The notes under the pieces are model-generated. The model made no database searches. It saw only the letters and a list, made by a program, of their open reading frames with translations, and was not told the DNA's origin. Source: Armatimonadota bacterium (GTDB taxonomy: Bacteria; Armatimonadota; Chthonomonadetes; Chthonomonadales; Chthonomonadaceae). From it: a DNA stretch of 64,000 nucleotides. Of the stretch, positions 1-64,000 are shown in pieces (position 1 is the stretch's first letter; each line of letters opens with the position of its first letter). Made by a program: the position numbers and the translations under genes. The stretch spans positions 124,001 through 188,000 of the forward strand of contig JAGWMJ010000005.1 of the NCBI GenBank assembly GCA_028871815.1, in the 5' to 3' direction.

Positions 1-270
1 GTGCCATGGGTCACGATCCATCGCTGCCGACTTATCATGCCGTGACCGAGGCGCCATATAGGCCTCAACGCCGAGGAGCGGCTTGATCTTCTCTTCCGCG
101 CAAGCGATGTAGAATTCCGCCGCGCCGTACATAACTCCGTGATCGGTCAGCGCCAGCGCAGGCATGCCGAGTTGAGCGGCATGCCGGACCAGAGGCTTGA
201 TCCGGTTAGCGCCATCGAGGAGGCTGTATTCAGAGTGGCAGTGCAGATGGACGAACTGGCTGGAGGCCAT
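1..270 (-). CDS. dnaE: DNA polymerase III alpha subunit, N-terminal part (cut by window edge)
   Basis: This is the first 90 codons of the replicative DNA polymerase catalytic subunit; the rest lies beyond the left edge. The N-terminus MASSQFVHLHCHSEYSLLDG is the start of the PHP domain, with the metal-binding HLHCHSEYS motif at residues 8-16 and LTDHGVMYG at about 41-49, both standard in DnaE. The start is the ATG read leftward from 270, which leaves the usual short leader before the first PHP motif; no strong ribosome site is visible. It is co-oriented with the Eis-like gene upstream, with a 95-bp gap. Identity is secure from the motifs; whether it is DnaE1 or DnaE2/DnaE3 cannot be told from this fragment. 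Confidence 0.9.
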   Translation of the reverse strand, partial: MASSQFVHLHCHSEYSLLDGANRIKPLVRHAAQLGMPALALTDHGVMYGAAEFYIACAEEKIKPLLGVEAYMAPRSRHDKSAAMDRDPWH

Positions 271-365
271 TCAGCATCTCGATTCGTGGTTTTGGAGCGT
301 TTGCCCGCAGTTGCCGGCACGCACCCAATTGCATACCCTAAACCCGATTGGCGCCGGCACGCCTT

Positions 366-1541
366 TCAAAACGAATCGTGGATATTCATCGGAGGGCCGG
401 CGAGGGCGCGTTCCAGCGTCTCCCACGACGTTTGTTCGCTCACATGAACAAGCCCGGCATTGCGGAGTTCCATGAGCGATGGGCTTCCGTAGAATGCCTG
501 GCTCAGAGCACGAATATCGAGGCTCACCTGCGGATCGGCGTTCGTTGGCACGGCCGTCACGGCGCCACCCGAAAGCTCCACGCGCCAGCAGGCGTTGTTC
601 CACGGGCAAACGTCGTCGGTTATTTGTACATCAGCCGCGCCTTCAGCGTCGGTTAGCGGCTTCCAGCACCCAAAGGCGCCGGCCACATCCACCACGCGTC
701 CCATGGCGAGCGGCTCCAAACTGGTGTCGATTCCTATTTCGAAGTCGGTCATCCAGAGTGCGTCGTCTTCCGCGGCGTGCCAGCGGAAGCTGTCAGTCTG
801 CATATTATGTCGACGCATCAAGCCCAGCAGCGCACGCTTGGCCTGCAGGTTCAGCGCGATGAACTCTCCAACCCTGATACGGCTTCCTTCACCGCCCTTC
901 CAGGTTACATATCCCTCAACCGGCCCGCTTTGCGGATACCTGTAGGTATAGGTGAACGTGTCATCACTATCATCCAGCCGTTGCTGCCACAACTGCGCTC
1001 CACGGACCAGCATGCCACGATAGCGCGTGGCGTACTGGGCGTACGCCCGCTGAATCGCCGGCCGGTCATCCTCGCCGGCGAGTCGCACATGTTCCGTTTC
1101 GGGCACCAGTCGGAAGTGCCCGGCTGGCATGGTGTAGGTGCGCCGACGCCCTACCCACTCCCATCCAAGCCGGCGGTAGTAGCGATAGGCAAATGGAAAC
1201 AGGATGGAGACGGGCTGCCCAACCTCGCGCATGTGCTCCAGCGCCCGCTGCAATGCGGCGCGGGCGTATCCCTTTCCCCTCGAGGCAGGCAGGCAAACAA
1301 CATCGGCGATGCCGCCCATTCTGCACAAGGATCGCTCTCCAAAAACCTGCTCGAAGTCTATCACCACTGCTTTTGCCTGTAACCCGCAGTCATCCCACAC
1401 ACCGAACGTGGTTCGGTCGAGCGGCTGCGGTCCGCTGCCTGCGCCCTTTCGCATAAACCTGCGGTCGCCGAAGAAAAACGCCTGCGACGTCAGGCGTTCC
1501 GAATCGGTGGCTTCATCGTCCCGGACTTCGCGTACAATCAA
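366..1541 (-). CDS. Eis-like GNAT N-acetyltransferase
   Basis: This 391-residue protein resembles the Eis family, in which two GNAT folds are followed by an SCP2-like C-terminal domain; family members acetylate amines, including aminoglycosides. The acetyl-CoA loop is visible as LPASRGKGYARAAL near residues 84-97, followed by ILFPFAYRYYRRLGWEW, the usual Eis segment. The C-terminus runs to about residue 391, as is normal for the family. The start is a TTG at 1541: the reading frame meets a stop codon only a few codons upstream and no ATG lies between. Transcription runs away from the plus-strand promoter at 1566-1594, so the two may share a divergent regulatory region. The true substrate is unknown. 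Confidence 0.82.
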   Translation of the reverse strand: MIVREVRDDEATDSERLTSQAFFFGDRRFMRKGAGSGPQPLDRTTFGVWDDCGLQAKAVVIDFEQVFGERSLCRMGGIADVVCLPASRGKGYARAALQRALEHMREVGQPVSILFPFAYRYYRRLGWEWVGRRRTYTMPAGHFRLVPETEHVRLAGEDDRPAIQRAYAQYATRYRGMLVRGAQLWQQRLDDSDDTFTYTYRYPQSGPVEGYVTWKGGEGSRIRVGEFIALNLQAKRALLGLMRRHNMQTDSFRWHAAEDDALWMTDFEIGIDTSLEPLAMGRVVDVAGAFGCWKPLTDAEGAADVQITDDVCPWNNACWRVELSGGAVTAVPTNADPQVSLDIRALSQAFYGSPSLMELRNAGLVHVSEQTSWETLERALAGPPMNIHDSF

Positions 1542-1565
1542 GCCTGATGCTCACTTTCTGTGTTA

Positions 1566-1594
1566 TTGACTTGCGCCACAGAACCTGCGATAAT
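1566..1594 (+). promoter_or_regulatory. Sigma-70-type promoter
   Basis: A -35 TTGACT (1566-1571) and a -10 GATAAT (1589-1594) are separated by 17 bp. Transcription should start near 1601, immediately before an extended Shine-Dalgarno and an 11-codon ORF. Confidence 0.65.
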
Positions 1595-1628
1595 CCTGGC
1601 TGTGCGCGAAAGGAGGTGGTCGCAGAAC

Positions 1629-1664
1629 ATGAATGACTCTCGACGAGGTGATCGGGCGAGCTAG
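1629..1664 (+). CDS. Tiny ORF (11 codons), possible leader peptide
   Basis: The ORF encodes MNDSRRGDRAS. It is preceded by GAAAGGAGGTGGTC (about 1608-1621), which matches the full 16S anti-Shine-Dalgarno complement at 13 of 14 positions, and by a well-formed promoter. Its stop codon lies in the loop of a small hairpin (CGGGC at 1653-1657, GCCCG at 1664-1668, then TTTT), and a larger hairpin follows at 1712-1744. This arrangement suggests a leader or attenuator in which translation affects downstream folding. No obvious regulated gene follows directly; the next clear gene is mraZ about 670 bp later, behind its own promoter. That the peptide is made is inference. Confidence 0.4.
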   Translation: MNDSRRGDRAS

Positions 1665-1711
1665 CCCGTTTTAGCTTCGGTTATGAACGGATGGCCGTCC
1701 GGTCACCCGCA

Positions 1712-1744
1712 GGGCCCGCGAAGAGAACTTCTCTTTGCGGGCCC
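1712..1744 (+). terminator. Strong GC-rich hairpin, terminator or attenuator
   Basis: GGGCCCGCGAAGAGA (1712-1726) pairs with TCTCTTTGCGGGCCC (1730-1744) over 15 bp with one G-T wobble and a 3-nt loop. Only a weak T-run follows, so it may be an intrinsic terminator for the short leader transcript or a structural element. Confidence 0.5.
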
Positions 1745-2164
1745 CGTCCATTTGTGCCGGCGCATTATGATGGCGTCTCGGCAGTACACCAGGGCGTTGT
1801 TCGCCGCGCGCCTTCGCCACGTTGGCGTGCGGTAAAGCCACGGCGTATTGCTTTCGACCGGGATAGAGAAGACCAAACAGTGCGGACACGCGGCGGCAAT
1901 TCGGCATGCTGGCCGCCACATCGGTTCGAACCACGTATCGAGGCAGGCAACTTGAATGGTGCGAGTCGCCCACGGGACCGGGTCGTTCGGCGTCACCAGA
2001 GCAGCGACGGAGATTTGCATGCCCCGCCGCTGGGGCATGAATAAGCCGAAGAGGCGTCCGGGCAGCTCAGTCACGGTGTTGCAGCACCTGGTGCGTCAGT
2101 TGCTTTGAGGTCCAAAATGGGCTTACTCCACGTCGGCCGCAAGCGGCACCGGCTTAGCTGGTAA

Positions 2165-2194
2165 GAATCTCTTAAAAAACATTACGAATCTCTT
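2165..2194 (+). repeat. Direct repeat pair GAATCTCTT at the mraZ promoter
   Basis: Identical 9-mers lie at 2165-2173 and 2186-2194, 21 bp apart start to start (two helical turns); the second touches the -35 box of the mraZ promoter. This is the geometry of an operator. The classical MraZ boxes (TGGGN at 10-bp spacing) are not evident here. Confidence 0.4.
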
Positions 2195-2221
2195 GACTCG
2201 CCCGGTGCCGCGCAGTAACCT
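2193..2221 (+). promoter_or_regulatory. Putative mraZ / dcw promoter
   Basis: TTGACT (2193-2198) and TAACCT (2216-2221) are separated by 17 bp, placing the transcript start near 2228, about 100 nt before the chosen mraZ start. It is the only good promoter seen upstream of the early dcw genes. Confidence 0.55.
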
Positions 2222-2331
2222 ATGGTCGTCGGTGGGTGCATATCCCTGAATATCGTTCAGCCTGCGGGGAAAAGCACATCGATTGTGGGAAATCCGCCCA
2301 AAAGGCCGTTCTGCGTCTAATGCCATCATCG

Positions 2332-2766
2332 ATGTCATATCTCCTATTCGAGGGGGCGTTCGCCGCCTCTTTGGACGACCGGAGCCGCCTTACTATTCCT
2401 GAGGCATTCCGTTCTCAGTTGGGCCGCGAGGTGATAGTGGTGGCGGCCGCTGGAGCCACTGTACGAGTTTACCCTGCCGAAGCCCATGACGCATTAGCAG
2501 CGGCAGCCGCTGCCGACATCAGCAACCCGTTTGCCTTCGTCTCTTGCAGCCTCACCAGGACCGCAGTTGACAGCGTAGGTCGAATGCTGATTCAGGCGCC
2601 GATGGTGGCCTGGCTGCATCTTCGGTTCGACGAATCGGGGCCGGCGGAAAAAGTTATCGTCGCAGGAGGTGCCGGCTGCGTCACTCTGATCTCGAATGCT
2701 GGCTGGCGCGGATTGGCGAGCACGTTCGGCATACCGGCGGCAGTGGCCTCTGCCGCGAGCGGATAG
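2332..2766 (+). CDS. mraZ: MraZ, dcw-cluster transcriptional regulator
   Basis: MraZ is the DNA-binding regulator usually encoded first in the division and cell-wall cluster. The 144-residue product carries two copies of the MraZ/AbrB-like signature: ASLDDRSRLTIPEAFR near residues 11-26 and AVDSVGRMLIQAP near 79-91. The second is divergent from the usual DxxGRxxxP. The start is uncertain: ATG 2332 (MSYLLFEGAF) aligns best with the family, but ATG 2320 or GTG 2236 are in frame and none has a good ribosome site. It lies 9 bp before rsmH and its promoter carries the GAATCTCTT pair, so autoregulation is plausible. Confidence 0.8.
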   Translation: MSYLLFEGAFAASLDDRSRLTIPEAFRSQLGREVIVVAAAGATVRVYPAEAHDALAAAAAADISNPFAFVSCSLTRTAVDSVGRMLIQAPMVAWLHLRFDESGPAEKVIVAGGAGCVTLISNAGWRGLASTFGIPAAVASAASG

Positions 2767-2775
2767 GATGAAGCC

Positions 2776-3741
2776 GTGCCACGTCACCATGTGCCGGTGC
2801 TGCCAGGCGAAGCGATGGACCTATTGGGCCTGCAACCTGGAGGAGCGGCTCTCGACGCCACGGTTGGTGATGGTGGCCACGCGCGGCTCATGTGGGATGC
2901 AATCGGAAGACAGGGGCGCTTTGTGGGCATAGATGTCGATAAGATGGTCTCCGAGGCGATAAGTACCGAGATGCGGCAACACGTGGCGAACGCCGACATG
3001 CTCACCGGCAACTTTGGCGACCTGGAGAGCCTCGTGCTGGGACTGCGCGACGGCGCGACGCTTCGCTTCGACGCCGTTTTGTTCGACCTGGGCTGGCGGG
3101 TCGGCCAGCTGGAGAGCGTGCCCGGGCTGAGCCTCTCCGGCGCCGATTCACCACTCGACATGCGTCTTGCCGGTGAAAATGGAGCGGAGAGCGCCGCAGA
3201 ACTGCTGGCAACGATGCCTGAGGACGAAATCAGCGAGATGCTGGCCTCAAACTCGGATGAGCGGTTTGCCGGACCGATCGCGGCGGCAATCGTTCGGCAA
3301 CGACGCGCCGGAGCGCCAATAACTACGGCCGGCGACCTTTGCCGCCTGGTTATGGAGGCGGTTCCCCGCCGGGCATGGCCGAAGCGTACCCATGTCGCTA
3401 CAAAAACTTTTTCGGCGCTTCGCATTCTTGTGAACCGTGAGCTTGAGATGCTCCGGCGCGGAGTGCTGGCGGCAGCGCAGCGCCTGGCGTCCGGAGGCAC
3501 TTTGGTGGTCATTGCTTTTCACGGTACCGAAGACCGTATCGTGAAGCAGCTATTTCGGGAGATGAGCGGCGTCACAAGCGGAACGCAAACCGCAGCAGCG
3601 TTTCGGCTCCTGACGCCGCATGTAGTACACCCGCTGCGGGAGGAGACGCTTCGCAACCGCAGGAGCAGAAGCGCCAGGTTGCGAGCTATTCGACGCCGAC
3701 CAATGATGGGCGAGGAGAATCCAGGATGTCACCCGCAGTAA
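2776..3741 (+). CDS. rsmH: 16S rRNA (cytosine(1402)-N(4))-methyltransferase
   Basis: RsmH (MraW) methylates C1402 of 16S rRNA using S-adenosylmethionine. The 321-residue frame begins HHVPVL, and the SAM site reads ATVGDGGHARLMWDAI near residues 28-43 (family consensus TLGGGGH). TFSALRILVNREL near 213-225, VVIAFHGTEDRIVKQLF near 245-261 and RRSRSARLRAI are the usual C-terminal motifs. The middle block reads DLGWRVGQLESVPGLSLS where most homologues have DLGVSSPQLD and GFSF, so the protein is a divergent member. The start is GTG 2776. It overlaps the next gene by 16 bp. Confidence 0.87.
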   Translation: MPRHHVPVLPGEAMDLLGLQPGGAALDATVGDGGHARLMWDAIGRQGRFVGIDVDKMVSEAISTEMRQHVANADMLTGNFGDLESLVLGLRDGATLRFDAVLFDLGWRVGQLESVPGLSLSGADSPLDMRLAGENGAESAAELLATMPEDEISEMLASNSDERFAGPIAAAIVRQRRAGAPITTAGDLCRLVMEAVPRRAWPKRTHVATKTFSALRILVNRELEMLRRGVLAAAQRLASGGTLVVIAFHGTEDRIVKQLFREMSGVTSGTQTAAAFRLLTPHVVHPLREETLRNRRSRSARLRAIRRRPMMGEENPGCHPQ

Positions 3742-4121
3742 ACCACGCAACCGCTGTATCTCGGCCGTCCGTTCACGCACAGCTCGAACCGTCGCTTGTC
3801 GAGACGAATAGTCACACGCAAGCAATGTGGGCACAGCGTCGGTCCGAAGGGCTCCATCGTGATCGCCTCGGAAAGATTGCTATTGTCGTTGTTGCAGTGG
3901 TCGCGGGAGCGTTCGTGAGGATGAACGGTAGCGCGATAGCGCGCAGCCAGACACAGCGTGGTATTCAGCTTCGCCGGCAGTTGTTGGTGGCCGGCTTCCA
4001 GCTTGCCAATCTGCAGGCGCGTCAGGCGCACATCCTCTCGCCGGCCGGCGTCGCACAGTTGGCTGTTGACCACGGCATGGCTCCGGCAGATCCCGCTGCC
4101 AGCGTGCGCATCGGCAGGTAG
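3726..4121 (+). CDS. FtsL-like small bitopic division protein
   Basis: This 131-residue protein has a basic cytoplasmic stretch, one membrane segment at about residues 49-64 (KIAIVVVAVVAGAFV) and a periplasmic part with a short heptad-like region (RRQLLVAGFQLANLQARQ). That is the plan of FtsL, which bridges FtsI/FtsW and DivIC/FtsQ. Sequence similarity to FtsL is always low, so the call rests on topology and its place between rsmH and ftsI. A GAGGAGA ribosome site precedes ATG 3726, which lies inside the rsmH end. Confidence 0.65.
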   Translation: MSPAVNHATAVSRPSVHAQLEPSLVETNSHTQAMWAQRRSEGLHRDRLGKIAIVVVAVVAGAFVRMNGSAIARSQTQRGIQLRRQLLVAGFQLANLQARQAHILSPAGVAQLAVDHGMAPADPAASVRIGR

Positions 4122-4133
4122 ACGACGCCACCA

Positions 4134-6050
4134 ATGAACACGCCCCTGCGCCGAGGAGAACCTCGCACACGCCTCAAGCTGGTTCACCGCGCCCTGATCG
4201 GCGGCGGTGTGGTCCTGTTAGTGCGCCTTTCCGTACTTCAGGGCGTTCGCGGCCTGGCCTACCGTGCTGCCATCCGGCCGCAGCGCATCATTCTTGAGCC
4301 AACACACGGCTCGATTGTGGATCGAAATGGCGTGATTCTGGCTCAAAGCCTATACGATGGCACGCTTGCGTTCGACCCGAGTGTGGTGCTGGCACGCCCG
4401 AAAAAGCCCGTGGAAGCACGAAGGTTCGATGCTCGCCTTCTGGCCAGTGCCTACCGCGTGGCGTCGATCGCTCATATGACGCCCATTGAGGTTCAGCAAG
4501 CGATGGATGCCGCATACCGGAGCGCGGCTGCATATCGGACCGCCGCCAAACACCAGGAATTGCGGTTCGTTCCGATCCGAAGGCATTTGAGCATCAACCA
4601 GCGGCAAGAAATCGAGACGTCTCGCCCGCGGCTACTGGGATTCGGCGTTGTCGACGGCACCGTGCGCACCTACTCGCTCGGCCCGGATGCGGCTCAGGTC
4701 GTTGGGTGGATCGATGGCCAGCATCGTCCGGTACTCGGTCTTGAAGAAACGGAACGGAGCGTTCTGGACGGGCGTGCCGGAATGTGCCTGGCGTATACCG
4801 ATCCCAGAGGTGACGAGATCCCGGGGACGCGGCGGGCGTTCACTCCCATGGTTCAAGGAGAGAACGTTCAAACCACGCTGGATGCCAGGATTCAGCGAGC
4901 GGCCGCAGCTGCAGCTTCGCGCGTCTATTCGGAGTACCACCCCAAAGGTGTAGCGGTCATCGTACTTGCGCCAACTACGGGCAGCGTACTGGGCCTCGCC
5001 GACATGCCAACCTTTGATCCCAACAGCACGGCACCTTCGGCTCGGACCCAGTCGGAGATGCGAGAGCGTGCGACATGCCAGCTCATCGAGCCCGGCAGCG
5101 TGATGAAGCCTCTGACCATGGCGGCGGCCTGGGACGCCGGCGCAGTGAACGCCTCCAGCCGGTTCCTCTGCACGGGCGTAACCGAGATTGGTGGGCGGGC
5201 GCTGCACTGCGTCCTGGAGGGAGCCCGCTTTGCTCACGGCCACGGACTGCTCAGCTGCGCCGGTATCGTCACCTATTCGTGCAACATCGGTGCGGCTCAC
5301 GTAGCGCTTCTCCTTGGCGGCCGCAAGCTGGATCAGGATTTTCGTGCATTTGGCCTGTACCAAAACGCGGGTCTGGGGTTGCCCTACGAGGCAACCGGGT
5401 TCTGGTCGCTGGTGCCCAAAGACCCGCAACCCTATGCGCCAGTCAAGGTTGCGCGAGCCGCATTCGGGCAATCTGTAGTCATAACGCCGTTTGCGCTCAT
5501 TCGCGGTTTTTCCACTATCGCGAATGATGGCGTGGCGATGCGAAGCCGAATTGTCCGCGCGTTGACGGATCTCAACGGCCAGGTGGTGCGCCGATTTCCA
5601 CCCGTCACGGAGGGCCGGGTGATATCGAGCTCCACCGCTGATGCCATCCGCCAGATGATGGTGGATGTGATAACGCGAGGAACAGGCCGTGCCGCCAGCG
5701 TCTACGGCTACATATGCGCCGGCAAGACGGGCACCGCCAACAAGTACCACGCTGGGCAGTACATCTCCAGCTTCGGAGGCTTTCTTCCCGCCGGTCCTCA
5801 CTCTACGCCACGAGCCGCAATCTACGTGATGGTAGACGAGCCCCAGGGGGCGCACTTCGGCGCGGAGGTCGCAGCCCCGGCGTGGCAGCAGCTGGCATCG
5901 CAGGTTATGACGATCCTCAACGTGCCGAGAGACGATCCGGATGGATCGCAGTTCCGCGCGGCTCATGGCGGCTCCGCACCGCCATCGGATGCCGCTTTGG
6001 CACAGAGCTCGCCTGCCGAACACAACTTGCCGACGGATTCCGCCGGCTAA
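4134..6050 (+). CDS. ftsI: FtsI-type class B penicillin-binding protein (septal transpeptidase)
   Basis: The 638-residue protein cross-links peptidoglycan at the septum. It has an N-terminal membrane anchor at about residues 18-36, a dimerisation domain beginning EPTHGSIVDRNG near 55, and the transpeptidase domain. All three active-site motifs are present: S322-V-M-K325, S382-C-N384 and K531-T-G533. The length is slightly above the E. coli protein (588). It lies 12 bp after the FtsL-like gene and is followed by a hairpin with T-rich tail at 6093-6145. Position and motifs support FtsI rather than a Spo-type paralogue. Confidence 0.9.
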   Translation: MNTPLRRGEPRTRLKLVHRALIGGGVVLLVRLSVLQGVRGLAYRAAIRPQRIILEPTHGSIVDRNGVILAQSLYDGTLAFDPSVVLARPKKPVEARRFDARLLASAYRVASIAHMTPIEVQQAMDAAYRSAAAYRTAAKHQELRFVPIRRHLSINQRQEIETSRPRLLGFGVVDGTVRTYSLGPDAAQVVGWIDGQHRPVLGLEETERSVLDGRAGMCLAYTDPRGDEIPGTRRAFTPMVQGENVQTTLDARIQRAAAAAASRVYSEYHPKGVAVIVLAPTTGSVLGLADMPTFDPNSTAPSARTQSEMRERATCQLIEPGSVMKPLTMAAAWDAGAVNASSRFLCTGVTEIGGRALHCVLEGARFAHGHGLLSCAGIVTYSCNIGAAHVALLLGGRKLDQDFRAFGLYQNAGLGLPYEATGFWSLVPKDPQPYAPVKVARAAFGQSVVITPFALIRGFSTIANDGVAMRSRIVRALTDLNGQVVRRFPPVTEGRVISSSTADAIRQMMVDVITRGTGRAASVYGYICAGKTGTANKYHAGQYISSFGGFLPAGPHSTPRAAIYVMVDEPQGAHFGAEVAAPAWQQLASQVMTILNVPRDDPDGSQFRAAHGGSAPPSDAALAQSSPAEHNLPTDSAG

Positions 6051-6092
6051 CGATTCCACGCGAAACATTGCTTCCGGTCAACGCGTGGACTT

Positions 6093-6145
6093 GCGGGGTC
6101 ATGATGGCAATAACATGCCGGAGGAAACATGACCCCGCTTTCTTT
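6093..6145 (+). terminator. Inverted repeat with T-rich tail after ftsI
   Basis: GCGGGGTCATG (6093-6103) is perfectly repeated in inverted form at 6128-6138, followed by TTTCTTT. The 24-nt loop contains a smaller GGCA/TGCC stem. This looks like an intrinsic terminator that splits the dcw cluster. A TAGTAT -10-like box lies at 6161-6166, but without a convincing -35. Confidence 0.5.
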
Positions 6146-6226
6146 CCCGTGCGGATACAGTAGTATACGGCATAGCGCAAGTGGATATCGAGTACTGAAT
6201 CAGGCACAGACGCACGAGGTTTCGCA

Positions 6227-7771
6227 ATGACCTTTGCCGGAGCCGGCCCAACCAGATCGCTTCGAGAACTGCTGGCGGAGTTGCCGGCGTACTGGCTGGA
6301 GGGCAGCGACGCCACCACCATAGCAAGCATAACGCATGACTCACGAGAGGTAAGTCCCGGCAGCCTGTTTGTATGCCTGCAAGGCCAACACGCCGATGGT
6401 CACGAGTTCGTTGAGAGTGCAGTGGCCGCCGGCGCGGTTGGTATAGTATGCGCCAGTGACGCCGACCTGCGTCCGGTTGGCGTCCCGCTGGTTCGAACGC
6501 CGGATACGCGCCTGGCGCTTGCGCTGATGTCGGCCGCATTTCACGGCTGGCCGGCCAGGCATCTGACGATAACGGGCGTGACGGGCACGAACGGTAAAAC
6601 GACCACCACGCGGATGCTGGCCCACATCCTGCGGGAATCCGGCTTCAAAGCCGCCACCATTGGTACGCTCGGCGCGGAGTGCGATGGCATTCCACTACCG
6701 AGCCAACACACAACGCCCGAGGCTGACACACTCCAGGCGCTCCTGGCCGAAATGGTGACGCGTGGCGCGGAACACGTTGTCATGGAGGTGTCGTCCCATG
6801 CGCTCGATCAGCGCCGCACCGATGGCATACCATTTGCCTGCGGCATATTTACCAACCTGACGCAAGACCACCTCGATTACCATGCCAACATGGAGGCCTA
6901 CCTGTCTGCGAAAGCGCGTCTGTTTACGGAGTATCCCACACGTTACGGGCCGGCAGGTCGGACGTTCGCCGGCGTGATCAACACTGCCGACTGGCCGGGG
7001 CTGGACCTGGTTGCGCGATCACGTGGTGATGTTTTGACCTTCACCACTGGCGAGAATCCGGCCAACCTCACGGCTCGAGATGCGCACTACGGTTCGGCAC
7101 GCACCCGCTTCACGGCAGTTTACCAAACCGGCAGATCGCCTGCTGAAGCGCTCGTGGAGCTGCCGGTCGGCGGCGCGTTCCAGGTTGGAAACGCGCTGGC
7201 AGCCATCGGCGCCGCCATCAAGCTTGGCATCGATCTGACGCCGGCTGCCCAGGCGCTTGCCACACTGCCGGCGCCGCCCGGCCGCTTTGAAAGTGTTGCT
7301 ACCGGCGGGCTCGGCTTCGGCGTGATCGTGGACTACGCCCATACGCCCGATGGACTCCAGAACCTGATCACCGGTGCGCGGGCGCTCATGCCCAGGCGAA
7401 TCCTGTTGGTTTTCGGCTGCGGCGGCGATCGGGACCGCACCAAGCGTCCGATTATGGGTCGCATCGCGGCTGAAGGATCTGACCTCGTTATTGTCACCTC
7501 CGACAATCCGCGGACAGAGGACCCGGGCGCAATTATTCGTGAGATCGAGCCTGGTTTTCGCGAGTCCGTGCGCACGCCGGACGCTATTCGCATTGAACCG
7601 GAACGCCGTGCAGCGATTCAGTGGGCGATTGCGGAGGCCCAGCCCGGTGACCTGGTGCTTATTGCGGGCAAGGGACACGAAGACTACCAGATTGTCGGTA
7701 CTGAAAAACTGCCGTTTGATGACCGCAAAGTTGCAAGTGAAATGCTCGCGGCACGCCAAGGTGGCGGCTGA
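6227..7771 (+). CDS. murE: UDP-N-acetylmuramoyl-tripeptide synthetase (meso-DAP type)
   Basis: MurE adds the third amino acid to the UDP-MurNAc dipeptide in the cytoplasm. The 514-residue protein shows the Mur-ligase ATP loop GTNGKTTTT at residues 120-128, NTTPEA-like TTPEADTLQALL, and the MEVSSHALDQ and HLDYH motifs. The substrate loop reads DNPR at about 426-429, which in this family selects meso-diaminopimelate over lysine, so the peptidoglycan is predicted to be DAP type. It is the first gene after the hairpin at 6093, so it may have its own promoter. Its stop lies 1 bp before the GTG of murF. Confidence 0.93.
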   Translation: MTFAGAGPTRSLRELLAELPAYWLEGSDATTIASITHDSREVSPGSLFVCLQGQHADGHEFVESAVAAGAVGIVCASDADLRPVGVPLVRTPDTRLALALMSAAFHGWPARHLTITGVTGTNGKTTTTRMLAHILRESGFKAATIGTLGAECDGIPLPSQHTTPEADTLQALLAEMVTRGAEHVVMEVSSHALDQRRTDGIPFACGIFTNLTQDHLDYHANMEAYLSAKARLFTEYPTRYGPAGRTFAGVINTADWPGLDLVARSRGDVLTFTTGENPANLTARDAHYGSARTRFTAVYQTGRSPAEALVELPVGGAFQVGNALAAIGAAIKLGIDLTPAAQALATLPAPPGRFESVATGGLGFGVIVDYAHTPDGLQNLITGARALMPRRILLVFGCGGDRDRTKRPIMGRIAAEGSDLVIVTSDNPRTEDPGAIIREIEPGFRESVRTPDAIRIEPERRAAIQWAIAEAQPGDLVLIAGKGHEDYQIVGTEKLPFDDRKVASEMLAARQGGG

Positions 7772-7772
7772 C

Positions 7773-9152
7773 GTGGAGTTCACGCTGGCCTGGGCGGCCG
7801 CTGCCATGGGCGCCGCGCCGATCGACACCGACCAAACGGCAACCGGTGTCTGCATGGATTCGCGCCAAAGCGTAGAGGGCCGAGTATTCTTCGCGTTGGC
7901 CGGGACCAACACCGACGGGCACGCTTTCGTTGCGGATGCGCTGGCACGTGGCGCCGCGGCGGCCGTCGTAAGCCAGAAGACGGCCGGTACCGGTGCACGC
8001 CAGATTCTCGTCGAGTCGCCGATCGCCGCACTCGGCGCACTGGCGCGCGCGTGGCGCCAACAGTTCAAGATACCGGTAGTAGGCATAACCGGCAGCGTGG
8101 GCAAGACGTCCGTCCGATCGATGGCGGCCGCAGTCGCGCGGGCACGGTACCGTACGCTGGAGAGTTCGGGCAACCTCAATACCGAAGTGGGCGTTCCTCT
8201 CACGCTGTTTGGCATCGACGCGCAAACGGAGATTGCTATTCTGGAGTTGGCGATGCGCGGTCCGGGCCAAATCCGCGAACTGTGCGAGATTGCGGACCCG
8301 AACGTCGCGGCGATCACCGGTATCGGGTCCACGCATCTCGGCCTGCTCGGCTCAAGGAGTGCAATCGCCGCGGCAAAGGCCGAGATACTGGATTCTGCTC
8401 CGGCAGTTGCCGTGCTCCCGGCGCACGATGAGTTCTTCCCGATGCTGCGTGACCGCGTGACAGCGGAATCGCGCCTGATCACGTTTTCGACCGACCCCGC
8501 AGTCCCGGCCGATGTGGTATTGAGGCGCGTGGCAACGATGGACTCACTTGGCTCGTCGGCGCACATTGAGGTACTCGGGGCGCCGGCAGCGCTGCGGATT
8601 ACGATGCCGGGAACGCACCACATAAGGAATGCCGTGGCGGCGCTGGCGATTGGCGCCGCGATTGGCGTCGACGTGGAAGCAGCCGTGGAGGCGCTGGCCG
8701 CGTGGCGCGGAGTCGCCGGCCGCATGACCGTACGCAAGGCGGGAGGCATCACGCTGCTGGATGACTGCTATAACGCCGCACCGGAGAGCATGGAAGCCGC
8801 GCTGGCCACGCTGGCGGTGGTAGAGCCGGATGCCGCTCACCGCGTGGTAATACTCGGCGATATGCTCGAGCTTGGCGAGGTTGCCGCCGAAGCGCATGCG
8901 CTGCTTGGGAAACAGGTGGCCGATCTGCGCGTGCGTCTGCTGATAACCGTCGGCGCATTCGGTGAAACGGTGTTGTCTGAGGTGCGCGCAAGAAGGTCCG
9001 GGATAGCCGGTGCATCCTTTGCAACCGCCGCGGAGGCAGCGGCCGCCGTCCGTGAGATGACGAAGCTCGGCGACACCGTGTTGGTGAAGGGCTCGCGGGG
9101 TATCGCGCTGGAAGCTGTGGTACGGCGGCTGGAGGCCGAGCCGGATGCTTAG
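7773..9152 (+). CDS. murF: UDP-N-acetylmuramoyl-tripeptide:D-Ala-D-Ala ligase
   Basis: MurF attaches D-Ala-D-Ala to the UDP-MurNAc tripeptide. The 459-residue protein starts at GTG 7773, one base after the murE stop. The frame stays open further upstream inside murE, but that part is not MurF-like. Domain 1 has GVCMDSRQSVEGRVFFAL near residues 27-44. The ATP loop reads GSVGKTS near 108, with Val where most MurF have Asn. LDDCYNAAPESMEAAL near 329 and LGDMLELG near 362 are characteristic C-terminal motifs. It overlaps mraY by 8 bp. Confidence 0.92.
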   Translation: MEFTLAWAAAAMGAAPIDTDQTATGVCMDSRQSVEGRVFFALAGTNTDGHAFVADALARGAAAAVVSQKTAGTGARQILVESPIAALGALARAWRQQFKIPVVGITGSVGKTSVRSMAAAVARARYRTLESSGNLNTEVGVPLTLFGIDAQTEIAILELAMRGPGQIRELCEIADPNVAAITGIGSTHLGLLGSRSAIAAAKAEILDSAPAVAVLPAHDEFFPMLRDRVTAESRLITFSTDPAVPADVVLRRVATMDSLGSSAHIEVLGAPAALRITMPGTHHIRNAVAALAIGAAIGVDVEAAVEALAAWRGVAGRMTVRKAGGITLLDDCYNAAPESMEAALATLAVVEPDAAHRVVILGDMLELGEVAAEAHALLGKQVADLRVRLLITVGAFGETVLSEVRARRSGIAGASFATAAEAAAAVREMTKLGDTVLVKGSRGIALEAVVRRLEAEPDA

Positions 9153-10194
9153 CCTGGTACTGGCCTACTGCGCCGCGTTTGGCATAACCGTTGGCACGAC
9201 GGCGCTGTTGCTGCCGATGCTTACCCGGCTTGGCGCCCGCCAAACGGTCAGTGAGAACGCTCCGGCTTCGCACGCCGGCAAGCAGGGCACACCCACCATG
9301 GGCGGCCTGTTCATCCTTATCGGCGTGCTCGCCCCGGCTGCGTTTTGGTTCATGGTGACTCAGCCAGGCATGCACCGATCAGCGGAGCGCGACTATGTGG
9401 CGCCGACCGTTCTTCTGACGATGCTGTACTTCGGCGCTATCGGATTCATCGATGACCTGCTCATTGTGCGCCGCGGGCGAAACCTCGGCCTCAAGGCACG
9501 GCAAAAGTTTGCCATGCAGTGTGTTGGCGCCGTGCTTTTTGTGGTTTGGCTCTCTGCCACCGGCCGTGCCGGATACACAACGTGGATCACGGTACTGCCG
9601 CCGGCAGCCCACCTGCCAATCGGTCCGCTGGTCATCAACCTCGGCTTCTGGTTCTTCCCTCTGGCAGCGATCTATCTGGTCGGAATGTCGAACGCCGCCA
9701 ATATAACCGACGGCCTGGACGGTCTGCTGGCTGGCATAGCCATGATCATCGCATTGGCGCTGGCATGGCAGCTCAGTGGCAGCCCAGAGCCGGCTCTTGG
9801 CGTGGTGGCGGCATTTGTTGCCGGATCGTGCGGCGGGTTTCTGTGGTGGAATTGCCATCCAGCTCGGCTCTTCATGGGCGATACCGGCTCATTGGCCCTC
9901 GGCGGAGTCCTTGCGAGTCTGGCGCTAGCCGGCAAGCAGGAGACCGGACTGGCAGTCGCCTCGCTCGTCCTGTGGGCCGAGTTGATCTCGGTGATCCTAC
10001 AGGTTGGCGTTTTCCAGTGGCGCAAACGCCGGTATGGCGCCCAATATGCCTCGGATCACCGACTGCTGCGGAGGTCTCCACTGCACCATCACCTGGAAGA
10101 GCTGGGGTGCCCGGAGACCGCAGTGGTTCAACGCCTTTGGCTGCTGGCGGCCCTGTGCGGGTCTGCATCCCTGCTTTGGAGGCTTGCAGGTTGA
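9145..10194 (+). CDS. mraY: Phospho-N-acetylmuramoyl-pentapeptide transferase
   Basis: MraY transfers phospho-MurNAc-pentapeptide to undecaprenyl phosphate, making lipid I at the membrane. The 349-residue polytopic protein has about ten hydrophobic segments. It carries the family signatures GTPTMGGLF near residues 49-57, IGFIDDLL near 98-105 with the catalytic Asp pair, NAANITDGLDGLLAG near 184-198, and FMGDTGSLALGG near 244-255. The C-terminal HHHLEELG (about 315-322) is the usual cytoplasmic loop. The ATG lies within the end of murF, and the stop overlaps the murD TTG start. Confidence 0.95.
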   Translation: MLSLVLAYCAAFGITVGTTALLLPMLTRLGARQTVSENAPASHAGKQGTPTMGGLFILIGVLAPAAFWFMVTQPGMHRSAERDYVAPTVLLTMLYFGAIGFIDDLLIVRRGRNLGLKARQKFAMQCVGAVLFVVWLSATGRAGYTTWITVLPPAAHLPIGPLVINLGFWFFPLAAIYLVGMSNAANITDGLDGLLAGIAMIIALALAWQLSGSPEPALGVVAAFVAGSCGGFLWWNCHPARLFMGDTGSLALGGVLASLALAGKQETGLAVASLVLWAELISVILQVGVFQWRKRRYGAQYASDHRLLRRSPLHHHLEELGCPETAVVQRLWLLAALCGSASLLWRLAG

Positions 10195-11654
10195 ACAGCG
10201 GACATGCGATGTTGGAGATTCCGCGAGGCTCGCAGCGCGAATGGGACGGGCTTCGCGTGGCGATTCTTGGCGCCGGGCGAAGCGGTACTGCCGTGGCGGA
10301 GGCGTTGGCACGGCTCGGCGCCGCCGTCAATCTCTACGACGACGCGTCGGAGAGTGCACTGGATGCTGAGCGCATCGCCGCGGTCAGAGCGGCCGGCGGA
10401 GGCATCGAAGCGCCCGCTGGCATTCATGACAACGCTATGGCCGACTGCGACTTGCTGGTCGTGAGCCCGGGAGTCAGCGTCCAGCACCGGCTCATGCAAG
10501 CGGCGCTCCGACTCGGTATACCGATCTGGAGCGAGGTTGAAGTTGCATGGCGCCTTACACGAGCACGCATTCTGGCAGTGACCGGTACGAATGGCAAAAC
10601 GACGGTCGCAACGCTGGCACATCGTATGCTGTGTTCCGCGGGATTTGATGCCGCGCTCGCTGGAAACATCAGCGCCGATGCGGTCAAGCAGACGTTCACC
10701 GAGGCATCGCGCCACTTCACCGAACCTCAGGCGATAATTGTTCTGGAGTTGAGCAGCTTTCAGCTGGAGAACTGCCACACGTTTGCGCCAGACGTAGCGG
10801 TAGCCACTAACATTACCAGCGATCACCTGGACCGTTATGCGACGCGGGGTGCTTATGTTGCTGCCAAAGCGCGATTGTTCGCCCGGCAGAGTTCGACCGA
10901 TGCTGCCGTGCTGAACCGAGACGATGCCGGCTGCCTGGAGGTGTTCGGTGGTGTGCCGGCAGCACAGGTGCTCTGGTTTACGCGGGAGTGCCGGCTCCCC
11001 GCCGCAGCAGTGGGAGCGTGGGTCGAGGCAGATCGGATCGCAGCCCGGCTCAAGCCGCACGGTCAAGAGGTTTTCCTGGCTGAACTTCCGCTTCCACAGG
11101 CACTGGAAGGCGCGCATCAGCAGGAGAACGTGATGGCCGCGGCATTGGCCGCGATGTCGATGGGCGCCACACCGGAGGCGATTTCCGCCGCGTTGGCGGA
11201 GTTTACGCCGGTGCCACACAGAATGGAGCCCGTTGCCTTCTTTAGAGGAGTGCGCTATATCAACAATAGCATGTGCACCAACGTAGATGCTGCCATTGCT
11301 TCAATCCGTACGGCGCACGCGCTGGGTCCTGTAGTGGCTATCATGGGCGGTGCGGCCAAGGGCGAAAGCTATACGGAGTTAGGACCAAGCGTTGTACCGC
11401 TGCTGAAGGCTGCGATAACTATTGGGCAAACTGGCCCTGCGATGGCTGCATCTCTGCGCGCGGCTGGGCTGGAGGCGGTATCGGCGGCCGAAAGCCTCCG
11501 CCAGGCGGTGCTGGATGCCGCCAGGCTCGCTCGGGCCGGGGACGTTGTGATTCTCTGCCCAGCCGCGGCCAGTTTCGACATGTTCAGCAACTTTGAGGAC
11601 CGCGGGACTCAGTTCCGACAACTGGCAAATACAATAGCTGCTGGGGAGGCATGA
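10191..11654 (+). CDS. murD: UDP-N-acetylmuramoylalanine-D-glutamate ligase
   Basis: MurD adds D-glutamate to UDP-MurNAc-Ala. The 487-residue protein has a Rossmann-like N-terminus (VAILGAGRSGTAVAEAL), the ATP loop GTNGKTTVA, VLELSSFQLE, and SDHLDRY in the central domain. RYINNSMCTNVDAAIAS and MGGAAKGESY mark the C-terminal domain. I chose TTG 10191 because a GGAGG ribosome site lies 7 bp upstream and the TTGA overlap with the mraY stop is typical here; ATG 10209 is an in-frame alternative. It lies 1 bp before ftsW. Confidence 0.92.
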   Translation: MNSGHAMLEIPRGSQREWDGLRVAILGAGRSGTAVAEALARLGAAVNLYDDASESALDAERIAAVRAAGGGIEAPAGIHDNAMADCDLLVVSPGVSVQHRLMQAALRLGIPIWSEVEVAWRLTRARILAVTGTNGKTTVATLAHRMLCSAGFDAALAGNISADAVKQTFTEASRHFTEPQAIIVLELSSFQLENCHTFAPDVAVATNITSDHLDRYATRGAYVAAKARLFARQSSTDAAVLNRDDAGCLEVFGGVPAAQVLWFTRECRLPAAAVGAWVEADRIAARLKPHGQEVFLAELPLPQALEGAHQQENVMAAALAAMSMGATPEAISAALAEFTPVPHRMEPVAFFRGVRYINNSMCTNVDAAIASIRTAHALGPVVAIMGGAAKGESYTELGPSVVPLLKAAITIGQTGPAMAASLRAAGLEAVSAAESLRQAVLDAARLARAGDVVILCPAAASFDMFSNFEDRGTQFRQLANTIAAGEA

Positions 11655-11655
11655 T

Positions 11656-13017
11656 ATGACAACACTGGTACCGGAATCGCCAGTCGAGTTACGCACGAAC
11701 TCTACGGAGATGCAGAGCCCACCGTTTGACTACTATCTGTTCGCAGCCACTTTCGTACTCGCGGCTGGCGGCATCGCCATGGTTTTCGACACAACCTATC
11801 CCCAGGTCGGCTCCGGCGCGCTGCTGGCGCAGAGTCAAGCCTATTTCGCGGTAAAGCAGGCCATAGGAGTGGTTGCCGGCTTTGGCGCTATGGCGTTTTT
11901 CGCGCGACTGCCGATCGCGCGACTGATGCAGTTTGTAAGGCCAGCGGCTCTGATTGCCTGGGTAGCTCTGTTGTTTGTGTTTGTGCCTCACATCGGTCAT
12001 ACCGTCAACGATGCAGCCCGATGGGTCGGGCCGGCCGGCGCCGAGTTCCAACCTGCTGAGTGCGCCAAGCTCATCATGCTGCTCTTTGTCGTGTCGGAGG
12101 TGTGCAACCCGGAGCCGAAGCGCGGAAGGTGGGTGTACGCGTACATCGGCATACCTGTGCTCGCTAACGAGCTGCTCATCTGCTTGCTGAAGCGGCAGGT
12201 TAACGCATTCGGGGTGGTGTTGATGGTGGCGTCGGTCGGCCTGCTGGTGCTGGCGAGAATGGTCCAGCAGCCCATACGGCCGGGAACCAAACAGGCGGTG
12301 CCGACGCTGCCCCGTATCGCTATCGCGCTGACGGCCGTGGTGATCTGCCTTCGCCTCATCGAGCAGGAGCCGGACCTGGGTACGGCCGCCGTACTGCTTG
12401 CCGCCGTGTACTGCGTGCTGGTTGCTGCCAGGGTCGCGTGGCGCACGTTAGCCATGGTAGCATTGGTAACTGTGATTGCATTCGCGTCCGCCACGGTTGG
12501 TTACACGCATCGCCGCAGTAGAATCGAAACGTGGCTGCACCCGTCCGCCAATGCGTCCGGCGATGGGTATCAGGTGTGGCAATCGGTACGTGCTGTCGGG
12601 TCGGGCTATATCTTCGGCCGCGGTGTGGGCCTGGGTCTCGGCAAATACTTCATTCCGCAGGCCGACACCGATTTTGCGTTTGCTACCATTGGCGAGGAAC
12701 TGGGGCTATGCGGTTCGGTGGCGCTTCTGGCGCTCTTTGGCCTGGTTATCTTCCGCGGCATGATCATCGCCGAGCGGGCGGGCAACCTCAGGTCACAGCT
12801 GCTTGCGGTGGGCATAACGTCGCTAATCGGCTGGCAGGCGATCATCAACATCGGAGTAGCCACAGATACTATACCGAATACCGGTGTACCCATGCCGTTC
12901 CTCAGCTTCGGTCTTACAACCCTCATTACCACAATGGCTGGAATCGGTATCCTGCTGCGTATCGGACTCGAGTCACCACGGAGCAAATTGGCAGTCGGCG
13001 CTCCCGTCAAGCCATGA
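11656..13017 (+). CDS. ftsW: SEDS glycosyltransferase FtsW
   Basis: FtsW polymerises lipid II into glycan strands during division, together with FtsI. The 453-residue polytopic protein has at least nine membrane segments and the SEDS signatures AARWVGPAGAEFQPAE near residues 118-133, EQEPDLGTAAVLL near 236, SGYIFGRGVGLG near 315-326, and NTGVPMPFLSFG near 413. It is somewhat longer than typical FtsW, with an extended linker near 215-225. Its dcw location supports FtsW over RodA. The stop overlaps the murG ATG (ATGA). Confidence 0.9.
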   Translation: MTTLVPESPVELRTNSTEMQSPPFDYYLFAATFVLAAGGIAMVFDTTYPQVGSGALLAQSQAYFAVKQAIGVVAGFGAMAFFARLPIARLMQFVRPAALIAWVALLFVFVPHIGHTVNDAARWVGPAGAEFQPAECAKLIMLLFVVSEVCNPEPKRGRWVYAYIGIPVLANELLICLLKRQVNAFGVVLMVASVGLLVLARMVQQPIRPGTKQAVPTLPRIAIALTAVVICLRLIEQEPDLGTAAVLLAAVYCVLVAARVAWRTLAMVALVTVIAFASATVGYTHRRSRIETWLHPSANASGDGYQVWQSVRAVGSGYIFGRGVGLGLGKYFIPQADTDFAFATIGEELGLCGSVALLALFGLVIFRGMIIAERAGNLRSQLLAVGITSLIGWQAIINIGVATDTIPNTGVPMPFLSFGLTTLITTMAGIGILLRIGLESPRSKLAVGAPVKP

Positions 13018-14168
13018 CCCAGAAATCCGGCGGAATGCGAATCGCGCTCACCGGCGGCGGCACGGGCGGTCATATCTACCCGGCGCTTGCTGTGGCCGCC
13101 GCAATACGCCGGCAATGGCCCGATGCGGAGTTGCTGTATCTGGGCAGCGGCGCCGCAATGGAAGCCCGAATTGTGCCCCAGCACGGTATCGCATTCCAGG
13201 AAATACCGGCACGCAAACTGCGCAAGTTGGTGTCGCTCTCCACCATCGCCGCGGCGGCCACAATGGTACGCGGCACGCTGGTGGCCCGTCGTTACCTGCG
13301 CGCCTTCTCGGTGGATGCGGTGCTTGGGACGGGCGGTTACGTGGGCGCAGCAACGGTGGCCGCGGGTGCGCGGCTAGGCGCCGCCTGCACGATCATCGAG
13401 GGAAATGTGCTGGCCGGCCGCACCAATCGCTGGCTGGCACGCCTCACAAAAGCGGTATGCACTGCCTGGGATGAGACCAGCCTGCAATTCCGCCCTGGCC
13501 TCGCGATTCGCACGGGCCTCCCGGTTCGCGCCGACGTGGTGCTGCCGGCTGCGGTGCGCCCGGCCGCGGCCCGGCTGGATTTGGTCCAGCAGCTCGGGGC
13601 TCCGCCACTGGCGCGGAACCGGTTCACCGTGCTGGCTCTCGGCGGCAGCCAGGGTTCACGCGGCTTGAACGTACCGGTGTGCACAGCGGTTCCGGCACTC
13701 CTGGATGAAGGCTGCCAGGTTATCCATCAGACTGGCGAGGCGAATCTGGAGGCAGTGCGGCGCGCTGCAGCAGAGCGTGGCTACCTCGATTCGCCGTGGT
13801 ACCTGCCCACTGCCTGGCTTAGCGATATTTCGATGGCTTCTGCACTCCGCAACGCGGATCTGGTGGTGTGCCGGGGAGGCATTTCAACGCTATCGGAGGT
13901 GATGGCGAATGGTCGCCCCGCGCTGGTCGTTCCCCTGCCGACCGCCTATGCCGATCACCAGCGGCTTAACGCCGAAGCGTTTGAGCGTGCCGGCGGTGCG
14001 GTCGCGATGTTGGAGTCGGGCCTCAGCGGAACTTCGCTCGCGGCGGCCGTCTGCGAGTTGGCCGCGTCGCCCGGTCGGCATGCAGCCATGTGCGAAGCAT
14101 CGCGGCGGTTAAGCCCAATTCAAGCGGCCGATCTGGCAGCCAGTATTGTGATGCAATCTAAACCATGA
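13014..14168 (+). CDS. murG: UDP-GlcNAc:undecaprenyl-PP-MurNAc-pentapeptide GlcNAc transferase
   Basis: MurG makes lipid II by adding GlcNAc to lipid I on the cytoplasmic face. The 384-residue GT-B protein opens with the diagnostic loop TGGGTGGHIYPALA near residues 12-25, then LGTGGYVGAATVAA near 103, EGNVLAGRTNRWLA near 127, LALGGSQGSRGLNV near 205-218, and VCRGGISTLSEV near 285-296. The start ATG 13014 overlaps the ftsW stop, and the end overlaps the next ATG by 4 bp, suggesting translational coupling. Confidence 0.94.
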   Translation: MTQKSGGMRIALTGGGTGGHIYPALAVAAAIRRQWPDAELLYLGSGAAMEARIVPQHGIAFQEIPARKLRKLVSLSTIAAAATMVRGTLVARRYLRAFSVDAVLGTGGYVGAATVAAGARLGAACTIIEGNVLAGRTNRWLARLTKAVCTAWDETSLQFRPGLAIRTGLPVRADVVLPAAVRPAAARLDLVQQLGAPPLARNRFTVLALGGSQGSRGLNVPVCTAVPALLDEGCQVIHQTGEANLEAVRRAAAERGYLDSPWYLPTAWLSDISMASALRNADLVVCRGGISTLSEVMANGRPALVVPLPTAYADHQRLNAEAFERAGGAVAMLESGLSGTSLAAAVCELAASPGRHAAMCEASRRLSPIQAADLAASIVMQSKP

Positions 14169-16669
14169 CGGTCGACCAGGTTGCCAGTATCTACTTTGTT
14201 GGTGTTGGCGGAATTGGCGTCAGCGCTCTAGCCCAGTATGCGCTCGAACGGGGCTGGCGAGTAACCGGCGCCGATTTGAATGTGGATTTGCAAGCGAACC
14301 CGGCGCTCGCGCGCCTCGCAGCCGGCGGCGCAGTCATATTTGCAGGACACGCCACCTCACAGTTGCCGCCAGATGCCACCATGGTCGTTGCCTCAGCGGC
14401 GGTGCCGGCTACCAACCCGGAGGTGGCCGAAGCGCTGCGGCGTGGCCTTCCCGTGTTGAGCCGCGCAGAGTATCTGGGCCGGCTGATGGACGACCACCAC
14501 GCACCGCGGTTTGCAGTAGCCGGCACACATGGCAAATCAAGTACAACCGCCATGTTGGGCGGCATTTTGGCCGGCGCAGGGCGCGGTCCCGCCGTGTTTG
14601 TTGGGGCTGAGGCACCGCAGATTGGTGGCAACATGCTCTCCGGTCGGCCAGATGGTCCGTTCGTCGCAGAGGCGTGCGAGGCGTTTGAGTCGTATCTGGA
14701 GTTGCGACCCGATATCGCCATAGTCACCAATGTAGAGGCCGACCATCTGGATTACTTCGGCCATGAGGCCGCGGTCTTCGCGTCGTTCGGGCGGTTTGTT
14801 TCCGGCATCCGCCGTGATGGAGCACTGCTTCTCTGGGCCGATGACCCGGGCGCCGACATGCTCGCCGCCTCGGCGTCGGATGGCGTACGCGTATTTCGCT
14901 GCAGCGCAACGGATCCTCAGGCCGACTTCGTTGTGCGCAGCATCCAACTTACGCCGCAAACTGCCTTCGAACTGGTCGCGCCTGATTCCCGGCAGGTGAT
15001 TCACCTCGCTGTGCTTGGCCGGCACAACATTCAGAATGCCGCACTTGCCGCCGCAGCCGCCTGGATTGGCGGCGTAAGCCTGGCAGAGTCGGCGGTAGCC
15101 CTGGCCGCATTCCCCGGTACCGAGCGGCGCATGGAGATCCTCGGCTATCGAAGCATCGAAGGCCGATGTATTACGGTGATCGATGATTACGCCCACCATC
15201 CTGCCGAGATACGCGCCACGCTGTCGGCAGTACGCACGGCCTGGCCAAACCTGCGCATCGCCATTCTGTTCCAACCGCACCTATATAGCCGAACACGCGA
15301 CTTCGCCGAGGCCTTCGCGCAGGAACTGGGTCTGGCCGACGCTCTGAGCGTGCTGCCAATCTATCCGGCGCGTGAGGCGCCGATTGAAGGTGTCGATGGG
15401 GCTATGGTAGCGGCAAGAGCGAACCAGTTGCGGCCCGAACTGGCTGCTACCGGACTCATCGATGCGAACAGCGCGCCGGCCGAAGCGCTTCGGTTGCTCC
15501 CCGATGGCGGAGTCGCCCTGTTCATGGGCGCCGGTGATATCCGACTTCAGTCCGAGGCGATGGCCGCGCTCGGTGAGGCGTGTCTCCCACCAGCCGGCTC
15601 TGCATCGGCGAGTATGTTCCACGCCGGTCGGTCGGCGCACGGCCGCCTGAACGTCGCGGTGCTCATGGGCGGCAGTTCCAGTGAGCGTGCGGTGTCACTC
15701 GCCACCGGCAAGATGCTGATGGCAGCGCTGCAAGGCGAACGCTTCAATGTGCGGACGATTGACACAGCCGATGTTGCGCCTCTGCTGCTGCCTGCGCACG
15801 AGCCTCGGGCGGCGGCTGAGCCGGCGCGAAGGCCCGATGTGGTAGTTATCGCGCTGCATGGGCGAGGCGGAGAAGATGGCTGTGTTCAGGGCATGCTTGA
15901 GCTGGCCGGCATCCCGTATACCGGCTCGGGAGTGCTGGCCTCTGCTCTCGCTATGGACAAGGTGATGACGAAGCGCATCCTTGCATACGAAGGCATTCCG
16001 GCGCCACCACACTGCCTGGCCCAACGGAACCCGGCGCCGGATGTGGGCCGCCTTGCCCAAAAGGTGGAGCATGAGCTGGGCTTCCCGGTGTTTGTAAAGC
16101 CGAATCGTGAGGGATCTACCGTCGGCTGCGGGCTTGCCGCCGACAGCGAGACGCTGGTTCACGCGGTTCGCGAGGCATTGACGTTTGACCATACCGTGAT
16201 CATCGAAAAGTACGTCGGCGGTATGGAGGTTACGGCCGGCGTGCTCGGCAACAGCTCGCAGCCGGAAACCATTGAGGCGCTTCCGCTGATTGAGATCGTT
16301 CCGCGGGCGCGATACTACGACTATGCATCGAAATACGATGCAGGAGGCAGCGAGCACGTGATTCCAGCGCGGCTGGACCCTGACGTAACGCAGCAGATCA
16401 AATCATGGGCGGTGACCGCACATCGCACGCTTGGATGCAGCGGAATGTCACGATCCGACTTTATCGTAAACGATGAAGGAGTCTGGTTCCTTGAGATCAA
16501 CACCGTGCCGGGCATGACGGCCACCAGCCTGCTGCCGCAAGCTGCAGCCGCGGCCGGCATTTCGTTTCCGCAATTGGCCGAACGACTGATCGATTACGCC
16601 CTGACGGTACATGCATTGGAAAAGCCCTTGCCAACGGCCGTCTTCGAGGGTAGCGCGAAGCGGATTTAG
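14165..16669 (+). CDS. murC-ddl: MurC-Ddl fusion: UDP-MurNAc-L-Ala ligase joined to D-Ala-D-Ala ligase
   Basis: One 834-residue frame encodes two consecutive peptidoglycan precursor enzymes. Residues 1 to about 475 are MurC: GVGGIGVSALA near 12-22, GTHGKSSTTAML near 120, NVEADHLDYFG near 188, IDDYAHHPAEIRAT near 338, and ALFMGAGDI near 455. From about 497 onward is Ddl: LMGGSSSERAVSL, ALHGRGGEDGCVQGMLE, a CAxY-like YASKYDAGG and EINTVPGMTATSLLP, which are the ATP-grasp and metal-binding motifs. The joining segment has no stop or frameshift and both halves look intact. MurC-Ddl fusions are known in Chlamydia. The fusion pairs the first amino-acid addition with the dipeptide used by MurF. Confidence 0.92.
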   Translation: MTVDQVASIYFVGVGGIGVSALAQYALERGWRVTGADLNVDLQANPALARLAAGGAVIFAGHATSQLPPDATMVVASAAVPATNPEVAEALRRGLPVLSRAEYLGRLMDDHHAPRFAVAGTHGKSSTTAMLGGILAGAGRGPAVFVGAEAPQIGGNMLSGRPDGPFVAEACEAFESYLELRPDIAIVTNVEADHLDYFGHEAAVFASFGRFVSGIRRDGALLLWADDPGADMLAASASDGVRVFRCSATDPQADFVVRSIQLTPQTAFELVAPDSRQVIHLAVLGRHNIQNAALAAAAAWIGGVSLAESAVALAAFPGTERRMEILGYRSIEGRCITVIDDYAHHPAEIRATLSAVRTAWPNLRIAILFQPHLYSRTRDFAEAFAQELGLADALSVLPIYPAREAPIEGVDGAMVAARANQLRPELAATGLIDANSAPAEALRLLPDGGVALFMGAGDIRLQSEAMAALGEACLPPAGSASASMFHAGRSAHGRLNVAVLMGGSSSERAVSLATGKMLMAALQGERFNVRTIDTADVAPLLLPAHEPRAAAEPARRPDVVVIALHGRGGEDGCVQGMLELAGIPYTGSGVLASALAMDKVMTKRILAYEGIPAPPHCLAQRNPAPDVGRLAQKVEHELGFPVFVKPNREGSTVGCGLAADSETLVHAVREALTFDHTVIIEKYVGGMEVTAGVLGNSSQPETIEALPLIEIVPRARYYDYASKYDAGGSEHVIPARLDPDVTQQIKSWAVTAHRTLGCSGMSRSDFIVNDEGVWFLEINTVPGMTATSLLPQAAAAAGISFPQLAERLIDYALTVHALEKPLPTAVFEGSAKRI

Positions 16670-16713
16670 GTTCAGGTGGTGGATGCCACGGACGACTACA
16701 GGAGGATGGACAT

Positions 16714-17547
16714 ATGCACCCGAAAAGGGAACCGACGAAATCGCTTCGGCGTAAACCTACGCTGGTACGGCTGCTGCTGGCGCTGTACCTGACGCTTATC
16801 GTCATAACGGTGGCGGCACTCCGGACCAGTCATATTCTGGATATCCGCAAGGTTCACGTCACCGGCATCGGCGCCCTGGCACCCTGGGAGAAGGAGCAGG
16901 CACTCGCTGCCGCGCGTCTTCCGGAAGACACCAACTGGGTGGCTGGGCCACCGGCCACTCTGCGCAGCCGGCTGCAATCACTTCCATTTGTAAGCCGTGC
17001 CCGAGTCACGAGAGCCACGCCGGGTGTGTTGTCGGTACAGCTGATGTTACGGTGTCCGTGCGCGCGCCTGGCCACACTGGCCGGCAGCGTGGAGGAGGAT
17101 GCGTTCGGACACGCGATCCGTTACGCCGGCCCGACTTCTCAACTGCCGAAGATCTACGACGCAGCGGTTTCACAGCTGCCGGAGCCGGGAAGCCTGTGTG
17201 ATCGGCCGGAGGTGCTCACCGCGCTCTCGGCTCTGGCGTACACTGCCGCCAGACTGCCGGTAACTGCCGCTTCCATGACGATTGATTCCACGGGTTATTT
17301 CTGGTTAAATATGCGAGACGGATTAGCTGTGAAGCTGGGAGACGCGACCGACTTGGCCACGAAACTGGATCTGCTCAGCGAGATTTACGCCCGTGAGCCT
17401 GGCGTGGCGCAGAGGCTCGCGGTGATCAACCTGGAGTGCTCGACGGTGCCGGCTTGCATACCGCGTGGCGAGCCACAGCCGGCCGCCTCCGTACAACCTG
17501 CGTCCATCAACTCTACGCCACATTCCGGGGTGCAGGCGCCTGGATGA
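16714..17547 (+). CDS. ftsQ: FtsQ-type POTRA division protein
   Basis: This 277-residue protein is a bitopic division factor: a basic N-terminus, one membrane segment at about residues 18-38, and a POTRA domain beginning ILDIRKVHVTGI near 43-54 followed by LPFVSRARVTRATPGVLSVQL. A FtsQ/DivIB-type beta domain follows, ending in the YARE/AQRLAVINLE region near 225-245. A good AGGAGG ribosome site precedes ATG 16714. It overlaps the DUF881 gene by 4 bp. The C-terminal 25 residues are low complexity. Confidence 0.85.
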   Translation: MHPKREPTKSLRRKPTLVRLLLALYLTLIVITVAALRTSHILDIRKVHVTGIGALAPWEKEQALAAARLPEDTNWVAGPPATLRSRLQSLPFVSRARVTRATPGVLSVQLMLRCPCARLATLAGSVEEDAFGHAIRYAGPTSQLPKIYDAAVSQLPEPGSLCDRPEVLTALSALAYTAARLPVTAASMTIDSTGYFWLNMRDGLAVKLGDATDLATKLDLLSEIYAREPGVAQRLAVINLECSTVPACIPRGEPQPAASVQPASINSTPHSGVQAPG

Positions 17548-18326
17548 GTGCGTTCACCTCCAACGTACAGCATCGCACCTTCTACTGGCAGTTGAGCCTG
17601 CTGTGCTTCGTGCTCGGAGGATTGCTCGCGGCTGCAGCTCGCACGGCTTCGTCGATTTCGCGCGCCGGCCTTGTACCTTCGCGAACCGGGTTCACCTACG
17701 GTGGCGCCGAGGTGCTGACACCGCCTCGCGTTTCCGAATATGAGGCCGAAATCAAGAAGCTGCGTGAGCGCAACAGCGAACTGGAGAATAACGCGCTAAC
17801 GGGAAAAGGCGCTGCGTCCACCCTCAATCAAGAGCTGCAGGATCTGAAGCTGTTTGCCGGCCTTAGCGATGTACAGGGGCCCGGCGTGGTGGTAACGCTT
17901 ACCGATAGCAAAAAGCCGGCGTTGTTACCCACCGACGCTCAAAGCAAACTGATACACGATTCCGACATATCGATGACTGTCAACGAACTGAAGGCCGCGG
18001 GCGCCGAAGCGATATCGGTTAACAACCAGCGGATCGTTGCATCCACGCCGATCCGGTGTGTGGGGCCCGTAATCTATATCAATCGCACCCCCACGGCGCC
18101 ACCGTACGTCATAATGGCTACGGGCCCCGCCACCGTTCTGCAGCAGGCAATGAATCTGCCGAACGGTGCGCTGGACCAACTGCGACAGTTCGATCCCGCG
18201 ATGGTGAAGGTGGAGACTCGGCCCTTGCTTCGCATTCCCGCCTTCTCCGGAAGTACTGCCACGCCGAACACGGTAACGGCAAAGACGCCAGCGGCAGCAT
18301 TGGGATCCACGGAACGGCACGAATGA
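17544..18326 (+). CDS. DUF881 family membrane-anchored protein
   Basis: This 260-residue DUF881 protein has an N-terminal membrane segment (residues about 15-38), a coiled coil (EYEAEIKKLRERNSELEN, about 66-83), and the DUF881 core: VQGPGVVVTLTDSK near 112, NELKAAGAEAISVNNQRI near 145-162, and INRTPTAPPYVIMATG. The family is common next to division genes in Gram-positive and Armatimonadota-type genomes, but its role is not defined. ATG 17544 overlaps the ftsQ stop and the end overlaps the next gene, so it is part of the same operon. Confidence 0.85.
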   Translation: MSAFTSNVQHRTFYWQLSLLCFVLGGLLAAAARTASSISRAGLVPSRTGFTYGGAEVLTPPRVSEYEAEIKKLRERNSELENNALTGKGAASTLNQELQDLKLFAGLSDVQGPGVVVTLTDSKKPALLPTDAQSKLIHDSDISMTVNELKAAGAEAISVNNQRIVASTPIRCVGPVIYINRTPTAPPYVIMATGPATVLQQAMNLPNGALDQLRQFDPAMVKVETRPLLRIPAFSGSTATPNTVTAKTPAAALGSTERHE

Positions 18327-18763
18327 AGGCGCTCTGGCCCATTTCCAGCCTGGTCATCGGGTTCGCAATGGTCTACTGGTTGTTTGACCGCGGCAACTGG
18401 CAGGTTCCGGCGGCTTATGCGCCGTATTTGTCTGTTGCTGCCCTTGCCGGCCTCGATACCGTGTTGGGTGGCATCAAGGCCGGAATCGAAGGTAGGTTTC
18501 AAAACGACATATTCGCGAGTGGGTTCCTTCTGAACACCTCGCTGGCGGCGCTGATGGCCTGGCTTGGCGATGCTATCGGTCTGAATCTGGCGCTTGTCGC
18601 AGTGCTGGTGCTTGGAGGACGCATCTTTCTCAATCTCTCGCTCATCCGGCGTTACTACCTTACGCGCCGAGCCATGGCGCGCAGTCAACAGCAGGAAGAG
18701 GCGGCAGCAGCCGCAGCCACGGCGGCAGCTACCAGCCTTTCTGCCCAGACAGAGCCACACTGA
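18323..18763 (+). CDS. sbp: Small basic protein family (DUF1290) membrane protein
   Basis: This 146-residue protein has three to four membrane segments and the family signature LAGLDTVLGGIKAGIEGRFQNDIFASGF near residues 35-62. The Sbp family is encoded beside ftsZ in many Gram-positive bacteria. The C-terminus has an added Ala- and Glu-rich tail (about 125-146) not part of the family core. It is coupled to the DUF881 gene by an ATGA overlap and is followed by ftsZ after 70 bp. Its biochemical function is unknown. Confidence 0.85.
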   Translation: MKALWPISSLVIGFAMVYWLFDRGNWQVPAAYAPYLSVAALAGLDTVLGGIKAGIEGRFQNDIFASGFLLNTSLAALMAWLGDAIGLNLALVAVLVLGGRIFLNLSLIRRYYLTRRAMARSQQQEEAAAAAATAAATSLSAQTEPH

Positions 18764-18833
18764 TTGAGCGCCGTACGAGCTCGGGCAGGTACATTCGGTA
18801 TAAAAAGGCAATAGTGAAGGACACGAGGACTAC

Positions 18834-19994
18834 ATGGCAACACCGAACAATTCATCATTTCCACCCGACATCCACGGCGCCCGGATCAAGGTTGTAGGCG
18901 TCGGTGGCTGCGGATTGAACGCCGTCACCCGGATGATCGAAGCCGGATTGGGCGGTGTTGAGTTCATCGCTATGAACACCGACGCGCAGGTTCTTAACAT
19001 CTCGCCCGCCGGAGACAAGCTGCAGCTGGGCGAGGCGACCACCCACGGATTGGGCGCCGGCGGAAATCCCGATATTGGCCGGCGAGCGGCCGATGAAAGT
19101 GCGGCCGAGATTCGTAAACGGCTGGATGGCGCCGAAATGGTATTTATCACCGCCGGCATGGGCGGCGGCACGGGTACCGGGGGTGCGCCGGTGGTCGCAG
19201 CTATCTGCCAGGAGTTGGGCATACTGACGATTGGTGTGGTTACGCGACCGTTCTCCTTTGAAGGACCGCGGCGCGCGCGGATTGCGTCGGATGGAATCGA
19301 TGACTTACGGTCACACGTAGATGCGATCATCGTGGTTCCCAACGACCGCCTGGCGATCGCGGACCGCAAGGTGACCTTTGAGGATGCGTACCGTGCCGCC
19401 GACGACATACTGCGACAAGGCGTTCAGGGAATCACCGACATGATCAACATCCCGGCAGTCCAGAACGTAGATTTCGCCGACGTCCAGTCGATCATGAAGG
19501 GCGCCGGCACCGCGCTGATTGGGATCGGGATCGCGAGCGGGGATCATCGTGCAGCCGAAGCAGCCGAGCTAGCCATAAACTCACCCCTTCTTGAGCACGG
19601 CATGGACGGCGCGACCGGCGTGCTGGTGAGTTACACCACAAGCTCCGACTTCCGCCTTGAGGAGCTTACCGAAGCCTCCGAGATCATCCTGGGCAAATGC
19701 GATCCGGACGACGCGAATATCATTACCGGCTGGATCAAGGACAGCGCGCTTGCCGGCGAAGTTAAGATCACGGTCGTGGCCACAGGGTTCGGCCGGCATC
19801 GGTCCAGCGGATTTGCCGGCGGCGGTGCGGCGCCACCACGTCCGGCCGACGTTTTCCAACGCAGGATCGACACGGGAACACCAGCTTCCGCGGTGGCGGC
19901 CAGCGACGAGAAACCGGCGGCGTCGACGCCGTCGACGCCGGCGCCTACGCGCGACGAGGTCGAGGTCCCTGATTTTCTCCGGCGGCGCCCGTAA
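18834..19994 (+). CDS. ftsZ: Cell division GTPase FtsZ
   Basis: FtsZ polymerises into the Z ring. The 386-residue protein has GGCGLNAVTRM near residues 24-34, NTDAQVL near 47, and the GTP loop GGGTGTGGAPV near 108-118. FSFEGPRRARIA and NDRLAIADRK follow near 140-180. After a Pro/Ala/Thr-rich linker it ends in VEVPDFLRRRP, the conserved tail that normally binds FtsA, SepF or ZipA. There is no ftsA in the cluster, so another anchor such as SepF must be encoded elsewhere; this is inference. A TATAAA-like box lies near 18799, but no clear -35 accompanies it. Confidence 0.96.
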   Translation: MATPNNSSFPPDIHGARIKVVGVGGCGLNAVTRMIEAGLGGVEFIAMNTDAQVLNISPAGDKLQLGEATTHGLGAGGNPDIGRRAADESAAEIRKRLDGAEMVFITAGMGGGTGTGGAPVVAAICQELGILTIGVVTRPFSFEGPRRARIASDGIDDLRSHVDAIIVVPNDRLAIADRKVTFEDAYRAADDILRQGVQGITDMINIPAVQNVDFADVQSIMKGAGTALIGIGIASGDHRAAEAAELAINSPLLEHGMDGATGVLVSYTTSSDFRLEELTEASEIILGKCDPDDANIITGWIKDSALAGEVKITVVATGFGRHRSSGFAGGGAAPPRPADVFQRRIDTGTPASAVAASDEKPAASTPSTPAPTRDEVEVPDFLRRRP

Positions 19995-20050
19995 CAGTTC
20001 GGCCGCAGCGCACGCGGGTGGTGGGATAAGTTTGGAAGGCGTGCGTTACG

Positions 20051-21193
20051 ATGGACTCTATCTATCTCGATTCGGCCGCAACCACCGCCGTGGACCCCGG
20101 CGTATTGGCAGCGATGCTGCCGTGGTTCCAGGCCGACTTCGGCAATCCCTCCAGCATTCACGCTACCGGACGTCGCGCGCGAGGCGCCGTTGATGAAGCG
20201 CGCGATGCGGTAGCCCAGCTCATTGGGTCCGCATATTCCGAGATCACCTTCACCAGTGGCGGCACTGAGGCCGACAATCTGGCGATCCTGGGCGTGCTGC
20301 TGGCAGCGCCGCCCGAGCGTAATCACGTGGTCATCAGCGCGATTGAGCACCACGCAGTACTCCATGCGGGCCGGCTGGCTCGCCAACTCGGGTTCCGGGT
20401 TACGGAGGTGGCTCCAGACACGAATGGCGTGCTAGCCGCCGACCGCGTGGCCGCAGCCCTGGATGCCGGTACCGCGCTGGTATCGGTGATGCACGGCAAC
20501 AACGAGATCGGCACACTGCAGCCAATCGCTCAGATCGCCGATGTGGCGCACGCCATAGGCGCGTGGCTGCACACCGACGCCGTGCAGAGCGCTGCGGTTC
20601 AGCCGGTGGATGTTGATGAGCTGCGGTGCGACCTGCTGAGCCTTAGCGCGCACAAGATGCATGGCCCAAAAGGCGCCGGCGCGCTCTATGTTCGCACCGG
20701 CGTGCCGGTAAGCGCGCTGATGGTGGGCGGAGCGCAGGAGCGTGAGCGCCGTGCGGGAACGGAGAACGTTCCGGCGATTGTGGGCTTTGGAGTGGCGGCG
20801 AACCAGACGCGCCGCTGGGTACGAACCGATGGGCCGGCCACGGTGGGCACGCTGCGTGACGGAGTCGAGACCGCCATTCAGAGCGCTCTGCCTGGCGTTA
20901 CAATCCACGGCGCCGATGCCGCCCGGATGCCGCACATCTCCAGCTTTCGGCTGGATGGAGTTGATGGCGCCACGCTGTTGATGAACCTCGACCGGCGCGG
21001 TATCGCCGCATCGAGCGGCTCGGCATGCTCATCAGGCTCTATCGAGCCGTCACATGTGCTCACAGCGCTTGGCATACACCGGCGCGATGCTTCCGGCGGT
21101 GTTCGATTGAGCCTCAGTCGCACCACAAGCGCAGAGGAGTTGACTGCGGCAGTACAAGCCGTATGCGAAATCTCTGCCCAGCTCCAGCGGTGA
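20051..21193 (+). CDS. Cysteine desulfurase (NifS/IscS family)
   Basis: This PLP enzyme removes sulfur from cysteine as a persulfide for Fe-S clusters or thiolated tRNA. The 380-residue protein has FTSGGTEADNLAI near residues 66-78, SAIEHHAV near 95-102, the PLP lysine K202 in SAHKMHGPKG, and the catalytic C326 in SSGSACSSGSIEPS. The last motif and the size fit the IscS/NifS class rather than SufS. It lies 56 bp after ftsZ in the same direction. Whether it serves IscU, MnmA or ThiI is not shown. Confidence 0.92.
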   Translation: MDSIYLDSAATTAVDPGVLAAMLPWFQADFGNPSSIHATGRRARGAVDEARDAVAQLIGSAYSEITFTSGGTEADNLAILGVLLAAPPERNHVVISAIEHHAVLHAGRLARQLGFRVTEVAPDTNGVLAADRVAAALDAGTALVSVMHGNNEIGTLQPIAQIADVAHAIGAWLHTDAVQSAAVQPVDVDELRCDLLSLSAHKMHGPKGAGALYVRTGVPVSALMVGGAQERERRAGTENVPAIVGFGVAANQTRRWVRTDGPATVGTLRDGVETAIQSALPGVTIHGADAARMPHISSFRLDGVDGATLLMNLDRRGIAASSGSACSSGSIEPSHVLTALGIHRRDASGGVRLSLSRTTSAEELTAAVQAVCEISAQLQR

Positions 21194-21231
21194 GCCGCCG
21201 TAGGCCGTCCGCTCTTTGGGCTGCGAACGGA

Positions 21232-22377
21232 TCACTCGTACAGGAGAAATGGCTTTCTGCGCTGGGCAAACGCGTGGTCATCTTCGTACCAGGAGTGGAC
21301 GAGCTCTTCCGGATCGGCGCCCGCACGGAATCGCTCAAACGCTGCCCGGTTTACCAGGAGGCGGTTGAACTCGGAGATGCGCCAGGTTGACGGGTACAGA
21401 TCGCGGAGCGCGGCGGCTATTGCTACACCGGTCAGCACCGGTACAAGCGCCTCGCGGCTGGTGATTTGAAGACTGATCCCCCGGCACAATGCGCCGGCAT
21501 GGATACTTGAGTTAGGGCGAAACTCTGTAGGCACGAACACCACACCCGGCAGCCGCTCCGCGCGCAGGCGGGCGGCGAGAACGCGGCCATCGATGAACGG
21601 CGCGCCAACGATCTCAAACGGCGTGTCGGTACCACGGCCAACGCTCACGTTGGTTGGCTCCAGCAGCCCGATTCCAGGATAGAGCAGCGCCTGGTTGAAG
21701 CATCGAATGTTCGGAGACGGATTGATCCACAACAGGTTGGTTTCGTCCCAGAACATACTGCGCCGCCAACCCGCAGCGCGCTCAACGTGAAGGTTCACGC
21801 CAATCGGGCGTTCGGTGTGAAACATCCCGGCCAGCTCCCCCACGGTCATGCCATGTCGAACCGGCATAGGATGAAATGCCGTAAAGCTGAGGCGGTCGGA
21901 GTCCGCCTCAGGCCCTTCCACCACCAATCCGCCAATCGGGTTAGGCCTATCGAGCACTACAAACATCAGGCCGTGCTCCGCCGCAGCCTCCATGCAAAGA
22001 CCAAGCGTGCTGATGTACGTGTAGTAGCGAGCGCCGATATCCTGAATGTCGTAGACCAGCGTATCCAGGCCGCGCAACTGTTCGGGCGACGGCTTATCTG
22101 TTTTGCCATACAGGCTATACACGGGCAGACCGGTGGCGGAATCGCGGGTATCGGCGACGCCGGTATCCAGCACTCCCTCAAGCCCATGCTCGGGGCTGAA
22201 AAGGGCGTGAAGCTGAACGTTCGGCGCGTGGTGCAGTAGGTCCGCGCTGCGCCTCCCCTCGCTCGACAGTCCGGTATGGTTGGTAACAAGGCCGCACTGC
22301 TTGCCACGCAGCAGCTTGAAGCCTGTTACCGCCAGAGCGTCGATCCCGGTGGAGACCGGGTTGAGATTTGCCGCCAT
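21232..22377 (-). CDS. namZ: DUF1343 / NamZ-type exo-beta-N-acetylmuramidase
   Basis: NamZ releases terminal MurNAc from peptidoglycan fragments. The 381-residue protein shows the family core: GIDAL near residue 11, GKQCGLVTNHTGLS near 25-38, LFSPEHGLEGV near 59, DIQDIGARYYTYISTLGLCMEA near 113-134, and VLDRPNPIGG near 141-150. Most secreted homologues have a signal peptide, but none is visible here, so this one may act in the cytoplasm on imported muropeptides. It is the last gene of a minus-strand operon, starting 25 bp after the PII-like gene, and ends 39 bp from the convergent cysteine desulfurase. Confidence 0.87.
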   Translation of the reverse strand: MAANLNPVSTGIDALAVTGFKLLRGKQCGLVTNHTGLSSEGRRSADLLHHAPNVQLHALFSPEHGLEGVLDTGVADTRDSATGLPVYSLYGKTDKPSPEQLRGLDTLVYDIQDIGARYYTYISTLGLCMEAAAEHGLMFVVLDRPNPIGGLVVEGPEADSDRLSFTAFHPMPVRHGMTVGELAGMFHTERPIGVNLHVERAAGWRRSMFWDETNLLWINPSPNIRCFNQALLYPGIGLLEPTNVSVGRGTDTPFEIVGAPFIDGRVLAARLRAERLPGVVFVPTEFRPNSSIHAGALCRGISLQITSREALVPVLTGVAIAAALRDLYPSTWRISEFNRLLVNRAAFERFRAGADPEELVHSWYEDDHAFAQRRKPFLLYE

Positions 22378-22401
22378 TACCGCTCCCTTCCATTCACACG
22401 C

Positions 22402-22692
22402 CTATCGCATCTCCACCGGCGCCAGCCACATCGTCAGACCGGGGTTCAGCGTGTACGATGCAGGGAGCGCGCGCAGCGCGCCGGCCAGCAACTCGAGCGG
22501 CTCGTGCTCGCCGGCCACGTACAGCACGTTCACGGTGCCCGGCCATATCGGCGTGTTCTGCCTCCGACCGGCCCCGCCGAGCCCGTGCGCGCCAAACAGG
22601 CGCGTCCAGCCGGAGATGCCCATCTCTTCCAGCGTCTCAATAACCCGCTCATCCATGCCACTGTCGTACACCGCAGTAAGAAGCGAATTCAC
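22402..22692 (-). CDS. Small PII-like (transporter-associated type) protein
   Basis: This 96-residue protein resembles the PII-like fold group: a first strand (LLTAVYDSGMDERVIETLEE), GISGWTRLFGAHG, then the WPGTVNVLYVAG segment near residues 49-60 and a final strand. Such proteins act as small regulators, often beside transporters, and lack the classical uridylylation loop. It sits 3 bp after the hyuA-like gene and 24 bp before namZ. Its ligand is unknown; the assignment is by pattern only. Confidence 0.55.
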   Translation of the reverse strand: MNSLLTAVYDSGMDERVIETLEEMGISGWTRLFGAHGLGGAGRRQNTPIWPGTVNVLYVAGEHEPLELLAGALRALPASYTLNPGLTMWLAPVEMR

Positions 22693-22695
22693 GTT

Positions 22696-24741
22696 TCAAT
22701 CCTCTGCCGTATGCCGGATTACAAGGTTACCCATCAGGTCGGTCTCCGCAACCCATCCGGGTATTACCAGAATGGTAGCATCGTGCTGCACCACCACGCA
22801 CGGCCCTGGTAGCTGTTGACGCACCGCGAGCTCCTCGCGGTGAAAAATGGGCGCTTCATGTGTACAGGCCAGACGCAGGCATGTAGTTCCTGCGGGCCGG
22901 GCGAGTTTGGTCGGGAGCTGGGGCTTTGGCAACCGTGGCGGGCGGCCGCGCTGCACCGCCAGGCCCACCTGGACGGCCTCCACATTGCGTTCTGGAGCGC
23001 TGAAACCATATAGACGGCGGTGGCTGCGGTGGAACCTGGCGATGGCAGCGCCGACGCCCGGTGTAGGGAGCGGGATGGGAATATGGCTGCCCTGCCCTTC
23101 GTAACGCAATCCCACTGTGGCCTGCCACGTGAGCCCGCGCAGCGCGATGCCATCGGCAGTCAGCGACGACTCCAACTGGCCGCGCATCTCGTTCAACACC
23201 CGGTTCACAAGGCGATCCATCTCCTCAACCGGGCCGGGCGAACTGCATCCGGCGGGAAGTGAGCGGACGACCTCGGTGAGCTTAACGGCCTGTACCAGCC
23301 CCCAGGCGGAGAAGACACCGGGATGTGGCGGCGCCATCACCTCACGCATGGCGACCATCTCGGCCAGTTCGCACGCATGCAGGGCTGATGCGCCGCCGAA
23401 CGCCAGCAGTGTAAAGCCCGACGGGTGATATCCGCGCGCCGCGGTCGCTCGGCGTATAGCGCGCGCCATCTCGGCATTCGCGACCTCTATCACGCCCGTG
23501 GCCAGATCTATCGGCGTCATTCCAGCCGCTCGACCGGCATCGGCAAAAGCACGTGCGACGGCCTCCACATGAAGAGGCGTGTCGCCGGCCAGGCGCACGT
23601 CGTGCGGTATACGCCCGAGAAGGATGTGGGCGTCGGTGACGGTAATCTGGTTACCTCGCCCGTATGCGACCGGGCCCGGGTCTGCGCCCGCGCTTTGCGG
23701 ACCAACATGCAGCGCACCGGCCTCATCGATGCGCGCGATCGCTCCACCGCCGACTCCGATCGTTTCGATATCCAGAGCCGGCGTACGCAGCGGCTGGCCG
23801 GCGACGTGGGTCTCCTGAGCGGCCTGTGGACGGTAGTCGACTACCACGGCAAGATCGGCGCTGGTCCCGCCAACATCCAGCGTCAGCAGCCTGCGGCGGC
23901 GCGCGGCGCGCGCCAAACTCGCTGCGGCCGTAACGCCACCAGCCGGACCGGAAAGGGCGCTATGAATGGCCATGTGGCCGGCTTCCGGTGGCAGGCGCAT
24001 CGCGCCGTTGGATTGCATCACGTGAACGGCGGAGGCGCCGAGGCGGCGGGCCGGCGGCTCCAAGGCGGTAAGGTAGCTCTGAAGAACGGGCGCCACATAG
24101 GCATTCGCCACAGTTGTGGCGGCACGCTCGAATTCGCCCTGTATTGGCGCCACCTTCGAGGAGATGGAGACCGGTATGCCAATCTCGGCGGCAAGCGACA
24201 GTATCTGCTCCTCATGGCTCGGGTTGAGGTATGCAAAAAGAAGGCACACCGCCAGAGACTCGGCATTTAACTCCGAAACCAGTTTGAGCGTGCGCCGGAT
24301 TTCACCGATATCCAGCCCATTCAGCACAGCGCCGCGCCAGTCGACGCGCTCTGCAGCCTCGAAGCGCATTCTCCGCTCAACAAGCGGCTCGGCACGACTC
24401 GGCGACAGATCGTACAACCGGTCGCGATTCTGCCGCCCGATTTCAATCGCGTCGCGAAACCCCTGCGTGGAGATGAGCGCCACGCGCGCTCCTGAACGCG
24501 TCAGGAGCGTGTTGGTTACCACAGTGGTGCCGTGCACGAGCCGAAATGGTGCCGTGAGCCAGCCGCGATCGATGGCATGTTTCATGCCCGCTAGCACCGC
24601 CTGCTCGGGGTGCGACGGCGTTGACGCACATTTCCAGGTTACCGGCGCCCGACCCGGTACGATAAAGACGAAATCGGTGAATGTGCCCCCGGTATCTACC
24701 CCGGCAATCGACTCGGATCCTGACTTGGAGATTGGCGTCAT
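22696..24741 (-). CDS. HyuA-type hydantoinase/oxoprolinase subunit A
   Basis: This 681-residue protein belongs to the ATP-dependent hydantoinase/5-oxoprolinase A family, actin-like ATPases that open cyclic amides with a HyuB partner. The phosphate-binding start GVDTGGTFTDFVF lies near residues 14-26, VHGTTVVTNTLL near 67, ALSGPAGGVTAA near 266, LTLDVGGTSADLAVV near 288, and IGVGGGAIARID near 325. The frame extends upstream to 25110, but that part lies antisense to the deacetylase and is unlike the family; ATG 24741 is chosen. No HyuB gene is next to it. Its start is 3 bp from the divergent ATG of the deacetylase. Confidence 0.85.
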   Translation of the reverse strand: MTPISKSGSESIAGVDTGGTFTDFVFIVPGRAPVTWKCASTPSHPEQAVLAGMKHAIDRGWLTAPFRLVHGTTVVTNTLLTRSGARVALISTQGFRDAIEIGRQNRDRLYDLSPSRAEPLVERRMRFEAAERVDWRGAVLNGLDIGEIRRTLKLVSELNAESLAVCLLFAYLNPSHEEQILSLAAEIGIPVSISSKVAPIQGEFERAATTVANAYVAPVLQSYLTALEPPARRLGASAVHVMQSNGAMRLPPEAGHMAIHSALSGPAGGVTAAASLARAARRRRLLTLDVGGTSADLAVVVDYRPQAAQETHVAGQPLRTPALDIETIGVGGGAIARIDEAGALHVGPQSAGADPGPVAYGRGNQITVTDAHILLGRIPHDVRLAGDTPLHVEAVARAFADAGRAAGMTPIDLATGVIEVANAEMARAIRRATAARGYHPSGFTLLAFGGASALHACELAEMVAMREVMAPPHPGVFSAWGLVQAVKLTEVVRSLPAGCSSPGPVEEMDRLVNRVLNEMRGQLESSLTADGIALRGLTWQATVGLRYEGQGSHIPIPLPTPGVGAAIARFHRSHRRLYGFSAPERNVEAVQVGLAVQRGRPPRLPKPQLPTKLARPAGTTCLRLACTHEAPIFHREELAVRQQLPGPCVVVQHDATILVIPGWVAETDLMGNLVIRHTAED

Positions 24742-24744
24742 CAG

Positions 24745-25704
24745 ATGAGATTCCGGATCACTCTCGAATTCTGCTGGAGCACAGCGGCAGTCGCAGCCAT
24801 ACTGGCGCCATCCGCAAGTGCCGCTCACGGGCGCCGGGCAGCCAAAGCGCAAAAACCGGCTACCGGCATGATACCCATCATCATGTACCACGCCATCGGC
24901 GGACCGGCGGAGTTCGCCGGCGGTCGGCGCTACGATATTCACGGGTTGAATATCGCCCCGCAAACCTTCCGACACCAGCTTGAACTGATGCGCAATGCCG
25001 GATGGATACCGATCAATGTATCGGAGCTGCTCAAGCGCGGGCCATGGGCGCCATCCGGTCGGCAGCCGGTGGCGCTCACGTTCGATGATGCACGCGGCAG
25101 CCAGTTTCACACGCTGCCGAACGGCTCAATCGATCCCAACTGCGCGGTCGGCATCCTGCTTGCGTTCCATCGACGGCATCCGGATTGGCCGCTGCGCGCC
25201 ACGTTTTACATTCTGCCCGATTCACCGTGGAACGGCGTTCCGTTCGACCAGGATCGCGAAGGCGGATGGAAGCTGCGGTTTCTTATCCGACACGGCTTTG
25301 AGTTAGGTAACCACACCACCTCACATCGCCCACTGAACACACTGGATGGCCGTACCATTCAGTGGGAACTTGCCAATGCTGTAAGTTACATTCACCGCGA
25401 AGTCGGCCCATACGCCGTCCGTTCGCTCGCCCTGCCCTACGGCATCCCGCCGAAACCGGCCTACCGGGCCACGCTCTTCACGGGCCGGTACCGTGGCGCC
25501 ACCTACAACCAGCGGCTGGTGCTGCTCGCAGGCGGCGGACCGTCGCCGCTGCCAACCGATCCGCGGTTTGTATTCGGCGCGATTCCGCGTGTTGTGCCTG
25601 CACCGGGCGTAGTGGAGCAGTGGACGCGGAAGCTGCGCCACGCGTGGAATAACATTGCGATAGGCAGGGGCGACGCAGGTGCCGGCCCGCGGTCACACGA
25701 ATAG
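24745..25704 (+). CDS. Exported polysaccharide deacetylase (NodB fold)
   Basis: This 319-residue protein has a signal peptide (residues 1 to about 27, ending PSASAAHG). The NodB-type fold follows: IMYHAIGG near 47-54, PVALTFDDARGSQ near 110-122 with the metal and catalytic Asp pair, then RATFYILPDSPW, and GFELGNHTTSHRPL near 188-201 with the metal-binding HxxxH. It would remove acetyl groups from an extracellular or periplasmic polysaccharide. The insert around 122-145 is longer than in chitin deacetylases. It is divergent from the hyuA-like gene with 3 bp between start codons. Confidence 0.87.
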   Translation: MRFRITLEFCWSTAAVAAILAPSASAAHGRRAAKAQKPATGMIPIIMYHAIGGPAEFAGGRRYDIHGLNIAPQTFRHQLELMRNAGWIPINVSELLKRGPWAPSGRQPVALTFDDARGSQFHTLPNGSIDPNCAVGILLAFHRRHPDWPLRATFYILPDSPWNGVPFDQDREGGWKLRFLIRHGFELGNHTTSHRPLNTLDGRTIQWELANAVSYIHREVGPYAVRSLALPYGIPPKPAYRATLFTGRYRGATYNQRLVLLAGGGPSPLPTDPRFVFGAIPRVVPAPGVVEQWTRKLRHAWNNIAIGRGDAGAGPRSHE

Positions 25705-25768
25705 TCCGGTCGAACGCGCGCAGGTCGTCAATTCCATGGCTGCCTGCTGACTGGGCCAAGGAGGCCGA

Positions 25769-27796
25769 ATGCTGAGCAAACGAACGCTGGTGACGGTGGC
25801 CGCAGCAACCGGCCTGCTACTGAGCGCACCGCGACAGCTGCGCGCGCAGACCACGATCTACCGCGATGCTTTGGGTTTGCCATCGGTGGTGGCTCCAGAC
25901 ATTCCGGCCGCCTTCTACGGACTCGGATATGCCGTGGCGCAGGATGACGCCGTGCAGATGGAGAGGAACTTTCTGTTTGCTCGCGGCCGGCTGGCGGAGG
26001 TCGACGGTCAAAAGTCGCTCATGCAGGACATCTTCATTCGCACCATGGGCTTCCAGCACGCCGCCGTGATCGAGGCGCCAAAGCTGCGTGGCATCGGTGC
26101 GGCGATGATCGACTCGTTTTGCGCCGGAGCAAACCTCAGCCTGCGCCGGCAGCGTAAGCGGCTTCCGCACTGGCTTCGACCGGTAACACGCGTAGACGTG
26201 CTGGCGCTCTCCCAACTGATGAACGCCGCATTCGCCCTGGAAGACGTTCAGCAGCAGCTCTATCCCGGCATTGGCTCCAATCAGTTTGCAATCGCCCCGG
26301 CTAGAACTGCGCAGGGCCACGCACTCCTTTCCATTGATCCCCATCTGCCGTGGTCCGGAATCTTCGCCTGGTACGAATTCAGCCTCTATACGCCGGAGTT
26401 CTGGTTCCATGGCGTCACGGTGCCGGGTGTTGCTGCCACCGTTATTGGTCATACCGCGAACGTGGGCTGGTCGATGACCAACAACAGCCCGCGGCTCTAC
26501 GACCTGTTCACGATCCATACCAATCCGGATAATCCCAACCAATACCGATTCCGCGGCGTGTGGAAACCGTACATAACACGCGCGGTCACGCTGCACTACC
26601 TGGTGGATGGAAAGGAGCAGACATCGCACCAGCTCGTTCGCAGCACAGCCTGGGGGCCCATCGCGCCGCTCCGAGCCACCGCCGTTCACCTTTCCATGCT
26701 CAACGATTGGAAGGCATTGACCGAACCGCTGGCGATGGACCGCGCGAAAAACGCGTTGGAGTTCCGCCGGGCGCTGGCGATCGACGGAATATCCATGTGG
26801 AACATGGTCTACGCCGATACGCACGGGAATATCGGCTACCAGTACAACGCACGCGTGCCGCATCGATCGCCCCTCGTTTCGTGGACACCCGCCGTGGATG
26901 GAGCTAACCCTAACGCGGTGTGGGGCCCTTTGTGGACCGTGGACCAGCTGCCCCACATCCTCAACCCTGAATCGGGGCTGCTTGTAAACGCCAACTCCGA
27001 TCCGAAGTTGACGCCGTGCGATGGCGAACTCAAGGGTGTTTGGCCGCGAGACGTGACCAGCTACGGTGAGACCACACGGCGTGCACGCCTGGCGCAGCTG
27101 TTGATGAGCAACCACAAGGTGACGGTGCGACAGGCGATGGCGATTGCAACCGATACCTATGTACCATACGCTATTCCAACCGTGGCTGCGCTGGCGGCTG
27201 CGGGCCGCAACGACGCGAGCATTGGCAGCGCGCTGGCGGTACTCCACGGCTGGAATGGTCGTGCCGATATTACAGACCGCGGCACGGCGCTGTTCTACTA
27301 CTGGTGCCGTGCGTGTCCCGGAAGCATGGCGCTCCGACAGTTGGCGGGCCGCCACGTCGCATGGACGCCTGAACAGCGCCGGACCGCAGTCGCCGCCCTG
27401 CGCCGGGCCGGCGGTGAGCTGATCGCCGATCACGGGTCACTCAGCGTACCGTGGGGCGCCGTCCACGTGGCGGTACGCGGCAGCGATACGTTCCCCGTAA
27501 GCGGCTTTCGCACCGGTGATGCCGGAGCCGCTGTTGTGCCCAATTTTGGCCCGTTCGTGGATGGGCGTGAACTGTGCGATACCGGCTCCAGCTTCCGGAT
27601 GATCGTCAGCATGGAGCCGCACAATGTGGAGTCGTGGGCCATTCTGCCGCATGGCGAGTCTCAGGATCCAGCCAGCCCGCACTTTGCCGACCAGAATCGG
27701 CTGTTCGGCGAGGGCCGATATGTTTCCACCAACTTTGGGCCCGCACGTGCGCGGAAGGCTGCTGTTGAGGTCACGCGGCTGCCGGCGGCGCGCTGA
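25769..27796 (+). CDS. Penicillin acylase family (Ntn hydrolase) exported protein
   Basis: This 675-residue precursor of an N-terminal-nucleophile amidohydrolase cleaves amide bonds such as those of acylated lactams, lactones or peptides; the true substrate is unknown. A signal peptide ends near residue 27 (LRAQT). The A chain contains DIPAAFYGLGYAVAQDDAVQMERN near 44-67. The predicted self-cleavage site precedes S170 in GIGSNQFAIAP, after which S170 would be the nucleophile. SIDPHLPWSG near 189-198 and MTNNSPRLYDLF are typical B-chain motifs. AAGGAGG lies just before ATG 25769. It lies 2 bp before the MobA-like gene. Confidence 0.87.
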   Translation: MLSKRTLVTVAAATGLLLSAPRQLRAQTTIYRDALGLPSVVAPDIPAAFYGLGYAVAQDDAVQMERNFLFARGRLAEVDGQKSLMQDIFIRTMGFQHAAVIEAPKLRGIGAAMIDSFCAGANLSLRRQRKRLPHWLRPVTRVDVLALSQLMNAAFALEDVQQQLYPGIGSNQFAIAPARTAQGHALLSIDPHLPWSGIFAWYEFSLYTPEFWFHGVTVPGVAATVIGHTANVGWSMTNNSPRLYDLFTIHTNPDNPNQYRFRGVWKPYITRAVTLHYLVDGKEQTSHQLVRSTAWGPIAPLRATAVHLSMLNDWKALTEPLAMDRAKNALEFRRALAIDGISMWNMVYADTHGNIGYQYNARVPHRSPLVSWTPAVDGANPNAVWGPLWTVDQLPHILNPESGLLVNANSDPKLTPCDGELKGVWPRDVTSYGETTRRARLAQLLMSNHKVTVRQAMAIATDTYVPYAIPTVAALAAAGRNDASIGSALAVLHGWNGRADITDRGTALFYYWCRACPGSMALRQLAGRHVAWTPEQRRTAVAALRRAGGELIADHGSLSVPWGAVHVAVRGSDTFPVSGFRTGDAGAAVVPNFGPFVDGRELCDTGSSFRMIVSMEPHNVESWAILPHGESQDPASPHFADQNRLFGEGRYVSTNFGPARARKAAVEVTRLPAAR

Positions 27797-27798
27797 CA

Positions 27799-28374
27799 GT
27801 GGCCGTCATCGTGCTGGCCGGTGGTGGCAGTCGCAGAATGGGTCGGGACAAGGCGCTTATTGAGCTGAACGGCAAGCCTCTGATTGAACACGCGCTGGAG
27901 CGCGTGAGCGGACTTGCCGAGCCGATTCTGGTTGTTGCCGACCGCGCGGACAGGTACACCCTGCCCGGCGCGATTTGCGTCGGAGACGACATGCCGGGCG
28001 AGGGTCCATTGGCGGGAGTGGTAACCGGGTTGCGAGCCGCCGGCGCCGGCGCGCATCTGGTGGTCGCCTGCGACATGCCGCACCTGCAGCGAGACCTTAT
28101 GCGAACGATGCTGCTCAGCGTATCCGACTTCCAGGTAGTTGCCGGCCGGGTCGACGGCCACACGATGCCCTTGTGCGCCGTCTACACGCAGCAGGTTCTG
28201 CGCACCGCTGAGCGGCTGCTGGAGACCGGGGAGCGCGCGCTACGCTGCGTGCCGGAAGCTTGCAAAACCCGATGGCTGGATGAGGTGGAGCTGCGGCAGT
28301 ACGACCCGGACCTGCTCTCGTACAGAAACCTGAATACCCCGCAGGACATCCGGAATTGGAGAGAGACAGCATAG
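27799..28374 (+). CDS. MobA-like NTP transferase (molybdenum cofactor guanylyltransferase family)
   Basis: The 191-residue protein begins with the nucleotidyl-transferase signature VLAGGGSRRMGRDKALIELNG near residues 5-25, followed by GEGPLAGVVTGL near 68 and ACDMPHL near 92. This pattern is typical of MobA, which makes the GMP-containing molybdopterin. No other molybdenum genes are nearby, so the partner pathway cannot be confirmed here. The start is GTG 27799. It lies 2 bp after the acylase gene. Confidence 0.82.
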   Translation: MAVIVLAGGGSRRMGRDKALIELNGKPLIEHALERVSGLAEPILVVADRADRYTLPGAICVGDDMPGEGPLAGVVTGLRAAGAGAHLVVACDMPHLQRDLMRTMLLSVSDFQVVAGRVDGHTMPLCAVYTQQVLRTAERLLETGERALRCVPEACKTRWLDEVELRQYDPDLLSYRNLNTPQDIRNWRETA

Positions 28375-28379
28375 GGCGC

Positions 28380-30257
28380 ATGGGGCCGCGGCAAATACTC
28401 TGGTGGGCGGCACTGGCCGTTTGCGCCCTGAACCTGGCCGCGATGATCCGCCGCGCGCCAATACTCAAAGCAGAATCGCAAACGCCGGCCGAGGTATCGG
28501 CGCAGGCTGCCGCGCGATGGATCAACCGGCATGCCGAAGCGGGCGCGCCGTACACGCTGCTGACAGACGCCCGGGATATCTCTGCGCCGTGGTTCCACTA
28601 CCGGCTGCAGTACTTGACGTACCCGCACGTGGTGTACGCGGTGAGCGATAACACGGGCCACGGCAAGCTCACGGGGAACGCCATCTACCACACTGCGTAT
28701 CTCGTGACGTTTGAACACGCGAGCCAGGCGCCGTTGAACGGCTGGTATTGCCGGCACATCTGGCCGGCCGCAACCCTCTACACGCTGGCGCAGCCTGCTC
28801 CACCGTCTCCAACAAAACCGCAAAACGCACGGGGAGTGCTGCGCCTGCTGCGCGAAATACTGGGCACACTGGCCGCCACTGTTGCTGCCGCTATTGCCGG
28901 GCTGCTGGTGCTGCGTGTTACGGGCTACGGTAAGGCGTTTCGGAGCGTGATTGCCAAGCTCGCTTTTGCCCACCTTACCGGCTTGCTGCTCATCAGCTGG
29001 GTTGCGATGCTGACGGGTTTAGCTGGAGAGCGGCTGTCTCTCATTCCCATCTATGTGGTTTTCGGCCTGCTCATGCTTGGCGCGGCAGTCGCACAGCGCA
29101 CAGCGCGCCAGCGCCACGCACCACAGCCTAACGCGGCACCAGGCGGAGCGCCGCCGCCACGGATCGCGTGGTTTGCCGCCGGCATCGTAATTCTGGCGGC
29201 TGTTGCCGCGCTTTGGACCGGGTGGCTGAACGGGCTGGATTGGGATGGATACGCAATATGGCAGTTGAAGGCAAAAGCGTTCGCAATTGATGGCGACTTC
29301 CGCGTGTTGACGGAGCAGCTCAGGTTCGCATACGCACACCTGGACTACCCGCTGCTGACACCGCTCGCCACGTGGTGGCTCTACGCGCACGCCGGCGCTG
29401 TGTCGGACCAGATCGCCCAGGCCGGCTGCTTTACCATCGCGCTCGATCTGGGCGCGCTCGTATACGGCGCCGTGCGCGAGCGCTGCCAGCAAGGCTCGGC
29501 GCTAATCGCGTGCGCGCTGGCGATCGCGGCGCCGGTCATCGTAACACACGCGGTGTCCGGTTTCGCCGACGTTGCCATGGCCGCCTGGTTATTCGCGGCC
29601 GCCTGGATGCTGGGGGAGCAGTCGGCCGGCCAGTCGTGGGCGCCGTTATGGATTTGTGTTGCCGGCCTCGCACTAACGAAGAACGAAGGGCTGGCCGCCT
29701 GCGTCTCGGTGTTCGCGCTGCTGTTTCTGGAGCGCCGCATGAGCAAACGGGCCATAGATTGGCGCGGCATCGGCCTTTGCGGCGCTGCCTGCGCCCTTGC
29801 GGTTGGCCCCTGGATCGGCTGGAAACTGGTCCATGGCGTCGGCTCAGACCTCTTTCCAGCACATCGGCCACCACTGCTTCTATCCGCAATCCCGGGCAGA
29901 CTGGTGATCACGCTCGCGGCAATGCTGCGTGCCATCTCCCGCATTGGGCCGTGGTTTCCGTGCTGGGGCTTGACCGGCATCGTGATTCTGGGAGGCATCG
30001 CGATGGTGCGGCATCGATGGCGTGAGACCTGGAGTTTCTGGTTCCTTGCCTTTTGCCAGCTCGTGGCCTATACGTGCGTCTATATCATTACGCCGCATGA
30101 CCTCCGCTGGCAGCTCGCCAGCAGCGTGGACCGGCTGCTCGCGCAGGTTATGCCCTGCGCCGTGGTTGCGGCTGTGATCGCGATTGGCGGCGCTGGAACA
30201 TCCCCGACACGGAGCCACGACCGAACTCCCGCTGCCGCGCCGGCATCCACCGGCTGA
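28380..30257 (+). CDS. Polytopic membrane protein, probable GT-C type glycosyltransferase
   Basis: The 625-residue protein has an N-terminal membrane segment, a periplasmic domain of roughly 120 residues, then about ten hydrophobic segments from about residue 160. A loop reading LDWDGYAIWQLKAKAFA near 292-308, with acidic residues after a membrane segment, and a later LALTKNEGLAA recall lipid-linked sugar transferases of the ArnT/GT39 group. This is a resemblance, not a demonstrated family match. ATG 28380 is chosen; TTG 28356 is in frame and would overlap the mobA-like end. Confidence 0.6.
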   Translation: MGPRQILWWAALAVCALNLAAMIRRAPILKAESQTPAEVSAQAAARWINRHAEAGAPYTLLTDARDISAPWFHYRLQYLTYPHVVYAVSDNTGHGKLTGNAIYHTAYLVTFEHASQAPLNGWYCRHIWPAATLYTLAQPAPPSPTKPQNARGVLRLLREILGTLAATVAAAIAGLLVLRVTGYGKAFRSVIAKLAFAHLTGLLLISWVAMLTGLAGERLSLIPIYVVFGLLMLGAAVAQRTARQRHAPQPNAAPGGAPPPRIAWFAAGIVILAAVAALWTGWLNGLDWDGYAIWQLKAKAFAIDGDFRVLTEQLRFAYAHLDYPLLTPLATWWLYAHAGAVSDQIAQAGCFTIALDLGALVYGAVRERCQQGSALIACALAIAAPVIVTHAVSGFADVAMAAWLFAAAWMLGEQSAGQSWAPLWICVAGLALTKNEGLAACVSVFALLFLERRMSKRAIDWRGIGLCGAACALAVGPWIGWKLVHGVGSDLFPAHRPPLLLSAIPGRLVITLAAMLRAISRIGPWFPCWGLTGIVILGGIAMVRHRWRETWSFWFLAFCQLVAYTCVYIITPHDLRWQLASSVDRLLAQVMPCAVVAAVIAIGGAGTSPTRSHDRTPAAAPASTG

Positions 30258-30317
30258 AGCCCGCACAGCGCCCCGGATCCGTCGGGAACCAACGCGTCAA
30301 CCTCTGGAGGAGCAGCT

Positions 30318-31802
30318 TTGAGAGATTCACATCGGTATGCAGCCTGGCAAGCACTGCGTCGATTTATAGAGACTCCGCTGGATCAGTTACTCTCGGGTGA
30401 TTGCGAATCAGGACGGCGGGCAGCACTCGATCTCTTTGATCAGGCGAGGCACGAAGTGCCGGCCTATGCCGCTTTCCTGCGTGATCACGGCGTTGATGGT
30501 GAAGCGATTGTTCGGAGCGGCGCGTTCCATGAAATCCCGTTTACCACGCGCGCGAACTATGTGAACCGGTGGCCGCTTCCGGCACGCTGTTGGCATGGCG
30601 AGCTGGCCGCTAACGGAATGGTTGCGCTTTCGTCGGGATCCACCGGCACTCCTGCCATCTGGCCGCGGACGGTTGCCGATGAGCTGCAAACGGCAATTCG
30701 ATTCGAGCAGGTATTTCGCGACATGTTCCACGCCGATCAGCGCCCCACCCTTGCCATCGTCTGTTTCGCGCTCGGCAGCTGGGTAGGCGGCATGTACACG
30801 GCGGCCTGTATGCAGCATCTCTCCTCGAAGGGATATCCGATCACCTGCATTACGCCAGGGAGCAATCGCAGCGAGATACTTCGAGCGTTTGCCGAACTCA
30901 GCCCGATGTTTGAGCAGACCGTGCTGCTGGGCTATCCTCCATTCCTCAAAGACGTTATCGACGAGGGCAGTTCCACAGGCCTCCGCTGGGACGCGACCGA
31001 GATGCACCTGGTGACTGCCGGCGAGGTGTTTAGCGAGGGATGGCGTGAGCTTATGGCCGAGCGCGTCGGCTGCGCCGACGCTGGCCGGTTTGCCGCATCG
31101 TTGTACGGCTCCGCCGATGCGGGTGTGCTTGCGATAGAGACGCCGCTCAGCGCCGCTATACGGGGATGGTTGGCGCTGCACCCGAGTGCGGCACGGGACA
31201 TGTTTGGCGGTTCACGCATGCCCACATTCATGCAATACGATCCGCAATGCCGCACCTTTGAGTCCAATGGTGGCGCACTGGCTTTCACGGCTGACGGCGG
31301 CGCGCCACAGATTCGTTACGATATGCTGGACGAAGGCGGAGTTGCCGGGTTTGCCGCGATGACGGAACGGCTGACAGCCGCAGGATTCAGGATGGAGGAC
31401 GTTGGCGGCACGATTCGCAGCATGCCGTTTGTGTGGGTTTTCGGGCGGCGCGACTTCACCGTGTCGTACTATGGCGCCAATATCTATCCGGAGCAGGCGC
31501 TGGCTGCGCTGGAGCGCAGGGAGATTGCCGAATGGGCGACCGGCCGGTTCGTGATGCTGGTGGAGGCGGATGGCGAGCACAACAGCACGCTGCGCTTCCA
31601 CATAGAGCTTGCGCGCGGCGCGACGGACACGCCGGAGCGAAGGCAAACCGCGACGGCAGCGTTGGCGGAAGTTCTAGTGAGCAGCAACAGCGAGTTCGCC
31701 AACTACGTGCCGGCCGCGAAGCAGATTCCGTCGATCACTTTGTGGCCGACAGGAGCGCCGGAGTTCTTCGCTACCAAGGGAAAGCACCGTTACACGCGGT
31801 AG
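30318..31802 (+). CDS. Phenylacetate-CoA ligase-like (PaaK family) adenylate-forming enzyme
   Basis: The 494-residue protein carries the AMP-binding P-loop SSGSTGTPAIWPR near residues 105-117 and the PaaK-type N-terminal segment (EVPAYAAFLRDHGV). YGSADAGVLAIETPL near 261 and the later acidic motif RYDMLDEGGVAGF also fit. PaaK-like proteins activate aromatic or other carboxylic acids to CoA thioesters. No phenylacetate genes are adjacent, so the substrate is unknown. The start is TTG 30318 with GGAGGA 5 bp upstream. It is the last plus-strand gene before a 525-bp gap. Confidence 0.75.
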   Translation: MRDSHRYAAWQALRRFIETPLDQLLSGDCESGRRAALDLFDQARHEVPAYAAFLRDHGVDGEAIVRSGAFHEIPFTTRANYVNRWPLPARCWHGELAANGMVALSSGSTGTPAIWPRTVADELQTAIRFEQVFRDMFHADQRPTLAIVCFALGSWVGGMYTAACMQHLSSKGYPITCITPGSNRSEILRAFAELSPMFEQTVLLGYPPFLKDVIDEGSSTGLRWDATEMHLVTAGEVFSEGWRELMAERVGCADAGRFAASLYGSADAGVLAIETPLSAAIRGWLALHPSAARDMFGGSRMPTFMQYDPQCRTFESNGGALAFTADGGAPQIRYDMLDEGGVAGFAAMTERLTAAGFRMEDVGGTIRSMPFVWVFGRRDFTVSYYGANIYPEQALAALERREIAEWATGRFVMLVEADGEHNSTLRFHIELARGATDTPERRQTATAALAEVLVSSNSEFANYVPAAKQIPSITLWPTGAPEFFATKGKHRYTR

Positions 31803-32327
31803 TCGGCGCCGTGACGCGGCAGCCGGGGAGTGTGGCGTAGCCCTACCGACCGATTCGTAACAACCTGATTGCGCCACGGATCTCAGATTGCGTAGAGTAG
31901 AGCCCTCTCGTAAGGTACCGACCTGTACTTGTAATTGGCCAGGCCGTGCGCCTGAATGCCATATCGTTTGAGCTCGATGCTGGAGCTATCGCCGTTATGG
32001 AACAGTTCAAGTAGTTCTTATCGTGTCATAAGCGCCATAGAATTCTCATTTGAGCCGTCTCGTATCGAACGCGGTCTTACCACCTTCGAGAAGCTCCTCA
32101 ACACGCTTCGGCACGGCATGAGGATCAACCGAGCCGGTGTAGTCGGCCCGGATTTCCGGCTACTCAATGATGTTCGACGTAGTGAGTGTAAACCTCCGCC
32201 GTGAGTTACGAGACGGGTCACGTTCCGTGGTAATCGAGTCGCGGGGTTGGCCGGCCCCACGGCTATTGCCCGCTGTGGCCGCCACGGATCGGACCGCCGT
32301 GCGGCTGCTTCACCGAGCCGGACACGC
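31803..32327. other. Intergenic region with remnants of minus-strand coding sequence
   Basis: No intact gene is seen. On the minus strand, 32046-32159 translates to a 37-residue stretch (starting PEIRADYTGSVDPHAVPKRV) and 31883-32017 to a 44-residue stretch (containing IELKRYGIQAHGLANYKYR), each closed by stops. They read like pieces of ordinary protein in neighbouring frames, suggesting a decayed gene. No function is recognised. Confidence 0.4.
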
Positions 32328-33971
32328 TTACCGCCTCACCTGGTAAATAGCCTGCCACTTTGGAGTGTGCAGGTCTGCAACGTCTTCGCTCAGGCCCCAG
32401 CACCCATACCTGCTGTAGCCGCCGGAAGGTCCGGCGAAGTAGATGTACGTATTGCCGCCCAGCGCCATCCAGTTATCGCGCACGTCGCGCACGATGAGAT
32501 CTTTCATCCCGGGCGCCCGGTTTGCGCGGATACGGTTCGCAACATTCACCACGCTGCCACCACCGTTATCCGGCCCGGCCTCATACTGCAGATGACCTAT
32601 TCCGTACTGCAGCGCGATCGCGCCGATCTGCGAGCGAACCTTCCGGTTGGCGTCACTTGCGCCACGCATCACGGCGAGTATCTCCTCCGGGGATGCCATG
32701 GCGCTTGCAGAGGAGCCGCTGAAGTAGGCCGCAGATGCCACACCGTGAAGCCAGCGCCACGGCTCGCCCCATGCGTGGGTAAGCCAGGCGAGTACATCGG
32801 CGAAGTAGGCCTGCGGAGAGATGGTCCAGGATGCATAGACAGGCAGGATGCGCCTGCCTGCGGCGCCGCCGAAGGTTCGCTGGAAGATTGAGGCGATCTG
32901 CACCAGCCGCTGCGCGTGCCGGCGGTGCGCCCAAACCTCCGGATCGGTAGAACCGTCGCTGTTCAGCCGGCTGCCTCCAGCATGAACCTCCTCCTCGGCA
33001 GCGAGCTTGTTCCAAATGTACTGCGGGAATCCGAAGTTCCACACCTCGTTAGAGTGCTCGATGAAGATCCGGAGCTCACTCCGCAGCTTTGCATGCATCA
33101 GGCTTGCAAGAGACTGAACATACTGGTCCGTTGCCGACACGGGGATATTGATCCACGCATCTTTGCCGCTGGTGTTGGCCAGCTCGATCACCAGCTCCCA
33201 CGCGGCTCCTACGTGCGCCCCAGTGGTCTGCTGCGTGGCTGCGTCGAGCGGCGTTCGAGCTTGCCACTCAGTCAGATGGTGGCCGGTGTCGCCGTAGTAC
33301 CCCGGATTGTGATTCGTATCCAGCCAATCCATAAACCGCAGCGTAGTGAACGGCTTCAGCGATTGGAGAAACTCGCTCGTAAACGTCGCCGAAACCGGTG
33401 CCCTCGTGCCGGGTCGGAGCACATGGAGGTGAGCGATGCCGCTTCCCGTCCGGCCCGCAGGCGTCAAGCGGGTGTTGCGAAAGGTGAGTGTCAGCAGCCC
33501 ACACCCGCGCGGCACGTCCAGTACGGCATGTGTGGTGTTGGCGGCGGCGTCATACGTGGCGCTGCGCACCCGAGCTGTTGAATCGCCACCGGTTTCCACG
33601 TTGGCCTGACCGGAAAACGAGAGGAGGTACGCTCCGCTCCAATCCGGCTGGAAGGCGTCCGGATCGTCAATCGGCGGGTTCCAGGCTGGAAATGGCCGGA
33701 TATCGAACAGCACGGTTGTGCAGTCTGCAAGCGGCCATCCGAGCGCGTCGACGGGGAGCGTAGCGGCGCCATCGGCTGCCGTGAACGGCCGCAGGGTGCG
33801 CGCCAGATCGACGAATGGTTTCGACCGGCTGCCGTCGCCCAGTCCTTCCAGCGAAATGCCGATATCCGCTCGAGCCGGCAGGACGGCAGAGCGCGCCGAA
33901 ACGGCCAGCGCGGCCCCACCGCCAAGGAGCGCCCGCCTTGATATCCCACCGGATCTGCTGCTATTTGTCAT
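32328..33971 (-). CDS. Tat-exported large protein, possible glycan-active, function unknown
   Basis: This 547-residue protein begins with a Tat-type signal (SRRALLGGGAALAVSA near residues 10-25). The body contains EHSNEVWNFGFPQYIWNKLA near 282-301 and WAHRRHAQRLVQIASIFQRTF near 325-345. These resemble a group of secreted proteins often annotated as cellulose-binding or glycosidase-like in Planctomycetes and Armatimonadota, with the NEVWN segment placed like a catalytic strand. The start ATG 33971 has GGGAGA upstream; an in-frame ATG at 34046 would bury the Tat motif. It is divergent from aroA. Confidence 0.5.
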   Translation of the reverse strand: MTNSSRSGGISRRALLGGGAALAVSARSAVLPARADIGISLEGLGDGSRSKPFVDLARTLRPFTAADGAATLPVDALGWPLADCTTVLFDIRPFPAWNPPIDDPDAFQPDWSGAYLLSFSGQANVETGGDSTARVRSATYDAAANTTHAVLDVPRGCGLLTLTFRNTRLTPAGRTGSGIAHLHVLRPGTRAPVSATFTSEFLQSLKPFTTLRFMDWLDTNHNPGYYGDTGHHLTEWQARTPLDAATQQTTGAHVGAAWELVIELANTSGKDAWINIPVSATDQYVQSLASLMHAKLRSELRIFIEHSNEVWNFGFPQYIWNKLAAEEEVHAGGSRLNSDGSTDPEVWAHRRHAQRLVQIASIFQRTFGGAAGRRILPVYASWTISPQAYFADVLAWLTHAWGEPWRWLHGVASAAYFSGSSASAMASPEEILAVMRGASDANRKVRSQIGAIALQYGIGHLQYEAGPDNGGGSVVNVANRIRANRAPGMKDLIVRDVRDNWMALGGNTYIYFAGPSGGYSRYGCWGLSEDVADLHTPKWQAIYQVRR

Positions 33972-34118
33972 GGCCGAACTCTCCCGAAGGTTGGAACATA
34001 GCTTGCCGGCGGCACGCAAGGAATCGCACGACGCTGGAGTCTTCACCGGTGCAGCCCCTGTCGCGGCGTGGTATGGCCCAACTGGATGTCGAACTGCCTA
34101 TCGCGGTACCATGCCTCT

Positions 34119-35426
34119 ATGAGCCTCGCCGATACCATTGCCGTACTGCCTCTTGAAACACCTCCGGACGCCGTCATCCCAGTCCCCGGCTCAAAGAGCA
34201 TTACAAACCGCGGTCTGGTGCTGGCGGCGCTTGCCGACGGCGTGACGGAGATTGTCAACGCGTTGGATTCCGATGATACGCAGGTTATGGCGGAGGCGCT
34301 TCGTGCGCTGGGGATCCAAACGGAGTGCGATCCGGCGGCCCGGACGATCCGGGTGACGGGCTGCTGCGGCCGTATCCCGGCGGCAAGCGCTCGACTGTTC
34401 CTCGGCAACTCGGGAACCTCCATCCGCTTTCTGGCCGCTCTGTGCTCGTTAGGCCACGGCGAATACCGCTTTGACGGTACCGAGCGCATGCGGGCGCGGC
34501 CCCAGGCCGGACTGCTGGACGGACTTCGAGCGCAAGGCGTTGGCATAACATTTGATGGCGTTGTCGGGTGCGCGCCGTTCACGCTTCACGCAAACGGTCT
34601 GGCTGGCGGAACGATGGAGCTTTCGCCGGCAGAGAGCAGCCAGTTTCTCTCGGCGCTGTTGATGGCCGCGCCATACGCCCAGCTGCCCATGGCAATCTCC
34701 ATACTCGGTGACCTACGGCCCAACTACGTGGCGATGACGTGCGCGATGATGGCGAGATTTGGCGTAGAGTGCGGCGAATCCGACGGCGTGTGGCGGAGCG
34801 CAAGCGGTCCCTACCTACCGCCCGGCCGCCTCACAGTTGAGCCGGACGCCTCATCGGCATCGTACTTTTTCGCTGCGGCGGCGATCACGGGCGGGCGGGT
34901 CACGGTGCCTGGCCTCAACCATGACTCCCTGCAGGGTGATGTGGCCTTCACCGAGGTGTTGCGATCGATGGGGTGCCGCGCGGAGGATACGGCCGAAGGC
35001 CTGTGTGTTGAGGGCCCGCCACCGGGCTGCCTTCAGGGCGTTGACCGCGATATGCGTTTCATATCCGATACCAGTCTTACGCTGGCCGCTATCGCACCAT
35101 TTGCCACAACACCGACTACAATCCGGGGCATTGCGCACAGCCGCCTTCAGGAGAGCGATCGCGTCTCGGCCATGTGCACCGAGCTGCGCCGCCTGGGCGT
35201 TACCGTGCACGAGAGGCCGGACGGAATGACGATTGAGCCGGCCGCCCACATGAACGGCGCAACTCTGGACACGTGGCAGGATCACCGCGTGGCGATGAGC
35301 CTGGCGATAACCGCGCTCCGGTCGCCCGGCGTGGTGCTGCGCGACCCGGCGTGCGCCGGCAAGACGTTTCCGGAGTTCTGGCAAACGCTGGAACTGCTCC
35401 GCCTTCGGAGGCCGTCAGGTGTTTGA
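34119..35426 (+). CDS. aroA: 3-phosphoshikimate 1-carboxyvinyltransferase (EPSP synthase)
   Basis: AroA joins phosphoenolpyruvate to shikimate 3-phosphate in aromatic amino acid synthesis. The 435-residue protein has PGSKSITNRGLVLAAL near residues 22-37, LGNSGTSIRFLAAL near 94-107, and GTERMRARP near 120-128. SAESSQF-like PAESSQFLSALLMAAP near 170, VEPDASSASYFFAAA near 237, HSRLQESDR near 341 and WQDHRVAMSLAI near 386 are all family motifs. The frame extends to 34068, but ATG 34119 fits the family start. Its 3' end overlaps the convergent pgm gene by 12 bp. Confidence 0.94.
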   Translation: MSLADTIAVLPLETPPDAVIPVPGSKSITNRGLVLAALADGVTEIVNALDSDDTQVMAEALRALGIQTECDPAARTIRVTGCCGRIPAASARLFLGNSGTSIRFLAALCSLGHGEYRFDGTERMRARPQAGLLDGLRAQGVGITFDGVVGCAPFTLHANGLAGGTMELSPAESSQFLSALLMAAPYAQLPMAISILGDLRPNYVAMTCAMMARFGVECGESDGVWRSASGPYLPPGRLTVEPDASSASYFFAAAAITGGRVTVPGLNHDSLQGDVAFTEVLRSMGCRAEDTAEGLCVEGPPPGCLQGVDRDMRFISDTSLTLAAIAPFATTPTTIRGIAHSRLQESDRVSAMCTELRRLGVTVHERPDGMTIEPAAHMNGATLDTWQDHRVAMSLAITALRSPGVVLRDPACAGKTFPEFWQTLELLRLRRPSGV

Positions 35427-37040
35427 CAGTGTGTCGGTCACGATCTGCTGCGCCTCATGCAGGATCGCATCCACGGTCGCCTCGTCGCGAAACGACTCGG
35501 CGTAGATCTTGTAGATCGGCTCCGTGCCGGAGGGCCGCGCTACAAACCATCCGGCAGATCCGGAGACCTTCAGTCCGCCGATCGGCGCATCGTTGCAGGG
35601 CGCAGTTGTAAGCCGCTGAAGCACCGGCTCGCCCGCGAGCGTATCGGCCGAAACCGCCTCTGGTGTCAGGTTGCGCAGCGCCTCCTGCTGCTTCAACGTG
35701 GCGGGTGCGTTGACGCGACGGTACCACGGGCGCCCCAACTCTCCGTGCAGGCGCTCAATCCATTCGCCGGGGTCGTGACCCGTAACGGCGGTTATCTCAG
35801 CGGCAAGCATGCAGGCCACGATACCATCTTTGTCTGTGGTCCACGGCGCGCCGTCCAGGCACAAGAAGGAAGCGCCGGCACTCTCTTCCCCACCAAATGC
35901 GATTGTTCCGTTCAGAAGTCCGTCGGCAAACCACTTGAAACCAACGGGCGTTTCGCATACCTTGCGACCAGCCGCCTCAACCGCGCGGTCGACCAGCGAG
36001 CTGGTCACGATAGTCTTGGCAGCGCGGGCGCCGGCGGGCCACTTTTCACGGTGGTGGAGCAGATAGTGCACCATGGCCGCGAGGTATCCGTTGGGATCGA
36101 GCAGGCCTGCTGTTGGCGTCACGATCCCGTGCCGGTCTGCGTCTGGATCGCACGCGAATGCAATGCGGAACTCGTTCCGATGGGAGACAAGGTTCGCCAC
36201 CACTGGAGGCGAGGAGCAGTCCATACGGATCACGCCATCATAATCGGGCGGGATAAACGAAAACGACGGATCGATCGCGGTCGCCAGCACTTCCAGGTTC
36301 AGCCGGTACCTGTTTGCGATTTCGGGCCACCATGCCGTAGATGCGCCGCCAAGCGGATCGACGCCGATGCGGATTTGCGAACGGGCTATCGCACCGGTAT
36401 CGATCGCCAGAGCCAGCCCATCAACATAGGGAGTCAGGAAGTCGAAGGCGACAGTGCGGTCGGCGTCAAGCGCGCGTTCGAGGGGTATACGGCGAACGTC
36501 GCGACGCCACGTGCTCAATAACTCATTGGCGCGTGTCTCAATCCATCCGGTGGTTGCCGTGTCGGCCGGCCCACCGACGGGCGGATTGTACTTGATACCG
36601 CCATCAGTCGGCGGATTGTGCGAGGGTGTGATAACGATGCCGTCTGCGTGTGGTTTGCCGGCGCGCGAATTCTCGCTGATTATTGCCCGCGACACGGCCG
36701 GTGTCGGCGTATACGCGGCCGCACCCTCGGCCCGTGAGAGGCAGACGGTAACCCTGTTACCGGCAAGCACTTCCAGCGCCACGTTGTGCGCGTTCCGCGA
36801 GAGAGCATGGGTATCCATGCCGAGGAAAAGAGGCCCGTTGATGCCGAGTTGGCTGCGCCGCTCACAGATCGCCTGGCAGATCGCTGCAATATGCGCTTCG
36901 TTGAACGACCCGTCGGACGAACGGCCGCGGTGACCCGACGTGCCAAACGAAACGCGCTGCGCCGGGTTGCCGGGATCCGGCGCGATGTCGCAGAAATCGG
37001 CAAGTATGGCCGGCACGTCAATGATTTGTGAAGGCCCCAT
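35415..37040 (-). CDS. pgm: Phosphoglucomutase (alpha-D-glucose specific)
   Basis: Pgm interconverts glucose 1-phosphate and glucose 6-phosphate. The 541-residue protein matches the 546-residue E. coli type: RVSFGTSGHRGRSSDGSFNE near residues 29-48, the phosphoserine loop VITPSHNPPTDGGIKYNPP near 133-151, the metal loop DPDADRHGIV near 295-304, FGGEESAG near 377, and a C-terminal RPSGTEPIYKIY near 505. ATG 37040 with GGAG 6 bp upstream is preferred over ATG 37073. No linked glycogen genes are present. Confidence 0.94.
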   Translation of the reverse strand: MGPSQIIDVPAILADFCDIAPDPGNPAQRVSFGTSGHRGRSSDGSFNEAHIAAICQAICERRSQLGINGPLFLGMDTHALSRNAHNVALEVLAGNRVTVCLSRAEGAAAYTPTPAVSRAIISENSRAGKPHADGIVITPSHNPPTDGGIKYNPPVGGPADTATTGWIETRANELLSTWRRDVRRIPLERALDADRTVAFDFLTPYVDGLALAIDTGAIARSQIRIGVDPLGGASTAWWPEIANRYRLNLEVLATAIDPSFSFIPPDYDGVIRMDCSSPPVVANLVSHRNEFRIAFACDPDADRHGIVTPTAGLLDPNGYLAAMVHYLLHHREKWPAGARAAKTIVTSSLVDRAVEAAGRKVCETPVGFKWFADGLLNGTIAFGGEESAGASFLCLDGAPWTTDKDGIVACMLAAEITAVTGHDPGEWIERLHGELGRPWYRRVNAPATLKQQEALRNLTPEAVSADTLAGEPVLQRLTTAPCNDAPIGGLKVSGSAGWFVARPSGTEPIYKIYAESFRDEATVDAILHEAQQIVTDTLSNT

Positions 37041-37367
37041 GCTCTGCTCCGCAAGATGTGCGCCGGGCGCCACGTAAACGGATACCCTGCCACACCGCCC
37101 TGGCGCAAGGGGCGGAGATGTTTTGTGGCCAGAAAACCGTTACCCGCAGATCTGCCGCCCCTGCAGCGCCAGGCGAGTGGCGTGAGACCGATTGGGCTCA
37201 CTGGGGTTACCTTCATGCGCGAGGCATAAAGAGATCCGTCACGCCGCTTCGATAAACCACAGGCGCTTGACTCCGTACTTCAACCGGGGCAACATCTGGC
37301 CCGCTGGATGTTGCAGATGGCCGTGTTCGCCACCACTTACCGCTCCGTCAACCATCACTCAGTCGCC

Positions 37368-37389
37368 ATCCTGAGCGAAGCCGAAGGAT
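37368..37389. repeat. Short palindromic intergenic element
   Basis: ATCCTGAGCGAAGCCGAAGGAT is an imperfect palindrome (ATCCT/AGGAT ends). Elements with this look recur in intergenic DNA of many bacterial lineages. Only one copy was noticed in this window. Confidence 0.4.
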
Positions 37390-37591
37390 CACAGCCTGCG
37401 CCGGGCTGTCTGGTGGCGACGCTGGGTCATCGTCTGCGACTGGCGTGGCCGAAGCCGTGCGCGGGTCCAGACTGGACAACTGCGACGGATGGCACGCATG
37501 CAGTGCAGCGTATGGGCCCCTCAAAGCTGGTCGTACCGCCGCGTAAGCGAGCAGATGCGGCCAACGGACGCCACAACCCACCCGCCCTTGC

Positions 37592-37620
37592 TTGACTCCC
37601 CGGCACCGCCAAAGTATAAT
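37592..37620 (+). promoter_or_regulatory. Sigma-70-type promoter of prfB
   Basis: TTGACT (37592-37597), 17-bp spacer, perfect TATAAT (37615-37620). The predicted start near 37627 gives a 40-nt leader to the TTG start of prfB, with AGGAGA at 37653-37658. Confidence 0.75.
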
Positions 37621-37666
37621 CCGACCATCGGGGGCGGGCTATCACCGCCTTCAGGAGAGACGTCAA

Positions 37667-38780
37667 TTGCTTGAGGAGACAGCGAACGAACTGAAAGAGA
37701 TGCGGCTCCGGCTGAATGAGCTTGGAGGGCATCTTTGACGTCGCCGGACGTTTAGACACTATTGCAACACTAGAAACGGCATCGTCCGACCCGCAGTTGT
37801 GGGACGATCCGCCCGCTGCTCAGGCCCTTTTGAAACAACTGAGCCAGCTGCAGGAGAGCATCGCGCCGGTGCAGGCGCTTGGCAGGCGCGTGGACGACGT
37901 GGAAGCCCTTTGTCACCTGCTTCAGGAGGCGGGTGAACCCGATCCTGAGAGTGAGGCCGAGCTGGCCGCCGCCCTTCGAGAACTGGCACACGACCTGGAC
38001 CGGCTGGAGATCGAGATGCTGCTCGGCGGGCCGTACGACGCCGGTGACGCGATCCTCGAAATTCAGGCCGGCGCAGGCGGTACCGATGCGTGCGACTGGG
38101 TGGTTATGCTCCAACAGATGTACCTGCGCTGGTGCGAGCGCAAAGGCTTCGATGCGGAGGTAGCGGACGAGAGCGAGGCTGATGTGGCCGGCTTGCGCAG
38201 TACTACGCTGTTTGTGAGGGGGCGCTATGCGTACGGGTATCTGCGCGCCGAGCACGGAGTACACCGGCTGGTGCGCATATCGCCATTCGATGCCGCCAAG
38301 CGTCGGCAGACAAGTTTTGCCCGCGTGGAGGTACTGCCCGATGTGGGAGAAGAGGCGGCCGTCGCGATAAATCCCGACGATTTGCGTATAGATTACTACC
38401 GTTCCAGTGGCGCGGGCGGTCAGCACGTGAACAAAACCGAGTCGGCCGTGCGCCTTACGCACTTGCCGACGGGCCTGGTTGTAACCTGCCAGAACGAGCG
38501 TTCGCAGCACAAGAACAAAGCTGCGGCGATGAAGGTGCTGGCCGCCCGACTGTGGGACCGCGGCCAGCAAGAACAGAAGGAGCGCGAACGCGCGATGCGA
38601 GGCGAAACGAAAGCGAATGAGTGGGGCAATCAGGATCGCTCGTACGTACTGCAGCCCTACACATTGGTAAAAGACCTTCGCACCAATGTTGAGACCGGCG
38701 ATGTAACCGGCGTGCTGAACGGCAATCTGGATCCATTCATCCAGGCATGGCTGCAGTGGCAGAAGAGCGGATCGCCGTAA
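37667..38780 (+). CDS. prfB: Peptide chain release factor 2, with programmed +1 frameshift
   Basis: RF2 recognises UGA/UAA stops. Translation starts at TTG 37667 (AGGAGA 8 bp upstream) and reads 23 codons to CTT TGA C at 37733-37739. A +1 shift past the in-frame TGA (37736-37738) continues as DVAGRLDTIATLE to 38780, giving 370 residues as join(37667..37735,37737..38780). GGAGGG lies just upstream of the slip site, as in the E. coli prfB autoregulatory signal. The RF2 discriminator SPF is at 205-207 and the catalytic GGQ at 250-252, the same positions as in E. coli RF2. Low RF2 would let ribosomes pause and shift, so expression is self-regulated. Confidence 0.93.
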
Positions 38781-38824
38781 CTTTGCGCAGCGCGCATGCG
38801 TCCAATAGGTCAGGAGCGCGGCAG

Positions 38825-39577
38825 ATGATGAGATCGGCGAATAGCATTGCAATTTCAGCGGCCACATTCATGCTTCTGAGCGCAGTCTGCACGCGTGCCT
38901 GCGCCCAGAAGGGCCGAACGGCCAAAACAGCCCGAACGGCGATCCGTACCGCAAGTTTGCAAGCGCCCGCGGGAAAGCCGTCGCCACCCGTCGTCGCGCC
39001 CGGCTGGACGACAACGGTGGAACTAACCACCCGGAACATGGGATCTGGTGAAACGCCTCTGGGCGATCTTGTGGCCGACTCGCTGCGCAGCGCCGGCAAA
39101 GCCGATATCGCTTTTATTGCAGCCTCCTCTTTTGACGAAGCCACGATACCAAAGGGAAGCTTCGTACCGGCTGACGTGGTCAAGTCGCTGGAGTTCGGCG
39201 ACGACACCGTAGCCGTCGTCAAGTTGACGGGCAGCCAGATTGAGAAGGCGCTGCGCCACTCGCTGACGCTTTTCCCCAAGGAGAACAGCGGCTTCTTGCA
39301 GATGTCGGGCCTCACGGTCACCGTATCGGTAGATGCCACCATGCAGTCTCACGTGGTATCGGTCAAGGTGGGATCCGCGGCGCTCGAAATTGCCCATACC
39401 TATCTCGTGGCAATGCCCACACCTCTGGCCAATGGCGCGCTGGCTTATTTCAAAGTCTGGCCGAAGAGCGCCATTGACCACGAGACGACGTCAACGCTTT
39501 CGGGAGCGATAACCACCTGGCTTGCCGGGCATCACCATATTACGCGCTTCGATCCGCGCCTCGTAACCAAACCTTAG
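38825..39577 (+). CDS. Exported 5'-nucleotidase C-terminal domain protein
   Basis: This 250-residue protein has a signal peptide (residues 1 to about 29, ending TRACAQ). The rest resembles only the C-terminal, substrate-binding domain of 5'-nucleotidases: NMGSGETPLGDLVADSLRSA near 72-91, DIAFIAASSFDEA, KLTGSQIEKALRHSL near 137-151, GFLQMSGLTVTV near 158, and TYLVAMPTPLANG. The metallophosphatase half is missing, so it is unlikely to hydrolyse nucleotides alone and may bind a ligand. The start ATG 38825 has AGGAG 8 bp upstream; the longer frame from 38747 overlaps prfB. Confidence 0.75.
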   Translation: MMRSANSIAISAATFMLLSAVCTRACAQKGRTAKTARTAIRTASLQAPAGKPSPPVVAPGWTTTVELTTRNMGSGETPLGDLVADSLRSAGKADIAFIAASSFDEATIPKGSFVPADVVKSLEFGDDTVAVVKLTGSQIEKALRHSLTLFPKENSGFLQMSGLTVTVSVDATMQSHVVSVKVGSAALEIAHTYLVAMPTPLANGALAYFKVWPKSAIDHETTSTLSGAITTWLAGHHHITRFDPRLVTKP

Positions 39578-39631
39578 AGAAGAACCTGCCTTGAATGCCG
39601 GACATTCCGGCTTCCGTTGAAAGGATGAGCC

Positions 39632-40693
39632 GTGACAGGATCCCCCTCCCGGAAGCGTGCGATGAGCGTGCTGTTGCTCGCTGTTGTGGCCACTCTGGTG
39701 GGCTGCGGGCACGGCACCGCCGACGGCGCTCAAGTAGCCGGACCGACTCCCGCGCCCGCTCCAACCCATCCGACATTCGACTCGGCACGGGCCTGGACCT
39801 ATCTCACCGCACAGACGGCGTTTGGCCCGAGGCCTCTCGGCAGCCCGGCGCACGCCAAGTGCCTTGCATGGCTGCAGAGTGAGATGTCCAAGTATGCCGA
39901 TGTGACGATCGCGCAAAAGTTCACGTACCATCAGATGCCATGCACCAACGTGGTCGGCGTCTTCTATCCGGCCGGCAGCACCAAGCCTTCGCAACACCCG
40001 GTACTGATCCTGGCGCACTGGGACACGCGCCCCATCGCTGACGGGCCTTATTCCACCGTGGCGAAACTCTCGCCTCCGTACTCGTTCAGCTCGAACGGAT
40101 GGAACCGGGTCAATCCAATTCTGGGTGCGGACGACGGCGCATCCGCCGTCGGTGTGGTTCTGGAGCTGGCGAAACTCTTCAAACAGCAGAGGCCGCCGGT
40201 CGGCGTGGTGCTACTGCTGGATGACGGTGAGGACTATGGCGATTTCAACGCCAACAACGGCGACGGTGATGGCGTGGAACTCGGCTCGCGCTACTTCGCC
40301 AAGAACTTCTCGAAGGATCCCCGGTTCGGCAAGCCGGAATGGGGCATTCTGCTGGATATGATCGGTATGCGGAACCTCTTCATACCGCGTGAGTCGGCAT
40401 CGCAGCAGTTCGCAGGCTCACTCAATGATCGCGTATTCGGCGTGGCCCAATCTCTTGGATACGGAAAGGTGTTCCGCTCCGACGAGATGCAAGACGTTGG
40501 CGACGACCACCTGGCCCTGAACAAGGCCGGCATACCTACGATCGACCTCATAGACCCACTCCCGTACCCACCCTATCAAAACACTGGATACATCTACTGG
40601 CATACGCTTGAAGATACCGTGGATAAATGCGACGCTCAAAGCCTGAAGGCCGTTGGCGATGTGGTGACCAGTGTGGTATACAGCGGAGACTGA
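39632..40693 (+). CDS. M28-family peptidase / glutaminyl-peptide cyclotransferase-like lipoprotein
   Basis: The 353-residue protein has a lipoprotein signal with lipobox LVGCG near residue 25. The Zn-dependent M28 fold follows: VLILAHWDTRPIADGP near 125-140 with the metal-binding His and Asp, NPILGADDGASAVGVVLELA near 167-186, LLLDDGEDYG near 197-206, and MQDVGDDHLALNKAGIPTIDLID near 288-310. The WDTRP and DDHLALN motifs resemble the glutaminyl cyclotransferase-like M28 branch, which may cyclise N-terminal Gln rather than cleave peptides. The start is GTG 39632; ATG 39662 is possible but leaves a shorter signal. Confidence 0.82.
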   Translation: MTGSPSRKRAMSVLLLAVVATLVGCGHGTADGAQVAGPTPAPAPTHPTFDSARAWTYLTAQTAFGPRPLGSPAHAKCLAWLQSEMSKYADVTIAQKFTYHQMPCTNVVGVFYPAGSTKPSQHPVLILAHWDTRPIADGPYSTVAKLSPPYSFSSNGWNRVNPILGADDGASAVGVVLELAKLFKQQRPPVGVVLLLDDGEDYGDFNANNGDGDGVELGSRYFAKNFSKDPRFGKPEWGILLDMIGMRNLFIPRESASQQFAGSLNDRVFGVAQSLGYGKVFRSDEMQDVGDDHLALNKAGIPTIDLIDPLPYPPYQNTGYIYWHTLEDTVDKCDAQSLKAVGDVVTSVVYSGD

Positions 40694-40855
40694 GCCCGCA
40701 CCCAAACGAAACGCGTTTCGTTCGCCAGTCGTACCGTTTATTGAGCGCGCGCGAAGCACAATGTGTCTATTGCGCCACACAGCGGCCATGGCGGGGCCGG
40801 CTCAAAGAGATTGCTCAACCTACGACCGGTAATCGGGTAAGAAGGCCTGAAAAAG

Positions 40856-41167
40856 ATGGCGGGTAACGGCGTTCAGCCTGCGGCGCGGCGCGTCATAACG
40901 CTCCGCGAAGACGACCTGAAGATTTGCGAGCTGTGTGGCCAGTTGAACCTGGCTACCAACAGGGAATGCTTTGTTTGCCGCTGGAGAGGCCACTTTGAAA
41001 CGGACGCAGGGTTGGTGCACGCCGCCGTCTCGCTGACCGTGAAGCAGTATGGCCGCCTGGAACTACAGCACCTTACCGACCCGGTTACGTACTCCGTTTC
41101 GCACGTAACGCTGGGCGACCGCCTGGTGCTGCTGCTGCGCCGAACGTGGCGAGCGCTGATCGGCTGA
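40856..41167 (+). CDS. Small zinc-ribbon protein, unknown function
   Basis: The 103-residue protein has a CELCGQLNLATNRECFVC zinc-ribbon pattern near residues 24-41 (CxxC-x11-CxxC). An uncharacterised C-terminal part has a predicted amphipathic end (LVLLLRRTWRALIG). A weak AAGG precedes ATG 40856. No named family was recognised. It lies about 100 bp before the site-2 protease and may share its transcript. Confidence 0.55.
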   Translation: MAGNGVQPAARRVITLREDDLKICELCGQLNLATNRECFVCRWRGHFETDAGLVHAAVSLTVKQYGRLELQHLTDPVTYSVSHVTLGDRLVLLLRRTWRALIG

Positions 41168-41269
41168 GCTCCAGCGGGCACCCGGGAGAGACCCATCGAA
41201 CCAGCCAACCATCCGCGCAGCCGGGCCACACAGTCATCACCCACGCGTCATGATGGCGGCTCGGTTGCC

Positions 41270-42340
41270 GTGGCCCGTGTGGCTGGTATACCGATCCGGC
41301 TGCATTTCACGTTCCTTCTACTGCTAGCCTGGCTCTTTGTAGCCAGCGCCACTAGCAAGCAGCCACATCCCTTTGACGGGCTGCTGTTTGTAGTTGGCGT
41401 ATTTGTCTGCGTGCTGCTCCATGAGCTCGGCCACGCGCTGACTGCAATGCAATTCTTCGGCATCCGAACTGTGGATATCGTGCTCTACCCGATTGGCGGA
41501 CTCGCGCGCATCGAGCGGCTGCCGGAGCCTCGGCAGGAGTTCTGGATTGCGCTCGCTGGGCCGGCCGTCAACGCGGTACTGGCACTGGTCTGCGTCGTGG
41601 CGCTCAAGGTGACCGGCGGCGGGATACCGCGAATAGGCGTTGTCAGCACACCACGAACGCTTCTCGCGGGCCTGTTGTTTGCCAATGTGGTGCTGGCCGG
41701 CTTTAACCTGCTGCCGGCTTTCCCCATGGATGGCGGCCGAATCCTCCGCGCCCTGCTGGCGGTGCGCATTGGCGAAGTGCGCGCCACGGTTCTATCGGCA
41801 CGCGTGGGCCAGGCGCTGGCGTGGGTCATGGGCTTCGCGGGCCTGTGGACCGGCGACTTTCTCCTGATTATCGTTGCGGTGTTCGTCTACCTCGCGGCAG
41901 GCCAGGAGTCGGCGGCGATTCAGACTCGCAGTCTTGTTCACGGAAGACGCGTACGCGACGCCATGCTAACGGACTATCGCACGCTGCCACACGGCGCACG
42001 GCTCAGCGAAGCGGCCACAGCGCTGCTTGCCGGCAGTCAACAGGATTTCCCCGTGTTGAATGGCCAGGAAGTGGTCGGTGTTCTGCCGCGCGGCGCGCTG
42101 CTGCGTGGCATGGCCGCGGCCGGCGCTGATGCCTGGGTTGCCGGCGCGATGGACCGTGACTTTGCCCGGTGCGGGCCGGATGACTCACTGGAGTCGGTCT
42201 TCACGCAAACTGCAGCCCATTGGCCAATACTTGTGATGGCGGAGGAGGGCGGAAGCGAGCAGCTGGTCGGTATGATCACGCAGGAGAATCTTCTCGAGTT
42301 CCTTGCGCTTACGCGCCTCAACGAGCACGCTCGAGCCTGA
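41270..42340 (+). CDS. Site-2 protease family intramembrane metalloprotease with CBS domains
   Basis: The 356-residue protein has five to six membrane segments. The M50 active site is HELGHALTAMQFFG near residues 51-64, with NLLPAFPMDGGRILRALL near 145-162 supplying the third metal ligand. After the last membrane segment, a CBS pair begins VRDAMLTDYRTLP near 225-237 and ends LVGMITQENLLEFL near 332-345. This is the common soluble-regulator type of S2P (SpoIVFB/Rv2625-like), which cleaves membrane regulators. GTG 41270 is used; no better start exists in the frame nearby. Confidence 0.87.
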   Translation: MARVAGIPIRLHFTFLLLLAWLFVASATSKQPHPFDGLLFVVGVFVCVLLHELGHALTAMQFFGIRTVDIVLYPIGGLARIERLPEPRQEFWIALAGPAVNAVLALVCVVALKVTGGGIPRIGVVSTPRTLLAGLLFANVVLAGFNLLPAFPMDGGRILRALLAVRIGEVRATVLSARVGQALAWVMGFAGLWTGDFLLIIVAVFVYLAAGQESAAIQTRSLVHGRRVRDAMLTDYRTLPHGARLSEAATALLAGSQQDFPVLNGQEVVGVLPRGALLRGMAAAGADAWVAGAMDRDFARCGPDDSLESVFTQTAAHWPILVMAEEGGSEQLVGMITQENLLEFLALTRLNEHARA

Positions 42341-42347
42341 GCTTACC

Positions 42348-42362
42348 CCGCCGAGACGGCGG
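42348..42362. terminator. Short GC hairpin between convergent genes
   Basis: CCGCCG (42348-42353), loop AGA, CGGCGG (42357-42362) is perfectly paired and lies between the convergent S2P and glycosidase-like genes. No T tail, so its role as a terminator is uncertain. Confidence 0.3.
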
Positions 42363-42407
42363 ACCAGCCGGATGCCGGCGGGCAACGTCGCGGCGCGGGC
42401 CGAACGC

Positions 42408-44501
42408 CTATCGATTCTCGCGAAGAAGCGAGGTCTCCCCGGTCGGTAATGCAATACGGAAACTGGCCGTTCCGGCTCGGCCGGTTTCGCGGTCCGCCGC
42501 GATACGCTCAGCCCAGGCTTCCGGGATGCTGAAGCGCCAATCCGTGGCGCGGGATGCGCTTGCGGTAAGTTCCGCCACGGCCCCGTGCTCGATGCGCCCC
42601 GAAACAAGCACGCCGTGCGCGGCTCGCAGGTGTTTGAACGTGAGCGACGGTACGCCTGGCGGCACCGCCGGCAGCAGGCGTGTGCCGACCTCATCCACCT
42701 GAACAAACAGGGCGTTAAGTGCATAAAGCCACAATCCGGCGCCCGTTGTGAACCACGGGACGCGGACGTGTCCATTTCGATCAACATGTTCGTTCGGACT
42801 GCAGAATGCTCCGGCAGACGCGGCGCCGCCGCGCAGAGCTTCCCAGGCGAGCGCGCCACTGCCCTGCCACGCGTGTACCGCAGCCAGGTGGGCGCCGGCC
42901 CATGTCCACATCGACTGTTCGTACGGCTCGGCGAGGCCGGGCTTGAACGCCTTTTGGGACCGCAGGGACTCGTGGGCAGTCTGCGCGGTTTGCAGCGCTC
43001 GTGCGCTTGAGAACTCGATTCGGAAGGGGAAGACCGGCGCCAATACCGACATATGGAACGGTGCGCCTGCCGGTGGCTCCCACGTGCTGCCGCCGTTTTG
43101 CAGATTCTGCCGCAACTCGCGTGCCAGGTTCGCCCACTGTTCCGCACGGGCCGCGTCACGCGAAAGCAGGTGCGCTGCGTTGGCGGCGGCTTCCATCGAG
43201 GCAGCGGCGGCGCACGTGGTAAACGGCCCGTTCTCCACCTCACCCGCCGCTTCGTCGAAATCGACGCCGCGGACGGTGCGAAGCTGCTTGCCGGGGCCGC
43301 GCACCAGCGCATTCATCTGGTAGTACCGTGCTATTTCCCGCAGCAGCGGGTAGAGGTCGTCCAACTGCACCAGGTCGCGCTCGTAGAGCCAAAGGTTCCA
43401 CGCCGCCAGCGCAAACTGGCCATTGTGAAACTTCTCTGTGAGCCATGGGCCCAGCGGATCGCGCTCGTTTCCGGCCTCATCACTGCTCCACGGAAAGTGG
43501 GCGCCACGGCCAAACGCACGATCGATTGCCATCGGAAGTGTGGTCAACCGGAACCACGGTATGCGGGCGGCAAGCTCCGGGTGATTGGCAGAGAGCAAGC
43601 CCAGGAAAGGATAGAGCTCATCGTGAAATGCCCCGCCATCCCAGTACGGCTTGCCCACGGCCGGAGGTATTGACCATTTGGTGATGGTGCTTCGCAGCGT
43701 GTGGAGCGTCATCTGGCGGAATGCGTCCACGGTGGCATCCCCGGTCATCACATCGGACGCGCTTTGGAATTCAACTCGCTGGCGCTCGGCCTCCTTGCGC
43801 TCGTCGTCCATGGTGTCGGCTCGAGCCGGCTCCAGATACGTGCGCCGATCTGAGAAGCGCATGCTGGTTACCAGCGTCACCGAACTGCGTGCGCCAAGGT
43901 TGATCGCGGTTTCTATGGCGGCGCCGCGCTTACCGACCTCGCTGCGAGAAACAGCAGTTGGTTCCGAACAGTCGCCTTCAAGCGTCAGCTCGCCAAGCTC
44001 ACCGGCAAACTCATAGTGCAGCCGAACTCTCCGGCCGTCGATCTCGTGCGTAAACCACATATCCGGCTCGTCCGCCGTGTAGTTAACGCGGAAGACGACG
44101 CTCCGAGCCGCATCTCCATCGTTTCGCAGCACCGTCTCTACCCGGAACACATTGCGTTGAAGCAGGACTGAGGTTTCGGCGGTTTCGAGAATGGAGTTGT
44201 GCTTCAGCTCGGATGTGACGACGCCATTGACCGGGTTGATTGCCTGTCGCCAGATTGTATCGAATATCTGCTCGCCATCCACCTCCAGCGTCCGGACCAG
44301 CGTGCCGAATGAGGTCAATGGATGCTGCGCGCCCGACCTGCGCCTGCCCGCCCACGTGAACCGCTGCGTCTCTCCCGCGGCATCCTCGGAAGCGACATGA
44401 AAGCCGGTCCGCCCAACGGTGCATCCGACTTCGCCGTTCGCGGCAATCGCCGACACGATGCGATCGTTTTGCCAGGATTCGAGTGTAAATAGCTGGTTCA
44501 T
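42408..44501 (-). CDS. Six-hairpin-type glycosidase-like protein
   Basis: This 697-residue protein has an N-terminal beta-sandwich region and an (alpha/alpha)6-like C-terminal part: KPYWDGGAFHDELYPFLGLL near residues 295-314, AHFPWSSDEAGNERDPLG, FALAAWNLWLYERDLVQLDDLYPLLREIARYY near 374-405, and ENGPFTTCAAAASMEAA near 445. The pattern (WDGGAFHDE, W-rich helices) resembles GH65/GH95/GH15-type glycosidases, but I cannot name the family or substrate. No signal peptide is visible. ATG 44501 (MNQLFTLESW) is preferred; the longer frame to 44717 overlaps the divergent reductase gene. Confidence 0.65.
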   Translation of the reverse strand: MNQLFTLESWQNDRIVSAIAANGEVGCTVGRTGFHVASEDAAGETQRFTWAGRRRSGAQHPLTSFGTLVRTLEVDGEQIFDTIWRQAINPVNGVVTSELKHNSILETAETSVLLQRNVFRVETVLRNDGDAARSVVFRVNYTADEPDMWFTHEIDGRRVRLHYEFAGELGELTLEGDCSEPTAVSRSEVGKRGAAIETAINLGARSSVTLVTSMRFSDRRTYLEPARADTMDDERKEAERQRVEFQSASDVMTGDATVDAFRQMTLHTLRSTITKWSIPPAVGKPYWDGGAFHDELYPFLGLLSANHPELAARIPWFRLTTLPMAIDRAFGRGAHFPWSSDEAGNERDPLGPWLTEKFHNGQFALAAWNLWLYERDLVQLDDLYPLLREIARYYQMNALVRGPGKQLRTVRGVDFDEAAGEVENGPFTTCAAAASMEAAANAAHLLSRDAARAEQWANLARELRQNLQNGGSTWEPPAGAPFHMSVLAPVFPFRIEFSSARALQTAQTAHESLRSQKAFKPGLAEPYEQSMWTWAGAHLAAVHAWQGSGALAWEALRGGAASAGAFCSPNEHVDRNGHVRVPWFTTGAGLWLYALNALFVQVDEVGTRLLPAVPPGVPSLTFKHLRAAHGVLVSGRIEHGAVAELTASASRATDWRFSIPEAWAERIAADRETGRAGTASFRIALPTGETSLLRENR

Positions 44502-44639
44502 ATTGCTAAGACGAGGGCTACCACGAGCCGCCACATGGCGCGCCGCCGGGCGAGCGAGCAGATTATTCGTGCCGGTCCAGCGTATAATCTGCGAGGGCGT
44601 CACGTTGCAACAAGCCGTTGGCGCGCTGCCCGCCTCATT

Positions 44640-45704
44640 ATGACGCAGAACGAATTCGCCCACGCCGGTACTCTCTTCGACTTGATTGTGATCGGCGCCG
44701 GTCCAGCCGGGATTCACGCTGCGGCAGAAGCCCGCAAGCTGGGATTGAACTGCCTTGTGCTGGATCGCCGCGGTCTAGCCCACAGCTTTGTGGAGTATCC
44801 TCAAACTCTCCGCTTCTTCTCGCCGCCCGATGAGATGGAGGTGGGCGGCGTGCCGTTTCCGATGCGCGGCGGCGACAAGCCCTGCCGCGAGGACATACTG
44901 CCTTACTTTCGGGCTGCAGCGCACGCGCTAGACCTGCAGTTGGCATTGTGGCGCCGAATCACGGCGGCAGCCTAGGATGGCCAGGCGTGGAGACTGCAAA
45001 CGGTGCGGGAGCCCGATGGTGGCCAGCCGCTGGAATTGGTGGCGCGGGCGCTTGTACTGGCATGCGGCGTTTGGGATATCCCGGTCCGGCTGCCATGCCC
45101 GGGCGCCGAATTGCCGCACGTCATCTCGCGCTTCACCGAGCCTACCGAGTACTTCGATGAGCCTGTGCTTGTTGTGGGCGGCGGAAACTCAGCCGTTTAT
45201 GCGGCGCTGACTCTGGCGGAGGCGCACGCCAAGGTTACCTTCGCCATGCGGCGTGAACCGGTGGCGGGCCAGAGCCACCTGAGGCCCTTTGTGGTGCGTG
45301 ACCTCGAGATGGCGGTCGCGGATGGCCGGCTGAAGCTGCTAACCGGCGTCATCGTCACGCGGATTGAGCCGGCGCGGGCGTGGATGCAGCCCGTGGAGTA
45401 CGACGCGGAGCATCCTTCTGGAGGGCGGCCAAACGGAACGCCATTTGAATTGCCTGCACGATTTGTCTTTGCCCTGCTGGGCCAGCGACCTGATGGCGAG
45501 ATTATGGGGCTGCTTGGCCTGGAGCAGACAGCCGATGGGAGGCCTGTGCAGAACAGCGAGACGTACGAGACGCTCAGCCCGAATGTCTGGACAGCCGGTT
45601 CACTGGCCGGGCCGAAGATCGACATCATCATTACCGCTCGCACGCAGACGGCCGGTGTGGTACAGCGAGTAGCTGACCGGCTGGGCGGAAAGGAGTCACG
45701 ATGA
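44640..45704 (+). pseudogene. Flavin-dependent NAD(P)-disulfide reductase-like gene with an in-frame stop
   Basis: The frame opens at ATG 44640 with the FAD site VIGAGPAGIHAAAEARKLGL near residues 18-37 and FFSPPDEM, then meets TAG at 44973-44975. The same frame resumes (DGQAWRLQTVREP), with NAD-binding VLVVGGGNSAVYAAL near 178-192 and WTAGSLAGPKIDIIITAR, ending at 45704. Joined, it is a 355-codon member of the YpdA/thioredoxin-reductase-like group (bacillithiol disulfide reductase type). Because no frame change is needed, a single nonsense base change, a sequencing error or suppression would explain it. A TATAAT box lies at 44583-44588. Confidence 0.65.
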
Positions 45705-46783
45705 CCAGCCACGAGGAGATGAGCGTAGCGGCGTGCGCCCAGCGGCTTGAGAAGATGGTGTTGGACGGCGTGGAGAAGGAGTGGTACTCATGCGCTACAT
45801 GGCGCGTAACCGGGTCGGGCGCAACCGTGGCGGAGGGCAGCGTTGGCGTTACGAATCTGCGCGACGGCGCGGCCTCCCCAGCGAAGCTCGACACCATTTT
45901 CGATATGGCGTCGCTCACCAAGCCGTTCACCGCCGTGCTTCTGCTCCATGCTGCCGAGCGTGGTGATCTGCACCTGGGTATGCCGCTCGCTGCTTTTCTG
46001 CCGGAAGCCGTCGGGACCAGGGCAGGCGATTTGACGCTGCGGCAGCTGGCGACGCATACGAGCGGATTATCTCCGTGGAAGGCATTGTACGAGCGTTCGG
46101 AAGCATCGCCGGTACCCACCATCCTGAGTATGGAGCTTGCCGCCGAGCCCAGCACGCGCTACGCTTACAGCGACCTGGGGTACATCCTGCTTGGCGAAGT
46201 CCTCGCCCGAACCTACCAGCTGCCGCTGGACGAGCTGCTCCGCGCGTGGATTCTGGAGCCTGCAGGGCTTCACGACACGATGTTCAATCCGCCCGCCGCG
46301 CTCCAGCCGCGCATTGCGGCCACGGCCCACTGCAGCTGGCGGCCCGGAGAGACGCTGATTGGCAGCGTGCACGACGCCAATGCGGCCAGCATGGGCGGTG
46401 TTGCCGGCCATGCTGGTATCTTCTCGACTTTGGACGATATGACGCGCTTTGTGGCGGCCATCATGGGCCGGGGTGAAAACGCACTTCTGTCTCCGGCCGC
46501 CACGGCCGTGATGTCGACAAATCAGATTGAGCCTGCCATTGGCGGACACTCGATCGGATGGTTCACGCCACCGAACGGCATGTTGCCCGGCGGTGACTTT
46601 GGTGACCACGCCTTCGGCCACACGGGGTTTACCGGCACCATGCTGATGCTGACTTCGGACGGCTCGCTTACAATGCTGCTTACCAACTATGTGCTTTCAC
46701 CGTTTGAGGGCGGCGAGATTATGCGGCTGCGGCGGAGATTCGCCAACGCGGCGGCGGCAATGCGCAGCGTGGCTGATGACTAG
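45701..46783 (+). CDS. Serine beta-lactamase-fold hydrolase
   Basis: The 360-residue protein is a class C-like beta-lactamase/esterase family member. The SxxK motif is S71-L-T-K74, the second motif is Y156-S-D158 (YSDLGY), and GHTGFTG near 306-312 stands in for the K/H-T-G triad. Such proteins include esterases, D-amino-acid peptidases and DD-carboxypeptidase-like enzymes; lactam resistance is not implied. There is no signal peptide. It overlaps the preceding broken reductase by 4 bp (ATGA) and the convergent ackA by 4 bp. Confidence 0.87.
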   Translation: MTSHEEMSVAACAQRLEKMVLDGVEKEWYSCATWRVTGSGATVAEGSVGVTNLRDGAASPAKLDTIFDMASLTKPFTAVLLLHAAERGDLHLGMPLAAFLPEAVGTRAGDLTLRQLATHTSGLSPWKALYERSEASPVPTILSMELAAEPSTRYAYSDLGYILLGEVLARTYQLPLDELLRAWILEPAGLHDTMFNPPAALQPRIAATAHCSWRPGETLIGSVHDANAASMGGVAGHAGIFSTLDDMTRFVAAIMGRGENALLSPAATAVMSTNQIEPAIGGHSIGWFTPPNGMLPGGDFGDHAFGHTGFTGTMLMLTSDGSLTMLLTNYVLSPFEGGEIMRLRRRFANAAAAMRSVADD

Positions 46784-48036
46784 GCTGAGGCTTGAGCCAG
46801 CGCAGCAGATCGCGACCTGGCTGTGGTTGCCGTTGGCCCGTTCGCCAGGAGCGCAGATGCCTGCATGGTCATCGCATACTCCTCATCGGCCGGCACAACC
46901 CACACCTCGGCCTTCGATCCGGTAGCCGAAATGAGCGACTCGGTCGCACCATCGGCGCCGCCGTTGCTGCGCTCATCGAGATGGATACCCAGGCATTCGA
47001 GGTAGCCGCAAATCCGCCCGCGCATCTCTGGCGAATGCTGCCCGATGCCGCCGTGAAACGCGATGGCATCCACACCGCCCAGCGCCACAACCATGCCGGC
47101 GAGCGCCTTTGCCGCTCGATAGGCGAATACCGCCAGGGCCAGACGGCTCCGGTCATCTCCGGAAGCGGCGCTCGCTTCCAGATCGCGGACATCACCGCTC
47201 CGACCCGATATGCCCAGCATGCCGCTCTCGGCGTTCAGCAGTTGATAGAGGCGCTTACTGGTCATGCCGGTCCGCAGTAGGTAGAGCACGAGCCCGGGAT
47301 CGATGTCGCCGGACCGGCGTTCCATCATCAGACCCTCCAGCGGGCTAAAGCCCATCGTGGTGTCGATACTCACTCCATCAAGTTCGGCTGAGAGGCTTGC
47401 GCCGCTGCCCAGATGGCAGGTGACGGTGCGCAGGCCCGGCTGGGACGGGTGCACCAGCTCCATCAGGCGGCCGGAGACGAACTGGTGCGCGATGCCGTGG
47501 AAACCGTACCTCCGAATCTTCCTTCCCTCAACCAGTTCGTGAGGCAGGCCGTACGCTTGAGCGAGGTCGGGCATCTCTGCGTGAAATGCCGTGTCAAACA
47601 CGGCGAATACAGGCAGCACCGGTCTACGCCGCAGCATCTGCTCCAGCAGGTCGCACGCCGGGGGAATGTGGACGGGCGCCATGTCGGCAAATCCGCGGAT
47701 GGCGCTGGTGATAGCGCCGGTGACGCGGATGGGCTTCGTAAACCGCCCGCCGCCGTGAACCACGCGGCAGACAATCGCAATCGGAAGCGGCGCACCAACC
47801 AGACTCCGCTGCACGGCGCTCCAGGCATCCGCCATGCCGATGCCGGGGACTGCGGTCTCACCCGTTTTGCCCGCGGAGCAGGTCCAGCGGAGCGCCGCGT
47901 GTGGCGTACCCATCCGGTCTACGGCTCCCGTAAGCAGCGCATGGCGCTCAGGTCGTCCAGTCGCGATGTCCAATTCGAATAGCGCGAATTTCAGAGATGA
48001 GCTGCCCGGATTCACGGCTAAAACGGTCGGCTTCAT
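46780..48036 (-). CDS. ackA: Acetate kinase
   Basis: AckA interconverts acetyl phosphate and acetate with ATP. The 418-residue protein has VNPGSSSLKFALF near residues 7-19, RVVHGGG near 91, FAVFDTAFHAEMP near 147-159, YGFHGIAHQFV near 180-190, TCHLGSGASL near 207 and MGFSPLEGLMMERRSGDIDP near 226-245. FHGGIGQHSPEMR near 332 is the C-terminal motif. ATG 48036 has GGAGG 7 bp upstream; the frame stays open to 48357, but that part is not AckA-like. No pta gene is adjacent. A CRP-like palindrome lies about 370 bp upstream. Confidence 0.92.
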   Translation of the reverse strand: MKPTVLAVNPGSSSLKFALFELDIATGRPERHALLTGAVDRMGTPHAALRWTCSAGKTGETAVPGIGMADAWSAVQRSLVGAPLPIAIVCRVVHGGGRFTKPIRVTGAITSAIRGFADMAPVHIPPACDLLEQMLRRRPVLPVFAVFDTAFHAEMPDLAQAYGLPHELVEGRKIRRYGFHGIAHQFVSGRLMELVHPSQPGLRTVTCHLGSGASLSAELDGVSIDTTMGFSPLEGLMMERRSGDIDPGLVLYLLRTGMTSKRLYQLLNAESGMLGISGRSGDVRDLEASAASGDDRSRLALAVFAYRAAKALAGMVVALGGVDAIAFHGGIGQHSPEMRGRICGYLECLGIHLDERSNGGADGATESLISATGSKAEVWVVPADEEYAMTMQASALLANGPTATTARSRSAALAQASA

Positions 48037-48454
48037 GTTACAGCCTCCAGGTCCGTTCAAGCGCAAACGGCAGCCGGCAGCCGGTTCCGTACCAGAAGCT
48101 GCAACCGGAGCTGTTGGCCGGACTTGGCCAGCTTGCAGCTCTCGCAAGCGCGGCTTGGGGTGAAGCAGGTGACGGCCGGAGATCATCGGCTCGCGCGCAA
48201 AGGATCCGGAACCTCGGCGCGCGCCGGAATACACTTCCGCTAATCCGGTGGGCAGACAGGCGGCCGGCTGAAAGCAAAACCTGGGGATGGGCGGCCGGAT
48301 GGCGCCTGGCACGGGCCGGATTGTGACGTGAAGCAGGCAAAGCCGCTGCCCTCCCACTTCGCACTACGCGCAAGCGATGCCGGAAATACGGCATTTTCCC
48401 GCAGTGTGATAAAGATCACATGTTACTGTGCGCAGAGGCCGAATCCATCCGTTT
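48037..48454. other. Intergenic region upstream of ackA
   Basis: No supported gene. It holds a CRP/FNR-like palindrome at 48405-48420 and a small hairpin, ATGCCG (48377-48382) with CGGCAT (48389-48394), followed by TTTT in the plus direction. Confidence 0.45.
48405..48420. promoter_or_regulatory. CRP/FNR-family-like operator
   Basis: TGTGATAAAGATCACA is a perfect palindromic match to the E. coli CRP consensus TGTGA-N6-TCACA and close to the FNR core. It lies between the cytochrome gene's end and ackA, so ackA (minus) is the likely target. Binding by a CRP/FNR homologue in this organism is inference. Confidence 0.5.
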
Positions 48455-49306
48455 TCAGGGCGGCATCGTCCTGTCGATCCGGCTCTTGAACCGTATAACG
48501 CGATCATTGGCCTGGTAGAGGCGAGCCTCTGCCGCGCCGTTGTGGCACCCAATGCAACCGGGATTGTTTACTGCCCGCCCGGTGACGGCGGGCGTTACGG
48601 CCGTTCCGAACCCGCAGGGACCTATGCGCATGATGCGGGTGTTGAAGGCTGTCAGGGTCGAGGTGCCGGCTACCGAGCCCGGCATCGGCCGGATGATCCG
48701 TGGGCCGCCGGGATGACACGTGAAACAGGTATCGCGCGACCGCGTCAGCCTCCAGGACCCGTTCGGCTGGCGGCGGACCTCCATAAACCAGACGTGCCGC
48801 GTGTGCAGGTCAATGCTCATGACGGCATGTAGCGAGTGCCTCGGATCGGAAAGCAGCCACTGATCCCAACCTTTGCTACGGTGCAGCGCGACCGTGCGAA
48901 CACCACCAAGCTCGCTGTTGACGAATTGCACCGAGGGATATGAACGCCAGTGCAGCGGTATCGTGCGCGCTGCTGCCGGCATCGCTGCATAGTACTGCTC
49001 ATCCGGGATGGCCCACCCCATGCCCGTTCCGGGCGAGAAGGCAAGGCGTGCCGACAACGGCACCAGCTGATTCAAGCGCGCTTCAGCATCCCTGGCTCGG
49101 AGGCCACGCTTCAGACGTGCGAGCGCCGAGACCGGCGGATAGGGGTTTTGGATGATCCGGCGCTCTACCGTGTTCAACGCTGGTTGCGGCGGCGACGCCA
49201 CGGCTGCGGCTGCAACAGGCGCCGACACGCACAGCAGGAGGCGGGTGATCAACCAGGCGCGGTTTGGGAGCTGCCGCTTTTCACCTCCCGGCTTTCGCGT
49301 CTCCAT
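48455..49306 (-). CDS. Exported protein with two c-type heme motifs
   Basis: The 283-residue protein has a signal or membrane segment (residues about 17-38) and two heme-attachment motifs: CFTCH near 194-198 and CIGCH near 250-254. A partner Met or His ligand pattern could not be fixed. The region between about 50 and 190 is not recognised as a known cytochrome class. It would be a periplasmic electron-transfer or c-type heme enzyme protein. It lies 6 bp downstream of the GH20-like gene. Confidence 0.7.
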   Translation of the reverse strand: METRKPGGEKRQLPNRAWLITRLLLCVSAPVAAAAVASPPQPALNTVERRIIQNPYPPVSALARLKRGLRARDAEARLNQLVPLSARLAFSPGTGMGWAIPDEQYYAAMPAAARTIPLHWRSYPSVQFVNSELGGVRTVALHRSKGWDQWLLSDPRHSLHAVMSIDLHTRHVWFMEVRRQPNGSWRLTRSRDTCFTCHPGGPRIIRPMPGSVAGTSTLTAFNTRIMRIGPCGFGTAVTPAVTGRAVNNPGCIGCHNGAAEARLYQANDRVIRFKSRIDRTMPP

Positions 49307-49312
49307 AACAGG

Positions 49313-51709
49313 CTAGCCAGCACCTGGAGCGTCGCCGTGGCGCCAATGCGGCGTGAGCCACACTTCGGCTATCTGGCACCCGCGGCCGTTGCGTCCGCGC
49401 CCCGCTGCAGGTGTCCACCGAACCTCCAGTTCGCCATCTACGATCACCTCCGGCGGAATGGCCAGTTCAACCGGCGCGGTTGGAACCGGCTTTTGCATCG
49501 GTCCGCCAAGCAGAGCGCCGGTGCCGGCGAACACTGAGATGGCGTCGCGCGGGTCGGCGCCAGCATTGCCGGGGTCGTCGGTGGCGAACACAAAGCGAAG
49601 CCTCCAGCGTGCAGCCGGGTCCAGCCGGGAGTATCGCATCACCAGAGGCGTATCGTAGAGCGTCTCGGCATGACGGCACCATGCCACACGATGCGTCGGT
49701 ATGTAATCGGCGAACCCGGTTCGCACGGATTCATAGCAGCCCGGGTCTTCCTCCAGCCCGGGACCGACAACGAGGTGTGGTCGCTGCCGTGGGTCGCCGG
49801 GCTGATCGTAGAAGCCGCCCGGCCCGGCACTGCTCCAGTTGACGATGGAGTTCAGCTCCTGCCGCCGGGCCTCCTCATCCGGCAGCGAGCGAATTGCCTG
49901 AAACCGGTAGAGGAGCCAATCCCGGTTGTTCACCGGCGCGTCGATCGAATCCAGATTGGCGCCGCGTTCAAAGTGAATTGCGGCATACCGCGGCACGCTC
50001 AGCTGCATGCAGATGCTTTGAAAGAGCGCTTCGGCAAGCTCGAAGACCCGTGCGCGAAGGTCCTGCGCCGGCGGACTAACCGCTGTCAGCGCAAGGATCT
50101 CCTCGGCCTGCTCCATCGCGCGAAGCGCTCCGACAGCCGCGGCGCCACGAAGCGCATCCGTCGCCCGCGTCTCCAGCTCCTCCTCGAAGCAGAGGCGCGC
50201 CCGCAGGTAGGCATCATAGTAGGCGCGGTACAGCGCCTGCTGCAAGCGCCAGTTGCGTTTCTGGAACGGTGTGGCGGCTTTTTCCATTACCTGAAACTGA
50301 CGTAGCGTGACATCCACACCTGTGTTCGCGGCCAGCGAACCGCGCCAGTTACGTTCCAGAGCCAGCAATCCTTCGGCGAACACTTCCCCGTAATCCGGAC
50401 CTATGAAGTACCGGCTGTAATCTTGCAGGATTGTGCGGACGTCGGCGTCGGGTTCCCACCCAAGCGCGCTCCAGACCACCTTGTTCACGTCGTCGTTGCA
50501 GCCCTCGGAGTAGCTGATAAACCCGATAGCATCGCCGGCGAGTTTTCGAAAGATGTGGGCCTGATCCACTGGCCGTGGGTTGATGCCTTCACGCCCCTCG
50601 GTCAACGCATAGGCCAGATCCCAGTCCTGTGGAGGATACTGGCACTCGCGGCAGTGCGTGATATCGGGATAGCGGCGAATTGGGTACCGATCAGGCACCA
50701 TCCGGCGAAAGTCCGGAAGGCTGACTCGCACCTGCGGGCCAAATACCACTCCGGCAAGCCACGCCGGCTCTTCCGCCCTCAGAATGCCGATGAACTGCTC
50801 CATCCAGGCGGCATCGAATCCCTGTGGCGAGACCCACATACCGGCGTTGGGATGGTATGACTTCAGTGCATGCGACTGCTGTTCCAGAAGGGCGAAGAGC
50901 AGTCGCGGGGGCGTGTGTCCAGGGTCACCACCCGGCACGAACACGGCATCCACGCGTGGCAGCGCGGCGAACACTTCGCTCCACTCCGCCACCGAGCGCC
51001 GGATCGCCGGCTCGGACCCATAATCGCGGTCCATCGCCGGGAACCAGATCCAGACGTCCAGCCCGTAGCCGGCAAGGAGCTGCGACATGCCTGCCATCAT
51101 CTTTAGCGGCGGCAGGGGAAAGTGCGGGCTGTCGGGTGCGTCATCCGTTCGCGGCGGCACGAGCTCTACGGCATTCGCGCCAAATACGATGAGGTCACGG
51201 ATGTACTGCTCCCACATCGCCAGCGACCAGCCGTCGTACGAGTTGGTTTTGGGACGGTAGCCCAGTTGATGCCCGCGGAGCGGGTATGCCGGGGCAGTTG
51301 CGATTTGCAAACCGTCGGGCAGCGCGACCTCCCAGCGTCCGAGGCGCAGTGTGCGGAGCAGCCGGCCGACACCGAACAGCAGACCACGGTCATCGGCCCC
51401 GGTCACAGCCGCCATGTTGCCTCGCTCAGTAACCATGGAAGTGAGCGTAAACCCCTCGGCGCGCACCTCCCGTGGCATGGCGGCGGCCGGCGCCCCGGCT
51501 GCATCCAACAGCGCGGCCGCGCTTTCGCCGACTCCAGCCAACACCACCGGGATGCCTGGAGCCGGAATGGCGCCGGACGTGCGCCAGTCCACACGGCTGC
51601 GCGCCGCAACTTCCTCGATGAGCATCGCCACAGCGCGAGCCTGCACCGGCGTCTGATCCGGCGGGGTTACCACAACTGCTTCTGTAAAAGCGAGGTCTTT
51701 CGGCATCAC
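49313..51709 (-). CDS. GH20/GH67N-like glycoside hydrolase family protein
   Basis: This 798-residue protein has an N-terminal alpha-glucuronidase-N/GH20b-like domain (VLAGVGESAAALLDAAG; GFTLTSMV near residues 85-92; DDRGLLFGVGRLLRTLR near 105-121). A TIM-barrel-like region opens PLRGHQLGYRPKTNSYDGWS near 141 and includes ANAVELVPPRTDD near 178, DVWIWFPAMD near 217, and DAVFVPGGDPG near 253. The fold and order match the GH20-related exported enzymes that co-occur with DUF4838 proteins, but the substrate is unknown. No signal peptide is seen. It is the first gene of a two-gene minus-strand unit. Confidence 0.6.
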   Translation of the reverse strand: MMPKDLAFTEAVVVTPPDQTPVQARAVAMLIEEVAARSRVDWRTSGAIPAPGIPVVLAGVGESAAALLDAAGAPAAAMPREVRAEGFTLTSMVTERGNMAAVTGADDRGLLFGVGRLLRTLRLGRWEVALPDGLQIATAPAYPLRGHQLGYRPKTNSYDGWSLAMWEQYIRDLIVFGANAVELVPPRTDDAPDSPHFPLPPLKMMAGMSQLLAGYGLDVWIWFPAMDRDYGSEPAIRRSVAEWSEVFAALPRVDAVFVPGGDPGHTPPRLLFALLEQQSHALKSYHPNAGMWVSPQGFDAAWMEQFIGILRAEEPAWLAGVVFGPQVRVSLPDFRRMVPDRYPIRRYPDITHCRECQYPPQDWDLAYALTEGREGINPRPVDQAHIFRKLAGDAIGFISYSEGCNDDVNKVVWSALGWEPDADVRTILQDYSRYFIGPDYGEVFAEGLLALERNWRGSLAANTGVDVTLRQFQVMEKAATPFQKRNWRLQQALYRAYYDAYLRARLCFEEELETRATDALRGAAAVGALRAMEQAEEILALTAVSPPAQDLRARVFELAEALFQSICMQLSVPRYAAIHFERGANLDSIDAPVNNRDWLLYRFQAIRSLPDEEARRQELNSIVNWSSAGPGGFYDQPGDPRQRPHLVVGPGLEEDPGCYESVRTGFADYIPTHRVAWCRHAETLYDTPLVMRYSRLDPAARWRLRFVFATDDPGNAGADPRDAISVFAGTGALLGGPMQKPVPTAPVELAIPPEVIVDGELEVRWTPAAGRGRNGRGCQIAEVWLTPHWRHGDAPGAG

Positions 51710-51841
51710 GACGCCACTCCGTCACGCCTCCCAATAGCCTGCGATTCGCCCCCGAGACACCGTTTACCTGCGACAGCGACGTGCGCGCCCCCGCGCGTCG
51801 TGGAAGAGTGTCCGCCGGATGGTTCCGGCTCGGCTTCCCGC

Positions 51842-52165
51842 TGTGCGCCAAGCTTCGGTTCCGGCTACCGCATAAGTCTTGTTTGTCGCATTTCAGCAGG
51901 CGTCCCGCGCTGCTATCACGTTTGCCGCTGGGGCACGCGCTCACCACATGGGACCAATGCGACAACTAGGACATATAGGTTCGCGCACACGTGGTTGGCA
52001 AGAGGAGCAGCGGCCCGAGACCGCGCACCAGGCGCAGATTTTGGCTACCGCATATGTCTCATATGTCCCATTGGTCGCATTTCAGCAAGGGTCCCGCACT
52101 GCCATCGCGTTTGATTGGGGTACGCGCCCGCCAGATAGGACATATAGGTTCGCGCATACGGTTTC
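51842..52165. repeat. Two copies of a ~160-bp palindromic repeat (left array)
   Basis: Unit A1 spans about 51842-52020 and A2 about 52021-52165. Each has a left arm of degenerate 9-bp repeats (A2: CATATGTCT CATATGTCC at 52051-52068, continuing to 52080), a GC-rich centre, and an inverted right arm (A1: 51948-51979; A2: 52133-52148) containing AGGACATATAGG. The same unit recurs on the far side of the RHS locus. Confidence 0.75.
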
Positions 52166-52240
52166 GGTCCCGGCTCAGGTGTGACCGCCTCGTGTGGTCG
52201 TATTCCGACAAGGTTTTTTTTACTTTTTGTTGCAAAAGCC

Positions 52241-52269
52241 TTGACAGCATGAAACAGGCGTTGTAGACT
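52241..52269 (+). promoter_or_regulatory. Sigma-70-type promoter of the RHS gene
   Basis: A consensus TTGACA (52241-52246), 17-bp spacer and TAGACT (52264-52269) give a predicted start near 52276 and a leader of about 175 nt. Confidence 0.65.
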
Positions 52270-52450
52270 AGTTCACAGCATCCTGGTTAACAGGGTATTT
52301 TGGCAATTGTTCGCTGGCAGGGCATCGCCGGCAATCGTTTAAATAAGACGCACGCCACAGGACCTTAGTCTGCCCCGCGACGTACGCCTCTCACGGCAAC
52401 CGTTTGACGTCCGGCTGCCAGCCGCTAAGGCTGGAGAAAGGTCGATTGTA

Positions 52451-55400
52451 ATGGCAGGCAAACGTAAATCGCGCGGCGCATCCGAGTCCAACTCTCCGAA
52501 TGGTATGGGGGGGGGGCAATCGCAATTCAAAACGGATACCGCGTTCGCCCCGCGTAACTTCGCGGCGTGATTTCCTCAAGGCGGCGGCCATTACGGTCGG
52601 CGCCACCGCCGCCGGTGCGGCGGGCCTCGCCTCCAGCCAGGAGCCGGCATTCGCGTCCGGCGGCATCAACCCTCCCTCCCCACCACAGCCGGGCGCGCCC
52701 TCCAGCTGGCAGGCCAGCCATGCCATCCGGTTTGGTAACGTGAACCTCTCCACCGGCAACGTGCAGCTGCAGTTTGGCGTTACCGGCTGGTCCGGCCGCA
52801 CCGGGCTGGGATTTGGGCTTGTCTTCAATAGCCAGAGCACCCGCACTACGGCCGTTGGGCCAAAGTGGACCCACAGCTATAACTGGTATATCATCAGCGG
52901 CAATCCGGCCGTGGTAATCCGGCCGGACGGAACGGAGACGGCGTTTTACGGCAGCGGCAGCAGCTTCACTGCGCCGGTGGGGTGTTACGACACGCTGGTT
53001 CAGAATGCCGACTCCACCTGGACCCTCACGGCGAAGGACCAGACGCTCTACAAGTTCAACACCAGCGGCCAGCTGGTCTCCATCGTAGACACCTTTGGCA
53101 ACACCGTCACCGTTGCCTGGAGCGGCGGGGTCATCACCAGCATCACCGATTCGGTGAGCCGCGCCTTCACCCTGGGATACACCAGCGGCAAGCTGACCAG
53201 CGTGACCGACTGCGTATCCAACCAGTGGACGCTGGCCTACGACAGTTCGGGCCGCCTCGCCAGCATCACGTGGCCGCTGCTCGGTGGGACCGCCTATGAC
53301 TACAGTTTTGGGTACGACGCGAACAATAACGTCAACTCCATCACCGACCGAAAAACCAACCCGTGGACCTACAGCTATTTCAACACCAACTGCCTCGCCA
53401 GTGTCTCCGGGCCGTCCGGCAGCGGGGAGAGCGTGTTCTATGCGCTGATCTCCGGGTCCAGCACACCCATCCGGTATGGCGCGTCGCCGCCACCCTGGCC
53501 AAAGGCCGCAAAGACGACCATCGTGTGGACGGATCCCAATCTGAACACGGTGACGTATGCGTTCGACAGCAATGGGTTCCTCGTCGCAATGCGGGATGGG
53601 CTCGGGGATCAAAGCGCCTTCCTGTACGACGCGAACAATAACCGCAACAGTGTGCAGCTGCCCTCCGGCAAGACCACCACCTCAGTCTGGGACAGCCACG
53701 GAAACAAACTCAGCCAGAAGGACCCGCTCGGAAACGAGGACCAGTGGACCTGGAACGGCGCCGGCCAGATGCTGACACACACCGATGCGAACCTGAACGA
53801 AACGCAGTACGGCTACAACGCGAACTACGGACTTACCTCCGTGACGCGGCCGGACCTTGGACTGATTCAGTACACCCTGAACAGCACGGGCGAGCGGACG
53901 CAGATTACCGACCAGATGCTGCGGGTCACCACTTTCGGCATCGATACCTATGGCCATACCACCAGCCGCACCAATGGGCTGCTGAAGACCACCTACTGGG
54001 TCTACAGCAAGAACAGCCTTCTCACGCAGCGCACCGGGGCCGACAGCCGGGTCACCAACTACACGCAGGACGCGTGGGGTCGTTTGATCGGCATCGCCTT
54101 CCCAACCAGCGGCGCGCCATCGATCGCGTTGACGCTCGATGCGGAGGGCAACCTGACCGAGGCTGTAGACGGCACCGGCACGCGGTATTTCACCGTGAAC
54201 GCCTGGGGCAACCGGACGCAGCAGACAGACCCGCGCGGAACCACAACCGCCGTCTACGATGCCGGGCAGCGGCTGACGAGCCAGACCGACGTTACCGGCC
54301 GCATCACAAACTACACCTACGACGCGGCGAACAACACCGTGAAAGTGGCCGACAGCACCTCAAGCGCGTCGACAACCTACAACGTTGACGGCCTCAAGAC
54401 AGTGGTGGTCACCTCGGACGGCGTTACAAAAACCAACGGCTACGATGGCGCTAACCGGCTGACTTCCGTGGTGCACACCAATACGTCGACCAAGGCGACC
54501 ATCGCCGGCTACACCGTAACGCTGGACGCCGGCGGCCGCAGGACCAAAGTTGTGGAGCAGCCGAGCGGCGACATCACGGAGTACGTCTGGGATTCGTGCA
54601 ACCGGCTCACCTCCGAGACCCGCACCGGCGTCCGGCCCTACTCCGGCGGATACACCTACGATGCGAGCGACCTGCGTCTCACGGCGAAGATCATCATCAA
54701 CGGCACAACGGTGCATAACGGCGCCTACGACTACAATGCCGCCGCGCTCCTGGCCACGTGCGACGACTCGGCCACCGGGCTGAATGAGACCTACACGTGG
54801 AACAGCGACGAGACACTGGCATCATGGCCGGGCGGTTCGAGCGCGCTCTCGGCCGATTACGACGAAGACGGTCACCTACTGAGCCTGGCCGTGGGCGGCA
54901 CAACAGCCTACGAATACGGCTATGCCTTCGACGGCGGGCGGAGGTGGAAGAAAGACATTTCGGCTGCCGCCTGGACCTGGTTCCCGTGCGGCGTCGCCTG
55001 CAGCGCGGGCGACCTCGTGGAGCAGACGAGCGATCTCACGGGCCAGTCATGGTCAACCAGCGCGGTCTACCTCCGCGGCATGGGCTGCGGCTCATCCATC
55101 TACCGCCGCAACTCGGAATGGCACCTTTTCGACGCCGGCGGAACAGCCGGCGTGATCACCGACGGCTCCGCCAACGTGCTCAGCAACAACCTGTACGACG
55201 CGTTTGGTGTGCTAATGTACACCAGCGGCTCGGCCGCAACGCAGTGGCGCTTCCTGGGTCGGTTCGTGGAGGAGGAGGGGTTGGTGGCGAGTGCAGGGGG
55301 CGGAGGGGATATGCTGGTGGCGAGGGGGGCAGGAATCGGTGGCCGACATCGCGACTGCCGCGGCCTCTCGCCTGGCGCATGCTACGAATGTGAGATGGCC

Positions 55401-55637
55401 CGAATGGCGGGCAAGGTGGACCCGACCTTGGCGTGCCTCGTCGCGAACCTCCACTGCGGCTCCCACGCAGATTGCAACCCGCCGCCGCCAGGCGGACTGC
55501 CGATGGACAAGCTAAAATGTATGGCGGCGTGCGCGGCATTTTGCACACTTCTGTTTCCTGTCGGACCGCCATCGGGGTGGGCAACGTGCTTCAAGGATTG
55601 CATTCGGCTAGACTGCGAAATCACGGACGCTGGATAG
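52451..55637 (+). CDS. Tat-exported RHS/YD-repeat protein with Cys-rich tip (G10 tract at 5' end)
   Basis: RHS proteins wrap variable C-terminal tips in a YD-repeat shell. The best start, ATG 52451, has GGAGAAAGG upstream, but a run of ten G (52507-52516) puts it out of frame with the body; nine or twelve G would join them. From the in-frame ATG 52500, which lacks a ribosome site, the product is 1045 residues. It begins with a Tat signal (TSRRDFLKAAAITVGATAAG, residues 20-39), has YD-like repeats to about residue 920, the core end LYDAFGVLMYTSG, and FVEEEGLVASAGGGGDMLV. A tip of about 97 residues with 12 cysteines follows. The last 335 bp of the core (54993-55327) recur downstream. Confidence 0.85.
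52507..52516 (+). repeat. Homopolymer G10 near the RHS start
   Basis: Ten consecutive G lie after the best start codon (ATG 52451) of the RHS gene. Frame depends on tract length: nine or twelve join that start to the RHS body, ten truncates after about 40 codons. It may be a phase-variable switch or a sequence error. Confidence 0.6.
54993..55327 (+). repeat. RHS core end, copy 1 (within the full gene)
   Basis: This is the parent of two downstream copies. It begins GTCGCCTGCAGCGCGGG and aligns with 56390-56724 at a constant offset of 1397 bp without indels, and its end (55146-55328) with 57970-58152 at 2824 bp. Confidence 0.85.
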
Positions 55638-55724
55638 TTTTGGGGCGCGCCGAGCAGTGATCCGAGGATGGCGTGTGGTTGTGGCGCAAATCTGCAGCCG
55701 CACCCCGTCCGGGAGCCGCAGCGA

Positions 55725-56381
55725 ATGAAACAACAGAGTGACGTTTTCGCGTCGTTTGAACCGATTGACGACGGATTCCTTAGGCGCGACTGGACGGCGG
55801 CTCAGCTTCCAGCTTCTTGGTTGGCAGCGTCCACGGAGCTTGCGATTCAGCGCACCTCAGATCTGGCTACGCGATATAGCGGTCTTCGGCCCGACAGCGT
55901 GCATCGGCTGGACTGGCTTCCCGATCGGCTGCCGACCCTGGCGGTCCAGTTTCCGTGCGAGATACCGCCGGAGGAGCGGATGCCCTCCAGCGTGCTCGCA
56001 GCAGCGCGCGATATTGCAATGCGGCTGTTTCCCAGCGCGCGCGAGGAGGAGCTATCCGACTCGGCACAACTTGGCTCTCTGGGCTGGCCGGACCGGTTCG
56101 ATTTGACAGCCGATATCGGCCGCCTCAGCGCGAGCATGGTTTTTCGAGACGAGGCCGCACTGCGTGAGATGGGCGCCGCACTGAGCGGTATGCTTGTGCG
56201 CGGTCCGCTTACGGGACACACGCCGGGTGCACTTGTCACACGCATCCGCGAGTTTACGGATGCGGTCCGGGCGGCCGTGCCGTGCGTGGTGTCGGTGATG
56301 ACGCCCTGCGGAGAGCCCACCCGTGCCGTGGATCTTAGCCCGGTGTGGGCCACAGTCGCGGCGGGCATTCTGCTAACGTGA
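55725..56381 (+). CDS. Unknown soluble protein downstream of RHS tip 1 (immunity candidate)
   Basis: This 218-residue protein has no recognised domain, signal or membrane segment. It is rich in acidic and Arg residues and has a LGWPDRFDLTADIG stretch near residues 125-138. It starts 87 bp after the RHS stop and lies directly before a displaced RHS core copy, the place where immunity genes sit in RHS toxin loci. That role is inference from position. ATG 55725 (GGGAG about 10 bp upstream) is used; ATG 55668 is in frame. Its stop overlaps GTG 56378 of the next cassette (GTGA). Confidence 0.55.
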   Translation: MKQQSDVFASFEPIDDGFLRRDWTAAQLPASWLAASTELAIQRTSDLATRYSGLRPDSVHRLDWLPDRLPTLAVQFPCEIPPEERMPSSVLAAARDIAMRLFPSAREEELSDSAQLGSLGWPDRFDLTADIGRLSASMVFRDEAALREMGAALSGMLVRGPLTGHTPGALVTRIREFTDAVRAAVPCVVSVMTPCGEPTRAVDLSPVWATVAAGILLT

Positions 56382-57055
56382 GCGGTCGTGTCGCCTGCAG
56401 CGCGGGAGACCTGGTGGAGCAGACCAGCGACCTAACGGGCCAGTCATGGTCAACCAGCGCGCTCTATCTCCGCGGGATGGGCTGCGGCTCATCGATCTAC
56501 CGGCGCAACTCGGAATGGCACCTCTTCGACGCCGGCGGAACAGCCGGCGTCATCACCGACGGTTCCGCCAACGTACTCAGCAACAACCTGTACGACGCGT
56601 TTGGCGTATTGATGTATGCGAGCGGCTCGGCCGCCACGCAGTGGCGCTTCCAGGGCCGGTTCGTTGAGGAGGTGGGCTTGGTCGCAAGCGCAGGGGGTGG
56701 TGGGGATATGCTGGTGGGGAGGGGAGTCGCTCTTTCGTCCGCGTTGCCCGGCCGGATACCGGATTGCGGCCATATGAGTCCGGGCGCCTGCTTCCTGTGC
56801 CTGACGGCAATCGGCGTGCCGTGCGACAAGGCGAGGGCGCTATGCGGCGCACACACGCTGTGCCTGCCGCCGCCGGGCCCGCGCGGATGTGGGTTCTTGG
56901 AAAGCTTTCGATGTTGGCTCATGTGCGGCTCACGCGGCGTGACGGCGTGCATGGTCAACCCAGACGGTCTCATGGATTGCCAATGTGGCGAGGATCTTGC
57001 GGGCGGCCCCGACATGGAGGATCCTGATGGCGGGGCGCCCGGAGGCCCCGACTGA
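56378..57055 (+). CDS. Orphan RHS core fragment with second Cys-rich tip
   Basis: This 225-residue frame starts at GTG 56378 and copies the last part of the RHS core (VACSAGDLVEQTSD through GGGGDMLVGRG), then switches to a new tip of about 105 residues. The tip has 12 cysteines like tip 1: PDCGHMSPGACFLC, then CGAHTLC and RCWLMC. There is no Tat or other signal, so it is probably a silent cassette or donor for recombination into the full gene, or a translated fragment coupled to the previous gene by GTGA. The DNA match to the parent core ends abruptly near 56725. Confidence 0.7.
   Translation: MSGRVACSAGDLVEQTSDLTGQSWSTSALYLRGMGCGSSIYRRNSEWHLFDAGGTAGVITDGSANVLSNNLYDAFGVLMYASGSAATQWRFQGRFVEEVGLVASAGGGGDMLVGRGVALSSALPGRIPDCGHMSPGACFLCLTAIGVPCDKARALCGAHTLCLPPPGPRGCGFLESFRCWLMCGSRGVTACMVNPDGLMDCQCGEDLAGGPDMEDPDGGAPGGPD
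56390..56724 (+). repeat. RHS core end, copy 2
   Basis: It matches 54993-55327 with scattered substitutions and no indels; similarity stops at the start of the tip. This boundary marks the core/tip junction of the cassette. Confidence 0.85.
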
Positions 57056-57098
57056 TGTACGCGGTCGTGTCACAATGCGAGCGGCGAGGAGAACCACT

Positions 57099-57620
57099 AT
57101 GAATCGGCGAGACACAGCATTCGTTTTGGCCGGGGTTGCGGTTGGGGCGCTCGGCTCGCTCGCGTGGTCGATGCGGCCGGTATTGCAGCTGGGACCGACC
57201 CCTGCACATGAGTTGATGCGCTCAAACGGCGGCGCTGTATTCGACATCAGGACGAACCGCCTCCTCTCCATCCACGGCGCCGCAACCGGGATGAACCTGA
57301 CGATAGAGCGGCCCACAAATGCCGCTGCAACGAAGACGCTTGCTCGCGAACACCGGCCGAACTCTCCCGGCCAATCGGTGGAGGGCCCGGCTAAGATCGG
57401 GCTGATGCCGGAGAACGCCCCTGCCTCCCCGGCTTCGGCCGCGTGGTCGATCAGCATACCGGCCGGCATACGTGCGAGCGTGAGCGCACTCAGTTCCCGC
57501 ACTACCCTGGGCTTCCGGATGCCACCAATGGTAATGGTCGTGGTCTCCGCAGACAAGCCTGCAGGCGCTCAGCCCGTGGGAGCCTACGGCTCGCGATCGG
57601 CGACGGCGGGGAGGTCGTAG
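57099..57620 (+). CDS. Small membrane-anchored unknown protein after RHS tip 2
   Basis: The 173-residue protein has one membrane segment near residues 6-24 (AFVLAGVAVGALGSLAWSM), with a GAGGAGA ribosome site before ATG 57099. No family was recognised. It follows tip 2 as the 55725 gene follows tip 1, so it is an immunity candidate by position. An open frame in another phase (about 57560-57955, containing GGEVVGGFVVGADDEAEIG) continues past its stop, so the gene may be truncated by a frameshift near 57560-57615. Confidence 0.5.
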   Translation: MNRRDTAFVLAGVAVGALGSLAWSMRPVLQLGPTPAHELMRSNGGAVFDIRTNRLLSIHGAATGMNLTIERPTNAAATKTLAREHRPNSPGQSVEGPAKIGLMPENAPASPASAAWSISIPAGIRASVSALSSRTTLGFRMPPMVMVVVSADKPAGAQPVGAYGSRSATAGRS

Positions 57621-57969
57621 GCGGCTTCGTCGTCGGTGCCGACGACGAGGCGGAAATCGGCGCAGTATTCGGACCCGGTGCCTTGCTGGTTGGCGGAATC
57701 CCGGGCGGGCGTGGCATGTTTGCCCGCGGCCGCGGTCGAGTGCCAGTCGTTATGGCTCTCCATCTCAGCCCCGGGACCGGCCGATTGCTCGGGCTTGCCG
57801 CCACGTGGCCGGCGCGCGGTGCCCGGCCTGCGGGCCGCGGCACGGAAGATGTGACCGCGGTGAACCTGCTCTCAAATGGACCGGCCCAGTCCGCGCTCCA
57901 GTGGCGACCGCCAGCGTCGGCGACGCGCGTCGCTGAGTTCCACAGTTTGCCATAGCATAATGCGGCCCG
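57621..57969 (+). other. Region with an out-of-phase continuation of the preceding gene
   Basis: A frame that is open to 57955 reads as ordinary protein (GALLVGGIPGGRGMFARGRG; ending RVAEFHSLP) but has no good start of its own. It probably belonged to the gene at 57099 before a frameshift. Nothing else is seen here. Confidence 0.35.
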
Positions 57970-58269
57970 GCCGGCGTAATCACAGATGGCTCCGCTAACG
58001 TGCTCAGCAACAACCTCTACGACGCGTTTGGTGTGCTAATGTACACCAGCGGCTCGGGCGTAACGCAGTGGCGCTTCCAGGGCCGGTTCGTTGAGGAGGA
58101 AGGGCTGGTGGCGAGCGCCGCGGGCAAAGGGGATGTGCTGGTGGGGAGGGTTACGCCGCTGAACGCAAAGCAACACGCCCCACCCAAACAAGGGCCGGTC
58201 GCACGACCCAGGCGGGCACGACAGCGACCGCACCTTGTGCCAGGATGCAGATTCCGGCTGCCGCATTAG
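57970..58269 (+). pseudogene. Truncated third RHS core copy
   Basis: 57970-58152 matches RHS core 55146-55328 (GVITDGSANVLSNNLYDAF through GDVLVGR) at a constant offset. The frame then runs 39 codons with no cysteine-rich tip and stops at 58269, within a repeat unit. It has no start region or signal and looks like a decayed cassette. Confidence 0.75.
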
Positions 58270-58757
58270 TCTTGTTTATCGCATTTCAGCAGGCGTCCCG
58301 CGCTGGGGTACGCGCTCACGACATGGGACCAACGCGACATATAGGACATATAGGTTCGCGCACACGTGGTCAGTAAGCGGAGCAGTGGCACTTGGCCGTG
58401 CGCCAGGCGCAGATTCCGGCTGCCGCATATGTCTCATATGTCCCATTGGTCGCATTTCAGCAAGGGTCCCGCGCTGCTATCACGTTTGATTGGGGTGCGC
58501 GCCCACCAGATAGGACATATAGGTTCGCACACACGTTGCCGGCAAGCGGAGTAGCGCACCCGCGCCGCGGATGAATCTCAGCGGGATGGTTCCGGCTGTG
58601 CGCCACGCATCGGTTCCGGTGCCGCATACGTCTCATATGTCCCATTGGTCGCATTTCAGCAAGCGCCCCGCACTGGGGTAGGCGCTAACCAGATGGGACC
58701 AATGCGGCAAGTAGGTTCACGCAGACGTGGCTAGCAAGCGGAGCGGCGGCGCGCGGC
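58236..58757. repeat. Three copies of the ~160-bp palindromic repeat (right array)
   Basis: Units B1 (about 58236-58396), B2 (58397-58560) and B3 (58597-58757) share the layout of the left array, and a fourth begins near 58758. Examples of arms: CATATGTCTCATATGTCC at 58426-58443 and CCAGATAGGACATATAGG at 58505-58522 (B2). B3 has CATACGTCTCATATGTCC in its left arm. The array abuts the truncated RHS copy and a DUF4838 gene. Confidence 0.75.
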
Positions 58758-58847
58758 TGTGCGCCAACCTGCTGTCCCGGCAGGAATCCGAACCGCGCCG
58801 TCGGAATTGCCGTCTGGAAGCGACGGGGTGACAAGGATGGTGCGATC

Positions 58848-61355
58848 TTGATAAGCCGACGAGATCTGGTTGCCGGGCTGTTAGCCACTGCTGCCGGTAC
58901 CGCTGGTTCAGCGGGCGCTGCGCGACACGAAGCCGGTCAGGATGCGGAAGTGACGCTCGTGAAAGACGGGGCGGCGCGCAGCGTCATCCTGATTCCGGAT
59001 GACGCCCCGGCGCCTGTGCGTTACGGGGCTGCCCAGCTTCAGCACTTTCTGGCCGCGATGTCGGGGGCCAAGATACCCATCCGGACACCTGGGGCTACAG
59101 CCGGTTACGCTGCAGCCATTCAGCTGCAATCCGACTCCTCACTGGGCTCCGAGGAGTTCGCGATTCACGCCACCGGAAATGACCGCGGCGGAGCAGTCGT
59201 CATCCGGGGCGGCGGAGACCGCGGCGTGCTGTATGGCTGCTTCTACCTGCTGGATGAGATGCTGGGCTGCCGTTGGTTCACGCAGACTGCCTCGTTGATT
59301 CCCCGGCGCAGCTCCATCGGCGTGCCGGTCGGCGACGTTCGGCAGAAGCCGGCGTTTGAGTATCGTGAGCCTTATGCCGCAGAGTGCTTTGTGAAGGAGT
59401 GGACGGTTCGCAACCGCCTCAACGGCAGCCACTATCCGCTGGATGCCTCCGTTGGAGGCCGCGTGGAGTACGGGCCGTACTTCGTCCATACGTTCAGCGT
59501 GATCATTCCACCGGAAAAGTACTTCGCCAGCCATCCCGAGTACTTCAGCATGGTCAACGGTAAGCGGATGAATGGATATGCCCAGCTCTGTCTGACCAAC
59601 CCCGACGTGCTGCGCATCACCATCGACACGGTGAAAGACTGGATCCGCAAAAACCCGCAGGCAACCATCTTCTCGGTCTCACAGAACGATACCTACTACT
59701 TCTGCCAATGCCCGCTCTGCAAAGCCATCGACGATGCGGAAGGCGCGCCATCGGGGTCGCTGCTGCGCTTTGTGAATGCGGTGGCTGCCGCAATCGGCAA
59801 GGAGTACCCGCACGTACTGATCGATACGCTGGCATACCAGTGGTCTGAAGACCCGCCTCGCATCACTCGCCCGCTGCCCAACGTGCGCATCCGTCTGGCG
59901 CCGATCGGAGCGTGCGTAGCCCATGCGTTCGACGGCTGCCCCGCCAACTCCCACGTCTATGCCAACCTGCAGGCCTGGAGCGCCATCACCGGGCAGCTCT
60001 ACATGTGGCACTACAGCACCAACTTCGCGGCCTATCTGCAGCCTTTGCCAAACCTCAACGAAATCGGCGCCGATCTGCCGTTGATGAAGAAGCATGGGGT
60101 GGTAGGCGTCTTCTATGAGGGCGATTATGCGCGGGGCGGAGGCGGCTTCGATCAGGAGCTGAACAGTTACCTGATGGCCAGGCTGATGTGGGACCCAACC
60201 CGCGCTCCCGGCCCGATTATTCGCGAATACCTTCGTGGAGTTTACGGCGCCGGCGCCAAGGGTGTGCAGCGATGGTTGACCCGGCTGCATCAGCCTTCGG
60301 TGGAGCATGGCGTGGATGCCCACATCTATGATGGGTCTGGCGCAGCCTACCTTGCCCCGGCTACGCTCCTCGCCGGCGACGCGGACCTTGTCGGCGCGGC
60401 TGCCGCCGCGCGTCCAGGCGAGCATCGCGAGGCGGTAGAGCGCGCTCGGCTCGGCATTCAGTATACGCGGTTGGTACAGAAGCAGCCTGCCTATGCCGTC
60501 ACGGGCGAAGAGTACGCCCCAGAGATCGGTCCGGACTATCAATCGCTTGAATCGGCCGTAACGCAGAAGATTCACCGGTACGGCATCACACAGATCCGGG
60601 AGGGCCAGGAGGTATCGCACTTCTTCAACTGGCTCGCCGGCCGGCGCGTAAGCTATCCCCTAAACACACTTCAGGACGCCCGACTGCGTGTGGATGTGGT
60701 GCCGGCACTGGGCTGCCGGCTGCTCAGCCTCATCGACAAACGGTTTACGCGAAATCTGCTTCAGCCGGCGCGGCTCGGAGATGATGGCTACCCGGCGTCC
60801 GGCGGCTATGAGGAGTCACTGAGTGCCGGCTACCACGGACCGGGTTGGAACGCCGCGTTTGTGGTGGCATCCGCCGGCAGTGATCATCTCTCGGCGCATG
60901 CCGTGGTTGGGGCGCTGCACGTTCAACGCTCGCTTCGGCTGTCGGCCACGTCGCTGGTGCTTACGACGACCGTTGAAAACCGGTCCGAAAGCCCGCAGAC
61001 CGTAACGCTTAGAACCCGGCCGCAGTTTGCCGCGGCTCCCGGGGCGGTGTGGGAGGTGGATTACAAGGAGGCAAATGGCGCCTCCTTAAAGTTGCCTCGC
61101 ACCGTGGGAAACGGCAAGCCCCGAGATACGATAACCTTACCGAATACGCCCAGCACGATTCCGGACGGCGCGTGGAGCGTGAATCTGGGTGACTCCGTGG
61201 TGGCAATCCAGTTCGATCTGAAGCAGGTGGCCGAAGCCGTGTATGATCGTGACACGGCACAAGGTCGAGTGAACCTGGAACTGGTATCCGTACCGTGGCA
61301 GCTGGAACCCGGCGACAGGGCGACGTTTACGCAAACGTGGACCGTCTCCTCGTAA
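58848..61355 (+). CDS. Tat-exported DUF4838 family protein
   Basis: This 835-residue protein belongs to the DUF4838 group of secreted proteins linked to carbohydrate utilisation. A Tat-type signal (SRRDLVAGLLATAAGTAGSA, residues 3-22) is followed by an alpha-glucuronidase-N-like region: VRYGAAQLQHFLAAMSG near 57-73, and RGVLYGCFYLLDEMLGCRWF near 124-143. The DUF4838 core includes NDTYYFCQCPLC near 280-291 and a long barrel-like stretch. A beta-rich C-terminal domain runs from about 600. The start TTG 58848 follows AAGGATGG. The catalytic role of the family is not established. Confidence 0.75.
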   Translation: MISRRDLVAGLLATAAGTAGSAGAARHEAGQDAEVTLVKDGAARSVILIPDDAPAPVRYGAAQLQHFLAAMSGAKIPIRTPGATAGYAAAIQLQSDSSLGSEEFAIHATGNDRGGAVVIRGGGDRGVLYGCFYLLDEMLGCRWFTQTASLIPRRSSIGVPVGDVRQKPAFEYREPYAAECFVKEWTVRNRLNGSHYPLDASVGGRVEYGPYFVHTFSVIIPPEKYFASHPEYFSMVNGKRMNGYAQLCLTNPDVLRITIDTVKDWIRKNPQATIFSVSQNDTYYFCQCPLCKAIDDAEGAPSGSLLRFVNAVAAAIGKEYPHVLIDTLAYQWSEDPPRITRPLPNVRIRLAPIGACVAHAFDGCPANSHVYANLQAWSAITGQLYMWHYSTNFAAYLQPLPNLNEIGADLPLMKKHGVVGVFYEGDYARGGGGFDQELNSYLMARLMWDPTRAPGPIIREYLRGVYGAGAKGVQRWLTRLHQPSVEHGVDAHIYDGSGAAYLAPATLLAGDADLVGAAAAARPGEHREAVERARLGIQYTRLVQKQPAYAVTGEEYAPEIGPDYQSLESAVTQKIHRYGITQIREGQEVSHFFNWLAGRRVSYPLNTLQDARLRVDVVPALGCRLLSLIDKRFTRNLLQPARLGDDGYPASGGYEESLSAGYHGPGWNAAFVVASAGSDHLSAHAVVGALHVQRSLRLSATSLVLTTTVENRSESPQTVTLRTRPQFAAAPGAVWEVDYKEANGASLKLPRTVGNGKPRDTITLPNTPSTIPDGAWSVNLGDSVVAIQFDLKQVAEAVYDRDTAQGRVNLELVSVPWQLEPGDRATFTQTWTVSS

Positions 61356-61440
61356 GCTCGGACGAGCCGTATGCAACAATGATGGGATCAAGCGGTCCGG
61401 ACGCCCCCCATCCGCCGCGTCTGTTGCCGAGAGACCGTTA

Positions 61441-63963
61441 TTGCGATCTGTTGCGCGTACCAACCTTGTGGCGCTTGCAGCCCTTGCGGCCATCGCTGCC
61501 GGCTTGCCGGCTGCTGGCCAGGCCGGCCAGCCGGTTGCCCCTGCGCCGGAACAACGGCCGCCGTCTAGCCCGGGGACAACGCCGGGCGAAATACCATCGC
61601 TGCGTGGACCCTCTCCCGCCGCGGCGCCTCCCCCTCCGGCCGGCATCGATATCTATGCCGACGCGCTGGACGAAGGCGACGTTGCCTCCGGATTCTTCAT
61701 GGCCCACGGCCATGTCAAGATCAGCTATGGCGATACCGTTGTAACTGCAGACCGTGTGCAGGGGAATGATCACGAGATCATCCTCAGCGGTTCGGCCAAG
61801 CTGGTGACCGATGGCGTCACCTCGTATGCAACGGCGGTGCATATCTATCCGCGCGAGCAGGCATTCCGCGTCGACCAGCCGCGAGCAACGTTTCAGCCGA
61901 GCTTTCTGCAGAACCGCATCACGTCTCCGCTGTTCGTAAATGGCGGTGCATTTGAGGCAAATACCAGCGGCTATGCGCTGGCGAGCGGCTTTGCGGCAAC
62001 CACCTGCATCCTCTCCAAGCCGCACTACGAACTGCTGGTAGGCTCAGCGGAGGTCCTTCCGCACCAGCGCATCATCCTGAGGCACGTTGGAGTAGTGCTG
62101 TTTGGCGCGCACCTTCTGGTCCTGCCCGAAATCGTGATTCCGCTCAACAACCGCGCACGCCGGCTGCGCACCAACTATCTTCCGGAGGTGGGCGAGAATC
62201 TCCAGGAGGGCTACTTCGCGCGGTTTCCGTACACGTTTGCCGAGGGCAATGGCGCCGCCACTTTTACCCGGTTCGACGTTACGCAGAAGCGGGGCGAAGG
62301 CTACCGCATTGAGCAGGACTATCTGGCCGGCAAGCAGCGCAGCGCCTTCGACACCTCACAGTACAGCAGCGGCGCGCAGAGCGCCGGCGCCTACAACGCG
62401 GCTTATGGCTTCAACACATTCGGCGGCCGGTTCGGAGTTCTGGGTTCCGGGGCCGGCCCCGAAAACGGTGGCTTCCTCGCCCTGCAGGGTTATTTTGCCG
62501 ACGGATTCAGCCGTAACTTCTCGGCAACCTACCAGCACCAACAGTCCATCGGTTCCGGCAACCACATCCTCTTCTCCTCCGAGCTCGATCGGAACAGCTA
62601 CGGCGCCAACAGCTTTGGATCAGGAATTGCCGGCGGCGTCACCAGCGACAGCAGCCAACGCAGTCGCTTCGATTTCAGCCACCAGGACGCCGCTCATGGC
62701 GTGCAGGGTGACCTGGGGATCAACCTCTCCAATGCCGACACCGGGGGACTATCGTCCAGCCAGCTCACGGCGGATTATCGCCAATCGTTCGATTTCGGCT
62801 CGTCGGGCACGACACACAACAGCCTGAACTATGAGTTCGATCTCAGCCGGTACCTCACATCGGGCAGCGGCGTTGCGGCACAGAACAGCGCGACGCTCGA
62901 TTCGAGCCTGGAGTTCCAGCACACGGCTCCAGACTACCAGCTGACGCTGTCTGCAAACGACACCACCAACCTCAGCGGCTCCCGTGGACTGGGGTTTGGC
63001 ACGCTGGAGAAGCTGCCGGAGCTGATGGTGAGCGCCGACACGTACAACTTCAAACGTGGGTGGCTTCACCGTATACCGGCTCATCTGGAGTTCGGCATGG
63101 GGCAGTACTCCGAGCCGGCAAACAACACCGTGAACGACCGGCTGGCGATGGGCTTCACCGTGGATGACATGCAGCTGGTAAAAGGCGCCACACAGGTGAC
63201 CTACGGCGGCGGGTTTGAACAGCGGATCTACAGCGACGGCGCGGCGCAGTACCAGGTTCAGCAGGATGCCCACCTGCGCCAGAGGCTGTGGGGCCGATCC
63301 GGTTTCGATCTCAGTTACAACTACCAGCAGCCGGAGGGTGGAACGCCGTTCCTTTTCGATACCTACACGCGCACGCACGACCTTGCACTGGACGCGGGGT
63401 ACATCGATGACCAGCACGTTCAACTGACGCTCCGGACCGGTTACGACTTCCTGGGGACCTCGCAAAGCAACCCGTGGCAGCTGCTCTCTGCGCACGTGAT
63501 GCTTCGCCCCAACAACTCACTGCGCTACGATGCCCTGGCCACCTTCGACCCCAATCGCGGCAGGCTCTTTGGCATTACAAACAGCCTCAAGATTCGGGGC
63601 CGGCACAACACAGCAATCGATCTGTACGCGCAGTACGACCCGACGCAGCATGCCGGACTGCTGAGCCACTTTCCGGAGCTCGACAGCCAGTTCACCATTC
63701 CGTTCTGGCGCAACTGGCGCATCGCGGGCCTGCTGCGCTTTAACGGACAGATCCGCAAATTCGAAAGCCGCAATATCCAGCTGACCCGCGATTGGGACTG
63801 TATGCAGGCCAGCTTCAGTTACACCGAATCGACGTACGGCTTCGGCGTGCAGCGCTCCATCTACTTCATTCTCAAGATTAAGGCGCTGCCGTTTTTCCAC
63901 AGCTTCGACCGCGGACCCAGCGGCCAGTCTTTGGGACCATCCTTCGACGACTTCGGCTTTTGA
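61441..63963 (+). CDS. LptD-like outer-membrane protein
   Basis: This 840-residue precursor resembles LptD/OstA, which inserts lipopolysaccharide into the outer membrane. A signal peptide (about residues 1-29) and a Pro-rich linker (31-66) are followed by an OstA-like domain: ADALDEGDVASGFFMAHGHVKISYGDTVVTADRV near 73-106. From about 215 on are many alternating beta strands typical of a large barrel. The final residue is Phe (DDFGF), as is usual for barrels recognised by BAM. It starts at TTG 61441. The gene marks the organism as diderm. No LptE gene is next to it. Confidence 0.75.
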   Translation: MRSVARTNLVALAALAAIAAGLPAAGQAGQPVAPAPEQRPPSSPGTTPGEIPSLRGPSPAAAPPPPAGIDIYADALDEGDVASGFFMAHGHVKISYGDTVVTADRVQGNDHEIILSGSAKLVTDGVTSYATAVHIYPREQAFRVDQPRATFQPSFLQNRITSPLFVNGGAFEANTSGYALASGFAATTCILSKPHYELLVGSAEVLPHQRIILRHVGVVLFGAHLLVLPEIVIPLNNRARRLRTNYLPEVGENLQEGYFARFPYTFAEGNGAATFTRFDVTQKRGEGYRIEQDYLAGKQRSAFDTSQYSSGAQSAGAYNAAYGFNTFGGRFGVLGSGAGPENGGFLALQGYFADGFSRNFSATYQHQQSIGSGNHILFSSELDRNSYGANSFGSGIAGGVTSDSSQRSRFDFSHQDAAHGVQGDLGINLSNADTGGLSSSQLTADYRQSFDFGSSGTTHNSLNYEFDLSRYLTSGSGVAAQNSATLDSSLEFQHTAPDYQLTLSANDTTNLSGSRGLGFGTLEKLPELMVSADTYNFKRGWLHRIPAHLEFGMGQYSEPANNTVNDRLAMGFTVDDMQLVKGATQVTYGGGFEQRIYSDGAAQYQVQQDAHLRQRLWGRSGFDLSYNYQQPEGGTPFLFDTYTRTHDLALDAGYIDDQHVQLTLRTGYDFLGTSQSNPWQLLSAHVMLRPNNSLRYDALATFDPNRGRLFGITNSLKIRGRHNTAIDLYAQYDPTQHAGLLSHFPELDSQFTIPFWRNWRIAGLLRFNGQIRKFESRNIQLTRDWDCMQASFSYTESTYGFGVQRSIYFILKIKALPFFHSFDRGPSGQSLGPSFDDFGF

Positions 63964-64000
63964 TAGGTAAGGCGCGTCGCAACTTCCGGTGCACACCGAA

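What the first reader, a model, noticed from the sequence alone, without database searches (positions are those of the whole stretch)
52451..58269. RHS locus with three copies of one core end and replaceable tips
The last 335 bp of the RHS core (54993-55327) recur at 56390-56724 (offset 1397) and, in part, at 57970-58152 (offset 2824), all without indels. The sequence after each copy differs, and a small unknown gene follows each of the first two tips. This is the layout known for RHS/YD polymorphic toxin loci with orphan cassettes. Here it occurs in a Tat-exported protein rather than a T6SS-linked one.
Basis: partly seen in the sequence, partly recalled or inferred. Interest (0 to 1): 0.8.

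Follow-up and report, generated by a model that had tools for sequence, protein, structure and literature searches.

The report
Tat-exported RHS toxin with spare tips
A bacterium of the phylum Armatimonadota carries a secreted cage-like protein whose cysteine-rich end, probably a toxin, can be swapped for spare ends stored next door together with their likely antidotes; it is a new variant of a known bacterial weapon system.

Summary
In detail: the last 335 bp of an RHS core recur at 90% identity 1,397 bp on, and in part (189 bp, 88%) 2,824 bp on, with sharp edges. The genome holds 12 DNA-level copies on four contigs; relatives hold long arrays. In 68 cassettes from 11 genomes the unit is core-end fragment, short variable tip, one partner gene. 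Homologous partners nearly always follow homologous tips (14 of 16; shuffles at most 6), neighbouring cassettes do not match, and two species of one genus show the same tip once on a long head and once as an orphan behind another tip and partner. So this is an RHS polymorphic-toxin locus with orphan tip/immunity cassettes. Unusual: heads carry a Tat signal (four genera; TatC present, T6SS sheath absent), the usual DPxG pre-tip motif is missing, and tips average 9.5% cysteine; two relatives' tips are phospholipase A2-like. Corrections: the third copy is a frameshifted, truncated remnant, and the two intact tips are themselves distant homologues. Toxicity, immunity and Tat export are inferred, not shown.

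The parts
51845..52499 (+). Upstream region: dispersed repeats, then leader DNA shared with two other copies of the locus on contig C11 up to the start codon
   Evidence: blastn 77-83% to C11a and C11b; repeat copies
52500..55637 (+). Main RHS gene, 1045 aa: Tat signal, DUF6531, RHS repeats, core end, tip 1
   Evidence: Pfam RHS_repeat 1e-36 (11 stretches), DUF6531 1e-8; YD repeats
52500..52658 (+). Predicted Tat signal (TSRRDFLKAAAITVG...)
   Evidence: TIGR01409 above its cut-off; same RR.F motif in G019, G022, G045
54993..55327 (+). Core end, copy 1
55323..55634 (+). Tip 1, cysteine-rich, predicted toxin domain
   Evidence: homologue with the same partner on contig C4; dN/dS 0.44; no Pfam match
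55725..56381 (+). Partner gene 1, 218 aa, predicted immunity gene of tip 1
   Evidence: 69% identical on C4 behind the same tip, none in 30 other genomes of the order; dN/dS 0.33
56378..57055 (+). Orphan cassette: core end copy 2 (56390-56724) plus tip 2; GTG start overlaps the stop of partner 1
56726..57052 (+). Tip 2, cysteine-rich, distant homologue of tip 1
57099..57620 (+). Partner gene 2 with N-terminal membrane anchor, predicted immunity gene of tip 2; 3' end uncertain
57962..58249 (+). Remnant: core end copy 3 (57962-58150) plus frameshifted, truncated start of a third tip type
   Evidence: 85% DNA identity to a tip on contig C11, ending at 58249
58238..58790 (+). Dispersed repeats closing the locus, matching those upstream

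Best explanation
This is an RHS-type polymorphic toxin locus. A Tat signal is predicted to carry a large RHS shell protein across the inner membrane; its last ~100 residues, a cysteine-rich domain that probably forms disulfides in the envelope or outside, are the effector. The gene directly behind is the cognate immunity gene. Behind it lie displaced tip/immunity pairs, each still carrying a piece of the core end that can serve as homology for recombination, so that the main gene can exchange tip 1 for tip 2 while the matching immunity gene comes with it. Shown from sequence: repeats, Tat motif, junction, tip diversity, tip-partner co-inheritance, one tip displacement between sister species. 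Inferred: toxicity, immunity, Tat transport, disulfides, target (two relatives' tips are phospholipase A2-like, so membranes are one likely target), and how the protein leaves the cell.
For: Sharp core-end repeats; arrays of [core end][tip][partner] in relatives; tip and partner co-inherited, 14 of 18 partner pairs vs shuffle max 5, 14 of 16 vs max 6, and 4 of 6 between genera, neighbours not (1/9, 0/8); same tip on a long head in G183 and as an orphan in G184; conserved Tat signal, TatC and VKOR present, TssC absent; tips 9.5% Cys vs 1.2% controls, partners with hydrophobic segments 69% vs 37%; two PLA2-like tips with propeller-like partners; core dN/dS 0.04-0.08, tip and partner 0.33-0.44.
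Against: No toxicity or immunity shown; neither window tip nor either window partner matches a known toxin or immunity family. Many homologous tips have partners that are not detectably related. The DPxG pre-tip motif of classical Rhs is absent. Tat moves folded proteins, whereas cysteine-rich tips would need oxidation after export. Partner 1 shows no obvious export signal.
Confidence: 0.8

Rival explanations
1. The tips are not toxins but variable surface or binding domains (antigenic or adhesin-like variation, or phage-receptor escape), and the partner genes are tip-specific chaperones or anchors.
For: Cysteine-rich secreted domains of unknown activity; partners often membrane-bound or exported; most tips match no toxin family.
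Against: Two tips look like phospholipase A2 with the catalytic motif, a toxin domain already listed for polymorphic toxins (PMC3482391); one partner per tip, co-inherited, is the toxin/immunity layout.
Confidence: 0.12
2. Orphan copies are only decaying recombination debris spread with the dispersed repeats; they have no role in tip exchange.
For: True of copy 3; several orphans elsewhere lack start codons or are broken; dispersed repeats flank the locus.
Against: Copy 2 has dN/dS 0.04 against copy 1 at dS 0.46 (though part of this may predate displacement); orphan ORFs and partners are intact in most arrays; an orphan tip of G184 is the main tip of G183.
Confidence: 0.07
3. All three segments belong to one invariant protein interrupted by sequencing errors.
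For: None found.
Against: Intervening genes with their own coding signal and a homologous block on C4 of the same genome; the same order of parts in eleven genomes.
Confidence: 0.01

Closest known systems
Enterobacterial Rhs loci with orphan rhs-CT/rhsI pairs (Salmonella, PMC3967940)
   Same: Main RHS gene, immunity gene, then orphan core-end/tip fragments with own immunity genes; shared core-end DNA (522 bp at 95% there, 335 bp at 90% here)
   Different: There the tip begins at DPxGL and delivery is by contact; here no DPxG, a Tat signal, no T6SS sheath gene, cysteine-rich tips
Neisseria maf genomic islands, MafB/MafI with mafB-CT cassettes (PMC4287609)
   Same: Secreted toxin followed by arrays of alternative C-termini, each with an immunity gene, some cassettes with and some without a start codon
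   Different: Head is DUF1020, not RHS; no Tat signal reported in the passages read; tips are not all cysteine-rich as far as I know
Polymorphic toxins with Tox-PLA2 tips (catalogue PMC3482391)
   Same: Phospholipase A2 listed as a tip of RHS-type polymorphic toxins, T2SS-associated
   Different: Words for Tat and cysteine-rich tips do not occur in the text held; no immunity protein listed there for Tox-PLA2, here a propeller-like partner in both cases
Tc toxin TcC component (own knowledge)
   Same: RHS shell with hypervariable C-terminus
   Different: No SpvB/TcdB domains found here; Tat signal; adjacent co-inherited partner genes
WapA of Bacillus (own knowledge)
   Same: Exported RHS protein with variable toxic C-terminus and immunity gene
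   Different: Gram-positive wall protein with a Sec signal; here Tat and an Armatimonadota host

Membership tests
RHS polymorphic toxin system | RHS/YD repeats in the head | tested here: met
RHS polymorphic toxin system | Conserved core followed by an abruptly variable C-terminal tip | tested here: met
RHS polymorphic toxin system | Linked tip-specific gene downstream | tested here: met
   co-inheritance
RHS polymorphic toxin system | Standalone/orphan tip cassettes with core-end homology | tested here: met
RHS polymorphic toxin system | Tip is toxic and partner protects | not testable with these tools
   needs expression assays
Classical enterobacterial Rhs (subtype) | DPxG pre-tip motif at the core/tip junction | tested here: not met
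   absent in window and relatives; a second RHS family in the same genome has a related canonical end
T6SS-delivered Rhs | T6SS in the genome | tested here: not met
   no VipB/TssC match, E. coli control rings
Tat substrate | Twin-arginine signal and Tat machinery | tested here: met
   TIGR01409, four genera, TatC; transport itself untested
Tc toxin TcC | SpvB/TcdB-type head domains | tested here: not met
Phospholipase A2 (tips of L086 and L106 only) | CCxxHDxC active-site motif and PLA2 fold | tested here: inconclusive
   motif present in both; Pfam E 0.0013 and 0.039, under cut-off; best Foldseek hits are rice PLA2, probability 1.00 but E 0.05 on a weak model

The most novel reading that the evidence does not exclude
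A distinct class of polymorphic toxin in which a folded RHS cage is exported by Tat and its disulfide-rich tip acts on the cell envelope of competitors, with mainly membrane-bound or exported immunity proteins and large recombining arrays of spare tips, so far found only in Armatimonadota.
Probability: 0.35. Interest if true: 0.75.

Novelty: new variant of a known kind. Interest (0 to 1): 0.6.

Why it matters
It would extend RHS weapons to a little-studied phylum and to the Tat route, raise the question how a protein that Tat moves folded can carry a disulfide-rich cargo, and offer dozens of unclassified cysteine-rich effector and partner families. Natural tip-displacement pairs in sister species make the recombination model directly testable.

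Tried and rejected
One-protein reading: refuted by intervening genes and homologues. Third copy as a working tip: rejected. Start/stop overlap as proof of orphan expression: GTGA in the window, but only 8 of 44 orphans show an NTGA overlap, not clearly above what chance could give, so not used. Whole-protein AlphaFold model: mean pLDDT 49, too poor for a fold search. Window tips and partners against Pfam and NCBIfam: nothing. Homologues of partner 1 outside this genome: none in 30 genomes of the order. Partner 2 as a member of the L059/L061/L096 partner family: no support. Strict same-site tip swap in G183/G184: flanking genes differ, so the loci have also moved. Literature on Chthonomonas/Armatimonadetes RHS loci or Tat-exported RHS toxins: nothing relevant found in the open library.

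Full report
OBSERVATION. The three repeats exist. Copy 1 (54993-55327) and copy 2 (56390-56724) match at 90.1% over 335 bp without gaps; copy 3 (57962-58150) matches copy 1 at 88.4% over 189 bp. The edges are abrupt on both sides. Genome-wide, the same 335 bp give 12 matches on contigs C5, C4, C11 and C6, and 29 at protein level, the weaker ones belonging to a second RHS family.

THE MAIN GENE. 52500-55637 encodes 1045 aa with 11 RHS-repeat stretches and DUF6531, and a Tat signal above the NCBIfam cut-off. Homologues in G019 (single contig of 3.44 Mb, same family), G022 and G045 carry the same RR.F motif. The genome has TatC, the disulfide-forming enzyme VKOR (no DsbB) and no T6SS sheath protein. 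The core ends without the DPxG motif of classical Rhs; the tip starts about where 'ARYYDP' stands in canonical cores (alignment; the placement is my reading).

CASSETTES IN RELATIVES. In members of the same family and in further Armatimonadota the unit [core-end fragment][Cys-rich tip][one partner gene] is repeated in arrays, up to five in a row on one short contig. The core-end profile is found in 20 of 291 Armatimonadota genomes, 10 of 156 genera; named records are Chthonomonadia and other Armatimonadota assemblies.

TIP AND PARTNER GO TOGETHER. All-against-all phmmer of 59 cassettes: 18 partner pairs are homologous at E<1e-3 and 14 of them also have homologous tips; 2000 shuffles give a mean of 0.63 and a maximum of 5. 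With 68 cassettes from 11 genomes and shuffling only inside genera, 14 of 16 (maximum 6 in 5000); between genera 4 of 6 at E<1e-3 (none of 5000 shuffles reaches it). The neighbouring cassette of strongly homologous tips is homologous in only 1 of 9 (next) and 0 of 8 (previous) cases, so this is not mere conserved gene order. In the window, tip 1 and partner 1 recur together on contig C4. The rule is one-sided: many related tips have partners not detectably related, as expected when either evolves fast or is exchanged.

A DISPLACEMENT BETWEEN SISTER SPECIES. In G183 a long head (533-aa ORF) carries tip Y, followed by partner Y. In G184, same genus, a head 95% identical over 339 aa carries tip X and partner X, and behind them lies a core-end fragment with tip Y and partner Y (94% DNA identity over 1.48 kb). 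The two homologous blocks overlap in the core end. Both heads are N-terminally incomplete in these loci and the flanking genes differ, so the loci have also moved.

WHAT THE TIPS ARE. Tips average 9.5% cysteine, against 1.2% in 294 control ORFs and 1.0% in tips of the second RHS family of the same genome; 12 cysteines is the commonest count. Most match no family. Two, in G024 (L086) and in isolate Ch118 (L106), are phospholipase A2-like: CCxxHDxC motif (2 hits against 0.11 per shuffle), sub-threshold Pfam matches, a weak PDB sequence match and rice PLA2 as the best Foldseek hits of a weak model. Both have a PD40 propeller-like partner. Partners have a hydrophobic segment in 69% against 37% of controls, which fits toxins acting outside the cytoplasm; partner 1 of the window is an exception.

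SELECTION. Between C5 and C4 the core end has dN/dS 0.08, tip 1 0.44, partner 1 0.33; core copy 1 against copy 2 is 0.04 at dS 0.46. The core is under strong constraint, tip and partner change faster. Part of the divergence may predate displacement, so this does not prove that the orphan is expressed.

Copy 3 is a remnant: its tip, of a type found on C11, is frameshifted and stops at 58249 where a dispersed repeat begins. Tips 1 and 2 are distant homologues of each other, so here a swap would be between related effectors. T6SS is not merely unlinked: its sheath gene was not found in the genome at all.

MECHANISM AND COMPARISON. In Salmonella the orphan toxin fragment recombines through shared core DNA with the main gene (PMC3967940), and Neisseria maf islands keep silent and potentially expressed cassettes (PMC4287609). 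The same logic fits here. PLA2 is a listed tip of polymorphic toxins (PMC3482391). What I did not find described is an RHS head with a Tat signal, a uniformly cysteine-rich tip repertoire and a junction without DPxG; the search of papers was limited to an open-access library. Tat transport, disulfide formation, toxicity, immunity and the way out of the cell are inferences.

Noticed in passing
own genome contigs C1, C2, C8, C9, C10, C12, C20 (L043-L050): A second RHS family with canonical core ends (GARYYDPQVGRFASRDSMLDQ...DPSG) and many Gly-rich (17%), hydrophobic, cysteine-poor tips, also in arrays spaced 1.2-1.8 kb.
   Followed up: partly
L009 about 5331-7264 and L010 (reverse strand) about 5167-7201: Secreted metalloprotease-like genes (HExxHxxGxxH) with a related downstream gene stand where the RHS head would be, behind the same upstream repeats or leader region and in front of core-end cassettes.
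   Followed up: no
L011, reverse strand, about 1212-2599: The RHS leader DNA up to the start codon is fused directly to a core end plus tip: a headless product without the Tat signal, with a partner gene that looks exported.
   Followed up: partly
window 51845-52200 and 58238-58790: Dispersed 80-160 bp repeat, 48 pieces at about ten places in the genome, at most Tat-RHS loci but also elsewhere; spurious ORFs run through it.
   Followed up: partly
L149 (G184) and L150 (G183): Homologous tip arrays of two species of one genus lie beside different flanking genes, so the arrays move or translocate as a whole.
   Followed up: partly
window 56378-56381; L009 7262-7266 and 8834-8837: Orphan core-end ORFs start on the stop codon of the gene before (GTGA, TGATG), as if translationally coupled; over all arrays 8 of 44 show such an overlap.
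   Followed up: partly
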